64,000 nucleotides of DNA from Cupriavidus consociatus (GTDB taxonomy: Bacteria > Pseudomonadota > Gammaproteobacteria > Burkholderiales > Burkholderiaceae). Shown in pieces: positions 1 to 64,000 of the stretch; within the stretch, counting starts at the first letter, position 1; every line of letters begins with the position of its first letter. Made by a program: the position numbers and the translations under genes. Location: assembly GCF_017814975.1 (NCBI RefSeq), contig NZ_JAGIQA010000014.1:124001-188000 (forward strand), written 5' to 3'. The notes under the pieces are model-generated. The model did not search any database, was not told the origin of the DNA, and saw only the letters and a program-made list of their open reading frames with translations.

Positions 1-270
1 GGACAGGATGGTGTCGCCATAGCCGTTCTCGAGTGCGTCGATGGCCACGGAGACGTAGTCGCCGGCCTGCACTTCGAGTTCGCCCTGGTCGTTCAGGAAC
101 TCCTCCACCGGCACAAATGCCTCGGACTTGAGGCCGGCGTTGACGACCACGAAGTTGTGGTCGATGCGCACGACTTCAGCGGAAATCACTTCGCCAGCCT
201 TCATATTGGAGCGGGCGATCGATTCCTCGAACAGTGCGGCAAAGGATTCGTTAGTTTGCAGGTCGGACAT
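1..270 (-). CDS. rpsA: 30S ribosomal protein S1, N-terminal part (partial at window edge)
   Basis: The reverse strand from 270 down to the window edge reads MSDLQTNESFAALFEESIAR followed by an S1-type OB fold beginning (GEVISAEVVRVDHNFVVVNAGLKSEAFVP). This is the N-terminus of ribosomal protein S1, which helps the 30S subunit bind mRNA. Only about 90 codons are inside the window and the gene continues to the left. It lies 146 bp downstream of cmk on the same strand, the usual cmk-rpsA arrangement in proteobacteria. The ATG at 268-270 is the only good start. The identification is firm from the N-terminal sequence and the neighbourhood. Confidence 0.95.
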   Translation of the reverse strand, partial: MSDLQTNESFAALFEESIARSNMKAGEVISAEVVRIDHNFVVVNAGLKSEAFVPVEEFLNDQGELEVQAGDYVSVAIDALENGYGDTILS

Positions 271-416
271 AAACGTAAGGTGAAATCCGCAGTACGCTGG
301 CCGGCGCGACTATCGCGCTCAGTCTGCCAGTGCAGCGGGGTCAGGTTTGACAAAAGCCAGCTTCGGGCCGATCAGGCAGGTCCGGGCTGGCGCCATCGGG
401 TGCGGGCGAGGTCCGT

Positions 417-1109
417 TCACTTATCATGCGCCCGATGCATTGATGCACCGGACCGCACAGCGGCAAACCACTCCAGCACCTGCGCCACTGCCTGATCCAC
501 CGTCATGTCGGAGGTATCGAGCAGCTTTGCATCCTCGGCGGGACGCAGCGGTGCGGCCGCGCGGTTGCGATCCCGCGCGTCGCGCGCCTCAAGGTCACGC
601 AAAAGGTCTTCGATATTAGCAGAAATTCCCTTATCAATCAATTGTTTATAGCGCCTGCGAGCACGCGCTTCAACACTTGCCGTGAGGAACACTTTCAGCT
701 GGGCGTCCGGAAAGATCACCGTGCCCATGTCACGGCCATCGGCCACCAGGCCGGGCAGCTTGCGGAAGTCACGCTGCAGCTGGGTCAGCGCGTCGCGCAC
801 CGGCTGGTGCACGGCAATGGCCGAGGCGCGGTTGCCGATGGCCTCGGCCCGGATCGCCAGGCTGACTTCCTCTCCCTGCAGCCAGACCCTGTCGGGGCCG
901 AACTTCACTTCAAGGCGGGAGGCGACCTTTGCCAGGGTGTCCACGTCGGCCAGGTCAACGCCGGCACGATCGCTGGCCAACGCCACCAGGCGGTACAGGG
1001 CCCCGCTGTCGAGCAGGTGGAAGCCCACCGCATCGGCGACCTTGTGCGCGACCGTGCCCTTTCCCGACGCGGTCGGCCCGTCAATGGTGATGACGTTGAC
1101 GATAGTCAT
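417..1109 (-). CDS. cmk: Cytidylate kinase
   Basis: The 230-residue product phosphorylates CMP and dCMP with ATP in cytoplasmic pyrimidine nucleotide metabolism. The P-loop is near the N-terminus ([17 protein letters not shown], residues 9-25). The CMP-binding region includes [13 protein letters not shown], and the lid region carries [15 protein letters not shown] and [10 protein letters not shown]. The length is normal for the family. The gene sits between aroA and rpsA as in many beta- and gamma-proteobacteria. Here, however, a plus-strand DUF2061 gene and its promoter lie between aroA and cmk, so cmk probably has its own promoter or relies on read-through antisense to that gene. Confidence 0.97.
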
Positions 1110-1137
1110 TGGTTATGAAACTCAAAGAAACGATTTA

Positions 1138-1166
1138 TTGTTAAAACAACTGAGAATCATTATTAT
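1138..1166 (+). promoter_or_regulatory. Predicted sigma-70 promoter of the DUF2061 gene
   Basis: TTGTTA at 1138-1143 and TATTAT at 1161-1166 are separated by exactly 17 bp, which puts a start near 1173 and gives an untranslated leader of about 60 nt before the ATG at 1235. The stretch is strikingly AT-rich compared with the flanking coding DNA. A Fur-like box overlaps the spacer and the -10 element. The hexamer matches are read directly; promoter function is inference. Confidence 0.6.
1152..1164 (+). promoter_or_regulatory. Fur-box-like operator over the promoter
   Basis: GAGAATCATTATT matches the 6-1-6 Fur core GATAATcATTATC at 11 of 13 positions, and further ATT-type hexamers follow on the right. 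It lies between the -35 and -10 of the predicted DUF2061 promoter and covers part of the -10, as expected for an iron-responsive repressor site. It is also only about 43 bp upstream of the cmk start on the other strand. Iron control of the DUF2061 gene is inferred. Confidence 0.55.
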
Positions 1167-1234
1167 TTGATTCATGGCGCTTCGCCCCATTTGGCGGCAA
1201 GTACCCTCCAGTTTCAGTCGCGAGGCAATCTACC

Positions 1235-1471
1235 ATGGCAAAAACCCTGACGTTCGGCATCATGCACCTCGGCATCGCTTTCAGCGTGACGTATGCGCTG
1301 ACCGGCAGCATTGCCATCAGCGGTGCCGTCACGTTCATCGAACCGGCCGTCAATACCGTGGCCCACTACTTCTTCGATCGCTACTGGGAACGGCGCGAGC
1401 GCCGCCAGGCTGCTGCCAGCCGTGAAGCAATCAGCACCCCAGCCACGCCAGGCGATCTGGTCAGCGCGTAA
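1235..1471 (+). CDS. DUF2061 small membrane protein
   Basis: The 78-residue product fits the DUF2061 family of small predicted inner-membrane proteins. It has an N-terminal hydrophobic region ([18 protein letters not shown]), a second hydrophobic stretch ([21 protein letters not shown]) and a basic RYWERRERR tail. The family has no established biochemical function. The gene is transcribed against the surrounding supraoperon and its last 11 bases overlap the 3' end of aroA tail to tail. The upstream region has a 17-bp-spaced promoter with an overlapping Fur-like box, which suggests iron repression. The last 20 residues are probably unstructured. Confidence 0.85.
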
Positions 1472-2765
1472 CGCCGGCAAACACGCTGAAGTAGTCCGGG
1501 AACGTCTTCGCCACGCAACCGGGATCGTTGATCCGCACCGGCAGCGGCCCGAACGCGGCCAGCGAGAAACACATCGCCATGCGATGGTCATCATAGGTGC
1601 CAATACCGTCGGCCGGGGTCTGCCAGGCGGGCGGCGGCGTCACACGCAGATAGTCAGCCCCTTCTTCCACGACTGCGCCCAGCTTGCGCAGTTCCGTAGC
1701 CATCGCCGCGATCCGGTCGGTTTCCTTGACGCGCCAGCTGGCGATATTGGTCAGCGTGGTGGTGCCTTCGGCAAACAGCGCAGCCACCGCCAGGGTCATG
1801 GCCGCGTCGGGAATGTGGTTGCAGTCCAGCTCGATGCCGTGCAGGCGGCCGTCGTCCCGTTCCGTACCGCGCACTTCGATCCAGTTGTCCCCAGCCATGA
1901 TGTTGGCGCCCATGCGGTTGAGCGCATCGGCGAAGCGCACATCGCCCTGGATGCTGGCCATGCCTACGCCCTCGACCCGCACCGGGCCGCCGCCGATCGC
2001 ACCGGCCGCCAGGAAATACGATGCGGAGGACGCATCGCCCTCCACATAGATTTCGCCGGGTGACTGGTAGGCCGCGCCGGCTTGCAGCACGAAGCGCTCC
2101 CAGCCGTGCCGCTCGACCTGGATGCCGAAACGCGCCAGCAGGTTCAGCGTGATCGCGATATAGGGCTTGGAAATCAGCTCGCCCACCACCTCGATCTCGA
2201 TCCGGCCGCTGTCGCTTTGCGCCATCGGCAGGCTCATCAGCAGCGCGGTCAGGAACTGGCTCGACACATCGCCGCGCACGCGGATCGGGGCGTCGATGCG
2301 GATGCCGGCCGGCTGGATATGCAGCGGCGGGAAGCCTTCATTGCCAAGGTAGTCGATCACCGCGCCGACCTGGCGCAGGCCGTCGACCAGGTCGCCGATC
2401 GGCCGCTCGTGCATGCGCGGCACGCCCGACAGCTTGTAGCTGCCGCCCTGCAGGGCCAGCGCGGCCGTGAGCGGGCGGATCGCCGTGCCGGCGTTGCCCA
2501 TGAACAGCTCGGCCGACTTGTTCGGGAAATTGCCGCCCGCGCCAGTCACGATGTAATCGGCGCCATCCTGCCGCCACGCCACGCCCAGCGTGCGCAGCGC
2601 CTGCAGCATCACGCGGGTGTCGTCGGAATCGAGCAGGTCGCGCACGCGGGTTTCGCCGGTGGCCAGCGCGGCCAGCAGCAGCACGCGGTTGGAGATGCTT
2701 TTCGAGCCCGGCAGCCGCACGGTGCCGGTGGCGCGGGTCAGGGGGCCAAGCGTCAGGTGTTCCAT
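1461..2765 (-). CDS. aroA: 3-phosphoshikimate 1-carboxyvinyltransferase (EPSP synthase)
   Basis: This enzyme joins shikimate-3-phosphate and phosphoenolpyruvate in the sixth step of the shikimate pathway. The product from the ATG at 2765 is 434 residues, the usual size. The phosphate-binding [10 protein letters not shown] is near the N-terminus and the [10 protein letters not shown] loop is of the class I type. [20 protein letters not shown] and YDDHRMAM carry further active-site residues. An in-frame ATG at 2840 would add 25 residues without family similarity, so the shorter form is preferred. The gene follows tyrA in the supraoperon, and its 3' end overlaps the convergent DUF2061 gene by 11 bp. 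Confidence 0.96.
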
Positions 2766-2862
2766 GGTCTCGGTAGGCGCCGGGGCGCCTCGGTAAGGCA
2801 AATTCAGCAGTTCAGTCGCGCTGCGGCTGCTTGCCGCCATCGCGCTGGCTTTTGGTTCGATA

Positions 2863-3762
2863 TCAGGGTTCGGTATTGTTGCTGCCCGCGGCGCGGTCGG
2901 CGCCCCAGGCCAGCCGGGTCTTGCTGGCGCGCGTGAAGATACGCTCGAGCGCGTCGCCGTCGCCCTTCTCGATCTGCGTCTTCAGGTGCGCGAGCACCGA
3001 CTGGTAGGTATTCAGTTCACGCAGCAGCGCATCCCGGTTGGCTACGCAGATGTCGCGCCACATTTCCGGCGACGAGCCCGCGATGCGCGTGAAATCGCGG
3101 AACCCGCCGCCGGCGAAATCCAGCTTCAGCGCGGCGTCTTCGGCGTTGGCCACCTGCGCCACCAGCGCGTACGACAGCACGTGCGGCAGGTGGCTGACCG
3201 ATGCGAACACCGCGTCGTGCTGCACCGCCGACATCACGTGGCACTGTGCGCCGGCTTGCTCCCACATCGCGCGGACTGCCGCGACGTCGTCGCGCGTGTT
3301 TTCCTGCAGCGGGCACAGCACGGTTTTCTTGCCGACGTACAGGTCGGCGAGCGCGGCTTCCACGCCGTTGAGCTCGCGCCCGGCAATCGGGTGCGCCGGC
3401 ACGAACTGCGCGACCTTGTCGCCCAGTGCGGTCTTTGCCGCCATGATCACATCGGACTTGGTACTGCCCGCATCGGTGACGATGGTGCCAGGCCCCAGGT
3501 GCGGCTCCAGCGCATGCAGCAGCGCAAAGTTCTGCGCCACCGGCGCGCACAGCACGATCAGGCTGGCGCCGCGCGCGGCATCGGCGAGCGTTGCCGCTTC
3601 GTCGATCACGCCAAGGTCCAGCGCCTTCTGCAGCGACGCGGGCGAGCGGCCCACGCCGACCACCGTGCCCGCCACGCCGGCACGCTTGAGCGCCAGCGCG
3701 AGCGAGCCGCCGATCAGGCCGACGCCGACAATGACAACACGGGGAAAATGCAAAGCACTCAC
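2863..3762 (-). CDS. tyrA: Prephenate dehydrogenase
   Basis: The product oxidatively decarboxylates prephenate in tyrosine synthesis (some homologues also use arogenate). A Rossmann fold opens the protein ([17 protein letters not shown]) and the catalytic region includes [10 protein letters not shown]. The preferred start is GTG at 3762 (VSALHFPRV), placing the Rossmann fold right after the N-terminus and giving about 299 residues. A TTG at 3810 in the same frame would add 16 poorly conserved residues. Neither start has a strong ribosome-binding site, so the start is uncertain. The gene lies between hisC and aroA in the conserved order and has no chorismate mutase fusion; that activity is on PheA. 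Confidence 0.93.
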
Positions 3763-3867
3763 GATTTCAGGCCCGACGGGCAGTGGCTCGGCCAGGCCGA
3801 GCGATAACAAAAAGGTACGGCGCCAGGCACACCGGCCCGGCGTGAATCGGCGCGATTGTAGCGGGGC

Positions 3868-4995
3868 TTACGCCAGCGCCCGCTCCAGTGCCGCAATGAA
3901 GGCAGCGTTTTCCTCGGGCAGGCCGACAGTCACGCGCAGCCAGCGCGGCAGGTTGTAATTGCCCACCGGGCGCACGATCACGCCCTGCTTCAGCAAGGCC
4001 ACGTTGATACGCGCGCCGGCACCGTCGTCGTCGCCGACGCGGACCAGCATGAAGTTGCCCGAAGACGGCACGTACTCCAGGCCGAGCCGGTCGAAGCCCT
4101 CGACCAGTTGCGCCTTGCCCGCACGGTTCAGCTCCGCGCTGCGGCGCAGGAACTCGGCATCCCCGAGCGCCGCGGTCGCCGCGGCCTGCGCCACGCTGTT
4201 GACATTGAATGGCTGGCGGATGCGGTTAAGCAGATCGGTCAGTGCCGGCTGCGCCACGGCGTAGCCGATGCGCAGCCCTGCCAGGCCATACGCCTTGGAA
4301 AAGGTGCGCGACACCATCAGGTTGGGATAGCGGCGCACCCACTCGATCGAATCGTATTGCTGGTCGGCATCCAGGTATTCGTTGTAGGCCTCGTCCAGCA
4401 CCACCACCACGTTCGGCGGCACCGCCCGCAGGAAGGCCTCGATCTGTGCAGCCGGCAGGAAGGTGCCGGTGGGATTGTTCGGGTTGGCGATAAAGACCAG
4501 CCGGGTATCCGGCGCGATCGCGGCGCCCATGGCATCGAGATCGTGGCCGTAGTCGCGTGCCGGCACTTCGATGGCCCGGGCGCCGATCTCCTGTGTCGCC
4601 AGCGCATAGACCGCGAACGAGTACTCGGCATAGACGATCGACTGGCCGGGCTCAACCAGCGCATGCGCCGCCAGCTCGAGGATATCGTTGCTGCCGTTGC
4701 CCAGCGTAAGCCAGTCCTCCGGCACCCCGAAACGCGCCGACAGCGCGGCCTTCAGCGCAAAGCAGTTCGAATCGGGATAGCGCCCCAAGTCGGCCACGGC
4801 GGCAGCGACGGCGCGCTGCGCCGCCACCGGCATGCCCAGCGGATTCTCGTTGGAGGCGAGCTTGACGATGCCGGCCTCGTCCAGGCCGAACTCGCGCGCG
4901 ACTTCCGAAATCGGCTTGCCGGCCACGTACGGCGAGATCGCCCGCACATAGTCCGGCCCAAACACCGTGCCGCCATGCTTACCCTGCTCTGCCAT
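3868..4995 (-). CDS. hisC: Histidinol-phosphate/aromatic aminotransferase
   Basis: This is a PLP-dependent class I/II aminotransferase of 375 residues. It has the SNENPLG entry motif, GNGSNDILE, the NPNNPTG motif, DEAYNEYL, and the PLP-lysine motif SRTFSKAYGLAGLRIGY. Members at this position of the supraoperon are thought to transaminate aromatic keto acids as well as histidinol phosphate, which fits its place between pheA and tyrA. A strong ribosome-binding site (AAGGAGACAAG) precedes the ATG at 4995. A second hisC in a his operon elsewhere is likely, but that cannot be seen here. Confidence 0.94.
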   Translation of the reverse strand: MAEQGKHGGTVFGPDYVRAISPYVAGKPISEVAREFGLDEAGIVKLASNENPLGMPVAAQRAVAAAVADLGRYPDSNCFALKAALSARFGVPEDWLTLGNGSNDILELAAHALVEPGQSIVYAEYSFAVYALATQEIGARAIEVPARDYGHDLDAMGAAIAPDTRLVFIANPNNPTGTFLPAAQIEAFLRAVPPNVVVVLDEAYNEYLDADQQYDSIEWVRRYPNLMVSRTFSKAYGLAGLRIGYAVAQPALTDLLNRIRQPFNVNSVAQAAATAALGDAEFLRRSAELNRAGKAQLVEGFDRLGLEYVPSSGNFMLVRVGDDDGAGARINVALLKQGVIVRPVGNYNLPRWLRVTVGLPEENAAFIAALERALA

Positions 4996-5024
4996 CTTGT
5001 CTCCTTGCTCCGTTTGCGCTGGCC

Positions 5025-6173
5025 TTACTTGCTCGACGGATACGAGCCCAGCACCTTCAGGTAGGCCGCGTTGCGGCGCAGTTCGTCGATGGCGCGTGCC
5101 ACCGCCGGCTCATGCTGGTGCCCTTCGACGTCGACGTAGAAGTAGTACTCCCACGCACCGCTGCGCGCGGGACGCGACTCGAAGCGGCACATCGACACGC
5201 CGTTCTCGGCCAGCGGCGCGAGCAGCTGGTACACCGCGCCGGCCTTGTTCGGCACCGACAGGATCATCGAGGTCTGGTCGCTGCCCGACGGCTCGGTCTC
5301 ATAGCGGCCGATCACAGCGAAACGGGTGCGGTTGTGCGGATCATCCTGGATATGCGTGCGCACCAGGTGCAGGTGGTAGCGGTTGGCGGCGGATTCGCCG
5401 GCGATCGCCGCGACGGTCGGGTCCTCGCTGGCCATGCGCGCGGCCTCGGCATTGCTCGATACCGCCTGGCGCTCCAGGTGCGGATAGTTGGCGGTCAGCC
5501 AGTGCTGGCACTGCGCCAGGGCCTGCGCATGCGCGCGCACCACGGTCACGCCCTTCATGTCGGGCGTGGACGCCATCAGGTTGTGGTGTACCTTCAGCGC
5601 GATCTCGCCGCTGATCTTCAGCGACGTCTGCAGAAACAGGTCGAGCGTGCGCGACACCGCGCCCTCGGTCGAGTTTTCCACCGGCACCACGCCGTATTCG
5701 ACCGTGCCAGCCTCCACCGCACGGAACACTTCGTCGATGCTGGGGCAAGGCACGCCGCTCACTTCATGACCGAAGTGCGCATACAGCGCCTGTTCCGAGA
5801 ACGTGCCGGCCGGGCCCAGGAAAGCGACTTCCAGCGGCTTCTCGAGCCCGCGGCAGGCGGACATCACCTCGCGCCAGATCGCGGCCACGCTCTCGCCCAG
5901 CAACGGTCCCGGGTTGGCGCCCTGCACCTTGCGGATGACCTGCAGCTCGCGCTCCGGGCGGAACACGGGCGCGCCGTACTTCTTCTTGACCTCGCCCACC
6001 TCGAGCGCAAGCCTGGCCCGACGGTTCAGCATGGCCAGCAGTTCGCGGTCCACCGTGTCGATCTGCTCGCGCAGCGGCGCCAGCTCGACCGACAGATTGC
6101 GTTCGGCATCGCTCAGGTGGTTGCCGTTGGGCTGCGTCTCCTCGTGCGCAGGGATGCTGTCTTGACTTGTCAT
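5025..6173 (-). CDS. pheA: Bifunctional chorismate mutase/prephenate dehydratase (P-protein)
   Basis: The 382-residue product converts chorismate to prephenate and then phenylpyruvate. After about 30 non-conserved residues an AroQ-type chorismate mutase domain spans about residues 33-115 (LREQIDTVDRELLAMLNRRA, EVGEVKKKYG). The dehydratase domain follows (AFLGPAGTFSEQAL, VPVENSTEGAV), and then a C-terminal ACT domain (SMILSVPNKAGAVYQLL, ESRPARSGAWEYYFYVDVEGH) that normally gives phenylalanine feedback inhibition. The ESRP motif is intact. It is 29 bp upstream of hisC and about 100 bp downstream of serC. Confidence 0.97.
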   Translation of the reverse strand: MTSQDSIPAHEETQPNGNHLSDAERNLSVELAPLREQIDTVDRELLAMLNRRARLALEVGEVKKKYGAPVFRPERELQVIRKVQGANPGPLLGESVAAIWREVMSACRGLEKPLEVAFLGPAGTFSEQALYAHFGHEVSGVPCPSIDEVFRAVEAGTVEYGVVPVENSTEGAVSRTLDLFLQTSLKISGEIALKVHHNLMASTPDMKGVTVVRAHAQALAQCQHWLTANYPHLERQAVSSNAEAARMASEDPTVAAIAGESAANRYHLHLVRTHIQDDPHNRTRFAVIGRYETEPSGSDQTSMILSVPNKAGAVYQLLAPLAENGVSMCRFESRPARSGAWEYYFYVDVEGHQHEPAVARAIDELRRNAAYLKVLGSYPSSK

Positions 6174-6276
6174 TGTATGAATCCGGTGGGCCGCCGGGGC
6201 GCGGCGGCCGGGGAAAAACCTGTCCGCGCCAGCCTGCGCGCGCGATGGCGCGCCGGCTGTGCCGCGGGCACGCGCC

Positions 6277-7434
6277 TCAGGCCGAGGTGCGTTCGAACTC
6301 GCGCATGAAATCGATCAGTGCCGTCACGCCTTCCAGCGGCATCGCGTTGTAGATGCTGGCGCGCATGCCGCCCACGGTCTTGTGTCCCTTGAGCTGCACC
6401 AGGCCATTGGCGCGTGCCTGCGCCAGGAAGGCATCATTGCGCGATTCATCACCGAGGAAGAACGGCACGTTCATGCGCGAACGGCAGCTCGGATCGATCT
6501 CATTGCGGTAGAAGTCGCTCTGGTCCAGGAAATCGTACAGCGCGGTAGCCTTGGCGATGTTGCGCTGCTCGATCGCCGGGACGCCGCCCTGGCGCTTGAG
6601 CCATTTGAAGACCAGCCCGGCGATGTAGATGGCGTACGTTGGCGGCGTGTTGTACATCGAGTTGTGCTCCGCCACCTGGCGCCAGTTGAATGCCGACGGG
6701 CACAGCGGATGCGCGTGGCCAAGCAGGTCTTCGCGCACGATCACGATGGTGACGCCGGCCGGGCCGATATTCTTTTGCGCGCCGCCGTAGACCACTTGCA
6801 CGCGCGACCAATCGATCGGGCGCGACAGGATATGGCTGGAAGCGTCGGCCACCACCACACGCTTGCCCTTGACCTGGCCGATATCGGGAATCTCCTGGAA
6901 CTCGACGCCAACGATGGTTTCGTTGGTGCACAGGTGCACGTATGCAGCGTCATCCGACAGTTTCCAGCCGGCAACGGCGGGAATTCGGTGGAATTTCTCC
7001 GCCTCGTTGGACGCGGCGATATTGACCGCGCCGTAGCGGCGCGCTTCCTGCTCGGTCTTGATCGACCAGGTGCCGGTGACGACGAAGTCGGCTTTGGGCT
7101 GATCGGCATTGCGCAGCCGCATCAGGTTCAGCGGCACAATGCCGTTTTCGCCAATGGCCCCGCCCTGCAGGAACAGCACGCGGAAATTGTCGGGGATATG
7201 CAGCAGCTCGCGCAGGTCGGCGATGGCTTCGTTGTGGATGCCCTCGAACTCGCGGCTGCGGTGGCTCATTTCCATCACCGAAACCCCGGTTCCGCGCCAT
7301 GACAGCATTTCCTCGGCAGCCTGTTGCAGCACTTCGGCCGGCAGCATGGCCGGGCCCGGGGAGAAGTTGTAGACGCGTTCGGCCAATGCACGCTGCATCA
7401 TGCCGGCAATTGCGGGATTCTGGGGATCGTTCAT
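6277..7434 (-). CDS. serC: Phosphoserine aminotransferase
   Basis: This PLP enzyme converts 3-phosphohydroxypyruvate to phosphoserine in serine synthesis and can act in pyridoxal phosphate synthesis. The 385-residue product shows the family opening [18 protein letters not shown], the LFLQGGA segment, and the PLP-lysine region [16 protein letters not shown]. Class-typical segments near the end include NVPFFL and [17 protein letters not shown] hairpin followed by five Ts ends about 12 nt upstream of the ATG at 7434 and no clear ribosome-binding site is visible, so initiation may be unusual or the start may be a later Met. Confidence 0.96.
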
Positions 7435-7445
7435 GAGACGGGAAA

Positions 7446-7481
7446 GGAAAAATGGCTGCCGGAGTTACCCAAGCAGCCATT
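7446..7481 (-). terminator. Terminator-like hairpin just upstream of serC
   Basis: On the minus strand, a 9-bp stem (AATGGCTGC pairing with GCAGCCATT) with a 13-nt loop is followed by a T run. It could end transcription of the DUF2059 gene. Because it sits directly in front of serC, it would also lie in the leader of any serC transcript that starts upstream. The structure is read from sequence; termination or attenuation is inferred. Confidence 0.55.
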
Positions 7482-7605
7482 ATCCCTCAAACCCGCGCCC
7501 GGTTGGGCGTCCGGGGCCGGACCCCGGTGCGGCGCCGGCCCGCGCAAGGCGGCCGGCCCACGTAGCACTGCGACGCATTGCCTCAGGCGAACCCTGCGGC
7601 GAAGA

Positions 7606-8169
7606 TCACTTCGACGCGGCGGTGATTTCCTTCTCGGCGGCGTCGCGCATCGACTTGCCGACCTGCGGGCCGTACTTCTGCATCATCGAACCCCAGATCT
7701 CCTGGGTCGCCTTGCCCTGGTTGGCCATGAACTTCTGGCCGGTCGGCGACTTCAGGAACGTGGTCAGGTCCTTCAGTTCCTGCGTGGAGTAGTACTTGCC
7801 GAAGGCGTCGTAATGGGCCTGGATCGCATCCTTGCGGAACCCGTCGGTGTTGAATGCCGTGCCGGCGCCGTCGACCATGCGCTGGACCGCGCCGTTCTTC
7901 TTCAGCTTTTCAACCGCGGCCTGCTTTTGCTTGTCGCTCAAGGTCTTGTTCTCGACCAGAACCTGCTCCAGCACCAGCGGGGCTTCCTGCTTGGCACCTT
8001 GCTGCCAGTTTTCTGCCTGGCCCTTGACGGCCTGGTCAGCCTGCATGACGGAAAGCAGTTCCTTGATGGCAGCCGTCTTTTCCCCGTCCTGTGCATGGGC
8101 ATGCTGCGCCACCATGAAGGTCGGAACGAAAGCGGCCAGAACAGCGATACGTCGATAGGTTTTGAGCAT
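7606..8169 (-). CDS. DUF2059 domain periplasmic protein
   Basis: The 187-residue product has a signal peptide (MLKTYRRIAVLAAF to the QHAHA cleavage region, about residues 1-26). A helical DUF2059 domain follows; its C-terminal half includes DAFGKYYSTQELKDLTTFLKS and GQKFMANQGK. The function of this family is not established; it is usually predicted to be secreted to the periplasm. The gene sits between gyrA and serC on the same strand, 113 bp from gyrA. This is a position where a DUF2059 gene is often seen in Burkholderiales, as I recall. A terminator-like hairpin follows about 125 bp downstream. Confidence 0.88.
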   Translation of the reverse strand: MLKTYRRIAVLAAFVPTFMVAQHAHAQDGEKTAAIKELLSVMQADQAVKGQAENWQQGAKQEAPLVLEQVLVENKTLSDKQKQAAVEKLKKNGAVQRMVDGAGTAFNTDGFRKDAIQAHYDAFGKYYSTQELKDLTTFLKSPTGQKFMANQGKATQEIWGSMMQKYGPQVGKSMRDAAEKEITAASK

Positions 8170-8282
8170 TGTGACTCCCTGGTAAATACGTCCGTTTTAG
8201 TCCGGACAGCCGCAAGGCGAGTTCCGGCTGGCGTCCTGTTGTTGCAACAATTTACGTTTTAACGCGCGATGGGGCCAATTAG

Positions 8283-10934
8283 TTACGAATTGGCGTCGGC
8301 ATCGGCATTACCGCCCGCCTCTTCCGCCTCTTCCGGGCCGGCGCCATTGTCGGCGTCGCTCTCGACGATGCGTTGCAGGCCGGACAGCTTGGTGCCCTCG
8401 TCGACGTTGATCAGCGTGACGCCCTGCGTGGCGCGACCCATTTCCCGGATTTCACCGACACGGGTACGGATCAGCACACCGCCGGTGGTGATCAGCATGA
8501 TTTCGTCTTCCGGCGAAACCAGCGCCGCCGCCACGACGCGGCCATTGCGCTCGCTGGTCTGGATCGCGATCATGCCCTTGGTGCCGCGGCCGTGGCGAGT
8601 GTACTCGGCGATCGGCGTGCGCTTGCCGTAGCCGTTCTCGGTTGCGGTCAGCACGCTGCCGCGCACGCCCGCCTCGGCTTCCTCGGCAGTTTCCGCAGGC
8701 GCGACCAGCATGGCGATCACCGCCTGGCCGTCTTCCAGGTTCATGCCGCGCACGCCACGCGCCTGGCGACCCATGGGGCGGACATCGTTTTCGTCGAAGC
8801 GCACCGCCTTGCCGGCATCCGAGAACAGCATCACGTCGTGCTGCCCGTCGGTCACGGCGGCGCCGATGAGGTAGTCGCCCTCATCCAGGTCGACGGCGAT
8901 GATGCCGGCCTTGCGCGGGTTGGAGAACTCGGTCAGCGCCGTCTTCTTGACCGTGCCGCGGGCGGTGGCCATGAAGATGAAGTGCTCGGCATCGAACTGG
9001 CGCACCGGCAGGATCACGTTGATCTTTTCGCCGTCAGACAGCGGGAACATGTTGACGATGGGGCGGCCGCGGGAGTTGCGCGAGCCCTGCGGCACCTCAT
9101 AGACCTTCAGCCAGTACAGTCGGCCGCGGTTCGAGAAGCACAGGATGTAGTCGTGGGTATTTGCCACGAACAGGGTGTCGATCCAGTCGTCTTCCTTGGT
9201 CGCCGCCGCCTGCTTGCCGCGGCCGCCACGCTTCTGCGCCCGGTACTCGGAGATCGGCTGGCTCTTCATATAGCCGCTGTGTGACAGGGTGACCACCATG
9301 TCCTGCGGCGTGATCAGGTCCTCGGTGTCCAGCTCGGTCGCATTCAGTTCGATCTGCGAACGTCGGTCATCGCCGAATTCGGCGCGGATCGCCGTAAGTT
9401 CGTCGGTGATGATCGCGGTAATGCGTTCCGGACGCGCCAGGATATCGAGCAGGTCGGCGATTATCGCCATGACATCGCGATATTCCTGGACGATCTTGTC
9501 CTGTTCCAGGCCGGTGAGGCGTTGCAGGCGCATTTGCAGGATTTCCTGCGCCTGGCTGTCGGACAGCTTGTAGAGGCCGTCGGCCTGCATGCCGAATACC
9601 GCCGGCAGGCCGTCCGGCCGGTATGACGCACGGCCGCCGGGGGTCTCGCTTTCCGCCCGTGCCAGCATATCGCGCACCAGGCTGGAATCCCAGGCCTTGG
9701 ACATGAGTTCCTGCTTGGCGATCGGCGGCGTCGGCGCGGCCTTGATGATGGCGATGAACTCGTCGATATTCGCCAGCGCCACGGCCAGGCCTTCGAGCAC
9801 ATGGCCGCGCTCGCGCGCCTTGCGCAGCTCGTATACGGTGCGCCGGGTCACGACCTCGCGGCGGTGTGCGAGGAAGTACTCCAGCATCTGTTTCAGGTTC
9901 AGCAGGCGCGGCTGGCGGTCGACCAGCGCCACCATGTTCATGCCAAAGGTGTCCTGCAGCTGGGTGTTCTTATATAGGTTGTTGAGAACGACCTCGGGAA
10001 CCTCGTTGCGCTTGAGTTCGATCACCACGCGCATACCGGACTTGTCGGACTCGTCGCGGATATCGGAGATGCCCTCGATCTTCTTTTCCGTGACCAGCTC
10101 GGCAATGCGCTCCAGCAGAGTGCGCTTGTTCACCTGGTAGGGCAGTTCGTCGACGATGATCGCCTGGCGCTGTCCCCGGTCGATGTCCTCGAAGTGCGTC
10201 TTGGCGCGCATGACCACGCGGCCGCGGCCGGTGCGATAGCCTTCGCGCACACCCTGGATGCCGTAGATAATGCCAGCGGTCGGAAAATCCGGAGCCGGAA
10301 TCAATTCAATCAGTTCATCCACCGTCGCCTGCGGATTGCGCAGCAGATGCAGGCAGCCGTCTACGATTTCATTCAGGTTATGCGGCGGGATATTGGTGGC
10401 CATACCCACTGCAATACCCGAGGAACCGTTGATTAGCAGATTGGGAATACGAGCCGGGAGAATAGACGGCTCTTTTTCAGAGCCGTCATAGTTGCTGTCG
10501 AAATCGACGGTTTCCTTGTCGATATCGTGCAGCATCTCGTGGGCGATTTTCGACAGGCGGATTTCGGTATAACGCATGGCCGCGGCGTTATCGCCGTCGA
10601 CCGAGCCGAAATTGCCCTGCCCGTCCACCAGCATGTAGCGCAGGGAAAAGTCCTGCGCCATGCGGACAATGGTGTCGTATACAGCAGTGTCACCGTGCGG
10701 GTGGTACTTACCAATCACATCCCCGACGATACGGGCGGACTTCTTGTACGGACGGTTCCAGTCGTTGTTAAGCTCGTGCATCGCATACAGCACGCGCCGG
10801 TGCACCGGTTTCAGGCCGTCCCGCACGTCGGGAAGCGCGCGCCCGACGATCACGCTCATGGCGTAGTCGAGATAGGAGCGGCGCATTTCCTCTTCGAGGG
10901 AGACCGGAAGGGTTTCTTTTGCGAATGGATCCAT
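8283..10934 (-). CDS. gyrA: DNA gyrase subunit A
   Basis: This is the breakage-reunion subunit of the type II topoisomerase that introduces negative supercoils. The 883-residue protein begins with the family N-terminus ([19 protein letters not shown]) and contains the catalytic tyrosine in [11 protein letters not shown]. The quinolone-determining segment reads [14 protein letters not shown], with the wild-type-like GDTAVYD pattern. The C-terminal beta-pinwheel holds the GyrA box QKRGGRGK. It heads the minus-strand supraoperon and is divergent from ompA across a 433-bp region. The acidic C-terminal tail ([20 protein letters not shown]) is lineage-specific. Confidence 0.98.
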
Positions 10935-11367
10935 TGCGGCGTGGTTTATGCGGCAGGTTTAAGCGAATGACAGGCCCTTTTGCACGTGGCGCCGGCGGGC
11001 GCCTGACGGCTGGGCAACGTGCCATTCTAACATGCCGGCACCCCCGACTCGCCGGGTCGGAACAGCCCCGCCAGGGCCCGTCGGCGGCCCTGCCCAAATC
11101 CCGGAAACCCTGATGCCACAAGGCTTTGCGGGCGACACAAGACCCATGTTGCACAAACACCACAGACCCAAAACCCATAGGGCGAATCGAATATATTTAC
11201 TTCGTAGGAAACGACCCTTGTGGCACAATTCCCCAGCGAAGAGCCAGACATTGTTCGAAGTGGAGCATACACCACATCGAGAATGTTATACTCCGAAGAA
11301 TGTATGACTTGTTTTCGTCCATTTGCTCGCAGTAACCCTGCGGTGATCTCATCCTGAGAGGAGAAAT
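10935..11367 (+). other. Intergenic region between divergent gyrA and ompA
   Basis: This 433-bp gap holds no convincing gene. The part next to gyrA (about 10935-11100) is GC-rich; from about 11140 it becomes AT-rich and carries the ompA promoter. A clear gyrA promoter could not be assigned by eye. Several reading frames cross it, but they have no ribosome-binding sites or family similarity. Confidence 0.6.
11284..11292 (+). promoter_or_regulatory. ompA: Extended -10 promoter of ompA
   Basis: TGTTATACT is a TGn extended -10 element with a near-perfect TATACT hexamer. There is no good -35 at normal spacing, which is typical for extended -10 promoters. It predicts a start near 11299 and a leader of about 69 nt before the ompA ATG. 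Confidence 0.5.
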
Positions 11368-12021
11368 ATGAAAAAATTTGCCAAGCTCGCGCTCGTTGCA
11401 GCTACCGCAGTAATGGCTGCATCCGCTCAAGCCCAGTCCGTCCCCTACGAAAAGAAGGCAGTGAACGATAACTGGGGCAACGGTACGAGCGAGTACGTGT
11501 GGAAGAATGGCACGAACGAGCTCTGCTGGCGCGACAGCTCCTGGACTCCGGCCACCGCCAACGCGCTGTGCGACGGCGCCCTGGCTCCCGCAGCACCGGC
11601 ACCGGCACCGGCACCGGTCGCTCCGCCGGTCGTCTCGAGCGAGAAGGTCACTTTCGCTGCTGACACCCTGTTCGACTTCGACAAGGCTGTCCTGAAGCCG
11701 GAAGGCAAGGCCAAGCTGGACGACCTGGTCTCGAAGCTGCAAGGCATCACCCTGGAAGTCATCATCGCCGTTGGTCACACCGACTCGTTCGGCTCGGACA
11801 AGTACAACGATCGCCTGTCGATCCGCCGTGCTGAATCGGTCAAGGCTTACCTGGTGAGCAAGGGCGTTGAAGCCAACCGCGTCTACACCGAAGGCAAGGG
11901 CAAGCGCCAGCTGAAGGTCGATCCGAAGTCGTGCAAGGGCAACCGCAAGGCCCAGATCGCCTGCCAGCAGCCGAACCGCCGCGTGGAAGTCGAAGTGGTC
12001 GGCACCCGCAGCGCACGTTAA
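11368..12021 (+). CDS. ompA: OmpA family outer-membrane/peptidoglycan-binding protein
   Basis: The 217-residue precursor has a Sec signal peptide ([22 protein letters not shown]). An about 45-residue segment with two cysteines follows (ELCWRDSS and ANALCDG), then a Pro-Ala linker ([15 protein letters not shown], near residues 71-85). The C-terminal OmpA domain ([33 protein letters not shown]) normally binds peptidoglycan diaminopimelate. The transmembrane beta-barrel of enterobacterial OmpA is absent, so this is the short OmpA type common in Burkholderiales. A strong ribosome-binding site (GAGAGGAGAAAT) precedes the ATG, and a strong terminator follows. Both suggest a monocistronic, highly expressed gene. 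Confidence 0.93.
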
Positions 12022-12041
12022 TCGGATCCTTTCCGATCAAG

Positions 12042-12071
12042 AAAGCCCAGCGCAAGCTGGGCTTTTTTTTT
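12042..12071 (+). terminator. Rho-independent terminator of ompA
   Basis: A 10-bp stem (AAAGCCCAGC / GCTGGGCTTT) with a GCAA tetraloop is followed by an unbroken T run. It lies 20 bp after the ompA stop codon. Confidence 0.9.
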
Positions 12072-12131
12072 GATACAGTTGGCCACACACCTCCTCCGCC
12101 GGCGTGGGCAGTTGCCGCCGGCCCGCATACG

Positions 12132-12878
12132 ATGACGTTGCCCTCCCAGACTCTGTCCGCCCATCCCGATCCGCTGCGCCGGAACGCCGACCCCAAGGAA
12201 ATCGACAAATTCAGCGAACTGGCCCACCGCTGGTGGGACCCCGAGAGTGAGTTCAAGCCACTGCATGAGCTCAATCCGCTGCGCCTGGGCTGGATCGACG
12301 GCATTGCCGGGCTCGCGGGCAAGCGTGTGGTTGACGTGGGCTGCGGTGGCGGCATCCTGTCCGAGAGCATGGCGCGCCTTGGTGCCAACGTGCGCGGCAT
12401 TGACCTCTCCAGCAAGGCGCTGAAGGTCGCGGACCTGCACAGCCTGGAGTCCGGCGTGGCCGTCACCTATGAGGAGATCGCGGCAGAAGCGCTGGCGGCG
12501 CGCGAACCCGGCAGCGTGGATGTCGTGACGTGCATGGAAATGCTCGAACACGTACCGGACCCAGCCTCGATCGTGCAAGCCTGCGCAACGCTGGTAAAGC
12601 CGGGCGGCCATGTTTTCTTCTCCACCATCAACCGCAACCTGAAGGCGTACCTGCTGGCCATCGTGGGCGCCGAGTACGTGCTGAACATGCTGCCGCGCGG
12701 CACGCACGATTATGAAAAGTTCATCACCCCGTCGGAACTGGCGCGCTTCGCCCGCAACGCAGGGCTGGACCTGATCGAGATGCGCGGCATGACCTATAAC
12801 CCGCTATCGCAGGTCTATGCGCTGGGCCGCGACACGGATGTGAATTACATGATGGCGTTCCGCCGGGTGTCGGCATGA
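12132..12878 (+). CDS. ubiG: Ubiquinone biosynthesis O-methyltransferase
   Basis: The 248-residue product is a SAM-dependent methyltransferase that performs both O-methylations in ubiquinone synthesis. It shows the family opening [20 protein letters not shown], motif [21 protein letters not shown], and the post-I region [12 protein letters not shown]. Motif II lies in [16 protein letters not shown] and a later motif in [15 protein letters not shown]. The ATG at 12132 is chosen because it immediately precedes the conserved part; an open frame continues upstream into the ompA 3' end without similarity. The stop overlaps the gph start by 4 bp (ATGA), so the two are translationally coupled. Confidence 0.96.
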
Positions 12879-13549
12879 GCGGGGGCATCGCAGGCGTCTT
12901 CTTCGACCTCGACGGCACGCTGGCGGACACGGCGCCGGACCTGGCGGCTGCCGCCAACCGGCTGGTCGTCGAACGAGGCCGCCCACCGGTGGCGTATGAG
13001 AAGCTTCGGCCCGTTGCCTCGCATGGGGCGCGCGGCCTGCTCGGCGCGGCGTTCGGGCTGGTGCCCGAGGACGCGGACTTTCCGGCGCTGCGGGATATCT
13101 TTCTCGACTACTACGAAGCCGACATCGCCGTCCACACGCGCCTGTTCGACGGCATGCCACAAGTGCTGTCGGCGCTGGAAGCAGCCGGCATCCCGTGGGG
13201 TATCGTCACCAACAAGATTGCGCGCTTCACGGTGCCGCTGGTCGCCGCCATCGGGCTGGCGCCGCGCGCCAGCGCAGTGGTCAGCGGCGACACCACCTCC
13301 CATGCCAAGCCCCACCCCGCCCCGCTGCTGCACGCCGCGGCCAGCGCCGGGGTCGATCCGCACCGTTGCGTGTACGTCGGCGACGACCTGCGCGACATCC
13401 AGGCGGGCAAGGCCGCCGGCATGATGACGGTCACGGCCGCCTATGGCTACTGCGGCGACGGCGAGCCGCCGGAGGCATGGGGCGCCGACCACCTGGTACG
13501 CCATCCGGCCGAACTGATCCCCCTGCTGGTGCCCGCGGCCGTGCGCTAG
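12875..13549 (+). CDS. gph: Phosphoglycolate phosphatase (HAD superfamily)
   Basis: The 224-residue HAD hydrolase has motif [16 protein letters not shown] (nucleophile Asp), motif II GIVTNK, and motif [18 protein letters not shown]. The lysine of motif III is in SHAKPHPAP. It is expected to remove 2-phosphoglycolate. It begins inside the stop of ubiG, an arrangement conserved in beta-proteobacteria. HAD substrate range cannot be proven from motifs; the ubiG linkage and length support Gph, and a related 5'-nucleotidase-like activity is the alternative. Confidence 0.92.
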
Positions 13550-13592
13550 CGGCGTGGCGGCCAGCGCACAGCTGGCCGGGATGGAACTCCCC

Positions 13593-13621
13593 GCGACACT
13601 TTCCATCCAACCGGGTACAAT
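13593..13621 (+). promoter_or_regulatory. ssrA: Predicted promoter of ssrA
   Basis: GCGACA (13593-13598) and TACAAT (13616-13621) are separated by 17 bp. The predicted start near 13628 is about 10 nt upstream of the mature tmRNA 5' end, which fits a precursor trimmed at the acceptor stem. Confidence 0.55.
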
Positions 13622-13637
13622 CCAGCTTCTTCTCACT

Positions 13638-13996
13638 GGGGCCGACCTGGTTTCGACGTGGGTTACAAAGCAGTGGAGGGCATACCGAGGACCCGTCACC
13701 TCGTTAATCAATGGGAATGCAATAACTGCTAACGACGAACGTTACGCACTGGCAGCCTAAGGGCCGCCGTCCTCGCACTGGCTCGCTGACGGGCTAGGGT
13801 CGCAAGACCACGCGAGGTCATTTACGTCAGATAAGCTCCGGAAGTGTCACGGGTCCAGAGACGAAAATTTAGTGACTCGCCGTCGTAGAGCGTGTTCGTC
13901 CGCGATGCGCCGGTTAAATCAAATGACAGAACTAAGTATGTAGAACTCTCTGTGGAGGGCTTGCGGACGCGGGTTCGATTCCCGCCGGCTCCACCA
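13638..13996 (+). ncRNA. ssrA: tmRNA (transfer-messenger RNA)
   Basis: The RNA rescues stalled ribosomes together with SmpB. The 5' GGGGCCG (13638-13644) pairs with CGGCTCC (13986-13992) to form the acceptor stem. A discriminator A and an encoded CCA follow. GGTTTCGACGTGG near the 5' end and GGGTTCGATTCCCG near the 3' end are the conserved D-loop-like and T-arm regions. The tag reading frame at 13728-13757 encodes ANDERYALAA and ends in TAA at 13758-13760. This is the single-chain form of about 359 nt, and the tag matches the Ralstonia/Cupriavidus type. Confidence 0.98.
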
Positions 13997-14035
13997 GTTA
14001 CACACTTCCGAGACTTACGGTCTCAGAAGCCCGGG

Positions 14036-14070
14036 AAACCCGTGATGACCACCGTCTTCACGGGTTTTTT
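14036..14070 (+). terminator. Rho-independent terminator after ssrA
   Basis: AAACCCGTGA pairs with TCACGGGTTT across a 12-nt loop, and TTT follows. It lies 40 nt downstream of the tmRNA 3' end. Confidence 0.85.
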
Positions 14071-14179
14071 GTTGCCGGTCATAGGAAAACGGTAACCGCC
14101 GCGCATTTGCGGCGGCAAAGCGTTACCTCGGGCATCCGACGATTACAATACTCAGCCGAAGCCCGCCAAGCCTGTCCCC

Positions 14180-14581
14180 ATGTCTGACTATCCCCGCTTT
14201 ACCATCAACCGCGCCATGGTCGCGCTGGTCCCCGAACAGCCGTTCCTCGACTGGATCCAGGCAGTTGATCCGCAGCCAGTTGCCGGCCTCACGCTGGAAC
14301 AGGTGCGCGAGGACCAGAGCGTATTCCTGCTGCCCGAGGAACTGGCGGATACGCATGCCAACGCGGTTCACTGGGTCGAGAAGCGCTGGCAGGAATTCTT
14401 CGAATTCATGCTGGCCGAGTGGTTCGACGATTCGCTATGGCCCGAGACCCTGACGCTGGGCATGTTCCGCGAGTGGTTCAGCATCCGCTACCACTCCATG
14501 GTGTTCGACATGGCTCCGGATGCGCCGATGATGCATGAGGATTGGGACGAAGACGACGACTCGCCGGACATGCTGCACTAG
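14180..14581 (+). CDS. Conserved hypothetical acidic protein
   Basis: The 133-residue product has no signal peptide or membrane segment. It is rich in aromatic and acidic residues (HWVEKRWQEFFEFMLAEWFDD) and ends in a strongly acidic tail (EDWDEDDDSPDMLH). I recognise the type as a conserved hypothetical protein of Burkholderiales but cannot name a domain or function. The coding nature is supported by GC-rich third positions, a sensible start, and a terminator 56 bp after the stop. It lies alone between ssrA and a fimbrial-like gene. Confidence 0.8.
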   Translation: MSDYPRFTINRAMVALVPEQPFLDWIQAVDPQPVAGLTLEQVREDQSVFLLPEELADTHANAVHWVEKRWQEFFEFMLAEWFDDSLWPETLTLGMFREWFSIRYHSMVFDMAPDAPMMHEDWDEDDDSPDMLH

Positions 14582-14636
14582 CTTGCTTCAGCGGCGCTGC
14601 CACGGGCAGGGCATGCGATTGGGGCGAAAACAGTCA

Positions 14637-14658
14637 ACGGGCCACTTGGCCCGTTTTT
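14637..14658 (+). terminator. Rho-independent terminator after the acidic hypothetical gene
   Basis: ACGGGCCA and TGGCCCGT form an 8-bp stem with a tiny loop and are followed by a run of Ts. It separates the upstream gene from the fimbrial-like gene, which must therefore have its own promoter in 14659-14870. Confidence 0.8.
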
Positions 14659-14870
14659 CATGCCCGCAGGGCAGCCTATCAGAGGTGCTGGTCTCGGTAC
14701 TGGCGCCGCATCTGCCGAAATCTTCCCAACGCATTCGGAAATTTCCGCCCATCGGCGCAAAGCGATACGACTACAGTTGGCTCGTCCCTTAACGGGCAGG
14801 CGGCGCCAATTCCAGCGAACGCAATCTGGGGTCTCACGGCCACCGCCAGCCTCCGCAACCGCTGAACCCA

Positions 14871-15902
14871 ATGCACAACGCTCTACCCATCGGTATCCGC
14901 CTGCTCGGTGCGCTCAAACGCTGGCTGCTTGTGCTCGCGTGCCTGAGCGCCCCGCACCTCGCCCATGCCGGCTGTACCAGCACGCCCGCCATGCCCTACC
15001 TGCAGACCATGAACAATATGGCGGTGGCCGTCAACCTGCCGGTCGGCAGCACGATTCCCGGCACCGTCCGCTATTACACCTTCACCGGCACATGCACGGA
15101 GACGCAGCCATACGTGGTGGCCGGCGCGCCGATCATTTCCTGCTACTACGGCTCGGGCAACGAAGTCATGCCGGGTGTCTATTCCACCGGCGTCGCCGGC
15201 ATCGGCATCCGGCTGCGCAACGCGGCGGGACAACCAATGACCAATGCCTGGGGGGTCAACTGCGATACACGCGCCGCCAACCTCGGCACGGTCAACGCTG
15301 ACATGACCTATTCCGTATCGGTTTCGGTGGAATTCGTGAAGACTGGCGTGATTTCCACCGGCGATCTCGATCCAACGCAGACCCGCTTCGGCTTTGGCGT
15401 CTACAAGGGCTCGACGGCAGGTGCGCTCGGCGGCGGCTATGTCAACTACATCGGCTTCTCGGGCAGTGCCTCGCCGCGCGAGATTGCCTGCAATGTCAAC
15501 TACCCCGCCGTGGTGACATTGCCCAATGTCAGTGCCAGTACGCTGGCGACCCAAGGGGCCGCCGGCAATACGCCCTTCTCGATCCAGCTGACCTGCAGCG
15601 GGGCTGCCATCGTCGGCCTGACACTGGACGGAGCGGGTGGAACCCCGGTGCAATCAGCGCCCAACGGCATACTCGGAATCGCCAATGCAGGGACAGGCGG
15701 CAGAGCCAGCGGCGCGGGCGTGCAGATCGTCAATGACACCGGCAGCACGCCAGTGCCGCTGCAAGTACGCAATGCCATGGGCAACATTGCCGCCAACGTG
15801 CCTTCCACCTACCGCTTCGGTGCACGCTATGTCGCGCTGGGCGGCACGCCATCGCCTGGGGCGGTGTCGAGCGCCATGATATTTACGCTGGACTACCAGT
15901 AA
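14871..15902 (+). CDS. Fimbrial adhesin / minor pilin-like secreted protein
   Basis: The 343-residue precursor has an N-terminal signal peptide with cleavage near AHA-GCTST (about residue 33). The mature protein looks two-domain. About residues 35-200 contain four cysteines and many Gly/Thr/Tyr residues, like a receptor-binding domain. About residues 205-343 resemble a chaperone-usher pilin domain: they carry two cysteines (REIACNVN and QLTCSGA) and end in YRFGARYVALGG...SSAMIFTLDYQ, the usual donor-strand-type pilin C-terminus. No chaperone or usher gene is nearby, so it would need a system encoded elsewhere. The adhesin role is inferred. Confidence 0.75.
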   Translation: MHNALPIGIRLLGALKRWLLVLACLSAPHLAHAGCTSTPAMPYLQTMNNMAVAVNLPVGSTIPGTVRYYTFTGTCTETQPYVVAGAPIISCYYGSGNEVMPGVYSTGVAGIGIRLRNAAGQPMTNAWGVNCDTRAANLGTVNADMTYSVSVSVEFVKTGVISTGDLDPTQTRFGFGVYKGSTAGALGGGYVNYIGFSGSASPREIACNVNYPAVVTLPNVSASTLATQGAAGNTPFSIQLTCSGAAIVGLTLDGAGGTPVQSAPNGILGIANAGTGGRASGAGVQIVNDTGSTPVPLQVRNAMGNIAANVPSTYRFGARYVALGGTPSPGAVSSAMIFTLDYQ

Positions 15903-15912
15903 TAAACGAAAC

Positions 15913-15935
15913 ACGGCGCCGCCAGGCGCCGTTTT
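15913..15935 (+). terminator. Rho-independent terminator after the fimbrial-like gene
   Basis: ACGGCGCC and GGCGCCGT flank a GCCA loop and are followed by TTT. It lies between two convergent genes. Confidence 0.8.
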
Positions 15936-15962
15936 GGCTTGCGCCAGGCCACCTGCCAGCCG

Positions 15963-16469
15963 TCAGAGGAACCGGTCCAGCAGCTTGCGGCTGTGCTTGT
16001 CGAGCGCCATCAGATCCCGGATGAGGTAGTGGATCCCATGGCTGTCCGACACCATCAGAGTGTTGCCGGACAGCCGCCGGATCGCTTCTTCGCCGCGCAG
16101 CACGAGCGAGGTCCGTCCCCGATCGGTCTGCACGGTCCACACGCTTGGCGTGGCGAATGTCGAGACCTCGACGATGCGCTCGATCTCCGGCATGAACTCG
16201 CGCGATGCGAGTTCCTCTTCGATCATCCTGCGCTCGTTGGCAGGAAGGGCCTCAAGCCGCGGAATCCACACCACCTCATGCCCGTCGGCGCTCATCATGC
16301 CGATGCCACCTTGCGGCGCGGAGATCGGGAAGGCGCGCACCGGCACCACCCCTTCATAGATTGTGCCGTCGTCATGGATCAGCGTCAGACGGCCAAACGG
16401 ATTGCGCGACAGCTTGAAGTTCGCGCTGGCTGCGGCATTGGTGTCAGCCAAGGTCATCTCAGTGGGCAT
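15963..16469 (-). CDS. DUF1854 protein associated with cyanophycin genes
   Basis: The 168-residue soluble protein belongs to the DUF1854 family. Family-like segments are FPISAPQGGIGMMSADGHEVVWI, MIEEELASREFMPEIERI, WTVQTDRGRTSLVLRGEE and VSDSHGIHYLIRDL. The last part includes a possible DxxGxxY-like motif. Its start overlaps the end of the ABC transporter gene by 11 bp, so the two are translationally coupled. Annotation pipelines call these proteins cyanophycin-metabolism-associated only because of gene neighbourhood; the molecular role is unknown. An alternative ATG lies 12 bp downstream (16457). Confidence 0.85.
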   Translation of the reverse strand: MPTEMTLADTNAAASANFKLSRNPFGRLTLIHDDGTIYEGVVPVRAFPISAPQGGIGMMSADGHEVVWIPRLEALPANERRMIEEELASREFMPEIERIVEVSTFATPSVWTVQTDRGRTSLVLRGEEAIRRLSGNTLMVSDSHGIHYLIRDLMALDKHSRKLLDRFL

Positions 16470-18756
16470 TGGCCACCTCCGGCAGTGCGGTCACGGCTTC
16501 GCGCTCGTCGTCGTCCTCGGTATCAACGTTGCGCGCCTGCGCCTGATACAGCTTGAAATAAGCGCCCTCTCGCAACAGCAGTTCGTCGTGGCTGCCGACT
16601 TCGACGATCTTGCCGCGGTCCATCACCACCAGGCGGTCGGCCTTGCGCAGCGTTGACAGTCGGTGCGCGATGGCGATCGTGGTGCGACCTTGCACCAGGT
16701 TGTCGAGCGCCTTCTGGATTTCCTTCTCGGTCTGCGTGTCCACCGACGACGTCGCCTCGTCCATGATCAGGATGCGCGGGTTGATCAGCAGCGCGCGCGC
16801 GATCGAGATGCGCTGGCGCTCGCCGCCCGACAGCGCCTGGCCGCGCTCCCCGACCAGCGAGTCGTAGCCGTGCGGCAGGCGCAGGATGAACTCGTGCGCA
16901 TGCGCGGCGCGCGCGGCGGCGATGATCTCCTCGCGCGTGGCATCCGGCTTGCCGTAGGCGATGTTGTCGGCGATGGTGCCGAAGAACAGGAACGGCTCCT
17001 GCAGCACCAGGCCGATATGGCGGCGGTACTCGGAGACCGGCAGCGAGCGAATGTCAACGCCGTCGACACGAATCGCCCCTTCGGAAACATCGTAGAAGCG
17101 GCAGATCAGGTTGACCAGGGTGCTCTTGCCCGAGCCGCTGTGCCCGACCAGCCCGATCATCTCGCCCGGCGCGATCGACAGGTCGAGTCCGCGGATCACC
17201 GCCCGGTTGCCGTAGCGGAAGCCCAGGTCGCGCATGTCGATGGCACCTTCGACCTTGTCGAGCTTGGTCGGACGCACGGGCTCCGGCACGCTCGAGACAT
17301 GGTCAAGGATGTCGAAGATCCGCTTGGCACCCGCCGCGGCCTTCTGCGTCACCGAAACGATACGGCTCATCGAATCGAGGCGCGTATAGAAACGGCTGAT
17401 ATAGGTCAGGAAGGCAACCAGCACGCCCACCGTGATGGCGCTGTGCGACACCTGCCAGATGCCGAACATCCATACGATCAGCAGCCCGATCTCGGTCAGC
17501 AGCGTCACAGTCGGCGTAAACAGCGACCATACCGCGTTGACGCGATCGTTGATGGCCAGGTTGTGCTTGTTTGCCTCGCGGAAGCGCGTCACTTCGCGCT
17601 TTTCCTGCGCGAACGCCTTGACCACGCGGATGCCGGGGATGGTGTCGGCCAGTACGTTGGTGATTTCCGACCAGATGCGGTCGATCTTTTCGAAACCATG
17701 CCGGAGGCGATCGCGCACCAGGTGGATCATCCAGGCGATGAACGGCAGTGGCACCAGCGTCACCAGCGCCAGCCATGGATTGATCGAGACCAGGATCACC
17801 GCCGTCATGACGATCATCAGCACATCAGTCGCAAAGTCCAGCAAGTGCAGGGACAGGAACACGCAGATTCGGTCGCTTTCCGAGCCGATGCGCGCCATCA
17901 GGTCACCGGTACGCTTGCCGCCGAAATATTCCAGCGACAGCTTAAGCAGATGTTCGTAGGTCGTTGTGCGCAGATCCGCACCGATGCGCTCTGATACACG
18001 CGCCAGGAGGTAGGTGCGCGCCCAACCCAGGCTCCATGCCACCAACGCTGCGCCAAGCAGGCCACTCAGGTACATGCGCACGCGGCCGTAATCGATCGGT
18101 ACCCCGTTCTGGTACGGAATCAGCACCTTGTCCATCAGCGGCATGGTCAGGTATGGAGGCACCAGCGTGGCGCCGGTTGACAGCACCGTCAGCAGGAAAC
18201 CGGCCAACAGCTGCCAGCGGTAAGGCCGGGCAAAGCGCCACAGGCGCAGCAATGCCCAGGTCGACGGCGGCGTTTCCAACTCGCGGTTGCACTGGGGACA
18301 CTCCTCCTCTTCCGGCGGCAGCGGCGCCTTGCAGGTCGGGCACGCCACTTCGCCTGACTTGCCCGTTTCGGCAGCCGACGTGGCATCGCGGCGCATTTCG
18401 AACTGGTCGGCGAGCCGCAGCGCAGCTGGATTGTAACCAAGCGTATATCGCCAGCTGGCCAGCCGACCCGTTCGACCAGCCAGTTCAAGGGTGCCGACCC
18501 CCGCATGATCGGTATGGGAAAGGCGCAGTTCGGGCGAGATGTTCCATTCCCGCACATTTTTTTCGCCTGGCGGCCGGGCGACGATGCGCTGATCGGTCAC
18601 AACCAGCCACCCTTGGGTAAAATGCAGCCTCGCGTCGAGGTCCAGCACCAGTCCGGCCAGGACGTTCTCGCCGGGACGGAGCCACGTTCCGGATTCGGCA
18701 CGCCACGGCTCGTCGGAGGCGGGGATGTTAAGGGCAGGCAGGGAGGACTGGGTCAT
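16459..18756 (-). CDS. ABC exporter (fused permease-ATPase) of the cyanophycin locus
   Basis: The 765-residue half-transporter has an unusual first 165 residues: a beta-rich region (about 25-110, with LRPGENVLAGLVLDLDARLHF and VVTDQRIVA) and a zinc-ribbon-like knot with Cys139, Cys142, Cys153 and Cys156. A six-helix ABC exporter transmembrane domain follows (about 170-470). The ATPase has Walker A GHSGSGKST (538-546), signature LSGGE (642-646) and Walker B ILIMDE (662-667). It should work as a homodimer. It is divergent from the cyanophycin synthetase pair across 253 bp and coupled to the DUF1854 gene. The substrate is unknown. Confidence 0.9.
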   Translation of the reverse strand: MTQSSLPALNIPASDEPWRAESGTWLRPGENVLAGLVLDLDARLHFTQGWLVVTDQRIVARPPGEKNVREWNISPELRLSHTDHAGVGTLELAGRTGRLASWRYTLGYNPAALRLADQFEMRRDATSAAETGKSGEVACPTCKAPLPPEEEECPQCNRELETPPSTWALLRLWRFARPYRWQLLAGFLLTVLSTGATLVPPYLTMPLMDKVLIPYQNGVPIDYGRVRMYLSGLLGAALVAWSLGWARTYLLARVSERIGADLRTTTYEHLLKLSLEYFGGKRTGDLMARIGSESDRICVFLSLHLLDFATDVLMIVMTAVILVSINPWLALVTLVPLPFIAWMIHLVRDRLRHGFEKIDRIWSEITNVLADTIPGIRVVKAFAQEKREVTRFREANKHNLAINDRVNAVWSLFTPTVTLLTEIGLLIVWMFGIWQVSHSAITVGVLVAFLTYISRFYTRLDSMSRIVSVTQKAAAGAKRIFDILDHVSSVPEPVRPTKLDKVEGAIDMRDLGFRYGNRAVIRGLDLSIAPGEMIGLVGHSGSGKSTLVNLICRFYDVSEGAIRVDGVDIRSLPVSEYRRHIGLVLQEPFLFFGTIADNIAYGKPDATREEIIAAARAAHAHEFILRLPHGYDSLVGERGQALSGGERQRISIARALLINPRILIMDEATSSVDTQTEKEIQKALDNLVQGRTTIAIAHRLSTLRKADRLVVMDRGKIVEVGSHDELLLREGAYFKLYQAQARNVDTEDDDEREAVTALPEVANAH

Positions 18757-19009
18757 GGATGGCGCGGCGTGCAGCGTCCAGGGGAAAGGACATAACTTGA
18801 AACAAATTTAGGCCGGGCGCGCACTGGCTGCCCGTGAATTCGCCCGCAGTATACATAACGACGTAAATAACAGCGAACCCGCGGGTTGCCCTGATGCACT
18901 GCACAAACACTTTTAATCGAAGAAAGTCAACCTGTACTAAGCTGTAACGTTATTGAAAGGTTAGGCTTCCATTTCTCGGGCGTTCCGCCCACTGCCTCAA
19001 GCAAATTCA
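18757..19009 (+). other. Divergent control region of the cyanophycin locus
   Basis: This 253-bp region separates the ABC exporter start from the first cyanophycin synthetase. It is AT-rich over about 18845-18975, unlike the flanking genes, which fits promoters firing in both directions. No -35/-10 pair with good spacing could be assigned with confidence, and no obvious operator palindrome was found. Confidence 0.45.
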
Positions 19010-21646
19010 ATGAAAAAGAAGGACATTGAGATTTTCGATGTCATGTCGCTGCGCGGCCCGAATATGTGGACATATCGGCCCGTCCTGGAGGCATGGGTCG
19101 ATATCGGGGAACTGGAGGACTTTCCCTCCAACACGATTCCGGGATTCTACGAGCGCCTGTCGGCATGGCTGCCCTCGCTGATCGAGCATCGCTGCAGCAT
19201 CGGCGAGCGCGGCGGCTTCCTGCAGCGCTTGAAGGAAGGCACCTGGCCTGGCCATATCCTGGAACACGTGACGCTTGAGCTGCAGAACCTGGCGGGGATG
19301 CCCGGCGGCTTCGGCAAGGCGCGCGAGACCCCGGTGCGCGGCGTCTACAAGGTGATCGTCCGTGCCTGGCACGAGGAAGTCACCCGCGCCGCCCTGTTCA
19401 GCGCGCGCGATCTGGTCATGGCCGCGATCGAGGACCGTCCTTTCGACGTCACCGCCGCCGTGGACCACCTGCGCCGCCTGGTGGACGAGCACTGCCTCGG
19501 CCCCAGCACCGCGTGCATCGTCGATGCCGCCGATGATCGGGACATCCCTGCTATCCGCCTGTCGGACGGCAACCTGGTCCAGCTTGGCTACGGCGCGCGC
19601 CAGCGCCGCATCTGGACGGCCGAGACCGACCGGACCAGCGCCATCGGCGAAAGCATCTCGCGCGACAAGGACCTGACCAAGAGCCTGCTCGAGTCGTGCG
19701 GCGTGCCGGTGCCGGAAGGCCGCATGGTCGACTCGCCGCAAGACGCCTGGGACGCCGCCGAAGACATCGGCGTGCCGGTGGTGGTGAAGCCCTATGACGG
19801 CAACCACGGCCGTGGCGTCTTTACCAACCTGGTCACCCGCGAGGAGGTCGAGACCGCCTACGCCGTGGCATTGGACGAAGGCAGCGGCGTCATCGTCGAG
19901 CGCTTCATCCCCGGTAACGAACACCGCCTGCTGGTGGTGGGCGGCCGCGTGGTTGCCGCGGCGATGGGCGAGACTGCCTGCGTGGTCGGCGACGGCAAGT
20001 CCACCATCGACGAGCTGATCGAACTGCAGATCAATTCCGATCCGCGGCGGGGCAGCACCGAAGACCATCCGCTGAACCGCGTGCGCCTGGATTCCGCCGC
20101 GCGCCTGGAGCTGAAGCGCCAGGGCATGGACGGCAGCTCGGTGCCGGCTGAGGGCCGCACCGTGCTGATCCAGCGCAACGGCAACGTCGCGTTCGACGTG
20201 ACCGACCGCGTCCACCCGAGCGTGGCCGCACATGCGTCGCTGGCCGCGCGCGTGGTTGGGCTGGACATCGCCGGCGTGGATCTCGTGGCTGAGGACATCT
20301 CGCGCCCGCTGGCTGAACAGCGCGGCGCCATCGTCGAGGTCAACGCCGGTCCGGGCCTGCTGATGCACATCAAGCCGGCCGAAGGCACGCCGCGTCCGGT
20401 GGGCCGCGCCATCGTCAACCACCTGTTCCCCGAGGCCGAGCAGGACGACTGCGGCCGCATCCCGGTGGTCGGCGTGACCGGCACCAACGGCAAGACCGTG
20501 GTGGCGCGCCTGGTCGCGCGCCTGCTGCAGCTGTCTGGCAAGCATACTGGCCTGGCCTGCAGCGACGGGCTGTTCCTGGACCGACGCCTGGTGCAGAGCG
20601 GCGACCGCGCCAACTGGGACGCCGGCCACCGCATCCTGATGAACCGCGCGGTCGAGGCCGCCGTGTTCGAGAACGACAGCGGCAGCATCCTGTCCGAAGG
20701 CCTGGTCTATGACCGCTGCCAGGTCGGCGTGGTCACCAACTTCGACCAGCCCGACCACCTCGGCGACTACTACGTCGAGGACGAGGACCGCATGTACAAC
20801 GTGCTGCGCACGCAGGTCGACGTGGTGCTCAAGGACGGCGCCGCCGTGCTTAACGCGCGCGACGAGCGCCTGGTCGAGATGGCCGAGCTGTGCGACGGCG
20901 ACGTGATCTTCTTCGGCCTGACGCCGGAGCTGCCCGCGATCATGTCGCATCGCGCCGCAGGCAAGCGCGCGGTGTATGTGCGCGAAGGCAAGATCGTGCT
21001 GGCCGTCGGCAGCAAGGAAACGCCGCTGGTCGACGTGGCCGCGGTGCCGCTGACCTACGCCGGCCGCGTGGCGTTCCAGGTCGAGAACGTGCTGGCGGCC
21101 GTGGCCGCGGGCTGGGCGCTGGGCATCTCCAACGACCTGATCCGCGCCGGCGTGGTGACATTCGACGTCGGCCAGGTCGACGTGCCGGGCCGCTTCACGC
21201 TGTTCGAGCGCAATGGCGCCACCGTGGTCGTCGACGACGCTCACAACGCGCCCGCGCTGGAAGCGCTTGCGGCCGCGCTGGACCGCTTCCCGTCCGAACG
21301 CCGCATGGTGGTCTACGGCGCCGGCGTGCAGCGCCGCGATGAAGACCTGGTGCGCCAGGGCAAGGTGCTGGGCCAGCATTTCGACCGCGTCTTCCTGTGC
21401 GAAGACCGCAGCGTCAAGCGCGACCTGCCCGACGCCGAGGCGCGCGCGCTGCTCAAGCAAGGGCTGTATGAAGGCCGCCGCGTGACCAAGATCATCGACG
21501 AAGGCGCACGTGCCAATGCCATCGAGACCGCGCTCGGCCAGCTGGTGCCGGGCGACCTGCTGGTGCTGCAGTGCGACGAGGCCGCCACCGCGGCCACTGT
21601 CGACCTGGTACACCACTGGATGGGCCAGCCTGCGCGCCGCGCCTGA
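19010..21646 (+). CDS. cphA': Cyanophycin synthetase, first copy (CphA-prime type)
   Basis: The 878-residue protein has the three-domain cyanophycin synthetase layout. The N domain (about 1-165) keeps GHILEH with His82, Glu85 and His86, and LRGPNMW at the start. The ATP-grasp domain (about 220-480) has VVVKPYDGNHGRGV and EVNAGPG and would add aspartate to the backbone. The Mur-ligase-like domain has the P-loop GTNGKT (491-496), followed by VV rather than TT. The usual ETARGG-type segment reads ENDSGSILSEG (554-564). The loss of arginines and glycine there suggests weak or lost arginine ligation. The gene is 43 bp upstream of the second copy, in the same operon. Confidence 0.93.
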   Translation: MKKKDIEIFDVMSLRGPNMWTYRPVLEAWVDIGELEDFPSNTIPGFYERLSAWLPSLIEHRCSIGERGGFLQRLKEGTWPGHILEHVTLELQNLAGMPGGFGKARETPVRGVYKVIVRAWHEEVTRAALFSARDLVMAAIEDRPFDVTAAVDHLRRLVDEHCLGPSTACIVDAADDRDIPAIRLSDGNLVQLGYGARQRRIWTAETDRTSAIGESISRDKDLTKSLLESCGVPVPEGRMVDSPQDAWDAAEDIGVPVVVKPYDGNHGRGVFTNLVTREEVETAYAVALDEGSGVIVERFIPGNEHRLLVVGGRVVAAAMGETACVVGDGKSTIDELIELQINSDPRRGSTEDHPLNRVRLDSAARLELKRQGMDGSSVPAEGRTVLIQRNGNVAFDVTDRVHPSVAAHASLAARVVGLDIAGVDLVAEDISRPLAEQRGAIVEVNAGPGLLMHIKPAEGTPRPVGRAIVNHLFPEAEQDDCGRIPVVGVTGTNGKTVVARLVARLLQLSGKHTGLACSDGLFLDRRLVQSGDRANWDAGHRILMNRAVEAAVFENDSGSILSEGLVYDRCQVGVVTNFDQPDHLGDYYVEDEDRMYNVLRTQVDVVLKDGAAVLNARDERLVEMAELCDGDVIFFGLTPELPAIMSHRAAGKRAVYVREGKIVLAVGSKETPLVDVAAVPLTYAGRVAFQVENVLAAVAAGWALGISNDLIRAGVVTFDVGQVDVPGRFTLFERNGATVVVDDAHNAPALEALAAALDRFPSERRMVVYGAGVQRRDEDLVRQGKVLGQHFDRVFLCEDRSVKRDLPDAEARALLKQGLYEGRRVTKIIDEGARANAIETALGQLVPGDLLVLQCDEAATAATVDLVHHWMGQPARRA

Positions 21647-21689
21647 CGCGGCGCCTGAACACAGCGCATAGAAGACACGGAACCGTTCC

Positions 21690-24260
21690 ATGGAAGTCTC
21701 CCGTATCCGGGCCCTGCGGGGTCCGAACCTGTGGTGCCGCCACACCGCTATTGAAGCCATCGTCGTCTGCAAGGACACCACCGGCATGCTGTCGGACCTG
21801 CCCGGCTTTGAAGACCGGCTGCGCGCGCGCTTTCCCGAAATCGGGCCGCTGCGCCCGGACGAGGAATCGGGCGAACTCTCGCTCGCGCACGTGCTGGAAG
21901 TCGCCGCACTGCGCCTGCAGGCGGCCGCCGGCTGCCCGGTCACGTTCAGCCGCACCGCGCAGACGGTGGAGCCCGGCACCTACCAGGTGATCGTGCAGTA
22001 CAGCGAGGAAGAAGTCGGCAGGCTCGCGTTCGAGCTGGCCGAGGCACTGTGCCTGGCCGCGCGCAACGATACCGCCTTCGACCTGGCCGACGCGTTGCAT
22101 CGCCTGCGCGACCTGGATGAAGACGTGCGCCTGGGGCCCAGCACCGGCTCGATCGTCTATGCCGGCGTGGCGCGCGGCATCCCCTACCGGCGCCTGACGC
22201 AGGGTTCGATGGTGCAGTTCGGCTGGGGCAGCAAGCAGCGCCGCATCCAGGCCGCCGAGACCGACCGCACCAGCGCCGTGGCCGAATCGATCGCGCAGGA
22301 CAAGGAACTGACCAAGAGCCTGCTGCACGCCGCCGGCGTGCCGGTGCCGCTGGGCCGCTCGGTACGCAGCGCCGAGCAAGCCTGGGCCGCCGCGCAGGAA
22401 ATCGACGCGCCGGTGGTGGTCAAGCCGCGCGACGGCAACCAGGGCAAGGGCGTGGCGGTGCGCATCCGCACCCGCGAGGAAGTGATGACGGCCTACGAGG
22501 TCGCCTCGGACATCAGCTCCGACGTGATCGTCGAGCGCTACATCCCCGGCCACGACTTCCGCCTGCTGGTAGTCGGCAAGCAGCTGGTGGCGGCCGCGCG
22601 CCGCGACCCGCCGCAGGTGACCGGCGACGGCGTGCACACCGTGCGCGCGCTGGTCGAGGAAGTCAACCGCGATCCGCGCCGCGGCGAAGGCCATGCCACC
22701 TCGCTGACCAAGATCCGCTTCGACGATATCGCGCTGGCGGTGCTGGCCAAGCAGAACCTGACCGCCGATTCCGTGCCGGCCAAGGGCACGCGCGTGGTGC
22801 TGCGCAACAACGCCAATCTGTCCACCGGCGGCAGCGCCACCGACGTGACCGACGACGTCCACCCGGACATCGCGGCGCGCGCCGTGGCCGCGGCGCAGAT
22901 GGTGGGCCTGGATATTGCCGGCGTCGACGCGGTGTGCGAGACCATGCTCAAGCCGTTCGAGGAACAGGCCGGCGGCATCGTCGAGGTCAACGCCGCGCCG
23001 GGCCTGCGCATGCACCTGCAGCCATCGTACGGCAAGGGCCGCGCGGTGGGCGAGGCGATCATCTCGACCATGTTCTCCGATGGCGACGATGGCCGCATCC
23101 CAGTGGTGGCCGTCTCCGGCACCAACGGCAAGACCACGACTGTGCGCCTGATCACCCATATCATGGCCACCAGCGGCCTGCGCATGGGCATGACCGGCAC
23201 TGACGGCGTCTATATCCAGGGCGAGCGCATCGATACCGGCGACTGCAGCGGCCCGCGCAGCGCGCGCAACGTGCTGCTGCATCCCGATGTGGACGCGGCC
23301 GTTTTTGAAACCGCGCGTGGCGGCCTGCTGCGCGAAGGGCTGGCCTTCGACCGTTGCGACGTGGCCGTGGTGACCAACGTCGGCGAAGGCGACCACCTGG
23401 GCCTGTCGTACATCAATTCGGTGGAAGACCTGGCGGTGCTCAAGAGCGTGATCGTGCAGAACGTCGCGCCGCACGGCATGGCCGTGCTCAATGCAGCCGA
23501 CCCGATGGTGGTGTCCATGGCCGACGCCTGCCCCGGCAGCGTGACCTTCTTCGCGCACGATCCGAACCAGCCTGCAATGGCCACGCATCGTGCGCAAGGC
23601 AAGCGCGTGGTCTTTGTCGACGGCGCCGAGATCGTGGCGTCGGAGGGCGACACCCAGGTGCGCATCGCGCTGGCGGAGATTCCGCTGACGCGCAACGGCA
23701 CCATCGGCTTCCAGGTCGAGAACGCGATGTCATCGATCGCCGCCGCGTGGGCGCTGGGCATCGACTGGGCCATCATCCGCCGCGGCCTGGCTACCTTCGT
23801 CAATGACGCCGCGACGGCTCCCGGCCGCTTCAACGTGTTCGACTACAAGGGCGCCATGCTGATCGCCGATTACGGCCACAACCCGGACGCGATCCAGGCA
23901 TTGTGCAACGCGGTCGAGACCATGCCGGCCGGCCGCCGGGTGGTCGTGATCAGCGGCGCCGGCGACCGCCGCGATGAGGACATCCGTCGCCAGACGCAGA
24001 TCCTGGGCGGCGTATTCGACGAAGTGGTGCTGTACCAGGACCAGTGCCAGCGCGGGCGTGCCGACGGCGAGGTGCTGGCGCTGCTGCGCGAAGGCCTGCA
24101 AGGCGCGCAGCGCACCAGCCAGGTCGAGGAAATCCGTGGCGAATTCCTGGCCATCGACACCGCGTTGTCGCACCTGAAGCCGGGCGACCTGTGCCTGATC
24201 CTGGTGGACCAGGTGGAAGAGGCGCTGGGGCATATCGCGGGGCGGATCGCGCAGGGGTAA
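21690..24260 (+). CDS. cphA: Cyanophycin synthetase, second copy
   Basis: The 856-residue protein makes multi-L-arginyl-poly-L-aspartate, a nitrogen, carbon and energy reserve. The ATP-grasp domain (VVVKPRDGNQGKGV, EVNAAPGLRMH) and the Mur-ligase-like domain (GTNGKTTT at 477-484, ETARGGLLREG at 540-550) look canonical. The N domain is divergent: the position matching HxxEH in the first copy reads H67-V-L-E-V71, so the second histidine is gone. The canonical GGFL...GTWPGH stretch is also missing. It is cotranscribed with the first copy, and no cyanophycinase gene is in the window. Confidence 0.95.
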   Translation: MEVSRIRALRGPNLWCRHTAIEAIVVCKDTTGMLSDLPGFEDRLRARFPEIGPLRPDEESGELSLAHVLEVAALRLQAAAGCPVTFSRTAQTVEPGTYQVIVQYSEEEVGRLAFELAEALCLAARNDTAFDLADALHRLRDLDEDVRLGPSTGSIVYAGVARGIPYRRLTQGSMVQFGWGSKQRRIQAAETDRTSAVAESIAQDKELTKSLLHAAGVPVPLGRSVRSAEQAWAAAQEIDAPVVVKPRDGNQGKGVAVRIRTREEVMTAYEVASDISSDVIVERYIPGHDFRLLVVGKQLVAAARRDPPQVTGDGVHTVRALVEEVNRDPRRGEGHATSLTKIRFDDIALAVLAKQNLTADSVPAKGTRVVLRNNANLSTGGSATDVTDDVHPDIAARAVAAAQMVGLDIAGVDAVCETMLKPFEEQAGGIVEVNAAPGLRMHLQPSYGKGRAVGEAIISTMFSDGDDGRIPVVAVSGTNGKTTTVRLITHIMATSGLRMGMTGTDGVYIQGERIDTGDCSGPRSARNVLLHPDVDAAVFETARGGLLREGLAFDRCDVAVVTNVGEGDHLGLSYINSVEDLAVLKSVIVQNVAPHGMAVLNAADPMVVSMADACPGSVTFFAHDPNQPAMATHRAQGKRVVFVDGAEIVASEGDTQVRIALAEIPLTRNGTIGFQVENAMSSIAAAWALGIDWAIIRRGLATFVNDAATAPGRFNVFDYKGAMLIADYGHNPDAIQALCNAVETMPAGRRVVVISGAGDRRDEDIRRQTQILGGVFDEVVLYQDQCQRGRADGEVLALLREGLQGAQRTSQVEEIRGEFLAIDTALSHLKPGDLCLILVDQVEEALGHIAGRIAQG

Positions 24261-24284
24261 CCCTCTCGCCATGCCCAGGGCTTG

Positions 24285-24312
24285 CTCCCTCTCCCCATGA
24301 GGGGAGAGGGAG
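24285..24312 (+). repeat. GC-rich intergenic palindrome (REP-like)
   Basis: CTCCCTCTCCCC and GGGGAGAGGGAG flank a four-base loop in an intergenic spot between convergent genes. The CCTCTCC / GGAGAGG core is shared with palindromes at 58254 and in the composite element at 61680-61798. It could also act as a bidirectional hairpin. Confidence 0.65.
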
Positions 24313-24385
24313 AACACCTTGCTTGGGCTAGCTCGGGCGGCTTCGGAGCACTCAAAACCGCCCTCCTCTTCCTTACCCATGGGAG

Positions 24386-25045
24386 TCAATGCCTCCCCGG
24401 CAACGACAGCTTCCGCTCCAGCATATGCTGCAGCCCTGACAACCCCGTGCTCAACACCCAGTAGATCGCCGCCACCGCCAGGTACAGCGGCAACGGCTGG
24501 TACGTCGCCGCGATGACCTCCTGCGCTGTGCGCAGCAGTTCCGTCACCGTGATCACCGACACCAGCGACGTATCCTTGATCAGGCTGATCAGGCTGTTCG
24601 ACAAGCTCGGCACCGCCAGCCGCAGCGCCTGCGGGCCCACCACGTAGCGCAGCGCCTGCGCCGGCGTCAGCCCCAGGCTGTATGCGGCCAGCCATTGGCC
24701 GCGCGCCACGCCCAGGATGGCGCCGCGCATGCTTTCCGACAGGTACGCCCCTACATTCAAGCTCAGCGTCAGCACGCCGGCCGGTGTGGGCTCCAGCGCG
24801 ATGCCGACACCCGGGAGTCCGTAGTACACGACAAAGATCTGCACCAGCAGCGGCGTGCCGCGCATGATGCTGACATAGGTGCGCGCCACCGCCTTGAGCG
24901 GGCGGCTGTGGCTGATGCCCATCAGCGCCACCACGGTACCGATCACCAGCCCGAACAGCATCGACCACAATGCGAACTTGATGGTCAGCAGCGTGCCCTG
25001 CAGCAGCACGGGCAGGGAATCGATGACGAGCTGGAGAGCGGACAT
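24386..25045 (-). CDS. tcyL: Polar amino-acid ABC transporter permease (cystine/TcyL type)
   Basis: The 219-residue inner-membrane protein is closely similar in layout to the E. coli cystine permease TcyL (YecS). Shared features are QLVIDSLPVLLQGTLLTIKF at the N-terminus, the SIMRGTPLLVQIFVVYYGLP stretch, and the EAA-like loop GQWLAAYSLGLTPAQALRYVVGPQALR with SLSNSLISLIKDTSL. It has about five membrane segments. It follows the binding-protein gene by 111 bp on the same strand. No ATPase (TcyN) gene is present beside it, so an ATPase must be supplied from elsewhere. Substrate is inferred from similarity. Confidence 0.88.
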   Translation of the reverse strand: MSALQLVIDSLPVLLQGTLLTIKFALWSMLFGLVIGTVVALMGISHSRPLKAVARTYVSIMRGTPLLVQIFVVYYGLPGVGIALEPTPAGVLTLSLNVGAYLSESMRGAILGVARGQWLAAYSLGLTPAQALRYVVGPQALRLAVPSLSNSLISLIKDTSLVSVITVTELLRTAQEVIAATYQPLPLYLAVAAIYWVLSTGLSGLQHMLERKLSLPGRH

Positions 25046-25156
25046 GGGCGTGGCGGCGGACTAGAGGTAAGAAAACAAAGCGGCGCGGCAGCCATGCTGG
25101 CCGCCGCGCCGCGACATGATACCGCCCGGCTCGCTGGCCGGCTTACTTGATCCGGC

Positions 25157-25978
25157 TTACTTGACCGGCTTGCCGGCGGGCTTGGTCACGTCGGTGCCGA
25201 ACCACTTCACCGAGAGCTTGCCCAGCGTGCCGTCCTTGCTCAGGTCTTCCAGCGCATGGTTGATGGCCTGCGCGAACTTGGGGTTGTCCTTGCGGAACGG
25301 GATGGCCACCTGCGTAGTGGCGCCCGCCACGATCGCGCCCGGGCGCAGTGGCAGGTTGGCGGTCTTGACCAGGTAGGCCACCATCAGCCGGTCATTGAGC
25401 GCGGCGTCAACGCGCTGTGCCGCCAGGTCGCGCAGGTACTCGGGCGCGCCGGGATAGGTCTTGACGTCGATGCCGGCCACTGACTTGGCCAGCTCGTTGT
25501 AATTGCTGCCCAGGCTGACGCCGAGCTTGTGGCCCTTCAGGTCTTCCAGCGACTTGAACTGGCGCTTGTCGTCCTTGCGCTGGATCAGCTGCGCATCCGA
25601 GTAGACGTAGGGCGTGGAAAAGTCCAGCACCTGCTGGCGCTGCGGCGTGACATTGACCTGGTTGACGATCACGTCGAACTTGCCCGCCTGCAGGCCGGCG
25701 ATGATGCCGCTCCACTCGGTGGTGACGAACTCGGGCTTGACCCCGAGCTTGCCCGCCACCGCGCGCGCGACGTCGACGTCAAACCCTTCCAGTTCATTCT
25801 TGGCGCCGCGGAAGCCGAACGGCGGGTACGTGCCCTCCAGCCCGATCTTGAGCACGCCGGCTTGCTTGACGGTATCGAGCAGGTCGGCGGCATGGGCCGC
25901 GGTGGCCGCAAGGCCGGCCCCCGCCATCAGCGAGGCCGCCAGCAGCGACTTGAACCAGCCAGTACGAATCGATCGCAT
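25157..25978 (-). CDS. tcyJ: Periplasmic amino-acid binding protein (cystine/TcyJ type)
   Basis: The 273-residue precursor has a signal peptide (MRSIRTGWFKSLLAASLMAGAGLAATAAHA). A family 3 solute-binding domain follows: LKIGLEGTYPPFGF, LEGFDVDVARAVA, FDVIVNQVNVTPQR, DFSTPYVYSDA, LGVSLGSNY. The end reads LSVKWFGTDVTK, which resembles the TcyJ/FliY C-terminus of E. coli. A ribosome-binding site (CTGGAGAACAT) precedes the ATG. It is followed by the TcyL-like permease. Cystine is the likely substrate, but a related polar amino acid cannot be excluded. Confidence 0.88.
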   Translation of the reverse strand: MRSIRTGWFKSLLAASLMAGAGLAATAAHAADLLDTVKQAGVLKIGLEGTYPPFGFRGAKNELEGFDVDVARAVAGKLGVKPEFVTTEWSGIIAGLQAGKFDVIVNQVNVTPQRQQVLDFSTPYVYSDAQLIQRKDDKRQFKSLEDLKGHKLGVSLGSNYNELAKSVAGIDVKTYPGAPEYLRDLAAQRVDAALNDRLMVAYLVKTANLPLRPGAIVAGATTQVAIPFRKDNPKFAQAINHALEDLSKDGTLGKLSVKWFGTDVTKPAGKPVK

Positions 25979-26183
25979 ATGTTCTCCAGTAGATGCGGAT
26001 AAGCAGTAGGTGGGCAGGCAACGCCGGCCAGCCTCTCGTGGAGGGCTGCCGGCCGGTTGTGCTGCTATGAGCCTATATCGGGCGCTACACTACCGCAAAC
26101 GCTATCGATGGCGAAATAACGATTCATCATGGCTATATAACCGCCGGGCGAAGCAGACGCCGCGGCGGCACCTCCCTGCCTGT

Positions 26184-27092
26184 TTACTGGTAGGCCTTGT
26201 CGTTGGGCGCCGCGAACAGTGCCTTCATGTCGGTCGACAGCGGGTAGTTCATGTTGATGTTGCGCGGCGGGATCGGCGACATGAACCACTTGTTGTAGAG
26301 CTTCTCCGCGCGGCCGCTGGTCTGCAGGTCGGCGATCACGCCGTCGGCCAGCTTCTTGAACGAAGGATCGTCCTTGCGGAACATGCAGGCATAGTTCTCG
26401 GTCTGCAGCGGCGCGCCGACCACCACCCAGTCGCCCGCGCTCTTGGCCTTGGTGCGCTCGCCGTACAGCAGCGGCTCGTCCATGACGAAGGCAGCGGCGC
26501 GCCCGCTTTCCAGGATCAGGAAGGACTGGCCATGGTCCTTGGTGCTGATCAGATTCATGTTCATCGCCTTCTCGCCGTTCATCTTGACCAGCAGGCGCTC
26601 GCCGGTGGTGCCGGCAGTGGTGACAACGTTGCGGTCCTTCAGGTCGGTGAACTCCTTCACGCCCGAGTCCTTCTTCGTCAGCATCTTGATGCCATAGACG
26701 AACAGGCTGTTGGAGAACGCCACCTGTTTCTGGCGCTCCAGGTTATTGGTGGTGCTGCCGCACTCGATGTCGATGGTGCCGTTCTGCACCAGCGGGATGC
26801 GGTTCTGCGAAGTGATCGGCGTCAGCCGCACCTGCAGGTTCGGCATCTTCAGCTCGCTCTTCACCTTGTCGACGATCTGCAGCAGGATCTCGTGCGAGTA
26901 CCCCATCACCTCCTTGCCGTCGGTGTACGAGAACGGGATCGACGATTCGCGGTAGCCCAGCGAGATCACGCCGCTGTCCTTGATCTTCTTCAGCGTGTCG
27001 CCGTCGGCAGCCTGGGCCGCGCCGGCGGCCAGCAGCAACGCGGCGGCGGCAAGCATGCAGGGGGTGGCAAAGCGGGTGTGCAGTGGTTTCAT
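26184..27092 (-). CDS. Glutamate/aspartate-type periplasmic binding protein
   Basis: The 302-residue precursor has a signal peptide ending near GAAQA. The mature protein shows the GltI pattern: SLGYRESSIPFSYTDGKEVMGYS, LTPITSQNRIPLVQNGTIDIECGSTTNN, ERQKQVAFSNSLFV, AKDHGQSFLILESGRAAAFVMDEPLL. It ends with NPIPP-like SPIPPRNINMNYPLS and EMKALF-like DMKALFAAPNDKA. A strong ribosome-binding site (AAGGAGCGAC) marks the ATG at 27092; an in-frame start at 27122 is less likely. No cognate permease or ATPase is adjacent. Its neighbour is an amino-acid dehydrogenase gene. Confidence 0.88.
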   Translation of the reverse strand: MKPLHTRFATPCMLAAAALLLAAGAAQAADGDTLKKIKDSGVISLGYRESSIPFSYTDGKEVMGYSHEILLQIVDKVKSELKMPNLQVRLTPITSQNRIPLVQNGTIDIECGSTTNNLERQKQVAFSNSLFVYGIKMLTKKDSGVKEFTDLKDRNVVTTAGTTGERLLVKMNGEKAMNMNLISTKDHGQSFLILESGRAAAFVMDEPLLYGERTKAKSAGDWVVVGAPLQTENYACMFRKDDPSFKKLADGVIADLQTSGRAEKLYNKWFMSPIPPRNINMNYPLSTDMKALFAAPNDKAYQ

Positions 27093-27191
27093 GTCGCGCT
27101 CCTTGTAATGGGGCTTGGTCATTGAGGCTCGTTTTCTCGAGGTATTGCGAACTCACGGGTACTGCAGGAACCATTGCCGCATGCCGCTGCG

Positions 27192-28475
27192 CTACGCGCG
27201 CGCGGCATCGAAGTCCTTGACGTCCAGCGCCGGGCGACGCCCCGCCAGCCGGTCGGCCAGCAGGCCGGCGCTGCCCATCGCCAGCGTGAAGCCCAGCGCG
27301 CCGTGGCCGAGGTTCAGCCACAGGCCAGACACGCGCGATGGCCCGATCAGCGGCAGCCCGTCCGGCGTGGCCGGACGCAGGCCTGCCCACGGCTGCAGCT
27401 GCGCCAGCGGCAGGTCCGGCACGATGCCGTCAAACAGGGCGCGCGTTTGCGCCACCAGCGTGCCGACCCGCTCCGGGTCGATGCGGGTGCCGCCGCGCAC
27501 CAGGTCGGCCATGCCTGCCACCCGCAGTGTATTGCCGATCCGCGCGTAAACGATCTTGTTAGCGAAATCCGTCACGCTGATATGCGGCGCGCGCGCGCCG
27601 CTGGCCAGCGGCACGGTGATGCTATAGCCCTTGAGCGGCCACAGCATCGGCCGCACGCCCAGCGGGCGCAGCAGCGGCACGCTGCCGATGCCGCCCGCGA
27701 CCACGACCACATCGGCCGGCACCTCGCCGGCATCGGTGCGCACGCCGGTCACGCGCCCGCCCTGCTGCATCAGCCCCTGCACCACGGTGCCAAAGCGCAG
27801 CGACACGCCTGTGCCGCCGCCGTGTTGCAGCAACCGTGCCAGCGACACGCAGAAGCGGTGGCAGTCGCCCACCTCCTCGCTCGGCGTGTAGATGGCGCCG
27901 GCGATCTCGTCGCGGATGCCGGCCAGCGCAGGCTCCAGCGCAACGCAGGCATCGCGGTCCAGTGCCTGCTGCTCGCAGCCCAGGCTGGCCTGGTAATCCA
28001 GCAGCCGGCACGCCGAGGCAAACGCCGCTTCGTCGCGGTGCACCACCAGCTTGCCGCGCCTCGCGAAATCGAAGCCGAAGCCGGTGTCCCCGCGCTCGTG
28101 CTGCGCCACGAACGCCTGCAACTGGTCGCGCGAATAGAAGCCCAGGCGCAGCAGCTTGCGTGTGGTGGCCTCGCTGGTGCCGGCATTGCAGGCGCTCATG
28201 AAGGCGGCCAGCCAGCGCCATTGCGCGGGATCGGCCACCGGGCGGAAGCGCATCGGCGAATCGCGCCGCAGCAGCCAGCCGGGCACCTTGCCCATCACGC
28301 CCGGCCCGGCCAGCGGCGCCACATAGCTGTAGCTGAGCTGCCCGCCATTGGCAAAGCTGGTTTCCTCGCCGGGACCCCGGTGTCGTTCCAGCACCGTCAC
28401 CTCATGCCCGTCCTGCGCCAGGCGCCACGCCGTTGTCATGCCCACCACTCCGGCGCCCACGATCACTACCCGCAT
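27192..28475 (-). CDS. dadA: FAD-dependent D-amino acid dehydrogenase (DadA family)
   Basis: The 427-residue product has an N-terminal FAD-binding Rossmann motif (VVIVGAGVVGMTTAWRLAQDG) followed by VTVLERHRGPGEETSFANGGQLSYSYVAPLAGPGV. This is typical of DadA, which deaminates D-amino acids to keto acids and passes electrons to the respiratory chain. The C-terminal GLRPATPDGLPLIGPS and NLGHGALGFTLAMGS are family signatures. It is divergent from a LysR-type regulator (138 bp), probably its controller. It lies 99 bp upstream of the glutamate/aspartate-type binding protein. The exact amino-acid substrate is not visible. Confidence 0.9.
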   Translation of the reverse strand: MRVVIVGAGVVGMTTAWRLAQDGHEVTVLERHRGPGEETSFANGGQLSYSYVAPLAGPGVMGKVPGWLLRRDSPMRFRPVADPAQWRWLAAFMSACNAGTSEATTRKLLRLGFYSRDQLQAFVAQHERGDTGFGFDFARRGKLVVHRDEAAFASACRLLDYQASLGCEQQALDRDACVALEPALAGIRDEIAGAIYTPSEEVGDCHRFCVSLARLLQHGGGTGVSLRFGTVVQGLMQQGGRVTGVRTDAGEVPADVVVVAGGIGSVPLLRPLGVRPMLWPLKGYSITVPLASGARAPHISVTDFANKIVYARIGNTLRVAGMADLVRGGTRIDPERVGTLVAQTRALFDGIVPDLPLAQLQPWAGLRPATPDGLPLIGPSRVSGLWLNLGHGALGFTLAMGSAGLLADRLAGRRPALDVKDFDAARA

Positions 28476-28613
28476 TGACTTCCTTGTTGCATCAAAAGAT
28501 CGATGCCAGAGGTTAGAACAGCAGGGCCGGCTTGCCCAATGCGAATACGTGCCAGAATATGTCTTCAGGCTATGGATGGCCTGTGCCTATCGCGTTCCAG
28601 CCCCCCAAATCCC

Positions 28614-29600
28614 ATGCGCCTGCGCCAGATCGAGGTTTTCCGCGCCGTGATGCTGACCGGCACTGTCAGCGAAGCCGCGCGCCTGCTGCACGTGTCCCAG
28701 CCCGTGGTCACGCGCGTGCTGCAGCATGCCGAGGCCTCGCTCGGCTTCCGCCTGTTCGAGCGCGTGCGCGGTCGCCTGCAGCCGACGCCGGAGGCCAACG
28801 CCTTGTACGGCGATGTCGAAAGGCTATATGGCGAGATCGAGCGGGTGCGCCGGGTCTCGGAAAGCCTGCGCCACAAGGGCGCCGGGCGCCTGCGCGTGGC
28901 GGCCACGCCAAGCCTGGCCAACCCGCTGCTGGTGCCGGCGGTGCGGCGCTTCTGCGCGCGCCACCCCGACACACAGGTGCAGGTGCTGACCCACCATACC
29001 GACGAGATCGTCGGTGCGCTGCTGGCCAACCAGATCGACCTGGGTTTTGCCTTCTTGCCGCCGCGCCACGAGGCCATTTCGAGCGAGCCGGTGGCCAGCG
29101 GCCGCATGTTGCTGGCGGTGCCGCGCGGCCAGCCGCTGCCCGCCGCGGGGCGCCGCCGCCAAGTGCCGATGCAGCGGCTGATGGACCGCCCCTTCATCGG
29201 CTATGACGACAACAGCTCGCTCGGCCTGCTGGTGCGCCAGACGCTGGCGCGGCACGCGCTCGAGCCGCGCTCGACGCTGGAGGTGCAGACCTATTCGCTG
29301 GCGCTGGCGCTGGTCGATGCCGGGCTAGGCCTGACGCTGCTGGACCAGTACACCGCGCTCAGCGCCAATCCCGGCCATGTGGCGCTGCATGACGTGGCGC
29401 CGGAACTGCCGTTCGAAATCCAGATGCTGCGCGCCAGCCACCGCGCCGGCTCCAGCCTGGCCGACGACCTGCGCGTGCAGTTCGCGCAGGCGGCGCAGGA
29501 GCTGGCGGCAACGCTGCCACAGCGGCTGGAAGCGCCGGTGATCAGCCTCGAAGGTTCGCTGCCGGGAGGCGCCAAGGTGCGTACGGCGATACTGGAATGA
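28614..29600 (+). CDS. LysR-type transcriptional regulator
   Basis: The 328-residue protein starts with a LysR winged-helix domain (MRLRQIEVFRAVMLTGTVSEAARLLHVSQPVVTRVLQHAEASLGFRLFER). The effector domain covers about residues 90-300 (LRVAATPSLANPLLVPAVRRF, LLANQIDLGFAFLPP). The ATG at 28614 is chosen because the conserved helix-turn-helix begins there; upstream in-frame codons have no similarity. It is divergent from dadA, and LysR regulators usually control the divergent neighbour, so an amino-acid signal is likely. The last about 25 residues are variable. Confidence 0.9.
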   Translation: MRLRQIEVFRAVMLTGTVSEAARLLHVSQPVVTRVLQHAEASLGFRLFERVRGRLQPTPEANALYGDVERLYGEIERVRRVSESLRHKGAGRLRVAATPSLANPLLVPAVRRFCARHPDTQVQVLTHHTDEIVGALLANQIDLGFAFLPPRHEAISSEPVASGRMLLAVPRGQPLPAAGRRRQVPMQRLMDRPFIGYDDNSSLGLLVRQTLARHALEPRSTLEVQTYSLALALVDAGLGLTLLDQYTALSANPGHVALHDVAPELPFEIQMLRASHRAGSSLADDLRVQFAQAAQELAATLPQRLEAPVISLEGSLPGGAKVRTAILE

Positions 29601-29690
29601 TGGCCGCGCCGGCGCCAATTTGACAGCTTCACAGGCGGTGCACCATCATCAAGCCGCCTGCACTCGCTGGCCGCATGCGCCAGACCGCCT

Positions 29691-31004
29691 ATGTTTGTCC
29701 TGACCCTGACCGCTCTTGTCCTGGTCAGCGCCTTCTTCTCCATCTCCGAGATCGCGCTGACCGCCGCACGCCGCACCAAGCTCCAGGTCTTGTCCGAGCG
29801 CGGCGATGGCCGCGCCACGCGCGTACTGCTGCTCAAGGAAGAGCCAGGGAATTTCTTCACCATCGTGCAGATCGGCGTCAACAGCGTGGCCATCCTCGCC
29901 GGTATCCTCGGCGAGAAGCACGTGTCCGACCTGCTGCTGGAAACGCTGTCGCCCTATATGCAGGTGGCTCACGCGCAGCGCGTGGCCAATATCGGCTCGT
30001 TCCTGATCGTGACGCTGCTGTTTATCCAGTTTGCCGACCTGATTCCCAAGCGCATCGCGATGACCTTCCCGGAAGCATGCGCGCTCGCAGTGATCGACCC
30101 GATGCTGACGCTGCTGCGCGTGCTCAAGCCGCTGGTGTGGGTCTTCAACGCCGCCGCCGACGCCACGCTGCGGCTGTTGCGCATGCCGACCAAGCCGGTC
30201 GACCAGATCACCACCGAGGACATCGCCGCCATGGTCGATGCCGGGGCCGAGGCCGGCGTGCTGCACAAGCATGAGCTGCACCTGATCGAGAATGTGTTCG
30301 AACTCGAGTTCAAGGGCATCACCGCGATCATGACGCCGCGCGACGACGTGGTCTGGCTGAGCCTGAACGAGCCCGCCGACAGCGTGCGGCGCAAGCTGGT
30401 CAACCAGCCGCATGCGCAATACCCGGTGTGCGGGCATGACCTGGACGACGTGCAGGGCTATATCGATTCCAAGGACATCCTGCAGCTGCTGCTGGCCGAC
30501 GAAAGCGCCACGGTGATCGGCAACATCGGCCGCCACCACGACAAGAACGTCCTGGTGATCCCCGACACGCTGACCCTGTCCGAGTCGCTCACGCGCTTCC
30601 GCGAGATGCACCAGAACTTTGCCGTGGTAATGAACGAGTACGGGCTGGTGGTGGGCATCGTCACGCTCGACGATATCGTCGGCGCGCTGATGGGCGACAT
30701 CCTCTACTCCAGCGAAGACGAGCAGATCGTGCGACGCGACGACAGCTCGTGGCTGGTCGACGGCCTGACGCCGCTGGTGGATCTGAAGAAGGCGCTGGAA
30801 CTCGATGCCCTGCCCGGTGAGGACTATGTCGACACCGCTGGCGGATTGGTGATCTACGCGCTCAAGCGCATCCCGAAGAAATCCGAGTCGATTACCGTGG
30901 CGGGCTATCGCTTTGAAGTGCTGGACATCGACCACCACAAGATCGACCAGCTGCTGGTATCGCGCCTGCCGTCGCCAGAAGATCCTGCGGTGGGACAGCC
31001 GTAG
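29691..31004 (+). CDS. CNNM/CBS-domain membrane protein (YtfL/CorC-HlyC family)
   Basis: The 437-residue protein has an N-terminal CNNM transmembrane domain with three to four helices (MFVLTLTALVLVSAFFSISEIALTAARRTKL, TIVQIGVNSVAILAGILGEK, IQFADLIPKRIAMTFPE). A pair of CBS domains follows (about 205-330, with IMTPRDDVVWL and LVVGIVTLDDIVGALMGDI), then a C-terminal CorC_HlyC domain (WLVDGLTPLVDLKKAL to about 430). E. coli YtfL (PaeA) of this group has been linked to polyamine export; other members to Mg/Co efflux. Hemolysin in old names is misleading. The 3' end overlaps the convergent PAP2 gene by 113 bp. Confidence 0.9.
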   Translation: MFVLTLTALVLVSAFFSISEIALTAARRTKLQVLSERGDGRATRVLLLKEEPGNFFTIVQIGVNSVAILAGILGEKHVSDLLLETLSPYMQVAHAQRVANIGSFLIVTLLFIQFADLIPKRIAMTFPEACALAVIDPMLTLLRVLKPLVWVFNAAADATLRLLRMPTKPVDQITTEDIAAMVDAGAEAGVLHKHELHLIENVFELEFKGITAIMTPRDDVVWLSLNEPADSVRRKLVNQPHAQYPVCGHDLDDVQGYIDSKDILQLLLADESATVIGNIGRHHDKNVLVIPDTLTLSESLTRFREMHQNFAVVMNEYGLVVGIVTLDDIVGALMGDILYSSEDEQIVRRDDSSWLVDGLTPLVDLKKALELDALPGEDYVDTAGGLVIYALKRIPKKSESITVAGYRFEVLDIDHHKIDQLLVSRLPSPEDPAVGQP

Positions 31005-32037
31005 CGAGTCCTGCCTGGCGATAGCGCTCCAGTGTATCCGGCATGCCGAACCACGCCACGTAGCTGAACGCCACCACCACCGCGGCCGCCGCCACCACGC
31101 CGAGCCGCCACGGCGCCACCGCGTCCCGCGGCGCCGGCACGTGCAGCGTACGGTAGGCGGTGCCGAGTAACGCGATCCACGCCAGCCCCAGCGCATAGCC
31201 CGCGGCCACGTCGGACAGCCAGTGCATGCCCAGGTACAGCCGCGAGACCCCGATCGCCACTACCGCCACCACGGTCAGCGCCAGCACCGGCATGCGCACG
31301 CGCCATGGCTGGCGCAGGCACAGCAGGAACGCCAGGAAGCCGTACGTCACCATGCTGCTGGTGGCGTGGCTGCTCGGAAAGGAATACGACTCCAGCCCGC
31401 TGTAGATGCTGGCCGGCCGCACCCGCGCCATGCCGAGCTTGAGCGCCATCACGCAGGCGCGCGCGCCAAGCAGCGCCGTGGCCCAGTACAGCGCCGTGAC
31501 CCACGCGCGCCGCCACCACAGCCACGCGAACACCGCCACGCCGACCGCCACCGAGATGCGCGCACCGCCCAGTTCGGTCACGGCGACCATGGCGATATCG
31601 AGCCAGTCGCGGCGCCATGCGCGCAGCTGCGCGAATACCAGCTGGTCGAGATGGACCACTTCGTCGCCCTCGGCGCCCCGGGCCACTTCGGCGGCCAGCC
31701 AGAACAGCGCTGCCCCGCAGGCCAGCAGCGCGGCGCCGGCTGCGAGCACCAGCAGCAGCTCGGCGATATCGCGTTCCAGCACGCGCAGCGTCAGCGTGCT
31801 CAACCGGCGCGGGCGGTCCTGTGCGGCCACGCGCGTCGACAGGGCACTGGCGCCCCAGACGCGCATGCCGTCGAGCCAGCGCACCAGCGGGCGCAACAGC
31901 GCCACCAGCAGCGGCACCAGGCACAGCAGCAACACCGTGGCAAGTGTGAACAGCCCCAGCAACCCAAGCGCCGTCCCGGGTGTCAGCCAGGCATCGCCAA
32001 CCGCGCCCACGCGCGCAGGCAGCTCAGGCACGCGCAT
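30892..32037 (-). CDS. PAP2-family membrane phosphatase
   Basis: The 381-residue integral membrane protein has the three PAP2 motifs: KLGMARVRP (KX6RP), FPSSHATSS (PSGH-like) and SRLYLGMHWLSD (SRX5HX3D). They form the phosphatase site, usually acting on lipid phosphates such as undecaprenyl pyrophosphate or phosphatidate at the membrane face. Two hydrophobic stretches precede the catalytic region. The ATG at 32037 overlaps the upstream DUF1653-HD gene by 14 bp; a TTG at 32094 is an alternative. The last about 38 residues are encoded opposite the 3' end of the CNNM gene and look non-conserved. Confidence 0.88.
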   Translation of the reverse strand: MRVPELPARVGAVGDAWLTPGTALGLLGLFTLATVLLLCLVPLLVALLRPLVRWLDGMRVWGASALSTRVAAQDRPRRLSTLTLRVLERDIAELLLVLAAGAALLACGAALFWLAAEVARGAEGDEVVHLDQLVFAQLRAWRRDWLDIAMVAVTELGGARISVAVGVAVFAWLWWRRAWVTALYWATALLGARACVMALKLGMARVRPASIYSGLESYSFPSSHATSSMVTYGFLAFLLCLRQPWRVRMPVLALTVVAVVAIGVSRLYLGMHWLSDVAAGYALGLAWIALLGTAYRTLHVPAPRDAVAPWRLGVVAAAAVVVAFSYVAWFGMPDTLERYRQAGLATAVPPQDLLATAGAIPAAGRSCGGRCPALQSDSPPR

Positions 32038-32911
32038 CCTCCGCGCCGCCGATGCGCGCGATATTGGCGCGCGCTGGCGCCTCGCAGTCGGCAAAGGGCG
32101 GCGTCAGGAACAGGCGCGGCCGCTGCGCCAGCTCGCCCAGGAAAGCGGCACGCCGGCGCCCGAACTCCGCCAGCAGCGCATCGCCATGCAAGCCGGTGCG
32201 CGCGGCCAGCATGCCGCGGTTCTCGGCGAAGACATCGGCGCTGTGGGCATCGAATACGTCAGGAGGTGCGGCCAGCCGGAACAGGTCGAGATCGAGCACG
32301 GCGTCCGCGCCATCGATGGTCGGCGTATGCGTGCGAGTGTCGCGCACGATCTGCGCGGCCCGGCCGAGCACCGTGCGGTCCACCTCCGGTGCAACGGTTT
32401 CGACCAGGGCCGCCGAAGCCGACTCGTTGTGCTCGCAGCCCGGCACATAGACCGCGTCGTGGCACAGCACCGCCAGCGCCTGCGCCGGATCCAGCGCGAT
32501 GCCGCGCGCGCGGGCGACCTCGAACATCTCAAGGACATGGCGGCGGCCGTGGTAGTGCCGGTATGGCGTGTCATGCAGCGCCAGCACCTCCAGCACGGTC
32601 TTGCGCGGCAGGAAGTCGAGGCAGGCCAGCGCGGCGGGCCAGTCCGGGGCGAAGCGCGGCACCTCTCCCTGCGGCGTCACCACGGGCTCGCTGAACACGT
32701 CGGCGCGGCGCACCCAGAGCAAGGCGGGATCGCGCATCGCGCGATAGACAACTGCGGGCGCGAGGTCGGCCTCAAGGCGTCCGATGCCGACCACCGCGTA
32801 GGCACCCCCCTTGTGGTGGCGATACGGCATGCCGGCAACCAGGTCGGGGTCGTCGGGCAGTTCGGCGGGGTCGCCGTGGAATTCGGCAGGCGTGGCGGGT
32901 GGCATTGTCAT
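32024..32911 (-). CDS. DUF1653 / HD-superfamily phosphohydrolase fusion protein
   Basis: The 295-residue protein carries a DUF1653-like segment at about 26-78 (YRHHKGGAYAVVGIG, VVYRAMRDPALLWVRRADVFSE). A predicted metal-dependent HD phosphohydrolase domain covers about 105-280: YHGRRHVLEMFEVA gives the first histidine, LCHDAVYVPG the HD pair, followed by NESASA and later DLDLFRLA. The ATG at 32911 is favoured; earlier in-frame codons lack similarity. It is translationally coupled to the PAP2 phosphatase (14-bp overlap). Substrate is unknown. Confidence 0.8.
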   Translation of the reverse strand: MTMPPATPAEFHGDPAELPDDPDLVAGMPYRHHKGGAYAVVGIGRLEADLAPAVVYRAMRDPALLWVRRADVFSEPVVTPQGEVPRFAPDWPAALACLDFLPRKTVLEVLALHDTPYRHYHGRRHVLEMFEVARARGIALDPAQALAVLCHDAVYVPGCEHNESASAALVETVAPEVDRTVLGRAAQIVRDTRTHTPTIDGADAVLDLDLFRLAAPPDVFDAHSADVFAENRGMLAARTGLHGDALLAEFGRRRAAFLGELAQRPRLFLTPPFADCEAPARANIARIGGAEDARA

Positions 32912-33084
32912 CGGTGGCCTCGTTGGCAGTCCGCTGGATCGCCATGATAGTGCACCGCCAGGCGCTGGCAGCGATGAAACCGACCACCGGAAAAACAAAA
33001 CCGACGCACACTTGCGTGGGCGTCGGCCTGAGTTTTACTACACTGTTGTTGCCTGTCCGGTGGTCGAGACCGGGCAGCTTCTTG

Positions 33085-33176
<92 letters not shown>

Positions 33177-33256
33177 GGTAACTGCATTGCCGTGTGGCGA
33201 AACCGAGATTATAGCCACACCGTACCGGCCAGTGCAAGAGGCCGACAGCAGATTTT

Positions 33257-34612
<1,356 letters not shown>

Positions 34613-34642
34613 TTACTGCACACACGTTAGCAAACAGGCAAC

Positions 34643-36007
34643 CTATTCGCTGGTCTTGCCGCCCTTGCCGGGGTCCTTCGCTTTCGCCGCGCGCTGCTCG
34701 CGATGCCAGGCATCGTCCAGTTCACGCAGATGACGCAGCTTCTCGGCGATCTTGCCTTCCAGCCCGCGCGGCACTGGCTGGTACCAGCCCTGCGCCTTCA
34801 GGTCGTCCGGAAAGTAATGCTCGCCGGCGGCGTAGGCCTCGGGCTCGTCGTGCGCGTAGCGGTAGGCATGGCCGTAGCCAAGCTCCTTCATCAGCCTTGT
34901 CGGCGCATTGCGCAGGTGCACCGGCACCGCCCGCGACTTGTCCTTGCCGACGAAGGCGCGTGCCGCGTTGTACGCGTTGTAGCCGGCATTGGACTTGGGC
35001 GCGATGGCCAGGTAGATCAGCGCCTGGCCCAATGCGAGTTCGCCTTCGGGCGAGCCCAGCCGCTCGTAGGTCTCGGCCGCGTCCAGCGTGATGCGCGCGG
35101 CACGGGGATCGGCCAGCCCGATGTCTTCCCACGCCATGCGCACGATGCGCCGCGCCAGGTAGCGCGGATCGGCGCCGCCGTCGATCATGCGGCAGAACCA
35201 GTACAGCGCGGCATCGGGGTCCGAGCCGCGCACCGACTTGTGCAGCGCGCTGATCTGGTCGTAGAAGGCATCGCCGCCCTTGTCGAAGCGGCGCAGGTTT
35301 TCCGACAGCGCGCTGCCCAGCAGTGCGGTATCGATCTGCGCGGCGCCGGCGGTGCGCGCGGCGCGCGCCACGATCTCTATGTTGTTCAGCAGCTTGCGCC
35401 CGTCGCCGTCGGCCGAGGCCACGATCAGCGCAAGGGCCTCGTCCTGCCAGCTGATGCCACCCAGTTCTTCGCTGGCGCGCAGGGCCAGCTGGGTCAGTTC
35501 GGCATCGTCCAGGCTCTTGAGCACATAGACCGCCGCGCGCGACAGCAACGCGCCGTTGACCTCGAAGGACGGATTCTCGGTGGTCGCGCCGATGAAGGTG
35601 AACAGACCGCTCTCGACGTGCGGCAGGAAGGCATCCTGCTGGCTCTTGTTGAAGCGGTGCACCTCGTCGACGAACACCAGCGTGCGCCGCCCGTGCGCGC
35701 GGAACTGCTCGGCGCGCTCCACCGCCTCGCGGATGTCCTTGACGCCCGACAGCACCGCCGACAGCGCGATGAACTCGGCGTCAAAGGCATCGGCCATCAG
35801 CCGCGCCAGCGTGGTCTTGCCCACGCCGGGCGGGCCCCACAGGATCATCGAATGTGGCTCGCCCGACTCGAACGCCACGCGCAGCGGCTTGCCCGGGCCC
35901 AGGAGGTGCTGCTGCCCGATCACCTCGTCGATGGTGCGCGGGCGCAGGCGCTCGGCCAGCGGTTGCCGGGAACGGTCAGGGGTATCGGAGAACAGCGAGT
36001 CCGCCAC
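34643..36007 (-). CDS. rarA: Replication-associated recombination protein RarA (AAA+ ATPase)
   Basis: The 454-residue AAA+ protein of the RarA/MgsA/WRNIP1 family acts at stalled replication forks. It shows RPRTIDEVIGQQHLLGPGKPL, Walker A GPPGVGKTTLARLMA, Walker B TLVFVDEVHRFNKSQQDAFLP, sensor 1 FIGATTENPSFEVN, and the tetramerisation and C-terminal domains (DPDAALYWFCRMIDGGADPRYLARRIVR). The start is GTG at 36007, since no in-frame ATG precedes the conserved region. It lies 81 bp upstream of serS, a common order in beta-proteobacteria. Confidence 0.95.
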   Translation of the reverse strand: MADSLFSDTPDRSRQPLAERLRPRTIDEVIGQQHLLGPGKPLRVAFESGEPHSMILWGPPGVGKTTLARLMADAFDAEFIALSAVLSGVKDIREAVERAEQFRAHGRRTLVFVDEVHRFNKSQQDAFLPHVESGLFTFIGATTENPSFEVNGALLSRAAVYVLKSLDDAELTQLALRASEELGGISWQDEALALIVASADGDGRKLLNNIEIVARAARTAGAAQIDTALLGSALSENLRRFDKGGDAFYDQISALHKSVRGSDPDAALYWFCRMIDGGADPRYLARRIVRMAWEDIGLADPRAARITLDAAETYERLGSPEGELALGQALIYLAIAPKSNAGYNAYNAARAFVGKDKSRAVPVHLRNAPTRLMKELGYGHAYRYAHDEPEAYAAGEHYFPDDLKAQGWYQPVPRGLEGKIAEKLRHLRELDDAWHREQRAAKAKDPGKGGKTSE

Positions 36008-36088
36008 GTCATCAAACCTTGCGATTGCAGAACGCCACAGTGTAGACCATCGGCGTCCTGCGCTCAGGTGCCGGGCCTGCGCGCCGGG

Positions 36089-37219
36089 CTAGGCGGCAAA
36101 GGCGACCACGTCCTCGATCTCGACGCGGATGCCGATGCGCTCGCCCACCGCGTGGTTGTGGTGCGAGGGCACCAGCGCCAGCACCCGGCCGCCGCTGGCC
36201 AGCCGCAGCGTGTACAGGATCTCGGCGCCACGGAAGGCCTTGTGCACCACCTCCGCCTGCATCGGGCTGGCGTCGTCGTGGACGATGTCGTCAGGACGCA
36301 CCAGCACGTCGACGGCGGCATCCGCGGGCAACTGCAGGGGCACGGCCGGGTTCAGCATGCCCAGCTCCACTTCGATCCGCGCATCGCCGCGCAGGTGCCC
36401 CGGCATCAGCACCCCCTGGCCGATAAAGCCGGCGACGAAGCGCGTCGCCGGGCGGTGGTACAACTCGTGCGCACTGCCCCACTGCTCGATCACGCCGTCA
36501 TGCATCACGCCGATTTCGTCGGCCATGGCAAAGGCCTCGTACTGGTCATGCGTGACCAGAATGGCGGTGGTGCCCTGCGCCTTCAGGATCGCGCGCACTT
36601 CCAGGCTCAGGCGCTCGCGCAGATCGACATCCAGGTTGGAGAACGGTTCGTCAAGCAGCAACAGCTCGGGCCGCGGCGCCAGTGCGCGCGCCAGCGCCAC
36701 CCGCTGCTGCTGGCCGCCGGACAGCTCATGCGGATACCTGCGTCCCGAGCCGGCAAGTCCCACCAGCCCCAGCACCTCTTCCACCCGCGCCGCACGCTCG
36801 GTACGGCCGGCGCCGGTCAGACCGAAGCCGACGTTGGCCGCCACGTCCAGGTGCGGGAACAGCGCGTAGTCCTGGAACACCATGCCGATGCGGCGCTGCT
36901 CCGGCGGCACCAGCGCGTCCGACGACGACACGGTCTGCCCGTCCAGCACGATGCGGCCGTCCTGCAACGGCTCGAAGCCGGCGATGGCGCGCAGCACGGT
37001 GGTCTTGCCGCAGCCGCTGGGCCCCAGCAGGCAGGCGATGTTGCCGCGCGCCAGCGCAAACGACAGGCCCTTGACCACCGCGTGCCGGCCGAAGGCATGC
37101 CGGATACGGTCGACCTCGATGACGGCAGCGCCGGCGGCGGTCCCGGGGGTGCCGCTGCGCGCAATCGGCCGGGTGCGTGCCTGGGCTCCGGGTAATCGGG
37201 AATAGGAATCGGTTCGCAT
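36089..37219 (-). CDS. fbpC: Ferric-iron-type ABC transporter ATPase
   Basis: The 376-residue ATPase has Walker A GPSGCGKTTVLRAIAGF, Q-loop GMVFQDYALFPHL, signature LSGGQQQRVALARALAP, Walker B LLLLDEPFSNLD and the switch histidine in ILVTHDQYEAFAMADEI. A C-terminal TOBE-type regulatory region follows. The long Q-rich-free N-terminus before VIEVDRIRHAFG is probably flexible. It is divergent from the permease gene (125 bp). TATAAT on the minus strand at 37226-37231 is placed so that transcription would start at the ATG itself, and no ribosome-binding site is visible. Substrate is inferred from the neighbouring permease and binding protein. Confidence 0.9.
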   Translation of the reverse strand: MRTDSYSRLPGAQARTRPIARSGTPGTAAGAAVIEVDRIRHAFGRHAVVKGLSFALARGNIACLLGPSGCGKTTVLRAIAGFEPLQDGRIVLDGQTVSSSDALVPPEQRRIGMVFQDYALFPHLDVAANVGFGLTGAGRTERAARVEEVLGLVGLAGSGRRYPHELSGGQQQRVALARALAPRPELLLLDEPFSNLDVDLRERLSLEVRAILKAQGTTAILVTHDQYEAFAMADEIGVMHDGVIEQWGSAHELYHRPATRFVAGFIGQGVLMPGHLRGDARIEVELGMLNPAVPLQLPADAAVDVLVRPDDIVHDDASPMQAEVVHKAFRGAEILYTLRLASGGRVLALVPSHHNHAVGERIGIRVEIEDVVAFAA

Positions 37220-37344
37220 GTGCGCATTATAGGGACGTGGCGCCGTGCCGCGGGACCGTCTCGCGCGCGGCATTGCTAGAATGCGGCAGCCCGCGTGCCG
37301 CGCCAGCGTCACTCGTCAGGGCTCGCTCCCATCGAATCCACCGC

Positions 37345-38988
37345 ATGCTCCTTCCCAGCCGCCGCCGCCTTCACCCCCTGACCCTGGCCACGCTAGCGAT
37401 GGCGCTGCTGATCGCCGTGCCGGTGCTGGTGGTCGCCTCGGCAGTGCTGCTGCCCGCCGGCGAGACCTGGCGCCACCTGATCGACACGGTGCTGGCAGAG
37501 TACGTGCTCAACACCATCTGGCTGCTGCTTGGCGTGGCCGCTGGCGTGCTGCTGCTCGGCGTGACCACGGCGTGGCTGGTCTCGACCTACCGCTTCCCCG
37601 GCCATGCCATGATGGAATGGGCGCTGGTGCTGCCGATGGCGATGCCGGCCTATGTGATCGCCTACGCTTACACCGATGCGCTGCAGTTCGCCGGGCCGGT
37701 GCAAGGGTGGCTGCGCGAACTGACCGGCTGGAAAGCGCGCGACTACTGGTTCCCGGACATCCGCTCGCTGGGCGGCGCCATCGCGCTGTTCTCGCTCGTG
37801 CTGTATCCCTACGTCTACCTGACGGCGCGCGCCGCCTTCCTGCAACAGACACAGAACACGATCGAAGCCGCACGCCTGCTCGGCCACGGCACCTGGAGCC
37901 GGCTCTGGCGCGTGGTGCTGCCGCTGGCCCGGCCCGGCATCGTCGCCGGCACCGCGCTGGCGATGATGGAAACGCTGGCTGACTTCGGCACCGTGGCGTA
38001 CTTTGCCATCCCCACGTTTTCCACCGGCATCTACCGCGCGTGGTTCTCGCTCGGCGACAAGAACGCGGCGGCGCAGCTGTCGGCATGCATGCTGCTGTTC
38101 GTCGCCGCGATCCTGCTGGTGGAACGCGCCAGCCGCGGCCGCGCGCAGGTCTACGGCAACCAGCGCCGTGCCGCGGCATGGACGCTCGGCGGCACGCGCG
38201 GCTGGCTCGCACTGGCGGTGTGCGCCGTGCCGGTGCTGCTGGGCTTTCTGGTGCCGGCACTGATGTTGTGCCGCATGGCCTTCACCGACGGCGATGCCCA
38301 GTTCGGTCCGCGTTTTGTCGGGCTGGTGCGCAACAGCTTCCTGCTGGCCAGCGCGACGGCACTGGCGGCCGTGCTGGTGGCGCTGGCAATCGGCTACGCC
38401 GGGCGCGCCGCGAACGGCCGGCGCGGCTGGCTGGTGCGCGGGCTGACGCGGCTTTGCGGCATGGGCTATGCGCTGCCGGGCTCGGTCATCGCCGTGGGCG
38501 TGCTGGTGCCGGTGGCGCGCTTCGACAACGCGCTGTCGGCGTGGCTGCAGCAGCAGTTCGGGCTGTCGGTCGGCTTGCTGCTGACCGGCGGCATCGCGGC
38601 GCTGGTCTATGCGCTGCTGGTGCGTTTCCTGGGCGTGGCGCTGCAGACGGTCAATGCCGGCCTGGGCAAGATCACGCCCAGCATGGACGCCGCCGCGCAC
38701 AGCCTCGGCCACGGTCCCGGCGCCACACTGCGGCGCGTGCATTTCCCGATGCTGCGTGGCAGCCTGCTGACGGCGGCGCTGATCGTCTTTGTCGATGTGA
38801 TGAAGGAACTGCCGGCGACTTTCGTGATGCGGCCGTTCAACTTCGATACGCTGGCGGTGCAGGCCTACAACCTCGCTGCCGACGAACGCCTGACCGAAGC
38901 CGCGACCGCGTCGCTGGTGATCGTTGCCGTCGGCCTGCTGCCGGTGATCGTGCTGTCGCGCACGATCCGGCGCGAGGCGCAGCGCTGA
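37345..38988 (+). CDS. fbpB: Ferric-iron-type ABC transporter permease (duplicated FbpB domain)
   Basis: The 547-residue membrane protein has two fused permease halves with about twelve helices. Each half has an EAA loop: RLLGHGTWSRLWRVVLPLARPGIVAG (about 180-205) and HSLGHGPGATLRRVHFPMLRGSL (about 450-475). This double-length layout is typical of FbpB/SfuB Fe(3+) permeases. The ATG at 37345 is chosen because MLLPSRRRLHPLTLATLAMALL opens the first helix. It is divergent from the ATPase gene and runs toward the HEAT-like gene. The binding-protein gene lies beyond on the opposite strand. Confidence 0.9.
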   Translation: MLLPSRRRLHPLTLATLAMALLIAVPVLVVASAVLLPAGETWRHLIDTVLAEYVLNTIWLLLGVAAGVLLLGVTTAWLVSTYRFPGHAMMEWALVLPMAMPAYVIAYAYTDALQFAGPVQGWLRELTGWKARDYWFPDIRSLGGAIALFSLVLYPYVYLTARAAFLQQTQNTIEAARLLGHGTWSRLWRVVLPLARPGIVAGTALAMMETLADFGTVAYFAIPTFSTGIYRAWFSLGDKNAAAQLSACMLLFVAAILLVERASRGRAQVYGNQRRAAAWTLGGTRGWLALAVCAVPVLLGFLVPALMLCRMAFTDGDAQFGPRFVGLVRNSFLLASATALAAVLVALAIGYAGRAANGRRGWLVRGLTRLCGMGYALPGSVIAVGVLVPVARFDNALSAWLQQQFGLSVGLLLTGGIAALVYALLVRFLGVALQTVNAGLGKITPSMDAAAHSLGHGPGATLRRVHFPMLRGSLLTAALIVFVDVMKELPATFVMRPFNFDTLAVQAYNLAADERLTEAATASLVIVAVGLLPVIVLSRTIRREAQR

Positions 38989-39121
38989 GCCGCCCGCCGG
39001 CCCGTTAAAGTCCCGCCGTGCCGCGCCGATAGCCTTTTATGGCCCGGCGCTCGCCCGGGGACAAGAACAGCGGCACGCCGGGCCCTTCCGCGCCTGCCGC
39101 CGGAATGCATGACGGGGGCGT

Positions 39122-39796
39122 ATGCTGCGATACCACATCCTGTTGTTCAAGCTGAACCGGCTGGTCAACCGCAACACGCTGAGCGGCGTGGAAGAAATCT
39201 CGCTGGCCGGACAACTGGCCGAGATGATCGAATCCGCCGATACCGCGGCGCGCATCATCGATGACCTTGCCGACCACGCCAATCCGCAGGCGCGCCGCAT
39301 CGCGCTCAACGCAATCCGCCGCGCTCGCCAGTTCACCTCCCCCGGCCTGCAACCCGCGCTGGTACGCCGCATGGCGGATGCCGAAGCAGCAGTGCGCCAT
39401 GATGCGGTGTGGATCGTGCAGGAAACGCGCATGGACGGCGCCGAATTGCGCGCGGCGCTGCGCCGGCTGGCGGGCAAGGTGCGGCTGCCATGGGACGCCG
39501 AGCGTGCCCGCGCCAATCCCGGCGACACGGCGCTGGCCGCGCAGGTGCGTGCCCGCATGGCGCTGGACAAGCTGCTGGAAAAGAGTGCGGCGGAGCGCAA
39601 CCAGGCGCTGGCCGCCATGGCGCTGGGAACGGTCGGGAACCAGCCCTATGCGGAAGGCACGGTCGGCCACAAGGGCCTGCTGCACCGCGCGCTGATCCGG
39701 CGCCAGGCGGGGCGGCGGCTCGACAGCAGCGTCAAACTGACGTTCCGCAAGGTCGAGCCGGCCGAGGTGAAGGGAAACAAGCGGTTCCTGCTTTGA
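39122..39796 (+). CDS. HEAT-repeat-like hypothetical protein
   Basis: The 224-residue soluble protein is almost entirely helical by composition. Segments such as ADHANPQARRIALNAIRRARQF and MADAEAAVRHDAVWIVQETRMDGAELRAALRRLAG resemble HEAT-type helical repeats. The last about 60 residues are basic and Gly/Lys-rich (YAEGTVGHKGLLHRALIRRQAGRRL, TFRKVEPAEVKGNKRFLL). I do not recognise a specific family. It lies 133 bp after the iron permease gene on the same strand and 63 bp before the convergent binding-protein gene. A role in iron uptake would be guilt by association only. Confidence 0.7.
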   Translation: MLRYHILLFKLNRLVNRNTLSGVEEISLAGQLAEMIESADTAARIIDDLADHANPQARRIALNAIRRARQFTSPGLQPALVRRMADAEAAVRHDAVWIVQETRMDGAELRAALRRLAGKVRLPWDAERARANPGDTALAAQVRARMALDKLLEKSAAERNQALAAMALGTVGNQPYAEGTVGHKGLLHRALIRRQAGRRLDSSVKLTFRKVEPAEVKGNKRFLL

Positions 39797-39859
39797 TGTG
39801 GAACCTGATGCGGAGCCGGCCGGCCATCCTCGTGCGGGGACGGCCGGCCCTTCTGCGGC

Positions 39860-40897
39860 TTACTTGAAGCCCGCGCGGTCCAGCAGCTTCTGCGCCTGCG
39901 GCTGGTACTTGCCCAGCTCGGCCACGTTGATGCTGTCGGCCTTGAACTCGCCCAGCGAATCGAGCGCCGGATTGCTGACCTTCACGCCCTGCACCACCGG
40001 CCATTCGTTGTTGCCGTCGGCAAAGTAGCGCTGCGCCTCGTCGCTGGCCAGGTACTCCAGGAACTTGACCGCTGCTTCCTTGTTCGGCGCGTGCTTCAGC
40101 ATGCCGCCGCCGGAGATGTTCATGTGCACGCCCTGGCTTTTCTGGTTGGGCCACACCACGCCCAGCTTGTCGGCCACCGCCTTGTCTTCCGGCTTGGTCG
40201 ATTTCAGCAGGCGCGCGATGTAGTAGGTGTTGGAGATCGCCACGTCGCACTCGCCCGCGGCCACGGCCTTGAGCTGGTCGGTATCGCCGCCCTTGGGTGC
40301 GCGCGCCAGGTTGGCTGCCACGCCGCGCGCCCACTGCTCGGTGCGCGCCTCGCCGTCGTGCGCGATCAGGCTGGACACCAGCGACAGGTTGTAGACGTGC
40401 CCGCTGGAACGCGTGCACACCTTACCCTTCCACTTGGGATCGGCCAGGTCCTCGTAGGTCGCGATGTCGCCGGCCTTGACCGCGGTCTTGTTGTACGCGA
40501 TCACGCGGCCGCGCGCCGAGAAGCCGAACCATTCCCCGTTCGGGTCGCGGTAGTTGGCGGGGATGCGCGATTCCAGCACCCTGGACTTGACCGGCGTGAA
40601 CACGCCAGCCTGCTGGGCACGCCACAGCCGGCCAATATCGACAGTGATGAAGACGTCCGCCGGGCTATTGGCGCCCTCATTGCGGATGCGCTCCAGCAGC
40701 GGATCTTCCTGGCCTTCGATCCGGTTGATCTTGATGCCGGTCTGCTTGGTGAAGTTGGCGTACAGGGCCTCGTCCGTCTGGTAGTGCCGGGCGGTATAGA
40801 GGTTCAGCACCTTTTCCTGCGCCGCCGCCGCGAGCGGCAGCGTCAGCAGGGCCAGCGCCGCGACACGCGGCAGCAAGGTTCGAATAGTGGTCTTCAC
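39860..40897 (-). CDS. fbpA: Fe(3+) ABC transporter periplasmic binding protein
   Basis: The product (about 345 residues) is a FbpA/FutA-type iron-binding protein. A signal peptide (LLPRVAALALLTLPLAAAAQ) is followed by VLNLYTARHYQTDEALYANFTKQTGIKINRIEG, DVFITVDIGRLWRAQQAGVF, FGFSARGRVIAYNK and ISNTYYIARLL, with the adjacent tyrosines typical of iron ligands. The GTG at 40897, with GGGGAG about 9 nt upstream, is the preferred start. An ATG at 40936 is possible but gives a long n-region. The gene is unlinked in strand from its permease and ATPase. No convincing Fur box was found upstream. Confidence 0.9.
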   Translation of the reverse strand: MKTTIRTLLPRVAALALLTLPLAAAAQEKVLNLYTARHYQTDEALYANFTKQTGIKINRIEGQEDPLLERIRNEGANSPADVFITVDIGRLWRAQQAGVFTPVKSRVLESRIPANYRDPNGEWFGFSARGRVIAYNKTAVKAGDIATYEDLADPKWKGKVCTRSSGHVYNLSLVSSLIAHDGEARTEQWARGVAANLARAPKGGDTDQLKAVAAGECDVAISNTYYIARLLKSTKPEDKAVADKLGVVWPNQKSQGVHMNISGGGMLKHAPNKEAAVKFLEYLASDEAQRYFADGNNEWPVVQGVKVSNPALDSLGEFKADSINVAELGKYQPQAQKLLDRAGFK

Positions 40898-41096
40898 GCG
40901 GATGGCTCCCCAGCATGATTGGGCAGTCGCCAGCATCCGGGACACCCGGGACTGCCCGGTTATTGGATTCCGGACAGCCAAAAACATTATTGATTCTTGT
41001 TCAGCGGGTCAAATTACATTTTTGTCATGTTGGCCGCCCGTTGAGAGCTCAATCCTTGCGCCTCGATACACCAGGTGGACGCGCTTTCACATCACT

Positions 41097-41435
41097 TCAG
41101 CCGCGCCGCACCCACGCGACCTTGCCAGCCTTGATGCCGAGGGTCCGGCGCTGAGGGTTGTAGTCCATCGTGCCGGGAAACTGCTGCCCGTCGCGTTCGC
41201 CGAGACGCCACGCGCAGCCTTGCAGCAGGCCGACGGCCTCGGCCTCGCTCTTGCCCACCAGGGTGTCGTCGGCAACCTTGTCGGCGGCACAGCCGGCCGG
41301 GGTGCCCCGCGCACCTTGCGGCCCCGGCATTGGTGCGGGCTCGCTGGGCTGCGTCGCGCAACCGGTCGCCAGGGCAACCGTTGCGGCAATCCAGGGAAGC
41401 AGCCGGGCATGTGTCGTCATCCGCTTCGCGGTCAT
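41097..41435 (-). CDS. Small lipoprotein-like protein, I78 inhibitor type
   Basis: The 112-residue precursor has a lipoprotein-like signal (LLPWIAATVALATGC; the lipobox would be LATGC). The mature part has CAADKVADDTLVGKSEAEAVGLLQGCAWRLGERDG, then FPGTMDYNPQRRTLGIKAGKVAWV. The pattern of a cysteine pair, LVGK, RDG, DY and a final strand resembles the I78 peptidase inhibitor family. A strong ribosome-binding site (CAGGAGAACGAA) supports the ATG at 41435. It stands alone; the target protease, if any, is not evident. Confidence 0.7.
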   Translation of the reverse strand: MTAKRMTTHARLLPWIAATVALATGCATQPSEPAPMPGPQGARGTPAGCAADKVADDTLVGKSEAEAVGLLQGCAWRLGERDGQQFPGTMDYNPQRRTLGIKAGKVAWVRRG

Positions 41436-41584
41436 TTCGTTCTCCTGTCAAGGATGCGGGTAAGAGCATTCTGTGACACATGACGAACGGCAACATTCAG
41501 ATTCCGTTGGGGGAACCGGAAACATTTGCCGGATTGCCAGGCGGCGCATTTGCCCAGCGTGGGGTCGCCGCAAGAGCGCCTGGT

Positions 41585-42034
41585 TCAGCCCTTTGCCCGT
41601 TCGGCCAGCGTCTTCATCGCGTCGGCCGGCAACGGGCCGTGACACGTCCGTTCGCCGCCAGACTCGCTGACCACGAGCCAGACCTGTTCGGGCTTGCCCC
41701 TGGGGTGCAGCAGCCAGGCGGGGCCGCGCGCGTTGCTGCTGGGCGGCAGGTCTTCCAGCACGCCGGTGCTGGCGGACTGCAGCATGACCGCGCAATCCGA
41801 CGCGGGCACGCGGGTGGACTTGAGGAACGCTGCGTTGCCGAGCACTTCGGGCAACGCAGTGTCCGGCGCGCGCAGGAAGGATTCGACATCGAACTTGCTG
41901 GCACCGCCGCCCGTGCTGGCGCAAGCCGCCAGCGCAAGTGCGCCGGCACCGGCCAGGATCGCTGCGCCGTAACGTCCGCGGGCAGCAACAATGCGAACGG
42001 CCATGGCTGAGTTGGCAATCATGGGGGGCCTCAT
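41585..42034 (-). CDS. Hypothetical lipoprotein coupled to lolA
   Basis: The 149-residue precursor has a hydrophobic segment ending in a lipobox (GALALAAC). The mature part has two further cysteines (SDCAVML and ERTCHGPLP) that could form a disulphide bond. No named family is recognised. The ATG at 42034 overlaps the lolA stop in an ATGA, which argues for translational coupling with lolA; an in-frame ATG at 42004 would also give a plausible signal. The link suggests an envelope or lipoprotein-sorting-related role, but that is inference. Confidence 0.72.
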
Positions 42035-42666
42035 TGCTTCATCACGTCGGCGCCCTTGGGCACCGTGAAGCGGAACGCATCGGCGGCCAGCGGCGGGTTC
42101 TTCTGCATGTTCGTGAAGGTCAGCAAGGTGGTGTTGCCGAAGGCGTCGCGCAGCTCCATGGCTTCGAGATTGCCGCCCTTGAAGCCGATGCCGATGCGCT
42201 CAAACTGCGTGTCCTTGGCCTTGGGCGTCAATTCCAGCCATTCCACGCCATCGCGGGTCGGGGCGTTCTTGATGGCGAAGTTCTTTTCCAGGTCATTGCT
42301 GCCGAACAGGATCGCCGCGGGACTGGAACCCAGCGCGGCGTCGAGCTTGCGCTCGGTGACCTGGTTCAGGTCCTTGTCGTAGATGTAGAGGGTCTGGCCA
42401 TCGGCCTGCAGCAGTTGCTCGTAGGGCTTGGTATAGCGCCAGCTGAACTTGCCCGGGCGCGAAAAGACGAAGGTGCCGCTGGAGTTGCCGGTCACCTTGA
42501 CGTTGGCGCCCTGCCCCTTGACCTGGCGCTGCGTGAATTCGCCGCGCGCGCTCTTCACACCGGTGACAAAGCTCTGCAGCTGGTCGGTGGCTGTGGCATG
42601 GGCCGGCGCCTGGATGGCAAACATCGCCAGCGCGGCGCAGGCCGACACGAGGATGCGGTTGCGCAT
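42031..42666 (-). CDS. lolA: Outer-membrane lipoprotein carrier protein LolA
   Basis: LolA carries lipoproteins through the periplasm from LolCDE to LolB. The 211-residue precursor has a signal peptide ending APAHA. The mature domain has [63 protein letters not shown], and the conserved GSNDL-like [13 protein letters not shown] with [18 protein letters not shown]. The length is normal. It is 188 bp downstream of ftsK, the usual order in beta-proteobacteria, and its stop codon is shared with the start of a hypothetical lipoprotein gene. Confidence 0.94.
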
Positions 42667-42854
42667 GATTCTGGATCCTGGTTGTTATCGAATGCGTTGC
42701 CGTAGTGCGGCACCTGCTCCGGCAGCCCGCCGCACGGTCAACGTGTCTGGTTAGAGGCGGCAGCTGGTACAGGATTCCGTGCCGCCCGTGCTACACGGGT
42801 AACCGGATATTACGCTGGGCCAATCCGCGGCCAGCCGGGATACCCGCCTGCGCT

Positions 42855-45182
42855 CTAATCATCATCCCGCGCAGCCGCGCCACCGCCCTGCACCAGGATG
42901 TCGCGGTTGCCATTACCCGACATGGCCGACACCAGCCCGGCCTTCTCCATATCTTCCAGCAGACGCGCGGCGCGGTTGTAGCCGATGCGCAGATGGCGCT
43001 GCACCAGCGAGATCGATGCGCGCCGGTTCTTCAGCACCACTTCCACGGCCTGGTCATACAGCGGATCCGCCTCGCCGCCGCCACCGCCGATACCGGCGCC
43101 GCCGCCAAAGCCATCGCCGCCACCGTCTTCCGCGAGGCCGCCCTCGAGGATGCCTTCGATGTAGTTGGCCTCCCCGCCTTCCTTCAGCTTTTCCACCACG
43201 CGGTGGACTTCATCGTCCGAGACAAAGGCGCCATGCACGCGCACCGGCAGGCCCGTGCCCGGCGCCAGGTAGAGCATGTCGCCCATGCCCAGCAGCGTCT
43301 CGGCGCCCTGCTGGTCGAGGATGGTGCGCGAGTCGATCTTGCTGCTGACCTGGAAGGCGATGCGGGTCGGCACGTTGGCCTTGATCAGGCCGGTGATCAC
43401 GTCCACCGACGGGCGCTGCGTGGCCAGCACCAGGTGCAGGCCGGCGGCGCGCGCCTTCTGCGCGATGCGCGCGATCAGCTCTTCCACCTTCTTGCCGACC
43501 ACCATCATCAGGTCGGCCAGCTCGTCGATGACGATGACGATGGTGGGCAGCTTGTCCAGCGGCTCCGGCGCATCCGGCGTCAGGCTGAACGGGTTCGGGA
43601 GCTTCTCTTCCCTGGCCGCAGCCTCGTCGATCTTCTTGTTGTAGCCCGCCAGGTTGCGCACGCCCAGCTTGCTCATCAGCTTGTAGCGCCGCTCCATCTC
43701 GCCGACCGCCCAGTTCAGAGCGTTGCCGGCCTGGCGCATGTCGGTCACCACCGGACACAGCAGGTGCGGGATGCCCTCGTAGACGCTCATCTCGAGCATC
43801 TTGGGATCGATCAGGATCAGGCGCACGTTGTCCGGCTTGGCCTTGTACAGCAGCGACAGGATCATCGCGTTGATGCCCACCGACTTGCCCGAGCCCGTGG
43901 TGCCAGCGACCATGCAGTGCGGCATCTTGGCCAGGTCCGCCACCATCGGCTTGCCGGCGATGTCCTTGCCCAGCGCCATGGTCAGGCTGGAAGCACTCTC
44001 GTTGTAGACCTGCGAGCCGAGGATTTCAGACAGCCGCACGGTCTGGCGCTTCGGATTGGGCAGCTCCAGCCCCATGTAGTTCTTGCCGGGAATGGTCTCG
44101 ACCACGCGGATCGACACCAGCGACAGCGAACGCGCCAGGTCGCGCGCCAGGTTGACCACCTGGCTGCCCTTGACGCCGGTGGCCGGCTCGATCTCGTAGC
44201 GCGTGATGACCGGCCCCGGGTAGGCCGCCACCACCTTGACCTCGACGCCGAAGTCCTTGAGCTTCTTCTCGATCAGGCGCGAGGTGAATTCCAGCGTCTC
44301 GGCGCTGACCGTTTCCTGGTGCGGCGGGATCGGGTCGAGCAACGACAGCGGCGGCAGGTCCGAGTCCTGGATATCGGCGAACAGCGGCTGCTGCTTCTCG
44401 CGCTCCACCCGTTCATGCTTGGGCACCGCCTGGGGGCGCACGATCTGCACGGGCGGCGCCTCTTCGATGCGCACGCGCTGCACCTCGACGGTTTCCTTGC
44501 GCTCGACCTTGGCGGCCTCGCCGATGATGCGGTCCTGCTTGCTCTCGCGGCGCGCCTTGAAGCCCAGGAACATGGTTTCGACAAAACCGCCGATATGCTC
44601 GGCCACCGACAGCCACGAGAAGTGGAAGAACAGGGACAGACCGATCGCGAACAGCAACAGCAGCAGCAGCGTCGCGCCGGTGAAGCCCAGCGCCACCTGC
44701 ATCCAGCCGCCCAGCGTGTCGCCCAGCACCCCGCCCGGCGCGCGCGGCAGCGCGGCGCGCAGCGGGTACATGCGGATCGCCTCCAGCCCCATGCTGGACA
44801 GCAGCGTCAGCGCGAAGCCGATCCAGCTCACCGCCACGCCCTGGCGATGATCCTCGCGCTCCGGCAGCTCGGCCGTCAGCGTGCGCCAGCCGCGCCAGCA
44901 GCGCCGCACCAGCAGCACCGCCCACCAGTAGGCCGAGAAGCCGAAGATAAAGAACAGCACGTCGGCTACCCAGGCGCCGACACGGCCGCCCAGGTTATGG
45001 ATATCGGCGACCTGGTTCGCATGCGACCAGCCGGGGTCGGTCTTGCTGTAGCTGGCCAGCACGCACAGGAAGCCCAGCGTGACGGCCAGCAGCAGGAACC
45101 AGCGCACCTCGCCCAGCAGTTTGCCGATGCGCGATGGCAAGGCTGACGGATCGGTGCGGGTGGTCGTGGTAGCTCGGGCCAT
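42855..45182 (-). CDS. ftsK: DNA translocase FtsK
   Basis: The 775-residue protein anchors at the septum with four N-terminal membrane segments (about residues 20-175). It translocates chromosomal DNA toward dif for XerCD dimer resolution. A short linker rich in basic and Pro residues follows. The motor has Walker [16 protein letters not shown] and Walker [15 protein letters not shown], with the FtsK-type [20 protein letters not shown]. The C-terminal gamma winged helix ([47 protein letters not shown]) reads KOPS. The Gly-rich stretch [15 protein letters not shown] joins motor and gamma. Confidence 0.97.
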
Positions 45183-45350
45183 GCCTGGATAGGACTCTTA
45201 AGGTGATTCCGGATGCGTTTGGCGCCGCCGTCGGCCTGGGTCAGCGTTGACTGACCAGGTGACTGACGGGCATCGTGGCGGCCATTTTAACGTGGGCGGC
45301 GGCTATCGCACCCATTGGAATTTGCAACAGTGGGCAAATGCCGCTCCTCT

Positions 45351-46378
<1,028 letters not shown>

Positions 46379-46455
46379 TCCCGCCGTCCCGAACCGGCCG
46401 CCGCGGCCGGTTCGCCCCCTTCCCGCAGCCGCCGCGGCGGCCCTGCCCCGGTCGA

Positions 46456-46461
46456 TATAAT
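46456..46461 (+). promoter_or_regulatory. Consensus -10 element upstream of the Smr-domain gene
   Basis: TATAAT at 46456-46461 would place a start near 46468, about 19 nt before the ATG. No -35 is recognisable, and the GC-rich hairpin at 46391-46413 (GAACCGGCC / GGCCGGTTC) upstream may separate the gene from trxB. Confidence 0.35.
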
Positions 46462-46486
46462 CCCGGCGAGTACCCGGAGATTTTTC

Positions 46487-47161
46487 ATGACGCAAGGCGC
46501 CCGCAAACCCGACCGACCGACCCAGCGCTTCGGCCTGAACGACCTGTCCCGCCTGCGCGACAACCTCAAGGCCGATGCCGAGCGGCGCGAAGCTGAACGC
46601 CTGGCCGCCGAGCAGGCGGCACAGCGTGCCCGCGAAGAGGCCGACGTGTTCCGTGCCAGCGTGGGCCAGGTCAGCCAGCTGCGCGCCCGCAACCGCGCCC
46701 ACCACCCCGCCAGCAAGCCCGCGCCCGTGCCGGTGCAATCGCAGCGCAACGACCAGGCGGTGCTGCAAGCCTCGCTGTCCGATGAGTTCGACGTCGAAAG
46801 CCTGCTGGAGACCGACGAGACCCTGTCGTTCCGCCGGCCCGGCATCGGCATGGACGTGATCCGCAAGCTGCGCCGCGGCGAATGGGTGCCCCAGGACAAG
46901 GTCGACCTGCACGGCCTGCGCAGCGACGAGGCGCGCGAAGCGCTGGCCGAATTCCTGCGCCGCTCGGTGCGCAACGGCGTGCGCTGCGTGCGCGTGATCC
47001 ACGGCAAGGGCCTGGGCTCGCCCGACAAGCTGCCGGTGCTCAAGGGCAAGGTGCGCAGCTGGCTGGTGCAGAAGGAGGAAGTGCTCGCCTTCGTGCAGGC
47101 GCGCGAGGCCGAAGGCGGCGCCGGCGCGCTGATGGTGCTGCTGCGCCAGCCGAAGCCCTGA
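46487..47161 (+). CDS. Smr (small MutS-related) domain protein
   Basis: The 224-residue protein has a charged N-terminal half with a likely coiled coil (residues about 25-65: RLRDNLKADAERREAERLAAEQAAQRAREEAD). The Smr domain follows at about 140-215: VDLHGLRSDEAREALAEFLRRS, VRVIHGKGLGSPD, PVLKGKVRSWL. Smr domains are nucleases or nucleic-acid-binding modules; E. coli SmrA/SmrB act as endonucleases, SmrB on mRNA at collided ribosomes. Here the H-x-G (DLHGLR) and HGKG catalytic motifs are intact. The cellular role of this member is not visible. It is 25 bp upstream of the TRIC-type channel gene. Confidence 0.9.
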   Translation: MTQGARKPDRPTQRFGLNDLSRLRDNLKADAERREAERLAAEQAAQRAREEADVFRASVGQVSQLRARNRAHHPASKPAPVPVQSQRNDQAVLQASLSDEFDVESLLETDETLSFRRPGIGMDVIRKLRRGEWVPQDKVDLHGLRSDEAREALAEFLRRSVRNGVRCVRVIHGKGLGSPDKLPVLKGKVRSWLVQKEEVLAFVQAREAEGGAGALMVLLRQPKP

Positions 47162-47186
47162 TGCGCCGGGCCTGACAGCGCCGCGG

Positions 47187-47828
47187 ATGCGTCTCCCGCT
47201 TGAATTGCTGATGGGGCGCCTGCCCCTGATCCTCCATATCATGGAGGTCATCGGCGTGCTCGCCTTCGCGGTGTCGGGCGTGGTCGACGCGCGCAAGCAG
47301 CGGCTCGACGTGGTCGGCACCTTCGTGGTCGCGTTCGCCACGGCCTTTGGCGGGGGCACGCTGCGCGACGTGCTGCTGGACCGGCGCCCGTTCTACTGGG
47401 TCGACCATGAAGGCTATGTGCTGCTGATCTTCGCGATGTCGTTCGGCGCGTCGTTCGTGCTGCGCGTGGTCAGCCGCGTGGCGTCGGACCGGGCCTTGAT
47501 CGTCGCCGACGCGATCGGGCTGGGGCTGTTCTCGGTCACCGGCGCCTCGCTCGCGCTGGTGGCGCAGATGACGCCAACCGTGGCGGTGATGATGGGCATC
47601 ATCTCGTCGGTGTTCGGCGGCGTGGTGCGCGACGTGCTGTGCAATGAAGTACCGATGATCCTGCGCGACCGCTCGCCCTACGCGACCTGCTCCTTTGTCG
47701 GCTGCTGGATCTACATCGGCCTGACCTGGCTGGAAGTGCAGCAGGAGGCGGCGCTGATGACCGGCGCGCTGGCGATCATCGCGATGCGGCTGGTGTCGGT
47801 GCGCTACGGCTGGAAGCTGCCGAGCTGA
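47187..47828 (+). CDS. TRIC/UPF0126-family membrane channel protein
   Basis: The 213-residue membrane protein has about seven helices arranged as two three-helix repeats plus one. The repeats share a glycine-rich signature: FVVAFATAFGGGTLRDVLLDRRPFYW and MGIISSVFGGVVRDVLCNEVPMIL, with the G-G-x-x-R-D motif of the trimeric intracellular cation channel family. Prokaryotic TRIC proteins conduct K+. The family was formerly UPF0126 (YadS/YicG). The start is 25 bp after the Smr gene stop, so they are probably cotranscribed. Confidence 0.88.
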   Translation: MRLPLELLMGRLPLILHIMEVIGVLAFAVSGVVDARKQRLDVVGTFVVAFATAFGGGTLRDVLLDRRPFYWVDHEGYVLLIFAMSFGASFVLRVVSRVASDRALIVADAIGLGLFSVTGASLALVAQMTPTVAVMMGIISSVFGGVVRDVLCNEVPMILRDRSPYATCSFVGCWIYIGLTWLEVQQEAALMTGALAIIAMRLVSVRYGWKLPS

Positions 47829-47854
47829 GCCGGCATCCCGCGGGACAAGCCCCA

Positions 47855-47889
47855 AAACAAAAAAACGCCGCCCGGTTGGGCGGCGTTCT
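47855..47889 (-). terminator. Terminator of the P-II gene
   Basis: AACGCCGCCC and GGGCGGCGTT pair with a GGTT/AACC loop. On the minus strand the stem is followed by a long T run (47855-47865 is A-rich on the plus strand). It can also limit read-through from the TRIC gene. Confidence 0.85.
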
Positions 47890-47908
47890 TGCCTTTGCAG
47901 CCGGCGGG

Positions 47909-48490
<582 letters not shown>

Positions 48491-48498
48491 TCACCCGG

Positions 48499-49458
48499 TC
48501 ACGCCGTGTTGAGGAAACGGCGCCGGTAATCCGAAGGCGCCACCCCGATCCGGCGCAGGAAGGCACGCCGCAGGTTGTTGGGATCGCCAAAGCCGGCCAG
48601 CGCGGCCACGCGCTTGAGCGGATGGCGCGAGCCTTCCAGCAGACGGCGCGCGGCGTCGATGCGCGCGGCCTCGACGAAATCGGCCGGCGTCACCTGGCAT
48701 TCCTGCCGGAAGACGCGGGCAAAGTTGCGCGTGCTCATGCCGGCACGCGCCGCCAGCGCCTCGACCGAGAGGTCGCCGGCGAGGTTCTCGACCACCCAGC
48801 TCTGCACCTCCCGCAGGGCATTGCGCTCGGCCGTCTGCGCCGCGAGGTGGGCACTGAACTGCGACTGCCCGCCCGGCCGCTTGAGGAACATCACCAGTTC
48901 GCGCGCCACCCGCAGCGCCACCACGCGCCCGAAATCCTCCTCGACCAGCGCCAGTGCCAGGTCCAGTCCGGCGGTCACGCCGGCGGACGTGTACAGGTTG
49001 CCGTCCTTCACGTAGATCCGGTCCGGCTCCACGTGGACGCCCGGGAACATGCGGGCCAGCCGGTCGGTGGTGTTCCAGTGCGTGGTGACGCTGCGGCCCT
49101 CGAGCAAGCCGGCATGCGCCAGCACCATCGCCCCGGAACAGACCGACCCGATCCGCCGCACAGTGCGCTCCTTCCGCGCCAGCCAGGCGCGGACGGTTTC
49201 GTCCTGCGTCTGCCGCCAGAGCGCGGGGCCGCCCGCGACCAGCAGCGTGTCGATGTCGTCACCCGCCGTCTCCAGCGTCGCGTCCGGCTCGATACGCATG
49301 CCGTTGGAGGCAGTGAGCATGCCGGGCGCCGATGCAATGATCTCGAACTGGTAGGCATCCGGCTGTCCGGCCTGGCGCGCGCCTTCGTGGAACACGTCGA
49401 GGGGACCGGCGAGATCCAGCATCTGGAAGCCAGGAAAGGCGACGATGGCGATTTTCAT
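48499..49458 (-). CDS. GlxA-family transcriptional regulator (DJ-1/PfpI + AraC)
   Basis: The 319-residue protein has an N-terminal DJ-1/PfpI-like domain (MKIAIVAFPGFQMLDLAGPLDVFHEGA; nucleophile-elbow-like IGSVCSGAMVLAHAGLLEG). A C-terminal AraC helix-turn-helix pair covers about 215-315 (LSVEALAARAGMSTRNFARVFRQECQVTPADFVEAARIDAARRLLEGSRHPLKRVAALAGFGDPNNLRRAFLRRIGVAP). GlxA-type regulators sense small metabolites by unproven means. The ATG at 49458 starts the conserved part; an upstream frame lacks similarity. No target gene is evident next to it. Confidence 0.9.
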   Translation of the reverse strand: MKIAIVAFPGFQMLDLAGPLDVFHEGARQAGQPDAYQFEIIASAPGMLTASNGMRIEPDATLETAGDDIDTLLVAGGPALWRQTQDETVRAWLARKERTVRRIGSVCSGAMVLAHAGLLEGRSVTTHWNTTDRLARMFPGVHVEPDRIYVKDGNLYTSAGVTAGLDLALALVEEDFGRVVALRVARELVMFLKRPGGQSQFSAHLAAQTAERNALREVQSWVVENLAGDLSVEALAARAGMSTRNFARVFRQECQVTPADFVEAARIDAARRLLEGSRHPLKRVAALAGFGDPNNLRRAFLRRIGVAPSDYRRRFLNTA

Positions 49459-49534
49459 GGGCGGCAAGGCAAGTGCCGGGCGTGGCCCGGCTTGGCTGGC
49501 TATGACAAGTCTAGGCAGATTCAGCCAGGGCGCG

Positions 49535-49948
49535 TCAGCGGTAGCGCACGATGGAAATCTCGACGATGCGCCGCGAATCCGCCAGCGCGGCATGGCTGCC
49601 CGCGCGCTGCAATGCCACCAGCCGGCTGCGCTGGTCGCCGATCAGTGCGGCGTCGCCGCCAGCCTCGCGTACGCGGCTGGCGACCCGCTTCAGCAGGAAG
49701 CGCTCGCCGATCCACCCTTCCGCGGTTTCCACGGTGGTGTAGGCCAGCACCTCGTAGGGCCGCGGCGGCTCGCCGCGCATCCAGATGTCGACGCCGTCGA
49801 CGTGTTCGCGCGCGCCGCCCTGGCCGAGCCGAAGCAGCGGCTCGCCTTCATGGCGCCGGATCGGCGCCTGGATGCAGGCGGCGAGGCTCACGCAGCACAA
49901 CAGCAGCAGTGCGGGCACCGCAGCCCGCTTCGTCAGGGATGGTTTCAT
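49535..49948 (-). CDS. Hypothetical lipoprotein
   Basis: The 137-residue precursor has a lipoprotein signal (VPALLLLCCVSLAAC, lipobox LAAC). The mature part is small and soluble, with PRPYEVLAYTTVETAEGWIGERFLLKRVASRVREAGGDAALIG. The VASRVREAGGDAALIGD stretch resembles short outer-membrane lipoproteins that have a thiol-free AxxxGADAVI-like helix, but I cannot name a family. AAGGAAAACAG precedes the ATG at 49948. It is 77 bp upstream of the GlxA-type gene on the same strand. Confidence 0.72.
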   Translation of the reverse strand: MKPSLTKRAAVPALLLLCCVSLAACIQAPIRRHEGEPLLRLGQGGAREHVDGVDIWMRGEPPRPYEVLAYTTVETAEGWIGERFLLKRVASRVREAGGDAALIGDQRSRLVALQRAGSHAALADSRRIVEISIVRYR

Positions 49949-50191
49949 CTGTTTTCCTTTCCTTCGCATCGCAAACGGCGCGCAGTCTAGGCAGGAAAAG
50001 CGGCGCTGCGTCGCCACTGGCAGCCAGCGACCCGTGATTGGCAGGATCTGACGTATCTCGCGCCTATCGGCCAATCGATCTGAAAACCATAATTCCCTTC
50101 ACCAGGCCCGCCCCCTACCCACCGCAGGCCGCGGCAAGCTCCTCCCCGTTACCCGTCAAGGCGGGCAATTTCCTGAAGCAGACCCACGAAT

Positions 50192-51181
50192 ATGACTGTT
50201 GCAGCCCATCTCGCGGCCGCCCTGCCGGCGCCCCGCAGTTCCGTGAAGCACCTCCCCGTCAACCTGTTCGCCGCCGTCATGGGCCTGTCCGGCCTGTCGC
50301 TGGCATGGCGCGGCGCCGTCACCCCTTTCGGTGCCAGTCCCGTCATCGGCGACGCCGTCGGCGTGCTCGCCGTACTGGCTTTCGTGGCCCTGGCCGCCGG
50401 CTATCTCGCCAAGTGGAAGCGCTATCCCGAAGCGGTCCGCGCGGAGTTCAGCCACCCCGTCGCGGGCAATTTCTTCGGCACCATCGCCATTGCCATCCTG
50501 CTGCTGTCGTCGGTGGTCGGCGCGCACCACGCGGCGCTGGGGCAGGCAATCTGGGCGGTCGGCACGGTGCTCACCGTGGCGCTGACCGTCGTCATCGCGG
50601 GCCGGCTGCTCAACAGCCGCACCGAGCCGGCCAATGTCGTGCCGGCCTGGCTGATTCCCGGCGTGGCGACGCTCGACATCGCCGTGGCCGGCGGCACCAT
50701 GCCGATGGCATGGGCGCATGAGGTCAACCTGTTCGCCGCCGCCGTCGGCACGGTGATCGCGCTGGTGTTCTTCACCATGATCTTCTCGCGCCTGGTCCAC
50801 CACGATCCGCTGCCCGCCGGCATGGTGCCGTCGCTGATCATCCTGATCGCGCCGTTCGAGGTCGGCTTCCTGGCCTACGTCAACGTGACCGGCCACGTCG
50901 ACCTGTTTGCCGGCATGCTGTTCTACTTCGGCCTGTTCCTGTTCGTGCTGCTGGCATGGCGCGTGTTCCGCCGCCCGGTGCAGTTCGCGCCGTCGTGGTG
51001 GGCCATCAGCTTCCCGATGGCGGCGCTGTCGAACGCGGCGCTGAAGTACGCGGACCACGTGCAGGCCGGCGTGCTCCACTGGCTGGCCGGGCTGATCCTG
51101 CTGGTCCTGACGGTGGCGATCGCGGTGCTATCCGCGCGCACGCTGCACAGTCTCTTCACGCGTCGTTTGCTGGCCGTCTGA
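50192..51181 (+). CDS. TDT/SLAC1-family anion channel (TehA-like)
   Basis: The 329-residue membrane protein has ten predicted helices and TehA/SLAC1 features. VNLFAAVMGLSGLSLAWRGAVTPFG opens the first helix, and later segments include VVPAWLIPGVATLDIAVAG and LIILIAPFEVGFLAYVNVTG. The family includes tellurite-resistance/anion channels, C4-dicarboxylate carriers and the plant SLAC1 channel, so the substrate is open. Its stop is 3 bp before the SugE-type gene, so the two are cotranscribed. The start has no strong ribosome-binding site but is the first Met of the conserved part. Confidence 0.88.
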   Translation: MTVAAHLAAALPAPRSSVKHLPVNLFAAVMGLSGLSLAWRGAVTPFGASPVIGDAVGVLAVLAFVALAAGYLAKWKRYPEAVRAEFSHPVAGNFFGTIAIAILLLSSVVGAHHAALGQAIWAVGTVLTVALTVVIAGRLLNSRTEPANVVPAWLIPGVATLDIAVAGGTMPMAWAHEVNLFAAAVGTVIALVFFTMIFSRLVHHDPLPAGMVPSLIILIAPFEVGFLAYVNVTGHVDLFAGMLFYFGLFLFVLLAWRVFRRPVQFAPSWWAISFPMAALSNAALKYADHVQAGVLHWLAGLILLVLTVAIAVLSARTLHSLFTRRLLAV

Positions 51182-51184
51182 TCG

Positions 51185-51511
51185 ATGTCGTGGACCCTGT
51201 TGGCCGTGGCCGGCGTGCTCGAGATCGCCTTCGCGTTTGGCATGAAATGGTCGGCCGGCTTCAGCCGGTTCTGGCCCAGTGTCTACGCGGTGGTGACCGG
51301 GCTGTCCAGCATCATCCTGCTGACGCTGTCGCTGCGCGTGCTGCCGGTGGGAACGGCGTATGCGGTCTGGACCGGCATCGGCGCGGCCGGCACCGCGATG
51401 CTCGGCATGCTGTGGCTGGACGAACCGGCATCGCTGGCGCGCGCGGGCTGCATCGCGCTGATCCTGTGCGGCGTGGTTGGGCTGAAGCTGGTCAGCGGGC
51501 CAGCTGCCTGA
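51185..51511 (+). CDS. sugE: SMR-family exporter, SugE/Gdx type
   Basis: The 108-residue protein has four membrane helices. It shows the SMR glutamate in GVLEIAFAFGMKWSAGFSRFWPS and the SugE-like VLPVGTAYAVWTGIGAAGTAMLGMLWLDEPAS. Sequences of this subgroup are mostly guanidinium exporters (Gdx) and form dual-topology dimers; others export quaternary ammonium compounds. No guanidine riboswitch is possible in the 3-bp gap before it. It is the distal gene of a two-gene operon with the TDT channel. Confidence 0.88.
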   Translation: MSWTLLAVAGVLEIAFAFGMKWSAGFSRFWPSVYAVVTGLSSIILLTLSLRVLPVGTAYAVWTGIGAAGTAMLGMLWLDEPASLARAGCIALILCGVVGLKLVSGPAA

Positions 51512-51526
51512 AAGCGCGCCGGCAAG

Positions 51527-51555
51527 AAAATGGCCCGCACAATGCGGGCCATTTC
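51527..51555 (-). terminator. Terminator between sugE and nadE
   Basis: AAATGGCCCGCA and TGCGGGCCATTT form a 12-bp stem with a three-base loop between the convergent genes. On the minus strand a T-rich stretch follows the stem, so it mainly ends nadE, and it may act in both directions. Confidence 0.8.
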
Positions 51556-51577
51556 GCTGCTATGCGACACAGGGGTA

Positions 51578-53626
51578 TTAGTCCGGTACCTTCTCCAGGT
51601 CCGCCAGCCAGACCGCCGACTCCGAGTCGCTCGGTGCGCGCCAGTCGCCGCGCGGCGACAGCGAACCACCCGACCCGACCTTGGGCGCGTTCGGGATGCA
51701 GGAACGCTTGAACTGGCTGGTCCGGAAGAAGCGGTCGAGGAAGATCGCGAGGTTGCGCTTGATCTCCGGCAGCCCGTACTGGTTGCGTGCCACCTCCGGC
51801 CCGTACGGCCACACGCCGCGCTCGCGGTCGCCCCAGGCGTGCTGGGCCAGGAAGGCGATCTTGGACGGCGTGAAGCCGAAGCGCAGCGTGTAGTAGAGAT
51901 TGAAGTCCTGCAGCTCGTATGGCCCGATGCTGCTTTCGGTTTTCTGCTCCGGGCCATGGTTGCTGTCGCCGGGCACCAGCTCGGGGCTGATGTCGGTGTC
52001 CAGCACCGCCAGCAGCACGTCGGCGCCGCCCGCGCCGATCTGGCCGGTCTCGGCGACCCAGCGCACCAGGTGCGAGATCAGCGTCTTGGGCACGCTGGCG
52101 TTGACGTTGTAGTGCGACATGTGGTCGCCCACGCCATAGGTGCACCAGCCCAGCGCCAGCTCGCTCAGGTCGCCGGTGCCGATCACGATCGCGCCGTGGA
52201 AATTGGCCAGCCGGAACAGGTGATTGGTGCGCTCGCCGGCCTGCACGTTCTCGAAGGTCACGTCATAGACCTTTTCGCCCGCGGCGTACGGATGCCCCAG
52301 GTCCTTCAGCATGGCCAGGCAGCTTGGGCGGATGTCGATCTCGGTGGCACTGCAGCCCACCACCTGCATCAGCTTGCGCGCCTGGTCGAGCGTGCGGTCG
52401 CTGGTGGCGAAGCCGGGCATGGTATAGGCGAGGATATTGGCGCGCGGCAGCCCCAGCCGGTCCATCGCCTTGGCGCACACCAGCAGCGCATGCGTGGAAT
52501 CGAGCCCGCCCGAAACGCCGATCACCACCTTGCTGATCTTGCTGGCCGACAGCCGCTGCACCAGCGCCTGCACCTGGATGTTGTAGACCTCCATGCAGCG
52601 CTCGTCGCGCTGGCGCGGGTCGGCCGGCACGTACGGGAAGCGCGCCACATTGCGTGCCAGCGGCAGCGACTTCTCGCGCGGCAGGTCGAGCGCGAAGGTG
52701 ACCACGCGGAACGCTTCGACCTCGGCCTTGTGCCGGCGCACCGAATGGCCGAAGGTGACCTGGTGCATGCGCTCGCGCGACAGGCGTTCGACATCGACGT
52801 CTGCGAACAGCAGGTGCGAGTCGCCGGAGAAACGCTCGGATTCGGCCAGCACTTCGCCGTTCTCGTAGATCAGTGCCTGCCCGTCCCAGGCCAGGTCGGT
52901 CGACGACTCGCCCTTGCCGGCCGAGGTGTACAGGTACGCCGCCAGGCAGCGCGCCGACTGCTGCGACACCAGCTGGTGCCGGTAGCCGGATTTGCCGATC
53001 ACGATGTTCGATGCCGACAGGTTCACCAGCACGGTCGCGCCGGCCATCGCAGCGAAGGACGACGGCGGCACCGGCACCCACACGTCTTCGCAGATCTCGG
53101 CGTGGAAACGGAAGAACGGCAGGCCTTCGATATCGAACAGCAGCCCGGCGCCGAACGGCACGTCCTGGCCCAGCAGCCGCACGCTGTCGACCGTGGCGCA
53201 GTCGGCCGCGCTGAACTGGCGCCCTTCATAGAATTCCCAGTAGTTGGGCAGGAACGACTTGGGCACGACGCCCTGCACACGGCCAGCGGCGACCACGACG
53301 GCGCAGTTGAACAGCTGGTGCTGCACGCGCAGCGGCATGCCCACCACCATCGCCAGCGGCAGCTTGCGCGAAGCTTCGACAATGGTGCCGAGCGCGGTCT
53401 CGCACGCATCGAGCAGCGTGCGCTGGTGGAACAGGTCGTCGCAGGTATAGGCCGACAGGCCCAGCTCGGGGAACGCGGCCAGCACGGCGCCGCGCTGCGC
53501 GGCCTGCGTGGCCAGCGCCAGCGTCTCGCGCGCATTGAAGGCGGGGTCGGCCACGCGGCAGACCGGCACGCCGACGGCCACGCGGGCAAAGCCATGGGAA
53601 TAGAGGTTGAAAAACGGAGTCTTCAT
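51578..53626 (-). CDS. nadE: Glutamine-dependent NAD+ synthetase
   Basis: The 682-residue enzyme makes NAD+ from deamido-NAD+ with glutamine as the nitrogen donor. The N-terminal nitrilase-type glutaminase domain (about 1-300) shows the catalytic Glu in [16 protein letters not shown], Lys in [16 protein letters not shown] and Cys in [11 protein letters not shown]. The synthetase domain has the P-loop SGGLDST (near residue 370), and later [10 protein letters not shown] and [19 protein letters not shown]. The long dimer-or-octamer form is standard in beta-proteobacteria. It runs convergent to sugE; P-II is on the same strand downstream. Confidence 0.97.
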
Positions 53627-53829
53627 ATCGGGCCCTGGGGTATGGCAGGCATGGGGCGGGTCATCCGCGCCTGAACCTGGGGGTGACGCATATCCGCCAT
53701 TCTACGTCGCTACCCGGGGCCGCGCCGCCGCCGCCGTGCCGCAGCGCCGCCACGCCATTTCCGGTAGACTCGAGCCGCCATGCGCCCGCCCTGGGCGCGC
53801 TCCCGTTCCCATCCCTTCAGCGACAGCCC

Positions 53830-55071
53830 ATGCAGTCGGATTCCGGCGATACGGCGGCCACAGGCAGCCGCGCAGACGACCAGAAAGCCAGCCAAGCGGA
53901 CACTCCGGACTACCAGACGCGCATCGTCTCCGACCTGGCCGAGATCGAACCGGCCGCGTGGGACGCGCTGCTGGCGCGCCAGCCCGAACCGACACCCTTC
54001 CTGCGCCACGCCTTCCTGCATGCCTTGCATGCCAGCGGCAGCGCATGCGCGGAAACCGGCTGGCATCCGCGCTTCCTGACGTTGTGGGCCGGCGACCGGC
54101 TGGCCGCGGCGATGCCGCTCTATGCCAAGGCGCATTCGTACGGCGAGTACGTGTTCGACTGGGCCTGGGCCGATGCCTATGCGCGGCACAACATCGAGTA
54201 CTACCCCAAGTGGCTGTCGGCAATCCCGTTCACGCCGGTGCGCGGCGCGCGGCTGATCGCTGAAGATCCGCAAGCACGCCGGCTGCTGCTGGAGGTGGCG
54301 CTGGCGCTGGCGGCGGAAAGCGGCATGTCGTCGCTGCATGTCCTGTTCCCCGACGAGGCCGAAGCCGGGCTGATGCAGCAGGCCGGCATGCTGATGCGGC
54401 ATGGCGTGCAGTTCCACTGGACCAATGGCGGCGAAGGCGGCAGCAAACCGTACGCCGATTTCGACGACTTCCTCGCCACCCTGTCACAGAAGAAGCGCAA
54501 GAACATCCGCGCCGAACGGCGCCAGGTGGCGCAGGCGGGCATCACCTTCCGCCACCTGCGCGGCCAGGAGATCGATGAAGAGGCCTGGCGTTTCTTCAAC
54601 CGCTGCTACCGCCAGACCTATCGCGAGCACCATTCCACGCCCTACCTGAACCTGGACTTCTTCCGGCGGATCGGCGCGGCGATGCCGCAGCACCTGCTGC
54701 TGGTAGTGGCCGAGCGCGCGGGCCAGCCGATCGCCTCATCGCTGCTGGTCTACGACGATGCGCCGCAGGTCAGCACGCTATATGGCCGCTACTGGGGCGC
54801 GCTGGAATACCACCCCTGCCTGCACTTCGAGACCGCGTACTACCAGCCGCTGGAGTTCTGCATCGCCCACGGCATCCGTACCTTCGAAGGCGGCGCGCAG
54901 GGCGAACACAAGATGGCACGCGGCTTCCTGCCGGTGGCGACACGCTCGGCGCACTGGCTGGCGCATCCCGACTTTGCCGATGCCGTGGAGCGTTTCCTCG
55001 CGCGCGAGCGCCACGGTATCGACGCATACCTCGACGAACTGGGCGAACGCAATCCCTTCGCCCGTTCCTGA
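53830..55071 (+). CDS. FemAB-like GNAT acyltransferase (DUF482)
   Basis: The 413-residue protein fits the FemAB_like/DUF482 group of the GNAT fold: PFLRHAFLHALHASGSACAETGWHPRFLTLW, AMPLYAKAHSYGEYVFDWAWADAYARHNIEYYPKWLSAIPFTPVRGAR, KKRKNIRAERRQVAQAGITFRHL, STLYGRYWGA and FEGGAQGEHKMARGFLPV. Members are annotated as peptidoglycan-related or amino-acid-transfer proteins without direct proof. The ATG at 53830 precedes a polar, probably disordered N-terminus of about 30 residues. It is divergent from nadE. Confidence 0.87.
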   Translation: MQSDSGDTAATGSRADDQKASQADTPDYQTRIVSDLAEIEPAAWDALLARQPEPTPFLRHAFLHALHASGSACAETGWHPRFLTLWAGDRLAAAMPLYAKAHSYGEYVFDWAWADAYARHNIEYYPKWLSAIPFTPVRGARLIAEDPQARRLLLEVALALAAESGMSSLHVLFPDEAEAGLMQQAGMLMRHGVQFHWTNGGEGGSKPYADFDDFLATLSQKKRKNIRAERRQVAQAGITFRHLRGQEIDEEAWRFFNRCYRQTYREHHSTPYLNLDFFRRIGAAMPQHLLLVVAERAGQPIASSLLVYDDAPQVSTLYGRYWGALEYHPCLHFETAYYQPLEFCIAHGIRTFEGGAQGEHKMARGFLPVATRSAHWLAHPDFADAVERFLARERHGIDAYLDELGERNPFARS

Positions 55072-55084
55072 GCCGCCGCGGCGC

Positions 55085-55669
55085 TCAGCGCCACATGCGC
55101 CGCAGCGTGTTGTCGCCCAGCATGTAGTGGTGGAACAGCGAAGCCATCGCATGCAGCCCGATGACCAGGTAGAACGCGGTGCCCAGCGTTTCGTGGATGG
55201 CCTTGACCGTGTCCTTCAGCGCGGGGTCCGCCGCCACCAGCGCGGGCACTTCGATCCCCAGCGACGGCAGCGCCAGCAGATGTCCGCCGGCATTCATCGC
55301 CAGCAACCCCAGCAGCGGCTGCGCCAGGATAAACAGGTACAGCACCCAGTGCATGGCCTCTCCCGCCAGATGCACCCAGCGCGGGCCGGGTTCCGGCGCC
55401 GGTGCGCCGCGCACCAGCCGCCACAGCAGCCGCGGCACTGCCAGCACGAGCACCAGCGCGCCGGCCCATTCATGGATGTCCATGGCCAGCACGCGCGCCG
55501 GCGTGCCCTTGTCGAAAATGCCCTTCATTTCGATGGCCGCATATGCCAGCGCCACCAGCACGAACACCGCCCAATGGAAGCTCACCGCAAGCCGGTCATG
55601 GCGGCGCGATGGCGACAACACCTCCGGCAGTCCCTGCATCGGCTTGATGCCCGGTGTGGTGCGGTTCAT
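55085..55669 (-). CDS. Cytochrome b561-type membrane protein
   Basis: The 194-residue protein has four membrane helices and histidines in the usual helix positions for two b hemes: SFHWAVFVLVALAYA, MDIHEWAGALVLVLAVPRLLWRLV, LAGEAMHWVLYLFILAQPLLGLL, AIHETLGTAFYLVIGLHAMASLFHHYML. Prokaryotic b561 proteins move electrons from quinol to periplasmic acceptors such as superoxide. The start at 55669 is favoured by position before the first helix. It is convergent with the FemAB-like gene (13-bp gap). Confidence 0.9.
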   Translation of the reverse strand: MNRTTPGIKPMQGLPEVLSPSRRHDRLAVSFHWAVFVLVALAYAAIEMKGIFDKGTPARVLAMDIHEWAGALVLVLAVPRLLWRLVRGAPAPEPGPRWVHLAGEAMHWVLYLFILAQPLLGLLAMNAGGHLLALPSLGIEVPALVAADPALKDTVKAIHETLGTAFYLVIGLHAMASLFHHYMLGDNTLRRMWR

Positions 55670-55755
55670 GGTGGGATTCTCCTTCTTGTTCGACACAGGA
55701 CCAGCGTAGCGCAAGCCGCGCGGACAGGTCCTAACCGCCATCAAGCGGCGGGCAA

Positions 55756-55784
55756 CAAAAAACCCCGCCGCGGCGGGGTTTCTT
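55756..55784 (-). terminator. Rho-independent terminator of ppa
   Basis: AACCCCGCCG / CGGCGGGGTT is a perfect 10-bp inverted repeat without spacer, followed on the minus strand by a T run. It lies 16 bp after the ppa stop and 87 bp before the cytochrome b gene on the same strand. Confidence 0.9.
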
Positions 55785-55799
55785 CAGCGACGGTTCAGC

Positions 55800-56327
55800 T
55801 TACTTCTTGTAGTTGGCCACGCCGTCGGTGATTTCCTTGTGGGCTTCCTCGATGCCGGCCCAGCCTTCGACCTTGACCCACTTGCCGGCTTCCAGTGCCT
55901 TGTAGTGCTCAAAGAAGTGCTTGATCTGGTCCAGCTGGTTCTGCGGCACGTCCGACAGGCCCTTCATGTAGGCGGTAGCCGGCGACAGCTTGTCCACCGG
56001 CACGGCGACCAGCTTGGCATCCACGCCCGACTCGTCGGTCATCTTCAGCATGCCGAGTGCACGGCAGCGCACCACGGCGCCAGCCAGGATCGGGAACGGG
56101 GACAGCACCAGCACGTCCACCGGGTCGCCGTCGCCCGACAGCGTCTGCGGGATGTAGCCGTAGTTGGCCGGATAGCGCATGCCGGTGCCGATGAAGCGGT
56201 CAACGAACAGCAGGCCGGTTTCCTTGTCGGCTTCGTACTTCACCGGATCGCTCTGGGCCGAGATCTCGATGATGACGTTGAAATCGTTGGGAATGTCCTT
56301 GCCCGGGGTGACGAGGTTGAAGCTCAT
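55800..56327 (-). CDS. ppa: Inorganic pyrophosphatase
   Basis: The 175-residue soluble family I enzyme hydrolyses pyrophosphate. It begins [22 protein letters not shown] and has YPANYGYIP, the signature DGDPVDVLV with the metal-binding aspartates, and [16 protein letters not shown]. The ATG at 56327 is in line with the family start; a longer in-frame ORF upstream is spurious. It is divergent from the aldehyde dehydrogenase gene and ends in a strong terminator. Confidence 0.97.
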
Positions 56328-56518
56328 GCGGTTCTCCAGATGCCTGCGCTGTGTTGTCGGATGGCGGGCATTATAACGGCTCGCGCCTGACCGGTTGCTG
56401 ACAGCCGTCGCGCCAAACCCGCTGCAACGCGTTGCAGCCAGGCCAGCGTGCGCGATAATGGCGCATTCTTCAGCCGACACTGAATAGCCGCAGCCGCCGT
56501 GCTGCCCCGGAGCCACTC

Positions 56519-57955
56519 ATGCATGCCCAGCACTTTGTCGCCAACCGCCTGATCGCGCCGGACAACGGCCTGCGCATCAAGGTATTCGACCCGTCCAACG
56601 GCGAGCCTTTCGCCGAGATCGCCCGCGGCAACGCCACCGACATCAACGTCGCGGTCCACGCCGCCCGCCAGGCCGCCGACGGCGCCTGGGGCCAGATGGC
56701 CCCGGCCGAGCGCGTGCGCCTGCTCAACCGTGTTGCCGTGGCGCTGATCGCCCACGAAGAGGAACTGGCCGCGCTGGAAGCGCGCGATACCGGCAAGCCG
56801 CTGCGCCAGGCCCGCGCCGACGCCCGCGCGGTGGCGCGCTACTTCGAGTTCTACGCCGGCGCGGTCGACAAGCTGCACGGCCAGACCATTCCCTACAACC
56901 CCGGCTACACCGTGCTGACGGTGCGCGAGCCGCACGGCGTGACCGGGCACATCATCCCGTGGAACTACCCGCTGCAGATCTTCGGGCGCAGCGTGGGCGC
57001 GGCGCTGGCGGCGGGCAATGCCTGCGTGGTCAAGCCGGCCGAGGACGCCTGCCTGTCGCTGCTGCGCGTGGCCGAGATCGCCGCCGAGGCCGGCCTGCCC
57101 GAAGGCGCGCTCAATATCATCACCGGCTACGGCCACGAGGCCGGCGCCGCGCTGGCGCGCCATCCCGGCATCAACCACATCTCGTTCACTGGTTCGCCGC
57201 AGACGGGCAAGCTGGTGTCGCAGCTGGCCGCCGAGAACCATGTTCCGGTCACGCTGGAACTGGGGGGCAAGTCGCCGCAGATCGTGTTTGCCGATGCCGA
57301 CATCGACGCGCTGGTGCCGGTGGTGGTCAATGGCATCGTGCAGAACGCCGGCCAGACCTGCTCGGCCGGCAGCCGCCTGCTGGTGGAGCGGCCGGTCTAC
57401 AACGCGCTGCTCGACCGGATTGCCTCGGTGTTCGAGTCGCTGCGGGTGGGTCCGTCCGAGCTCGACCTGGAATGCGGCCCGCTGATCAGCCGCAAGCAGC
57501 AGCAACGCGTATGGGATTTCGTCTCCGACGCGCAGCACGCCGGCGTGGCGGTGATGGCGCAGGGGCAGATCGTGGCCGAGGCGCCCGAGGCCGGCTACTA
57601 CCAGGTGCCGATGCTGTTCCGCGATGTCCCGCCCGCGCACCGGCTGGCGCAGGAAGAAGTGTTCGGCCCGCTGCTGGCGGCCATGCCCTTCGACACCGAG
57701 GCCGAAGCCGTCGCGCTGGCCAACGGCACGCCCTACGGCCTGGTTGCCGGCGTCTGGACCCGCGACGGCGGGCGCCAGCTGCGCCTGGCGCACAAGCTGC
57801 GCGCGGGCCAGGTCTTCATCAACAACTACGGTGCCGGCGGCGGCGTGGAACTGCCCTTCGGCGGCACCGGCCAGTCCGGCTACGGCCGCGAGAAGGGCTT
57901 CGAGGCCCTGTACGGATTCACCACACTGAAAACCATCGCCATCCAACATGGGTAA
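56519..57955 (+). CDS. Aldehyde dehydrogenase family protein
   Basis: The 478-residue NAD(P)-dependent enzyme has the cofactor-site FTGSPQTGKLVSQLA, the catalytic Glu in VTLELGGKSPQIVFADAD, and the catalytic Cys in NAGQTCSAGSRLLV. It also has HIIPWNYPLQIFGRSVGAALAAGNACVVKPAE. The exact substrate is not visible; the downstream SDR and MFS genes suggest a small-acid or sugar-derived aldehyde in a catabolic pathway. Its stop overlaps the small membrane protein gene by 8 bp. Confidence 0.92.
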   Translation: MHAQHFVANRLIAPDNGLRIKVFDPSNGEPFAEIARGNATDINVAVHAARQAADGAWGQMAPAERVRLLNRVAVALIAHEEELAALEARDTGKPLRQARADARAVARYFEFYAGAVDKLHGQTIPYNPGYTVLTVREPHGVTGHIIPWNYPLQIFGRSVGAALAAGNACVVKPAEDACLSLLRVAEIAAEAGLPEGALNIITGYGHEAGAALARHPGINHISFTGSPQTGKLVSQLAAENHVPVTLELGGKSPQIVFADADIDALVPVVVNGIVQNAGQTCSAGSRLLVERPVYNALLDRIASVFESLRVGPSELDLECGPLISRKQQQRVWDFVSDAQHAGVAVMAQGQIVAEAPEAGYYQVPMLFRDVPPAHRLAQEEVFGPLLAAMPFDTEAEAVALANGTPYGLVAGVWTRDGGRQLRLAHKLRAGQVFINNYGAGGGVELPFGGTGQSGYGREKGFEALYGFTTLKTIAIQHG

Positions 57956-58190
57956 CATCAATTTCCTTTCCGTCGCGTTTGCCATCTTCTTTTTCTGGAT
58001 GGCGTGGCACGTGCGGAACAAGCGCGCCACCAATCCCTCCGGCATGCCGCGGCTGCAGGTGTTCAAGCGCAAGTGGGGCGATGTGGTGGGGGACCGCGTG
58101 CACTGGTGCCTGTATGTGGCGCTGCCGTTTTTGCTGGCGGTGATGATGGTGGCCAATGCGTTGCGCGGGCGGGGACCGTTCTCGCATTGA
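57948..58190 (+). CDS. Small hypothetical membrane protein
   Basis: The 80-residue protein has an N-terminal hydrophobic segment (FLSVAFAIFFFWMAWHV) and a second one (CLYVALPFLLAVMMVANAL), separated by a basic loop (RNKRATNPSGMPRLQVFKRKWG). I do not recognise a family. Its start overlaps the aldehyde dehydrogenase stop by 8 bp, which supports real translation by coupling. A palindromic repeat lies just downstream. A role with the dehydrogenase cluster is only inferred. Confidence 0.65.
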   Translation: MGNINFLSVAFAIFFFWMAWHVRNKRATNPSGMPRLQVFKRKWGDVVGDRVHWCLYVALPFLLAVMMVANALRGRGPFSH

Positions 58191-58253
58191 GCGAAGGCCT
58201 CCCGCGCGGGCTGACTGACGAGGCCTGAACAGATCTGCCACCCGTCGTGGACG

Positions 58254-58283
58254 CACCCCTCTCCCGCAAGCGGGAGAGGGGTG
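58254..58283 (+). repeat. GC-rich intergenic palindrome (REP-like)
   Basis: A perfect 14-bp inverted repeat (CACCCCTCTCCCGC / GCGGGAGAGGGGTG) with a two-base loop lies between two same-strand genes. GCAAACC follows, as it does after the right palindrome at 61773-61798. Confidence 0.75.
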
Positions 58284-58339
58284 CAAACCAGCAGATAGTC
58301 AAATGCCATAGCAATAACCACAACCCAAGGAGACAACCA

Positions 58340-59098
58340 ATGAGACTGGCCAACAAGGTAGCGATCGTCACCGGCGGCGGTTCCGGCTTTGGCGAAGGCA
58401 TTGCCCACACCTTCGCGCGCGAGGGCGCCAGCGTGCTGGTGGTCGACCTGCGCGAAGACGCCGCCGAGCGCGTGGCCGCGGCGATCCGCGAGGCCGGCGG
58501 CCAGGCGCGCGCGGTGCGCGCCGACGTCTCGCGCGGCGACGATACCGAGGCCATGCGCGAGGCCGCGCTGGCCGCCTTCGGCGACGTGCATATCGTCGTC
58601 AACAACGCCGGCACCACCCATCGCAACAAGCCCATCCTCGACATCACCGAGGATGAGTTCGACCGCGTCTACGCGGTCAACGTCAAGAGCATCTACTGGT
58701 CGGGGCGCGCCTTCATTCCGCACTTCCGCCAGCGCGGTGGTGGCGTGTTCGTCAATATCGCCTCCACTGCCGGCATCCGCCCGCGCCCCGGGCTGGTCTG
58801 GTACAACGGCAGCAAGGGCGCTGTCATCACCGCCAGCAAGGCCATGGCGGCGGAGCTGGGCCAGGACAATATCCGCGTCAACTGCGTCAACCCTGTGATC
58901 GGCGCCACCGCGCTGCTGGAAGAGTTCATGGGCATGCCCGACACGCCCGAGAACCGCGCGAAGTTCCTCGCCACCATCCCGATGGGACGCATGTCGACGC
59001 CGCAGGACGTGGCCAACGCCTGCCTGTACCTGGCCTCCGACGAAGCCGCCTTCATCACCGGCACCTGCATCGAGGTCGACGGCGGGCGCTGTGTCTGA
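58340..59098 (+). CDS. SDR-family oxidoreductase
   Basis: The 252-residue classical short-chain dehydrogenase has the cofactor motif TGGGSGFGEGIA, the NNAG motif (VVNNAGTTHRN) and the catalytic Tyr-Lys in WYNGSKGA (YxxxK), with Ser in FVNIASTAGIRP. It ends with ITGTCIEVDGGRCV. The substrate is not defined; related enzymes reduce 3-ketoacyl or sugar derivatives. A ribosome-binding site (AAGGAGACAACC) fixes the ATG at 58340. It lies between the aldehyde dehydrogenase/small protein genes and an MFS transporter gene. Confidence 0.93.
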   Translation: MRLANKVAIVTGGGSGFGEGIAHTFAREGASVLVVDLREDAAERVAAAIREAGGQARAVRADVSRGDDTEAMREAALAAFGDVHIVVNNAGTTHRNKPILDITEDEFDRVYAVNVKSIYWSGRAFIPHFRQRGGGVFVNIASTAGIRPRPGLVWYNGSKGAVITASKAMAAELGQDNIRVNCVNPVIGATALLEEFMGMPDTPENRAKFLATIPMGRMSTPQDVANACLYLASDEAAFITGTCIEVDGGRCV

Positions 59099-59170
59099 GC
59101 CCGCGGAATTTTCCTTGTCGTAACGCCGCTGTACCGCGTCGCAAGAACGCAAACATCCTCAGGAGACAGC

Positions 59171-60478
59171 ATGACAACGACCGCAGTGAACTCCGGCGTC
59201 GGCGACGCCGCCTTTGAAGACGCCACCTACCGCAAGGTGAGCTGGCGCCTGGTGCCCTTCCTGCTGCTGTGCTACGTGGTGGCCTACCTGGACCGCGTCA
59301 ACGTCGGCTTCGCCAAGCTGCAGATGCTCAACGACCTGCAGTTCAGCGAAACCGTCTACGGGCTGGGCGCCGGCATCTTCTTCATCGGCTACTTCCTCTT
59401 CGAGGTGCCAAGCAACGTGATCCTGCACAAGGTGGGCGCGCGCATCTGGATCGCGCGCATCATGATCACCTGGGGCGCGATCTCGGCTGCGATGATGTTC
59501 GTCACCACGCCGACCATGTTCTACGTGCTGCGCTTCCTGCTGGGCATTGCCGAGGCCGGCTTCTTTCCCGGCATCATCCTGTACCTGACTTACTGGTACC
59601 CGGCCAACCGGCGCGGACGCACCACCACCTTCTTCATGACCGCGATCGCGCTGTCGGGCGTGATCGGCGGGCCGCTGTCGGGGTGGATCATGCAGTCGTT
59701 CGACGGCCACAACGGCTGGTCGGGCTGGCAGTGGATGTTCCTGCTGGAAGGCGTGCCATCAATCCTGGTGGGGCTGTGGGTGCTGGCCTACCTGGATGAC
59801 CGCATCGCGCACGCCAAGTGGCTCACGGCCGAGGAAAAGGCACTGCTCGAGCGCAATATCGCCGCCGAAGACGCGCACAAGGAAGACCCGCCGATCCGCA
59901 CCGTGATGTTCAGCCCGCGCGTCTGGCTGATGAGCGCGATCTACTTCTGCTTTGTGATGGGCCTGTACGGCGTCAGCTTCTGGCTGCCGACCATCATCAA
60001 GCAGACCGGCGTGAAGAGCGCGCTCGACATCGGCTTGCTGACCGCGATCCCGTATGGCTGCGCGGTGATCGGCATGGTGCTGGTGGCGTACAGCGCCGAC
60101 CGCAGCGGCGAACGGCGCTGGCATATCGCGATCCCGGCGCTGCTCGGCTCCTTCGGCCTGCTGCTGTCGGTGCATTGGGCCACCGATACCACGCTGGCCA
60201 TGTTCGCGCTGACGCTGGCCACCATCGGCATCCTGACCACGCTGCCGCTGTTCTGGAGCCTGCCCACGTCGTTCCTGGCCGGCACTGGCGCCGCAGCGGG
60301 CATTGCGCTGATCAACTCGCTGGGCAACCTCGCCGGCTTTCTCAGCCCGTATGCGGTGGGCTGGCTCAAGGATCTGACCAGGAGCACGGACTCCGGCATG
60401 TACCTGCTGGCCGCGTGCCTGGTGGTGGGCGCGGCGCTGACGCTGTCGGTCCCGGCCAGGCTGGTGGGTCGCAGGTAG
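59171..60478 (+). CDS. MFS transporter, anion:cation symporter type
   Basis: The 435-residue, 12-helix transporter resembles the anion:cation symporter group (phthalate/4-hydroxyphenylacetate/tartrate permeases). The first cytoplasmic segment reads YLDRVNVGFAKLQMLNDL. Loop motifs include GYFLFEVPSNVILHKVGARIWIARIM and FLLGIAEAGFFPGIILYLTYWYPANRRGR. It should import an organic acid with protons. It has AGGAGACAGC upstream and follows the SDR gene by 72 bp, so uptake and oxidation of one compound is likely. A terminator follows. Confidence 0.92.
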   Translation: MTTTAVNSGVGDAAFEDATYRKVSWRLVPFLLLCYVVAYLDRVNVGFAKLQMLNDLQFSETVYGLGAGIFFIGYFLFEVPSNVILHKVGARIWIARIMITWGAISAAMMFVTTPTMFYVLRFLLGIAEAGFFPGIILYLTYWYPANRRGRTTTFFMTAIALSGVIGGPLSGWIMQSFDGHNGWSGWQWMFLLEGVPSILVGLWVLAYLDDRIAHAKWLTAEEKALLERNIAAEDAHKEDPPIRTVMFSPRVWLMSAIYFCFVMGLYGVSFWLPTIIKQTGVKSALDIGLLTAIPYGCAVIGMVLVAYSADRSGERRWHIAIPALLGSFGLLLSVHWATDTTLAMFALTLATIGILTTLPLFWSLPTSFLAGTGAAAGIALINSLGNLAGFLSPYAVGWLKDLTRSTDSGMYLLAACLVVGAALTLSVPARLVGRR

Positions 60479-60503
60479 GCAGACGCTTCGCTCGAGGCCA
60501 GGC

Positions 60504-60537
60504 AACGGCGCTTTCCGGCAAGGGAAGCGCCGTTTTG
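60504..60537 (+). terminator. Rho-independent terminator of the ALDH-SDR-MFS cluster
   Basis: ACGGCGCTT (60505-60513) pairs with AAGCGCCGT (60525-60533) across an 11-nt loop, with TTT after the stem. It ends the plus-strand transcript after the MFS gene. Confidence 0.85.
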
Positions 60538-60728
60538 GTTTGGGATTCCGGTAAGTGTCTGGCGCGCCGCCCGGGTGCCCATGACGCGCGGTCCGCTGAC
60601 GCGGATGTAGGACCAAGCCCGGCAGTGTGGCCGCGGCCGGCGCCCTAGCATGGAAAGGAAGACACCCGGAGTGATCCACACGGGGTCCTCCGGGCATGTG
60701 AATCCTGAAGCTCGCCAAGGAGGCCACG

Positions 60729-61562
60729 ATGCCGCACCTGCCCCCGTTTGCCCCAACCCAGTCATTGAAGCGCGTCGAAGAGCGGCTCGCACGCCGCACT
60801 CGCGTCAAGCGCCTGGTGATCGCGCTCAGTGCCGGCGTGGTCGCGCTGCTGGCGCTTGTGCCGGCTGCCAGCCATGCCCAGGCGCCCGTGGTCGAAGCCA
60901 CGCCGAGACCTGCGCCCGCCATGCCGGCATCGACACCGGCTGCCACTGCCCCGACAGCTCCTGCAGCGACTGCCCCGGCAGCGACCGCCCCGGCTCCGGC
61001 CGGCGCCATCGCGCCAACCCCGGGCGTGAGCGCGCCCGCAACGCAGCCGCCCACCACCATGCCGCCGCCAGTGGCCCAGCCGGCGCCGCCGGCACCCGCA
61101 CCGGGCACTGCGGCGCCGCCGCCAACGGCATCGCCCACCCCGCCACCGGGCGGTGCCTCACCTGCCGTGCCCGCCGCGCCGGCTACCGCGGCCCAGCCGC
61201 GGCCACCGCTGACCACGCCGCCGCCTCCGCCGCCACGTGACGCCATGGTGCAGCGTACCGCGGGGCCGGTGACCTATATCTGCGGCGGCGTCGCCGAGGA
61301 CGAGCAGGTCGCGCTGCAACGGCTGGCACGCAACTTCAACATGAGCCTGCTGTTTACCCAGGGCGAGCGCGGCGAGTACCTGTCGGATGTCGACGTCAAG
61401 CTGATGCGCGGCAACAAGGAAGTGGCGAGCTTTGTCGCCGACGGGCCGCGCTGCCTGCTGAAGGCGCCGAGCGGCACCTATAACGTGCGGGCGACTTACC
61501 AGGGCCGGACCAAGACGGCCACGGTGAGCACCGGCGGGCGCAACAGCCAGATGCGCTGGTAA
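60729..61562 (+). CDS. Pro/Ala-rich secreted protein with a C-terminal domain
   Basis: The 277-residue precursor has a signal segment (VKRLVIALSAGVVALLALVPAASHA) after a charged N-terminal stretch. A Pro/Ala/Thr-rich linker of about 120 residues (about 52-170) follows. The compact C-terminal domain of about 100 residues (about 174-277: VTYICGGVAEDEQVALQRLARNFNMSLLFTQGERGEYLSDVDVKLMRGNKEVASFV, then CLLKAPSGTYNVRATYQGRTKTATV) resembles a carboxypeptidase-regulatory-like beta-sandwich and has two cysteines. The linker suggests it spans the periplasm or cell wall. AAGGAGGCC precedes the ATG. The function is unknown. Confidence 0.75.
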   Translation: MPHLPPFAPTQSLKRVEERLARRTRVKRLVIALSAGVVALLALVPAASHAQAPVVEATPRPAPAMPASTPAATAPTAPAATAPAATAPAPAGAIAPTPGVSAPATQPPTTMPPPVAQPAPPAPAPGTAAPPPTASPTPPPGGASPAVPAAPATAAQPRPPLTTPPPPPPRDAMVQRTAGPVTYICGGVAEDEQVALQRLARNFNMSLLFTQGERGEYLSDVDVKLMRGNKEVASFVADGPRCLLKAPSGTYNVRATYQGRTKTATVSTGGRNSQMRW

Positions 61563-61679
61563 GTCAAGGATGGGAGCGCCGCAACGCGGCGTTGCCGGAG
61601 GAGAGGAAGAGCGCGGCGTCTCGCGATGCCGCGTTCTTTTTCTCTTGGCCGAATGCCTCACGTCAACTGACGATGGTCT

Positions 61680-61798
61680 CCCTCTCCCGCGTGCGGGAGA
61701 GGGTTGGGGTGAGGGCCGGAGCGTCGACGAAGTGAAGCGGTTCGGTATGTCTGCGCCTGCCCTCACCCCCTGCCCCTCTCCCGCTGGCGGGAGAGGGG
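61680..61798 (+). repeat. Composite palindromic repeat (two REP-like palindromes in inverted layout)
   Basis: CCCTCTCCCGC / GCGGGAGAGGG (61680-61703) and CCCCTCTCCCGC / GCGGGAGAGGGG (61773-61798) flank about 69 bp. The inner flanks TTGGGGTGAGGGC (after the left palindrome) and GCCCTCACCCC (before the right one) are also complementary, so the whole element can fold as one long hairpin with a palindrome at each side. The same core recurs at 24285 and 58254. GAGCAAACC follows the right palindrome, as GTGCAAACC follows the one at 58254. Confidence 0.7.
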
Positions 61799-61823
61799 AG
61801 CAAACCGATAGCGTTTGAAACGC

Positions 61824-64000
61824 TCAGGCCGCCGGCCCCTCGCCCAGCATCTGCGCCACCGATGCCGCCGTCCCCGCCGCGCGCTCGCCCAGCAGGCGCT
61901 GCAGCGTGGCGAGCAGGTGGTCCTCGTTGTACGGCTTGCCGAGGTAGACGTTGACGCCGATCTCCTCCGCGTAGCGGCGATGCTTGTCCGCCGTGCGCGA
62001 GGTGATCATGACCAGCGGCATGTGCGTCGTGCGCGAGTCGGAACGCACGTTGCGGGTCAGGTCGAAGCCGTCCATGTTCGGCATCTCGATATCCACCAGC
62101 ATCGCATCCGGCATCACGTCCTGCAGCTGCTTGAGCGCATCCACGCCGTCGCGCGCCAGCACCACCTGGTAGCCGGCGCGGGTAAGCAGGCGCTGGGTCG
62201 CCTTGCGCACGGTCAGCGAATCGTCGACCACCATCACCGTGGGCTGCAGCGCCAGGCCGCCCACCGGCGCGGCGCTGCCGTCGCCGGCCAGTTCGGCAAC
62301 CGCGCCCAGCGGCTCGGCCACCGGCTGCGCCAGTTCCGGCGCGGACTGCGCCGGCACCCTCTGCTGCGGCGCGGGCTGGCCGCGCTCGCGCAGCAGCCGC
62401 TGGGCCAGCACCACCGGGTTGTAGATCAGCACGATCTCGCCGTCCCCGAGCGTGGTCGCGCCGGCAATGCCTTCCAGCCGCGCCAGCTGCGGCCCGATGT
62501 GCTTGACCACCACTTCGCGGTTGCCGACCACCTCGTCCACGTGCACGGCGACACGTTCGGCGCCGCTGCGCACCAGCACCACCGGCGAGTACTTGCGGCC
62601 AGCCGCCACGGCGTTGCCCTCTTCCAGCAGCGCGCCGAAGTAGAAGAACGGCACTTCGGCGCCGGCCACCGCGAAGCGTCCCTGGTTGTAGGCCTCCACC
62701 AGCGCCGGCGCGCGCAGCTGCTGCACCTGGTCGATCATGCCGCTGGGCACCGCATAGCGCCGCGCGCCCAGCGAGAATACCAGCACCTGCGTGATGGCCG
62801 TGGTCAGCGGCAGGTGCACGGTAAAGGTGGTGCCCTGCCCGGCCTTCGAGGCCAGCGTGATACGGCCGCCCAGCGCCACGGTCTCGGCGCGCACCACGTC
62901 CATGCCGACGCCGCGCCCGGCCAGTTCGGAGACCTCGTCGGCCGTGGAGAAGCCCGGGGCAAAGATCATCTCGGTCAGGCGCGCCTCGCCGGCGTCGTCG
63001 TCCGGCGCGAGCAGGCGGCGCTCGACCGCGCGCGCGCGGATGCGCGCCAGGTCCAGTCCGTTGCCGTCGTCGACGAAGTGCAGCACCACTTCATTGCCTT
63101 CCTGCTGCACTTCCAGCGTCAGCGCGCCGGTGGCGGGCTTGCCGGCGGCGCGGCGTTGCGGCGCGGGCTCGATCCCATGCACCACCGCATTGCGGATCAG
63201 GTGTTCGATCGGGCCGGCCATGCGGTCCAGCACGGAACGGTCGATCTCCACCGTGCCGCCCTTGATCAGCAGCCGCACCTCCTTGCCGGTCTCGGTGGCG
63301 GCCTGGCGCGCCACGCGGTAGAGGCGCTCGGCCAGCGCGTCGAACTGCACCATGCGCGCCTGCATCAGGCTGCGCTGCAGCCCGCGCGTCAGGCGCGCCT
63401 GCGCGGCCAGGTCGCCGGCGGCGCGGTCGAAGCCGCGCTGCAGGTTCTGTTCGACGGTGGCCACGTCGTTGACCGATTCGGCCATCATCCGCGTCAGTTC
63501 CTGGAAGCGGGTAAAGCGGTCGAACTCGAGCGGGTCGAACTCCTGTTTGTGCTGCGCGTCGGCGATGCGCGACGCCATCTGCGATTCGGCCTGGATCTCG
63601 ATCTCGCGCAACTGGCCGCGCAGGCGCGCCACGTTGTCATTGAGTTCGCCCAGGTAGGTGCGCATCGCGTCGAGTTCGCTGTCGAGCCGCGCGCGCGTCG
63701 CGCCGACTTCGCCGGCCTCGTTGATCAACGTGTCGAGCGCCCGCGCCTGCACGCGCACCAGCGCACGCTGCGGCTCGGCGACCGGTGTGAGCGCAGTGGA
63801 GGCGGCGGATGGAATGGGCGGCATCGGCACCATCACATCAGCTGGCCCTGGCATGACGGGCAGCATGGGAACCGCCACGGTGGCGGCAGCAGGATCCGGG
63901 GCCGCTTCAGGCCGCGCTTCGGCAGCGGGTTCAACCTCGTCCTGCGGCAACCCGCCCAGGCCGTTGACCACATCGGGGTCGTCGGCGGGCAGCAGGCGTC
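61824..64000 (-). CDS. CheA/PilL-type hybrid histidine kinase, C-terminal part (partial at window edge)
   Basis: The reading frame is open to the right edge, so the N-terminus and Hpt domains lie outside. From the edge inward it has a Pro/Ala-rich linker, a helical dimerisation-like region (LRGQLREIEIQAESQ) and a CheA-type ATPase with N-box HLIRNAVVHGIEP and G-box GRGVGMDVVR. A CheW-like domain follows (IMITDQVQQ-type region around RRYAVPSGMIDQVQQL), then a C-terminal receiver (VMVVDDSLTVRKATQRLL; phospho-Asp in LVDIEMPNMDG). This layout fits the PilL/ChpA kinase of a chemosensory-pili (twitching) system rather than a flagellar CheA. It is convergent with the Pro/Ala-rich gene. Confidence 0.92.
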   Translation of the reverse strand, partial: RLLPADDPDVVNGLGGLPQDEVEPAAEARPEAAPDPAAATVAVPMLPVMPGPADVMVPMPPIPSAASTALTPVAEPQRALVRVQARALDTLINEAGEVGATRARLDSELDAMRTYLGELNDNVARLRGQLREIEIQAESQMASRIADAQHKQEFDPLEFDRFTRFQELTRMMAESVNDVATVEQNLQRGFDRAAGDLAAQARLTRGLQRSLMQARMVQFDALAERLYRVARQAATETGKEVRLLIKGGTVEIDRSVLDRMAGPIEHLIRNAVVHGIEPAPQRRAAGKPATGALTLEVQQEGNEVVLHFVDDGNGLDLARIRARAVERRLLAPDDDAGEARLTEMIFAPGFSTADEVSELAGRGVGMDVVRAETVALGGRITLASKAGQGTTFTVHLPLTTAITQVLVFSLGARRYAVPSGMIDQVQQLRAPALVEAYNQGRFAVAGAEVPFFYFGALLEEGNAVAAGRKYSPVVLVRSGAERVAVHVDEVVGNREVVVKHIGPQLARLEGIAGATTLGDGEIVLIYNPVVLAQRLLRERGQPAPQQRVPAQSAPELAQPVAEPLGAVAELAGDGSAAPVGGLALQPTVMVVDDSLTVRKATQRLLTRAGYQVVLARDGVDALKQLQDVMPDAMLVDIEMPNMDGFDLTRNVRSDSRTTHMPLVMITSRTADKHRRYAEEIGVNVYLGKPYNEDHLLATLQRLLGERAAGTAASVAQMLGEGPAA

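Follow-up and report, generated by a model that had tools for sequence, protein, structure and literature searches.

Two adjacent cyanophycin synthetase genes with mirror-image active-site losses: a putative polymerase and a putative polymer-cleaving primer maker

Cyanophycin synthetases of the CphA1 type, such as SuCphA1 and TeCphA1, carry three sites in one protein, distributed over an N domain, an ATP-grasp (G) domain and a Mur-ligase (M) domain. The N-domain site, a Cx19HxxEH motif, has been described as the primer-making peptidase of CphA1 (PMC9262961). The primer-dependent CphA1 of Tatumella morbirosei (7lgn) has none of the four N-site residues, and the N domain of SuCphA1 supplied in trans rendered the primer-dependent TmCphA1 active without primer, a precedent for a split enzyme (PMC9262961). 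CphA2 (7ta5, 8fxh) is reported to have lost M activity and to have no lid (PMC9427784) and to be devoid of the N-domain motif (PMC9262961). Cyanophycinases (CphB/E/I, peptidase S51), which cut the polymer, are described as exo-enzymes yielding dipeptides (PMC10206079).

Adjacent cphA copies are already known from the literature. Two copies are in print for Accumulibacter and other "Group 1" members, Sideroxydans, Herminiimonas and Ralstonia eutropha; the two are neighbours in Group 1, where an ABC transporter accompanies them, and in Sideroxydans, and cyanophycinase was reportedly not found in Group 1, the Sideroxydans contigs or Herminiimonas. In the available portions of these accounts, neighbouring copies are both treated as synthetases with no active-site split described, and no description of such a split was found in the open-access literature searched.

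A linked pair of synthetase-family genes

The window analysed here, a stretch of 64,000 nucleotides from Cupriavidus consociatus, contains two adjacent cyanophycin synthetase-family open reading frames, called here copy 1 and copy 2 and separated by 43 bases, which confirms what an earlier note on this DNA had reported. The pair and its upstream neighbours are as follows:

15963..16469, minus strand: DUF1854 protein, cyanophycin metabolism-associated (NF052234; 234 bits, cut-off 150)
16459..18756, minus strand: ABC transporter, cyanophycin metabolism-associated (NF052233; 1454 bits, cut-off 880), divergent from copy 1
19010..21646, plus strand: copy 1, 878 residues; N-domain peptidase site intact, ATP-grasp acceptor site altered, Mur-ligase domain degenerate
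21690..24260, plus strand: copy 2, 856 residues; N-domain site broken, aspartate-recognition residues complete, Mur-ligase domain intact

Both proteins pass the NCBIfam model TIGR02068 over their full length (897.5 bits for copy 1 and 981.4 bits for copy 2, cut-off 850); four other copy-1 genes of one scored set remained under this cut-off, with 581-701 bits, and some copy-1 genes of a second scored set exceeded it. The two copies have the domain order, fold and family of CphA1, and CphA1 enzymes are the best solved-structure matches, both by sequence and by a structural model of copy 1. The CphA2 structures match copy 1 more weakly in sequence and in fold, ranking sixth and lower among the sequence matches.

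To follow the pair across relatives, 80 regions were fetched, hand-chosen to spread over genera, and the 75 pair loci represent 61 genus codes. Copy 1 and copy 2 lie side by side in 74 of these 75 relatives, the 75th ending at a contig edge. In the tree, the copy-1 sequences form one clade, the copy-2 sequences another, and the two clades are sisters, with an SH-aLRT support of 100 for all. In one survey of 147 CphA genomes, the 136 outside genus codes g316 and g334 were taken as pair type; two matches were present in 132 of the 136, and sequences were read for 73 (window included). As two candidates were scored per genome in both scored sets, third CphA copies may be missed. Of the 72 named loci whose sequence extends 3.5 kb or more beyond the start of copy 1 on its upstream side, 67 have the NF052233 transporter (57 divergent and 10 co-directional); the DUF1854 protein is likewise present in 67/72. 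No relative was found in the viral contigs searched, and the 64 matching plasmid records were all below 60% identity to copy 1. With a loose σ54 pattern, 84 matches were counted in the window where 100 would be expected, and no conclusion was drawn from them.

N- and M-domain sites of the two copies

Residues were counted in an alignment to SuCphA1 and are numbered as in SuCphA1/TeCphA1. The 80 named loci, which may overlap the unnamed set, had been found with search patterns that include part of HxxEH and were therefore left out of the residue counts. The set of other CphA proteins comprised 31 rows, that is 26 distinct proteins, five having been fetched twice. The N- and M-domain elements of the window are:

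19193..19267, plus strand: copy 1, Cx19HxxEH metallopeptidase-like motif (C62, H82, E85, H86)
20480..20497, plus strand: copy 1, GTNGKT P-loop (residues 491-496), kept here, lost in most relatives
20669..20701, plus strand: copy 1, ENDSGSILSEG (residues 554-564) replacing the ETARGG-type segment
20804..20821, plus strand: copy 1, L599 in place of Lys602, with R600 and D604 at positions 603 and 607
21155..21628, plus strand: copy 1, Mur-ligase lid; most copy-1 relatives have none (gap at position 745 in 62/75)
21888..21902, plus strand: copy 2, HVLEV (H67-V71), remnant of HxxEH by alignment to SuCphA1
23307..23339, plus strand: copy 2, canonical ETARGGLLREG, by sequence and alignment

The complementary loss of active sites put forward in the earlier note is strongly supported. 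The HxxEH motif that it had recognised in copy 1 (His82, Glu85, His86) is joined by C62 and corresponds to C59/H79/E82/H83 of SuCphA1. This four-residue site is complete in all 73 copy-1 sequences covering the motif, two further ones being cut fragments, and in none of 76 copy-2 sequences. In the window, the copy-2 motif is indeed broken (H-V-L-E-V) and the N domain around it shortened; the site is partly retained among copy-2 relatives (H79 in 62/76, E82 in 50/76, H83 in 2/76). The Pfam N-domain scores are 122 bits for copy 1 versus 47 bits for copy 2.

The reverse holds in the M domain. The five catalytic residues K499/E558/R561/H586/K602 are all present in 76/76 copy-2 sequences, in line with the canonical Mur-ligase domain ascribed to copy 2, and in 0/75 copy-1 sequences, which keep at most three of them (R561 in 0/75, K602 in 1/75, H586 in 16/75, K499 in 26/75 and E558 in 71/75; G563 is kept in 3/75). 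With R561 gone from every copy-1 sequence and the four-residue N-site incomplete in every copy-2 sequence, the pattern exceeds what chance would give. The clear changes in copy 1 of the window are R561 to S557, G563 to S559 and K602 to L599. The alteration that the note had seen in this domain stands for the ENDSGSILSEG segment, but does not extend to the GTNGKT P-loop, which is unbroken as such, K495, T496 and H583 being retained. K499, H586 and the lid occur together in eleven copy-1 sequences, one of which is that of the window. Despite the drift of the M catalytic residues, R603 and D607 are each invariant in copy 1 (75/75), and these two positions touch the polymer at the N-site in SuCphA1 (PMC9262961).

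The two copies are also under opposite domain constraints. In the M-domain core (Mcore), conservation is lower for copy 1 than for copy 2 in 2774/2775 locus pairs, versus only 834/2628 for the N domain, and the locus-bootstrap intervals of the mean conservation differences exclude zero. The dN/dS values are 0.090 (N), 0.135 (G), 0.195 (Mcore) and 0.315 (lid) for copy 1, and 0.169, 0.079, 0.121 and 0.121, respectively, for copy 2. The drifting M domain, the lid missing in most relatives and an in-frame stop in one paired copy-1 gene (a single case, in a Sheuella MAG) would suit a copy 1 that is a decaying pseudo-enzyme, a structural partner devoid of catalysis. This reading appears very unlikely to us, the N-site being intact in 73/73 sequences and the N domain having the lowest dN/dS among the copy-1 domains.

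Aspartate recognition in the ATP-grasp domains

The G-domain elements of the window are:

19805..19807, plus strand: copy 1, H266, corresponding to His267 of the ATP-grasp P-loop
19967..19969, plus strand: copy 1, G320 replacing Arg323
20168..20185, plus strand: copy 1, large loop shortened, with five residues missing around Ser396 (gap in 75/75; exact edges alignment-dependent)
20360..20362, plus strand: copy 1, L451 replacing Arg458, the alpha-carboxylate contact of the incoming aspartate
22440..22442, plus strand: copy 2, Q251 replacing His267
22815..22832, plus strand: copy 2, NLSTGG aspartate loop (N376, S378)

The earlier statement that both ATP-grasp domains are intact fails, given G320, L451 and the five-residue-shorter loop of copy 1 and Q251 of copy 2. 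Arg323 binds the beta-carboxylate of the incoming aspartate (PMC9427784). The aspartate-site residues R309/R323/N394/S396/R458 are complete in 76/76 copy-2 and in 0/75 copy-1 sequences; R323 is found in 0/73, R458 in 0/75 and S396 in 0/75 of the latter, and alignment position 394 is Asn in 68/75, the loop alignment being uncertain. Given the loss of both aspartate-binding arginines and of five loop residues, aspartate addition by copy 1 is improbable.

The proposal that copy 1 adds aspartate and copy 2 arginine is therefore not supported. In its full form, it makes copy 1 the primer maker and aspartate adder and copy 2 an arginine adder only, acting in a mixed complex. It draws on His267, present in 68/73 copy-1 sequences versus Gln in 72/76 copy-2 sequences (His in 4/76), on the ATP and chain-end residues retained in copy 1, and on two loci (L121 and L122) where copy 2 has His267 and copy 1 has lost it. 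Both loci, however, fall under a single family code, and in the three remaining loci without His267 in copy 1 the copy-2 residue is Gln; all five of these copy-1 sequences keep the whole N-site. Moreover, the residues never found in copy 1 are always present in copy 2, and alanine mutants of R323, N394 and R458 impair TeCphA1, while S396W abolishes SuCphA1 activity (PMC9427784). We consider this arrangement unlikely.

His267 to Gln is the main difference between the copy-2 G domain and that of CphA1, and the Tatumella enzyme, which has the G and M motifs like copy 2, keeps His267 in the alignment. Since H267A lowers the activity of TeCphA1 and SuCphA1 and serves as a G-minus mutation, the G domain of copy 2 could be weak or dead. 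A simply dead domain was not adopted, in view of the other aspartate-site residues and of a parallel in one genus, where four third CphA proteins that stand alone likewise combine Gln267 with R323 and R458.

The copy-1 G domain is under purifying selection and retains K220, K261, R309, D431 and E450, the residues for ATP, metal and chain end, together with nearly invariant residues of its own (W202, T203, N188, G323, L458), which is more than a passive remnant needs. These new residues beside a kept ATP site, and a degenerate M domain mostly without lid as in CphA2, could indicate a CphA2-like function, in which the G domain joins beta-Asp-Arg dipeptides, or an acceptor without the free carboxylates of aspartate, in addition to polymer cutting. 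It should be noted that copy 1 has the HxxEH motif absent from CphA2, on which ground its membership of CphA2 was rejected, and that copy 1 of the window keeps the M-domain P-loop and lid that CphA2 does not have; the loss of R458 in turn does not easily fit an alpha-amino-acid acceptor. As a functional rival it was retained, and we judge it distinctly unlikely.

A possible division of labour and the cyanophycinase question

The reading that we favour, with a probability of about 0.65, is that of a duplicated synthetase whose jobs have been divided, copy 2 being a primer-dependent polymerase and copy 1 a polymer-cleaving primer maker. An ancestral three-site synthetase would have been duplicated and its tasks shared out: the N-site now lies in copy 1, and the M-site and the full aspartate-recognition set in copy 2. 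Copy 2 would polymerise, its G domain adding aspartate and its M domain arginine, and, with its N-domain peptidase lost, should need primers. Copy 1, with a degenerate M domain and a G domain without a pocket for incoming aspartate, would no longer build polymer; it would use the retained zinc-peptidase-like N-site, together with the M-domain residues that contact polymer in this site, to cleave cyanophycin to short fragments serving as primers for copy 2, and its G domain would have the role of binding polymer, ATP or the partner. The role of primer maker already suggested for copy 1 fits its fully conserved N-site. That copy 1 cleaves, that copy 2 polymerises and that the two associate physically is what we infer. 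Gln267 in copy 2, the conserved G domain of copy 1, the partial N-site of copy 2 and the eleven copy-1 sequences with K499, H586 and lid count against this division. If it is true, the pair would clearly exemplify how duplication can split a polymerase with several sites in nature, and either gene alone should fail without added primer.

The split may also explain how many such bacteria get by although no cutting enzyme is recognised in them. In the clade table of a published survey, the Betaproteobacteria form the largest group (903 CphA1-encoding genomes), and a recognised cyanophycinase was reported in only about 3% of them, which was called "unanticipated" and led to the suggestion of unknown isozymes (PMC10206079); analogues of cphB in the two-copy cluster have likewise been called for (PMC10687191). 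In our data, a cyanophycinase over cut-off was found in 10/139 genomes taken as pair type versus 21/21 with a CphA read as canonical, one of which (G452) has a second CphA match. Copy 1 may thus be the missing depolymerase, which is a bolder proposal than the division of labour itself. In a tentative extension, which we hold to be rather doubtful, copy 1 would be the missing betaproteobacterial cyanophycin depolymerase, a synthetase-derived metallo-endopeptidase, encoded by the first gene of a two-gene unit, that provides primers for the polymerase and also releases the stored polymer for use. The pair would replace "single CphA plus cyanophycinase", and the remodelled, strictly conserved ATP-grasp domain of copy 1 would switch between synthesis and cleavage by sensing ATP or holding the chain end. 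Copy 1 would then share its reaction with the cyanophycinases; Peptidase_S51 is not among its Pfam matches. Should copy 1 cut polymer instead of being another synthetase, the annotation would be wrong in many genomes and the cyanophycinase puzzle would gain one named candidate. The S51 proteins of the genome itself were considered as hidden cyanophycinases and discarded, both matching the dipeptidase PepE.

Regarding organisms with two homologues, wild-type R. eutropha reportedly shows no cyanophycin (PMC11362209, citing Adames 2013), which counts against the divided-labour reading. In its favour, even expression of both cphA copies has been described in Accumulibacter (PMC10687191).

The gene pair and its occurrence in relatives

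Two adjoining genes related to cyanophycin synthetase (CphA) are found in the window:

19010-21646, + strand, copy 1 ORF, 878 aa
21690-24260, + strand, copy 2 ORF, 856 aa

The two ORFs are separated by 43 bases. Both products exceed the cut-off of cyanophycin synthetase models by profile match, and no other CphA gene in the 8.3 Mb genome does so. Among named relatives, copy 1 is closest to those of C. lacunae (96%) and C. alkaliphilus (95%). Upstream of copy 1 and divergent from it are genes for an ABC exporter and for a DUF1854 protein (NCBIfam label, cyanophycin metabolism-associated). Of the 80 named loci, 72 extend at least 3.5 kb upstream; the exporter gene occurs in 67 of these (57 divergent, 10 co-directional), the DUF1854 gene likewise in 67, and copy 2 follows copy 1 in 77 of the 78 named loci with at least 1 kb downstream. 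Downstream of the pair (24386-31004) lie amino-acid ABC permease and binding proteins, a D-amino acid dehydrogenase, a LysR regulator and a PaeA-type polyamine exporter; a tmRNA gene is located at 13638-13996, + strand.

At the thresholds set, TIGR02068 matched 147 of 399 genomes sampled from the window's order; in the class set, 18 of 369 genomes matched. We fetched 80 regions picked for spread over genera. Five (L124, L126, L128, L130 and L132) carried other CphA types only; copy 1 immediately precedes copy 2, in the same orientation, in 74 of the remaining 75, and the one exception is truncated at a contig edge. With the window, the alignment set comprised 75 copy-1 and 76 copy-2 sequences, all distinct and retrieved by profile match and position, independently of the Cx19HxxEH motif; it was compared with SuCphA1 and with 31 rows of other CphA types, which represent 26 distinct proteins.

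Two cphA copies have been published for R. eutropha (PMC11362209), for Sideroxydans and for Herminiimonas, and Accumulibacter and others carry two copies and an ABC transporter with no cphB (PMC10687191). Searches of open-licence PubMed Central papers gave no description of an active-site split between two cphA copies.

Active sites of the two copies

Primer making by SuCphA1 is assigned to the Cx19HxxEH site of the N domain (PMC9262961). This site is complete in all 73 copy-1 sequences covering it versus none of the 76 copy-2 sequences, in which the Cys is never found, H79, E82 and H83 persist in 62, 50 and 2 sequences, and alignment gaps fall at F67 (76/76) and R70 (75/76). An AlphaFold2 model of copy 1 (mean pLDDT 88.2, pTM 0.75) places the HxxEH residues on helix 80-94, and a structure search with this model gave CphA1 as best matches, CphA2 ranking lower. 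Positions 603 and 607 of the Mur-ligase (M) domain, which in SuCphA1 touch the polymer sitting in the N-site (PMC9262961), are R and D in 75/75 copy-1 sequences.

Residues K499, E558, R561, H586 and K602 of the M domain are all present in 76/76 copy-2 sequences and all other CphA rows versus 0/75 copy-1 sequences, none of which has more than three. Retention in copy 1 (n=75) is 0 for R561, 1 for K602, 3 for G563, 16 for H586, 26 for K499 and 71 for E558, and lid position 745 is a gap in 62; deletion of the TeCphA1 lid is reported to lower activity substantially (PMC9427784). Eleven copy-1 sequences, including the window's, have K499, H586 and the lid; pairwise alignment shows that the window protein lacks R561 and K602. 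The earlier note had proposed a Mur-ligase site altered in copy 1 and canonical in copy 2, and an N-motif kept in copy 1 and broken in copy 2, and both proposals are borne out. The complementary split is general across the sampled relatives and real in the window.

By contrast, the ATP-grasp (G) domain, which the same note took to be intact in both copies, is altered in copy 1. PMC9427784 assigns TeCphA1 R323, N394, S396 and R458 to the incoming Asp, R309 and H267 to the chain end and the acylphosphate, K220 and K261 to ATP, and D431 and E450 to metal. In copy 2, R309, R323, N394, S396 and R458 are present in 76/76 sequences, the notable change being H267 to Q (72/76). Copy 1 retains K220 (72/73), K261 (73/73), H267 (68/73), R309 (74/74), D431 (74/75) and E450 (73/75); the five sequences lacking His267 all have a complete N-site, and two of them show further ATP- or metal-site changes. 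R323 is found in 0/73 copy-1 sequences (G in 71) and R458 in 0/75 (L in 73), and residues S396-I400 are absent in 75/75. Position 394 is Asn in 68/75 by multiple alignment and a gap in the window protein by pairwise alignment, which places Arg instead of Ser at 396 and agrees on the losses of R323 and R458. Because its new residues (N188, W202, T203, E307, G323 and L458) are nearly invariant, the copy-1 G domain is remodelled rather than simply decayed.

Divergence and origin of the copies

Mean between-locus identities for copy 1 and copy 2 are 0.639 and 0.598 in the N domain, 0.658 and 0.714 in G, and 0.472 and 0.692 in the M core; in each case zero lies outside the locus-bootstrap 95% interval of the difference, these intervals being too narrow as the loci are related. 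The dN/dS values of 13 Cupriavidus/Ralstonia-type sequences (the window, ten named loci and two further congeners) show the same mirror image. In a tree of 75 rows (quick search, midpoint root), 28 of them copy 1 and 28 copy 2, each copy occupies one side of a branch and the two are sister groups, with SH-aLRT values all 100. Sister clades are what a duplication with complementary loss would predict.

The third stand-alone CphA of genus g328 (L124, L126, L128, L130), with Gln267, a broken N-site and a cyanophycinase nearby, is placed as sister to the copy-1/copy-2 clade. The CphA-like protein encoded at locus L025 (1162-3801; 662.8 bits) is an outlier: it carries Lys at 267, lacks the N-site and sits on a very long branch, and its genome gave no cyanophycinase match. 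A stand-alone copy-1 gene of 724 aa lies apart from copy 2 in the Sheuella MAG G764 (L216, 5001-7175), whose paired copy-1 gene has an in-frame TGA; this could be an error or a copy that has moved. A full-length copy-1 gene (59% identity; L190, 5001-7601) occurs in a MAG labelled Myxococcales, by transfer or mis-binning.

Predicted roles and the distribution of cyanophycinase

The best reading of these sequences is a divided enzyme, in which copy 2 would be the polymerase and copy 1 the cutter and primer maker. The cyanophycinase model TIGR02069 was over cut-off in 21/21 genomes whose CphA was read as canonical (10 from the order set and 11 from the class set, spanning eight family codes; for one of them, G452, the reading covers one of two matches), and in G594, a congener outside the set read. 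It was over cut-off in 10 of 136 other CphA genomes of the order and below it in four more, and over cut-off in none of the three class-set genomes with the pair (G091, G213, G314). In four of the ten (G422, G634, G663, G745), the cyanophycinase has a third, stand-alone CphA less than 5 kb away. TIGR02069 was also over cut-off in six genomes of the order set that gave no CphA match. The TIGR02069 profile search of the window genome gave no match; this genome encodes two PepE dipeptidases as well as one protein of beta-aspartyl-peptidase type (399 bits, below the model cut-off of 567 and above the Pfam cut-off). This distribution, a correlation across related genomes, is compatible with, but no proof of, copy 1 performing part of the cutting. 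The most interesting possibility, which lends itself to a direct test, is that copy 1 may also serve as the missing depolymerase.

PMC10687191 describes a serial pair of cphA copies in Tetrasphaera, with a cphB adjoining. On a Ruegeria plasmid (L235, 1-3216), a cyanophycinase and cphA are followed by a separate Mur ligase family protein.
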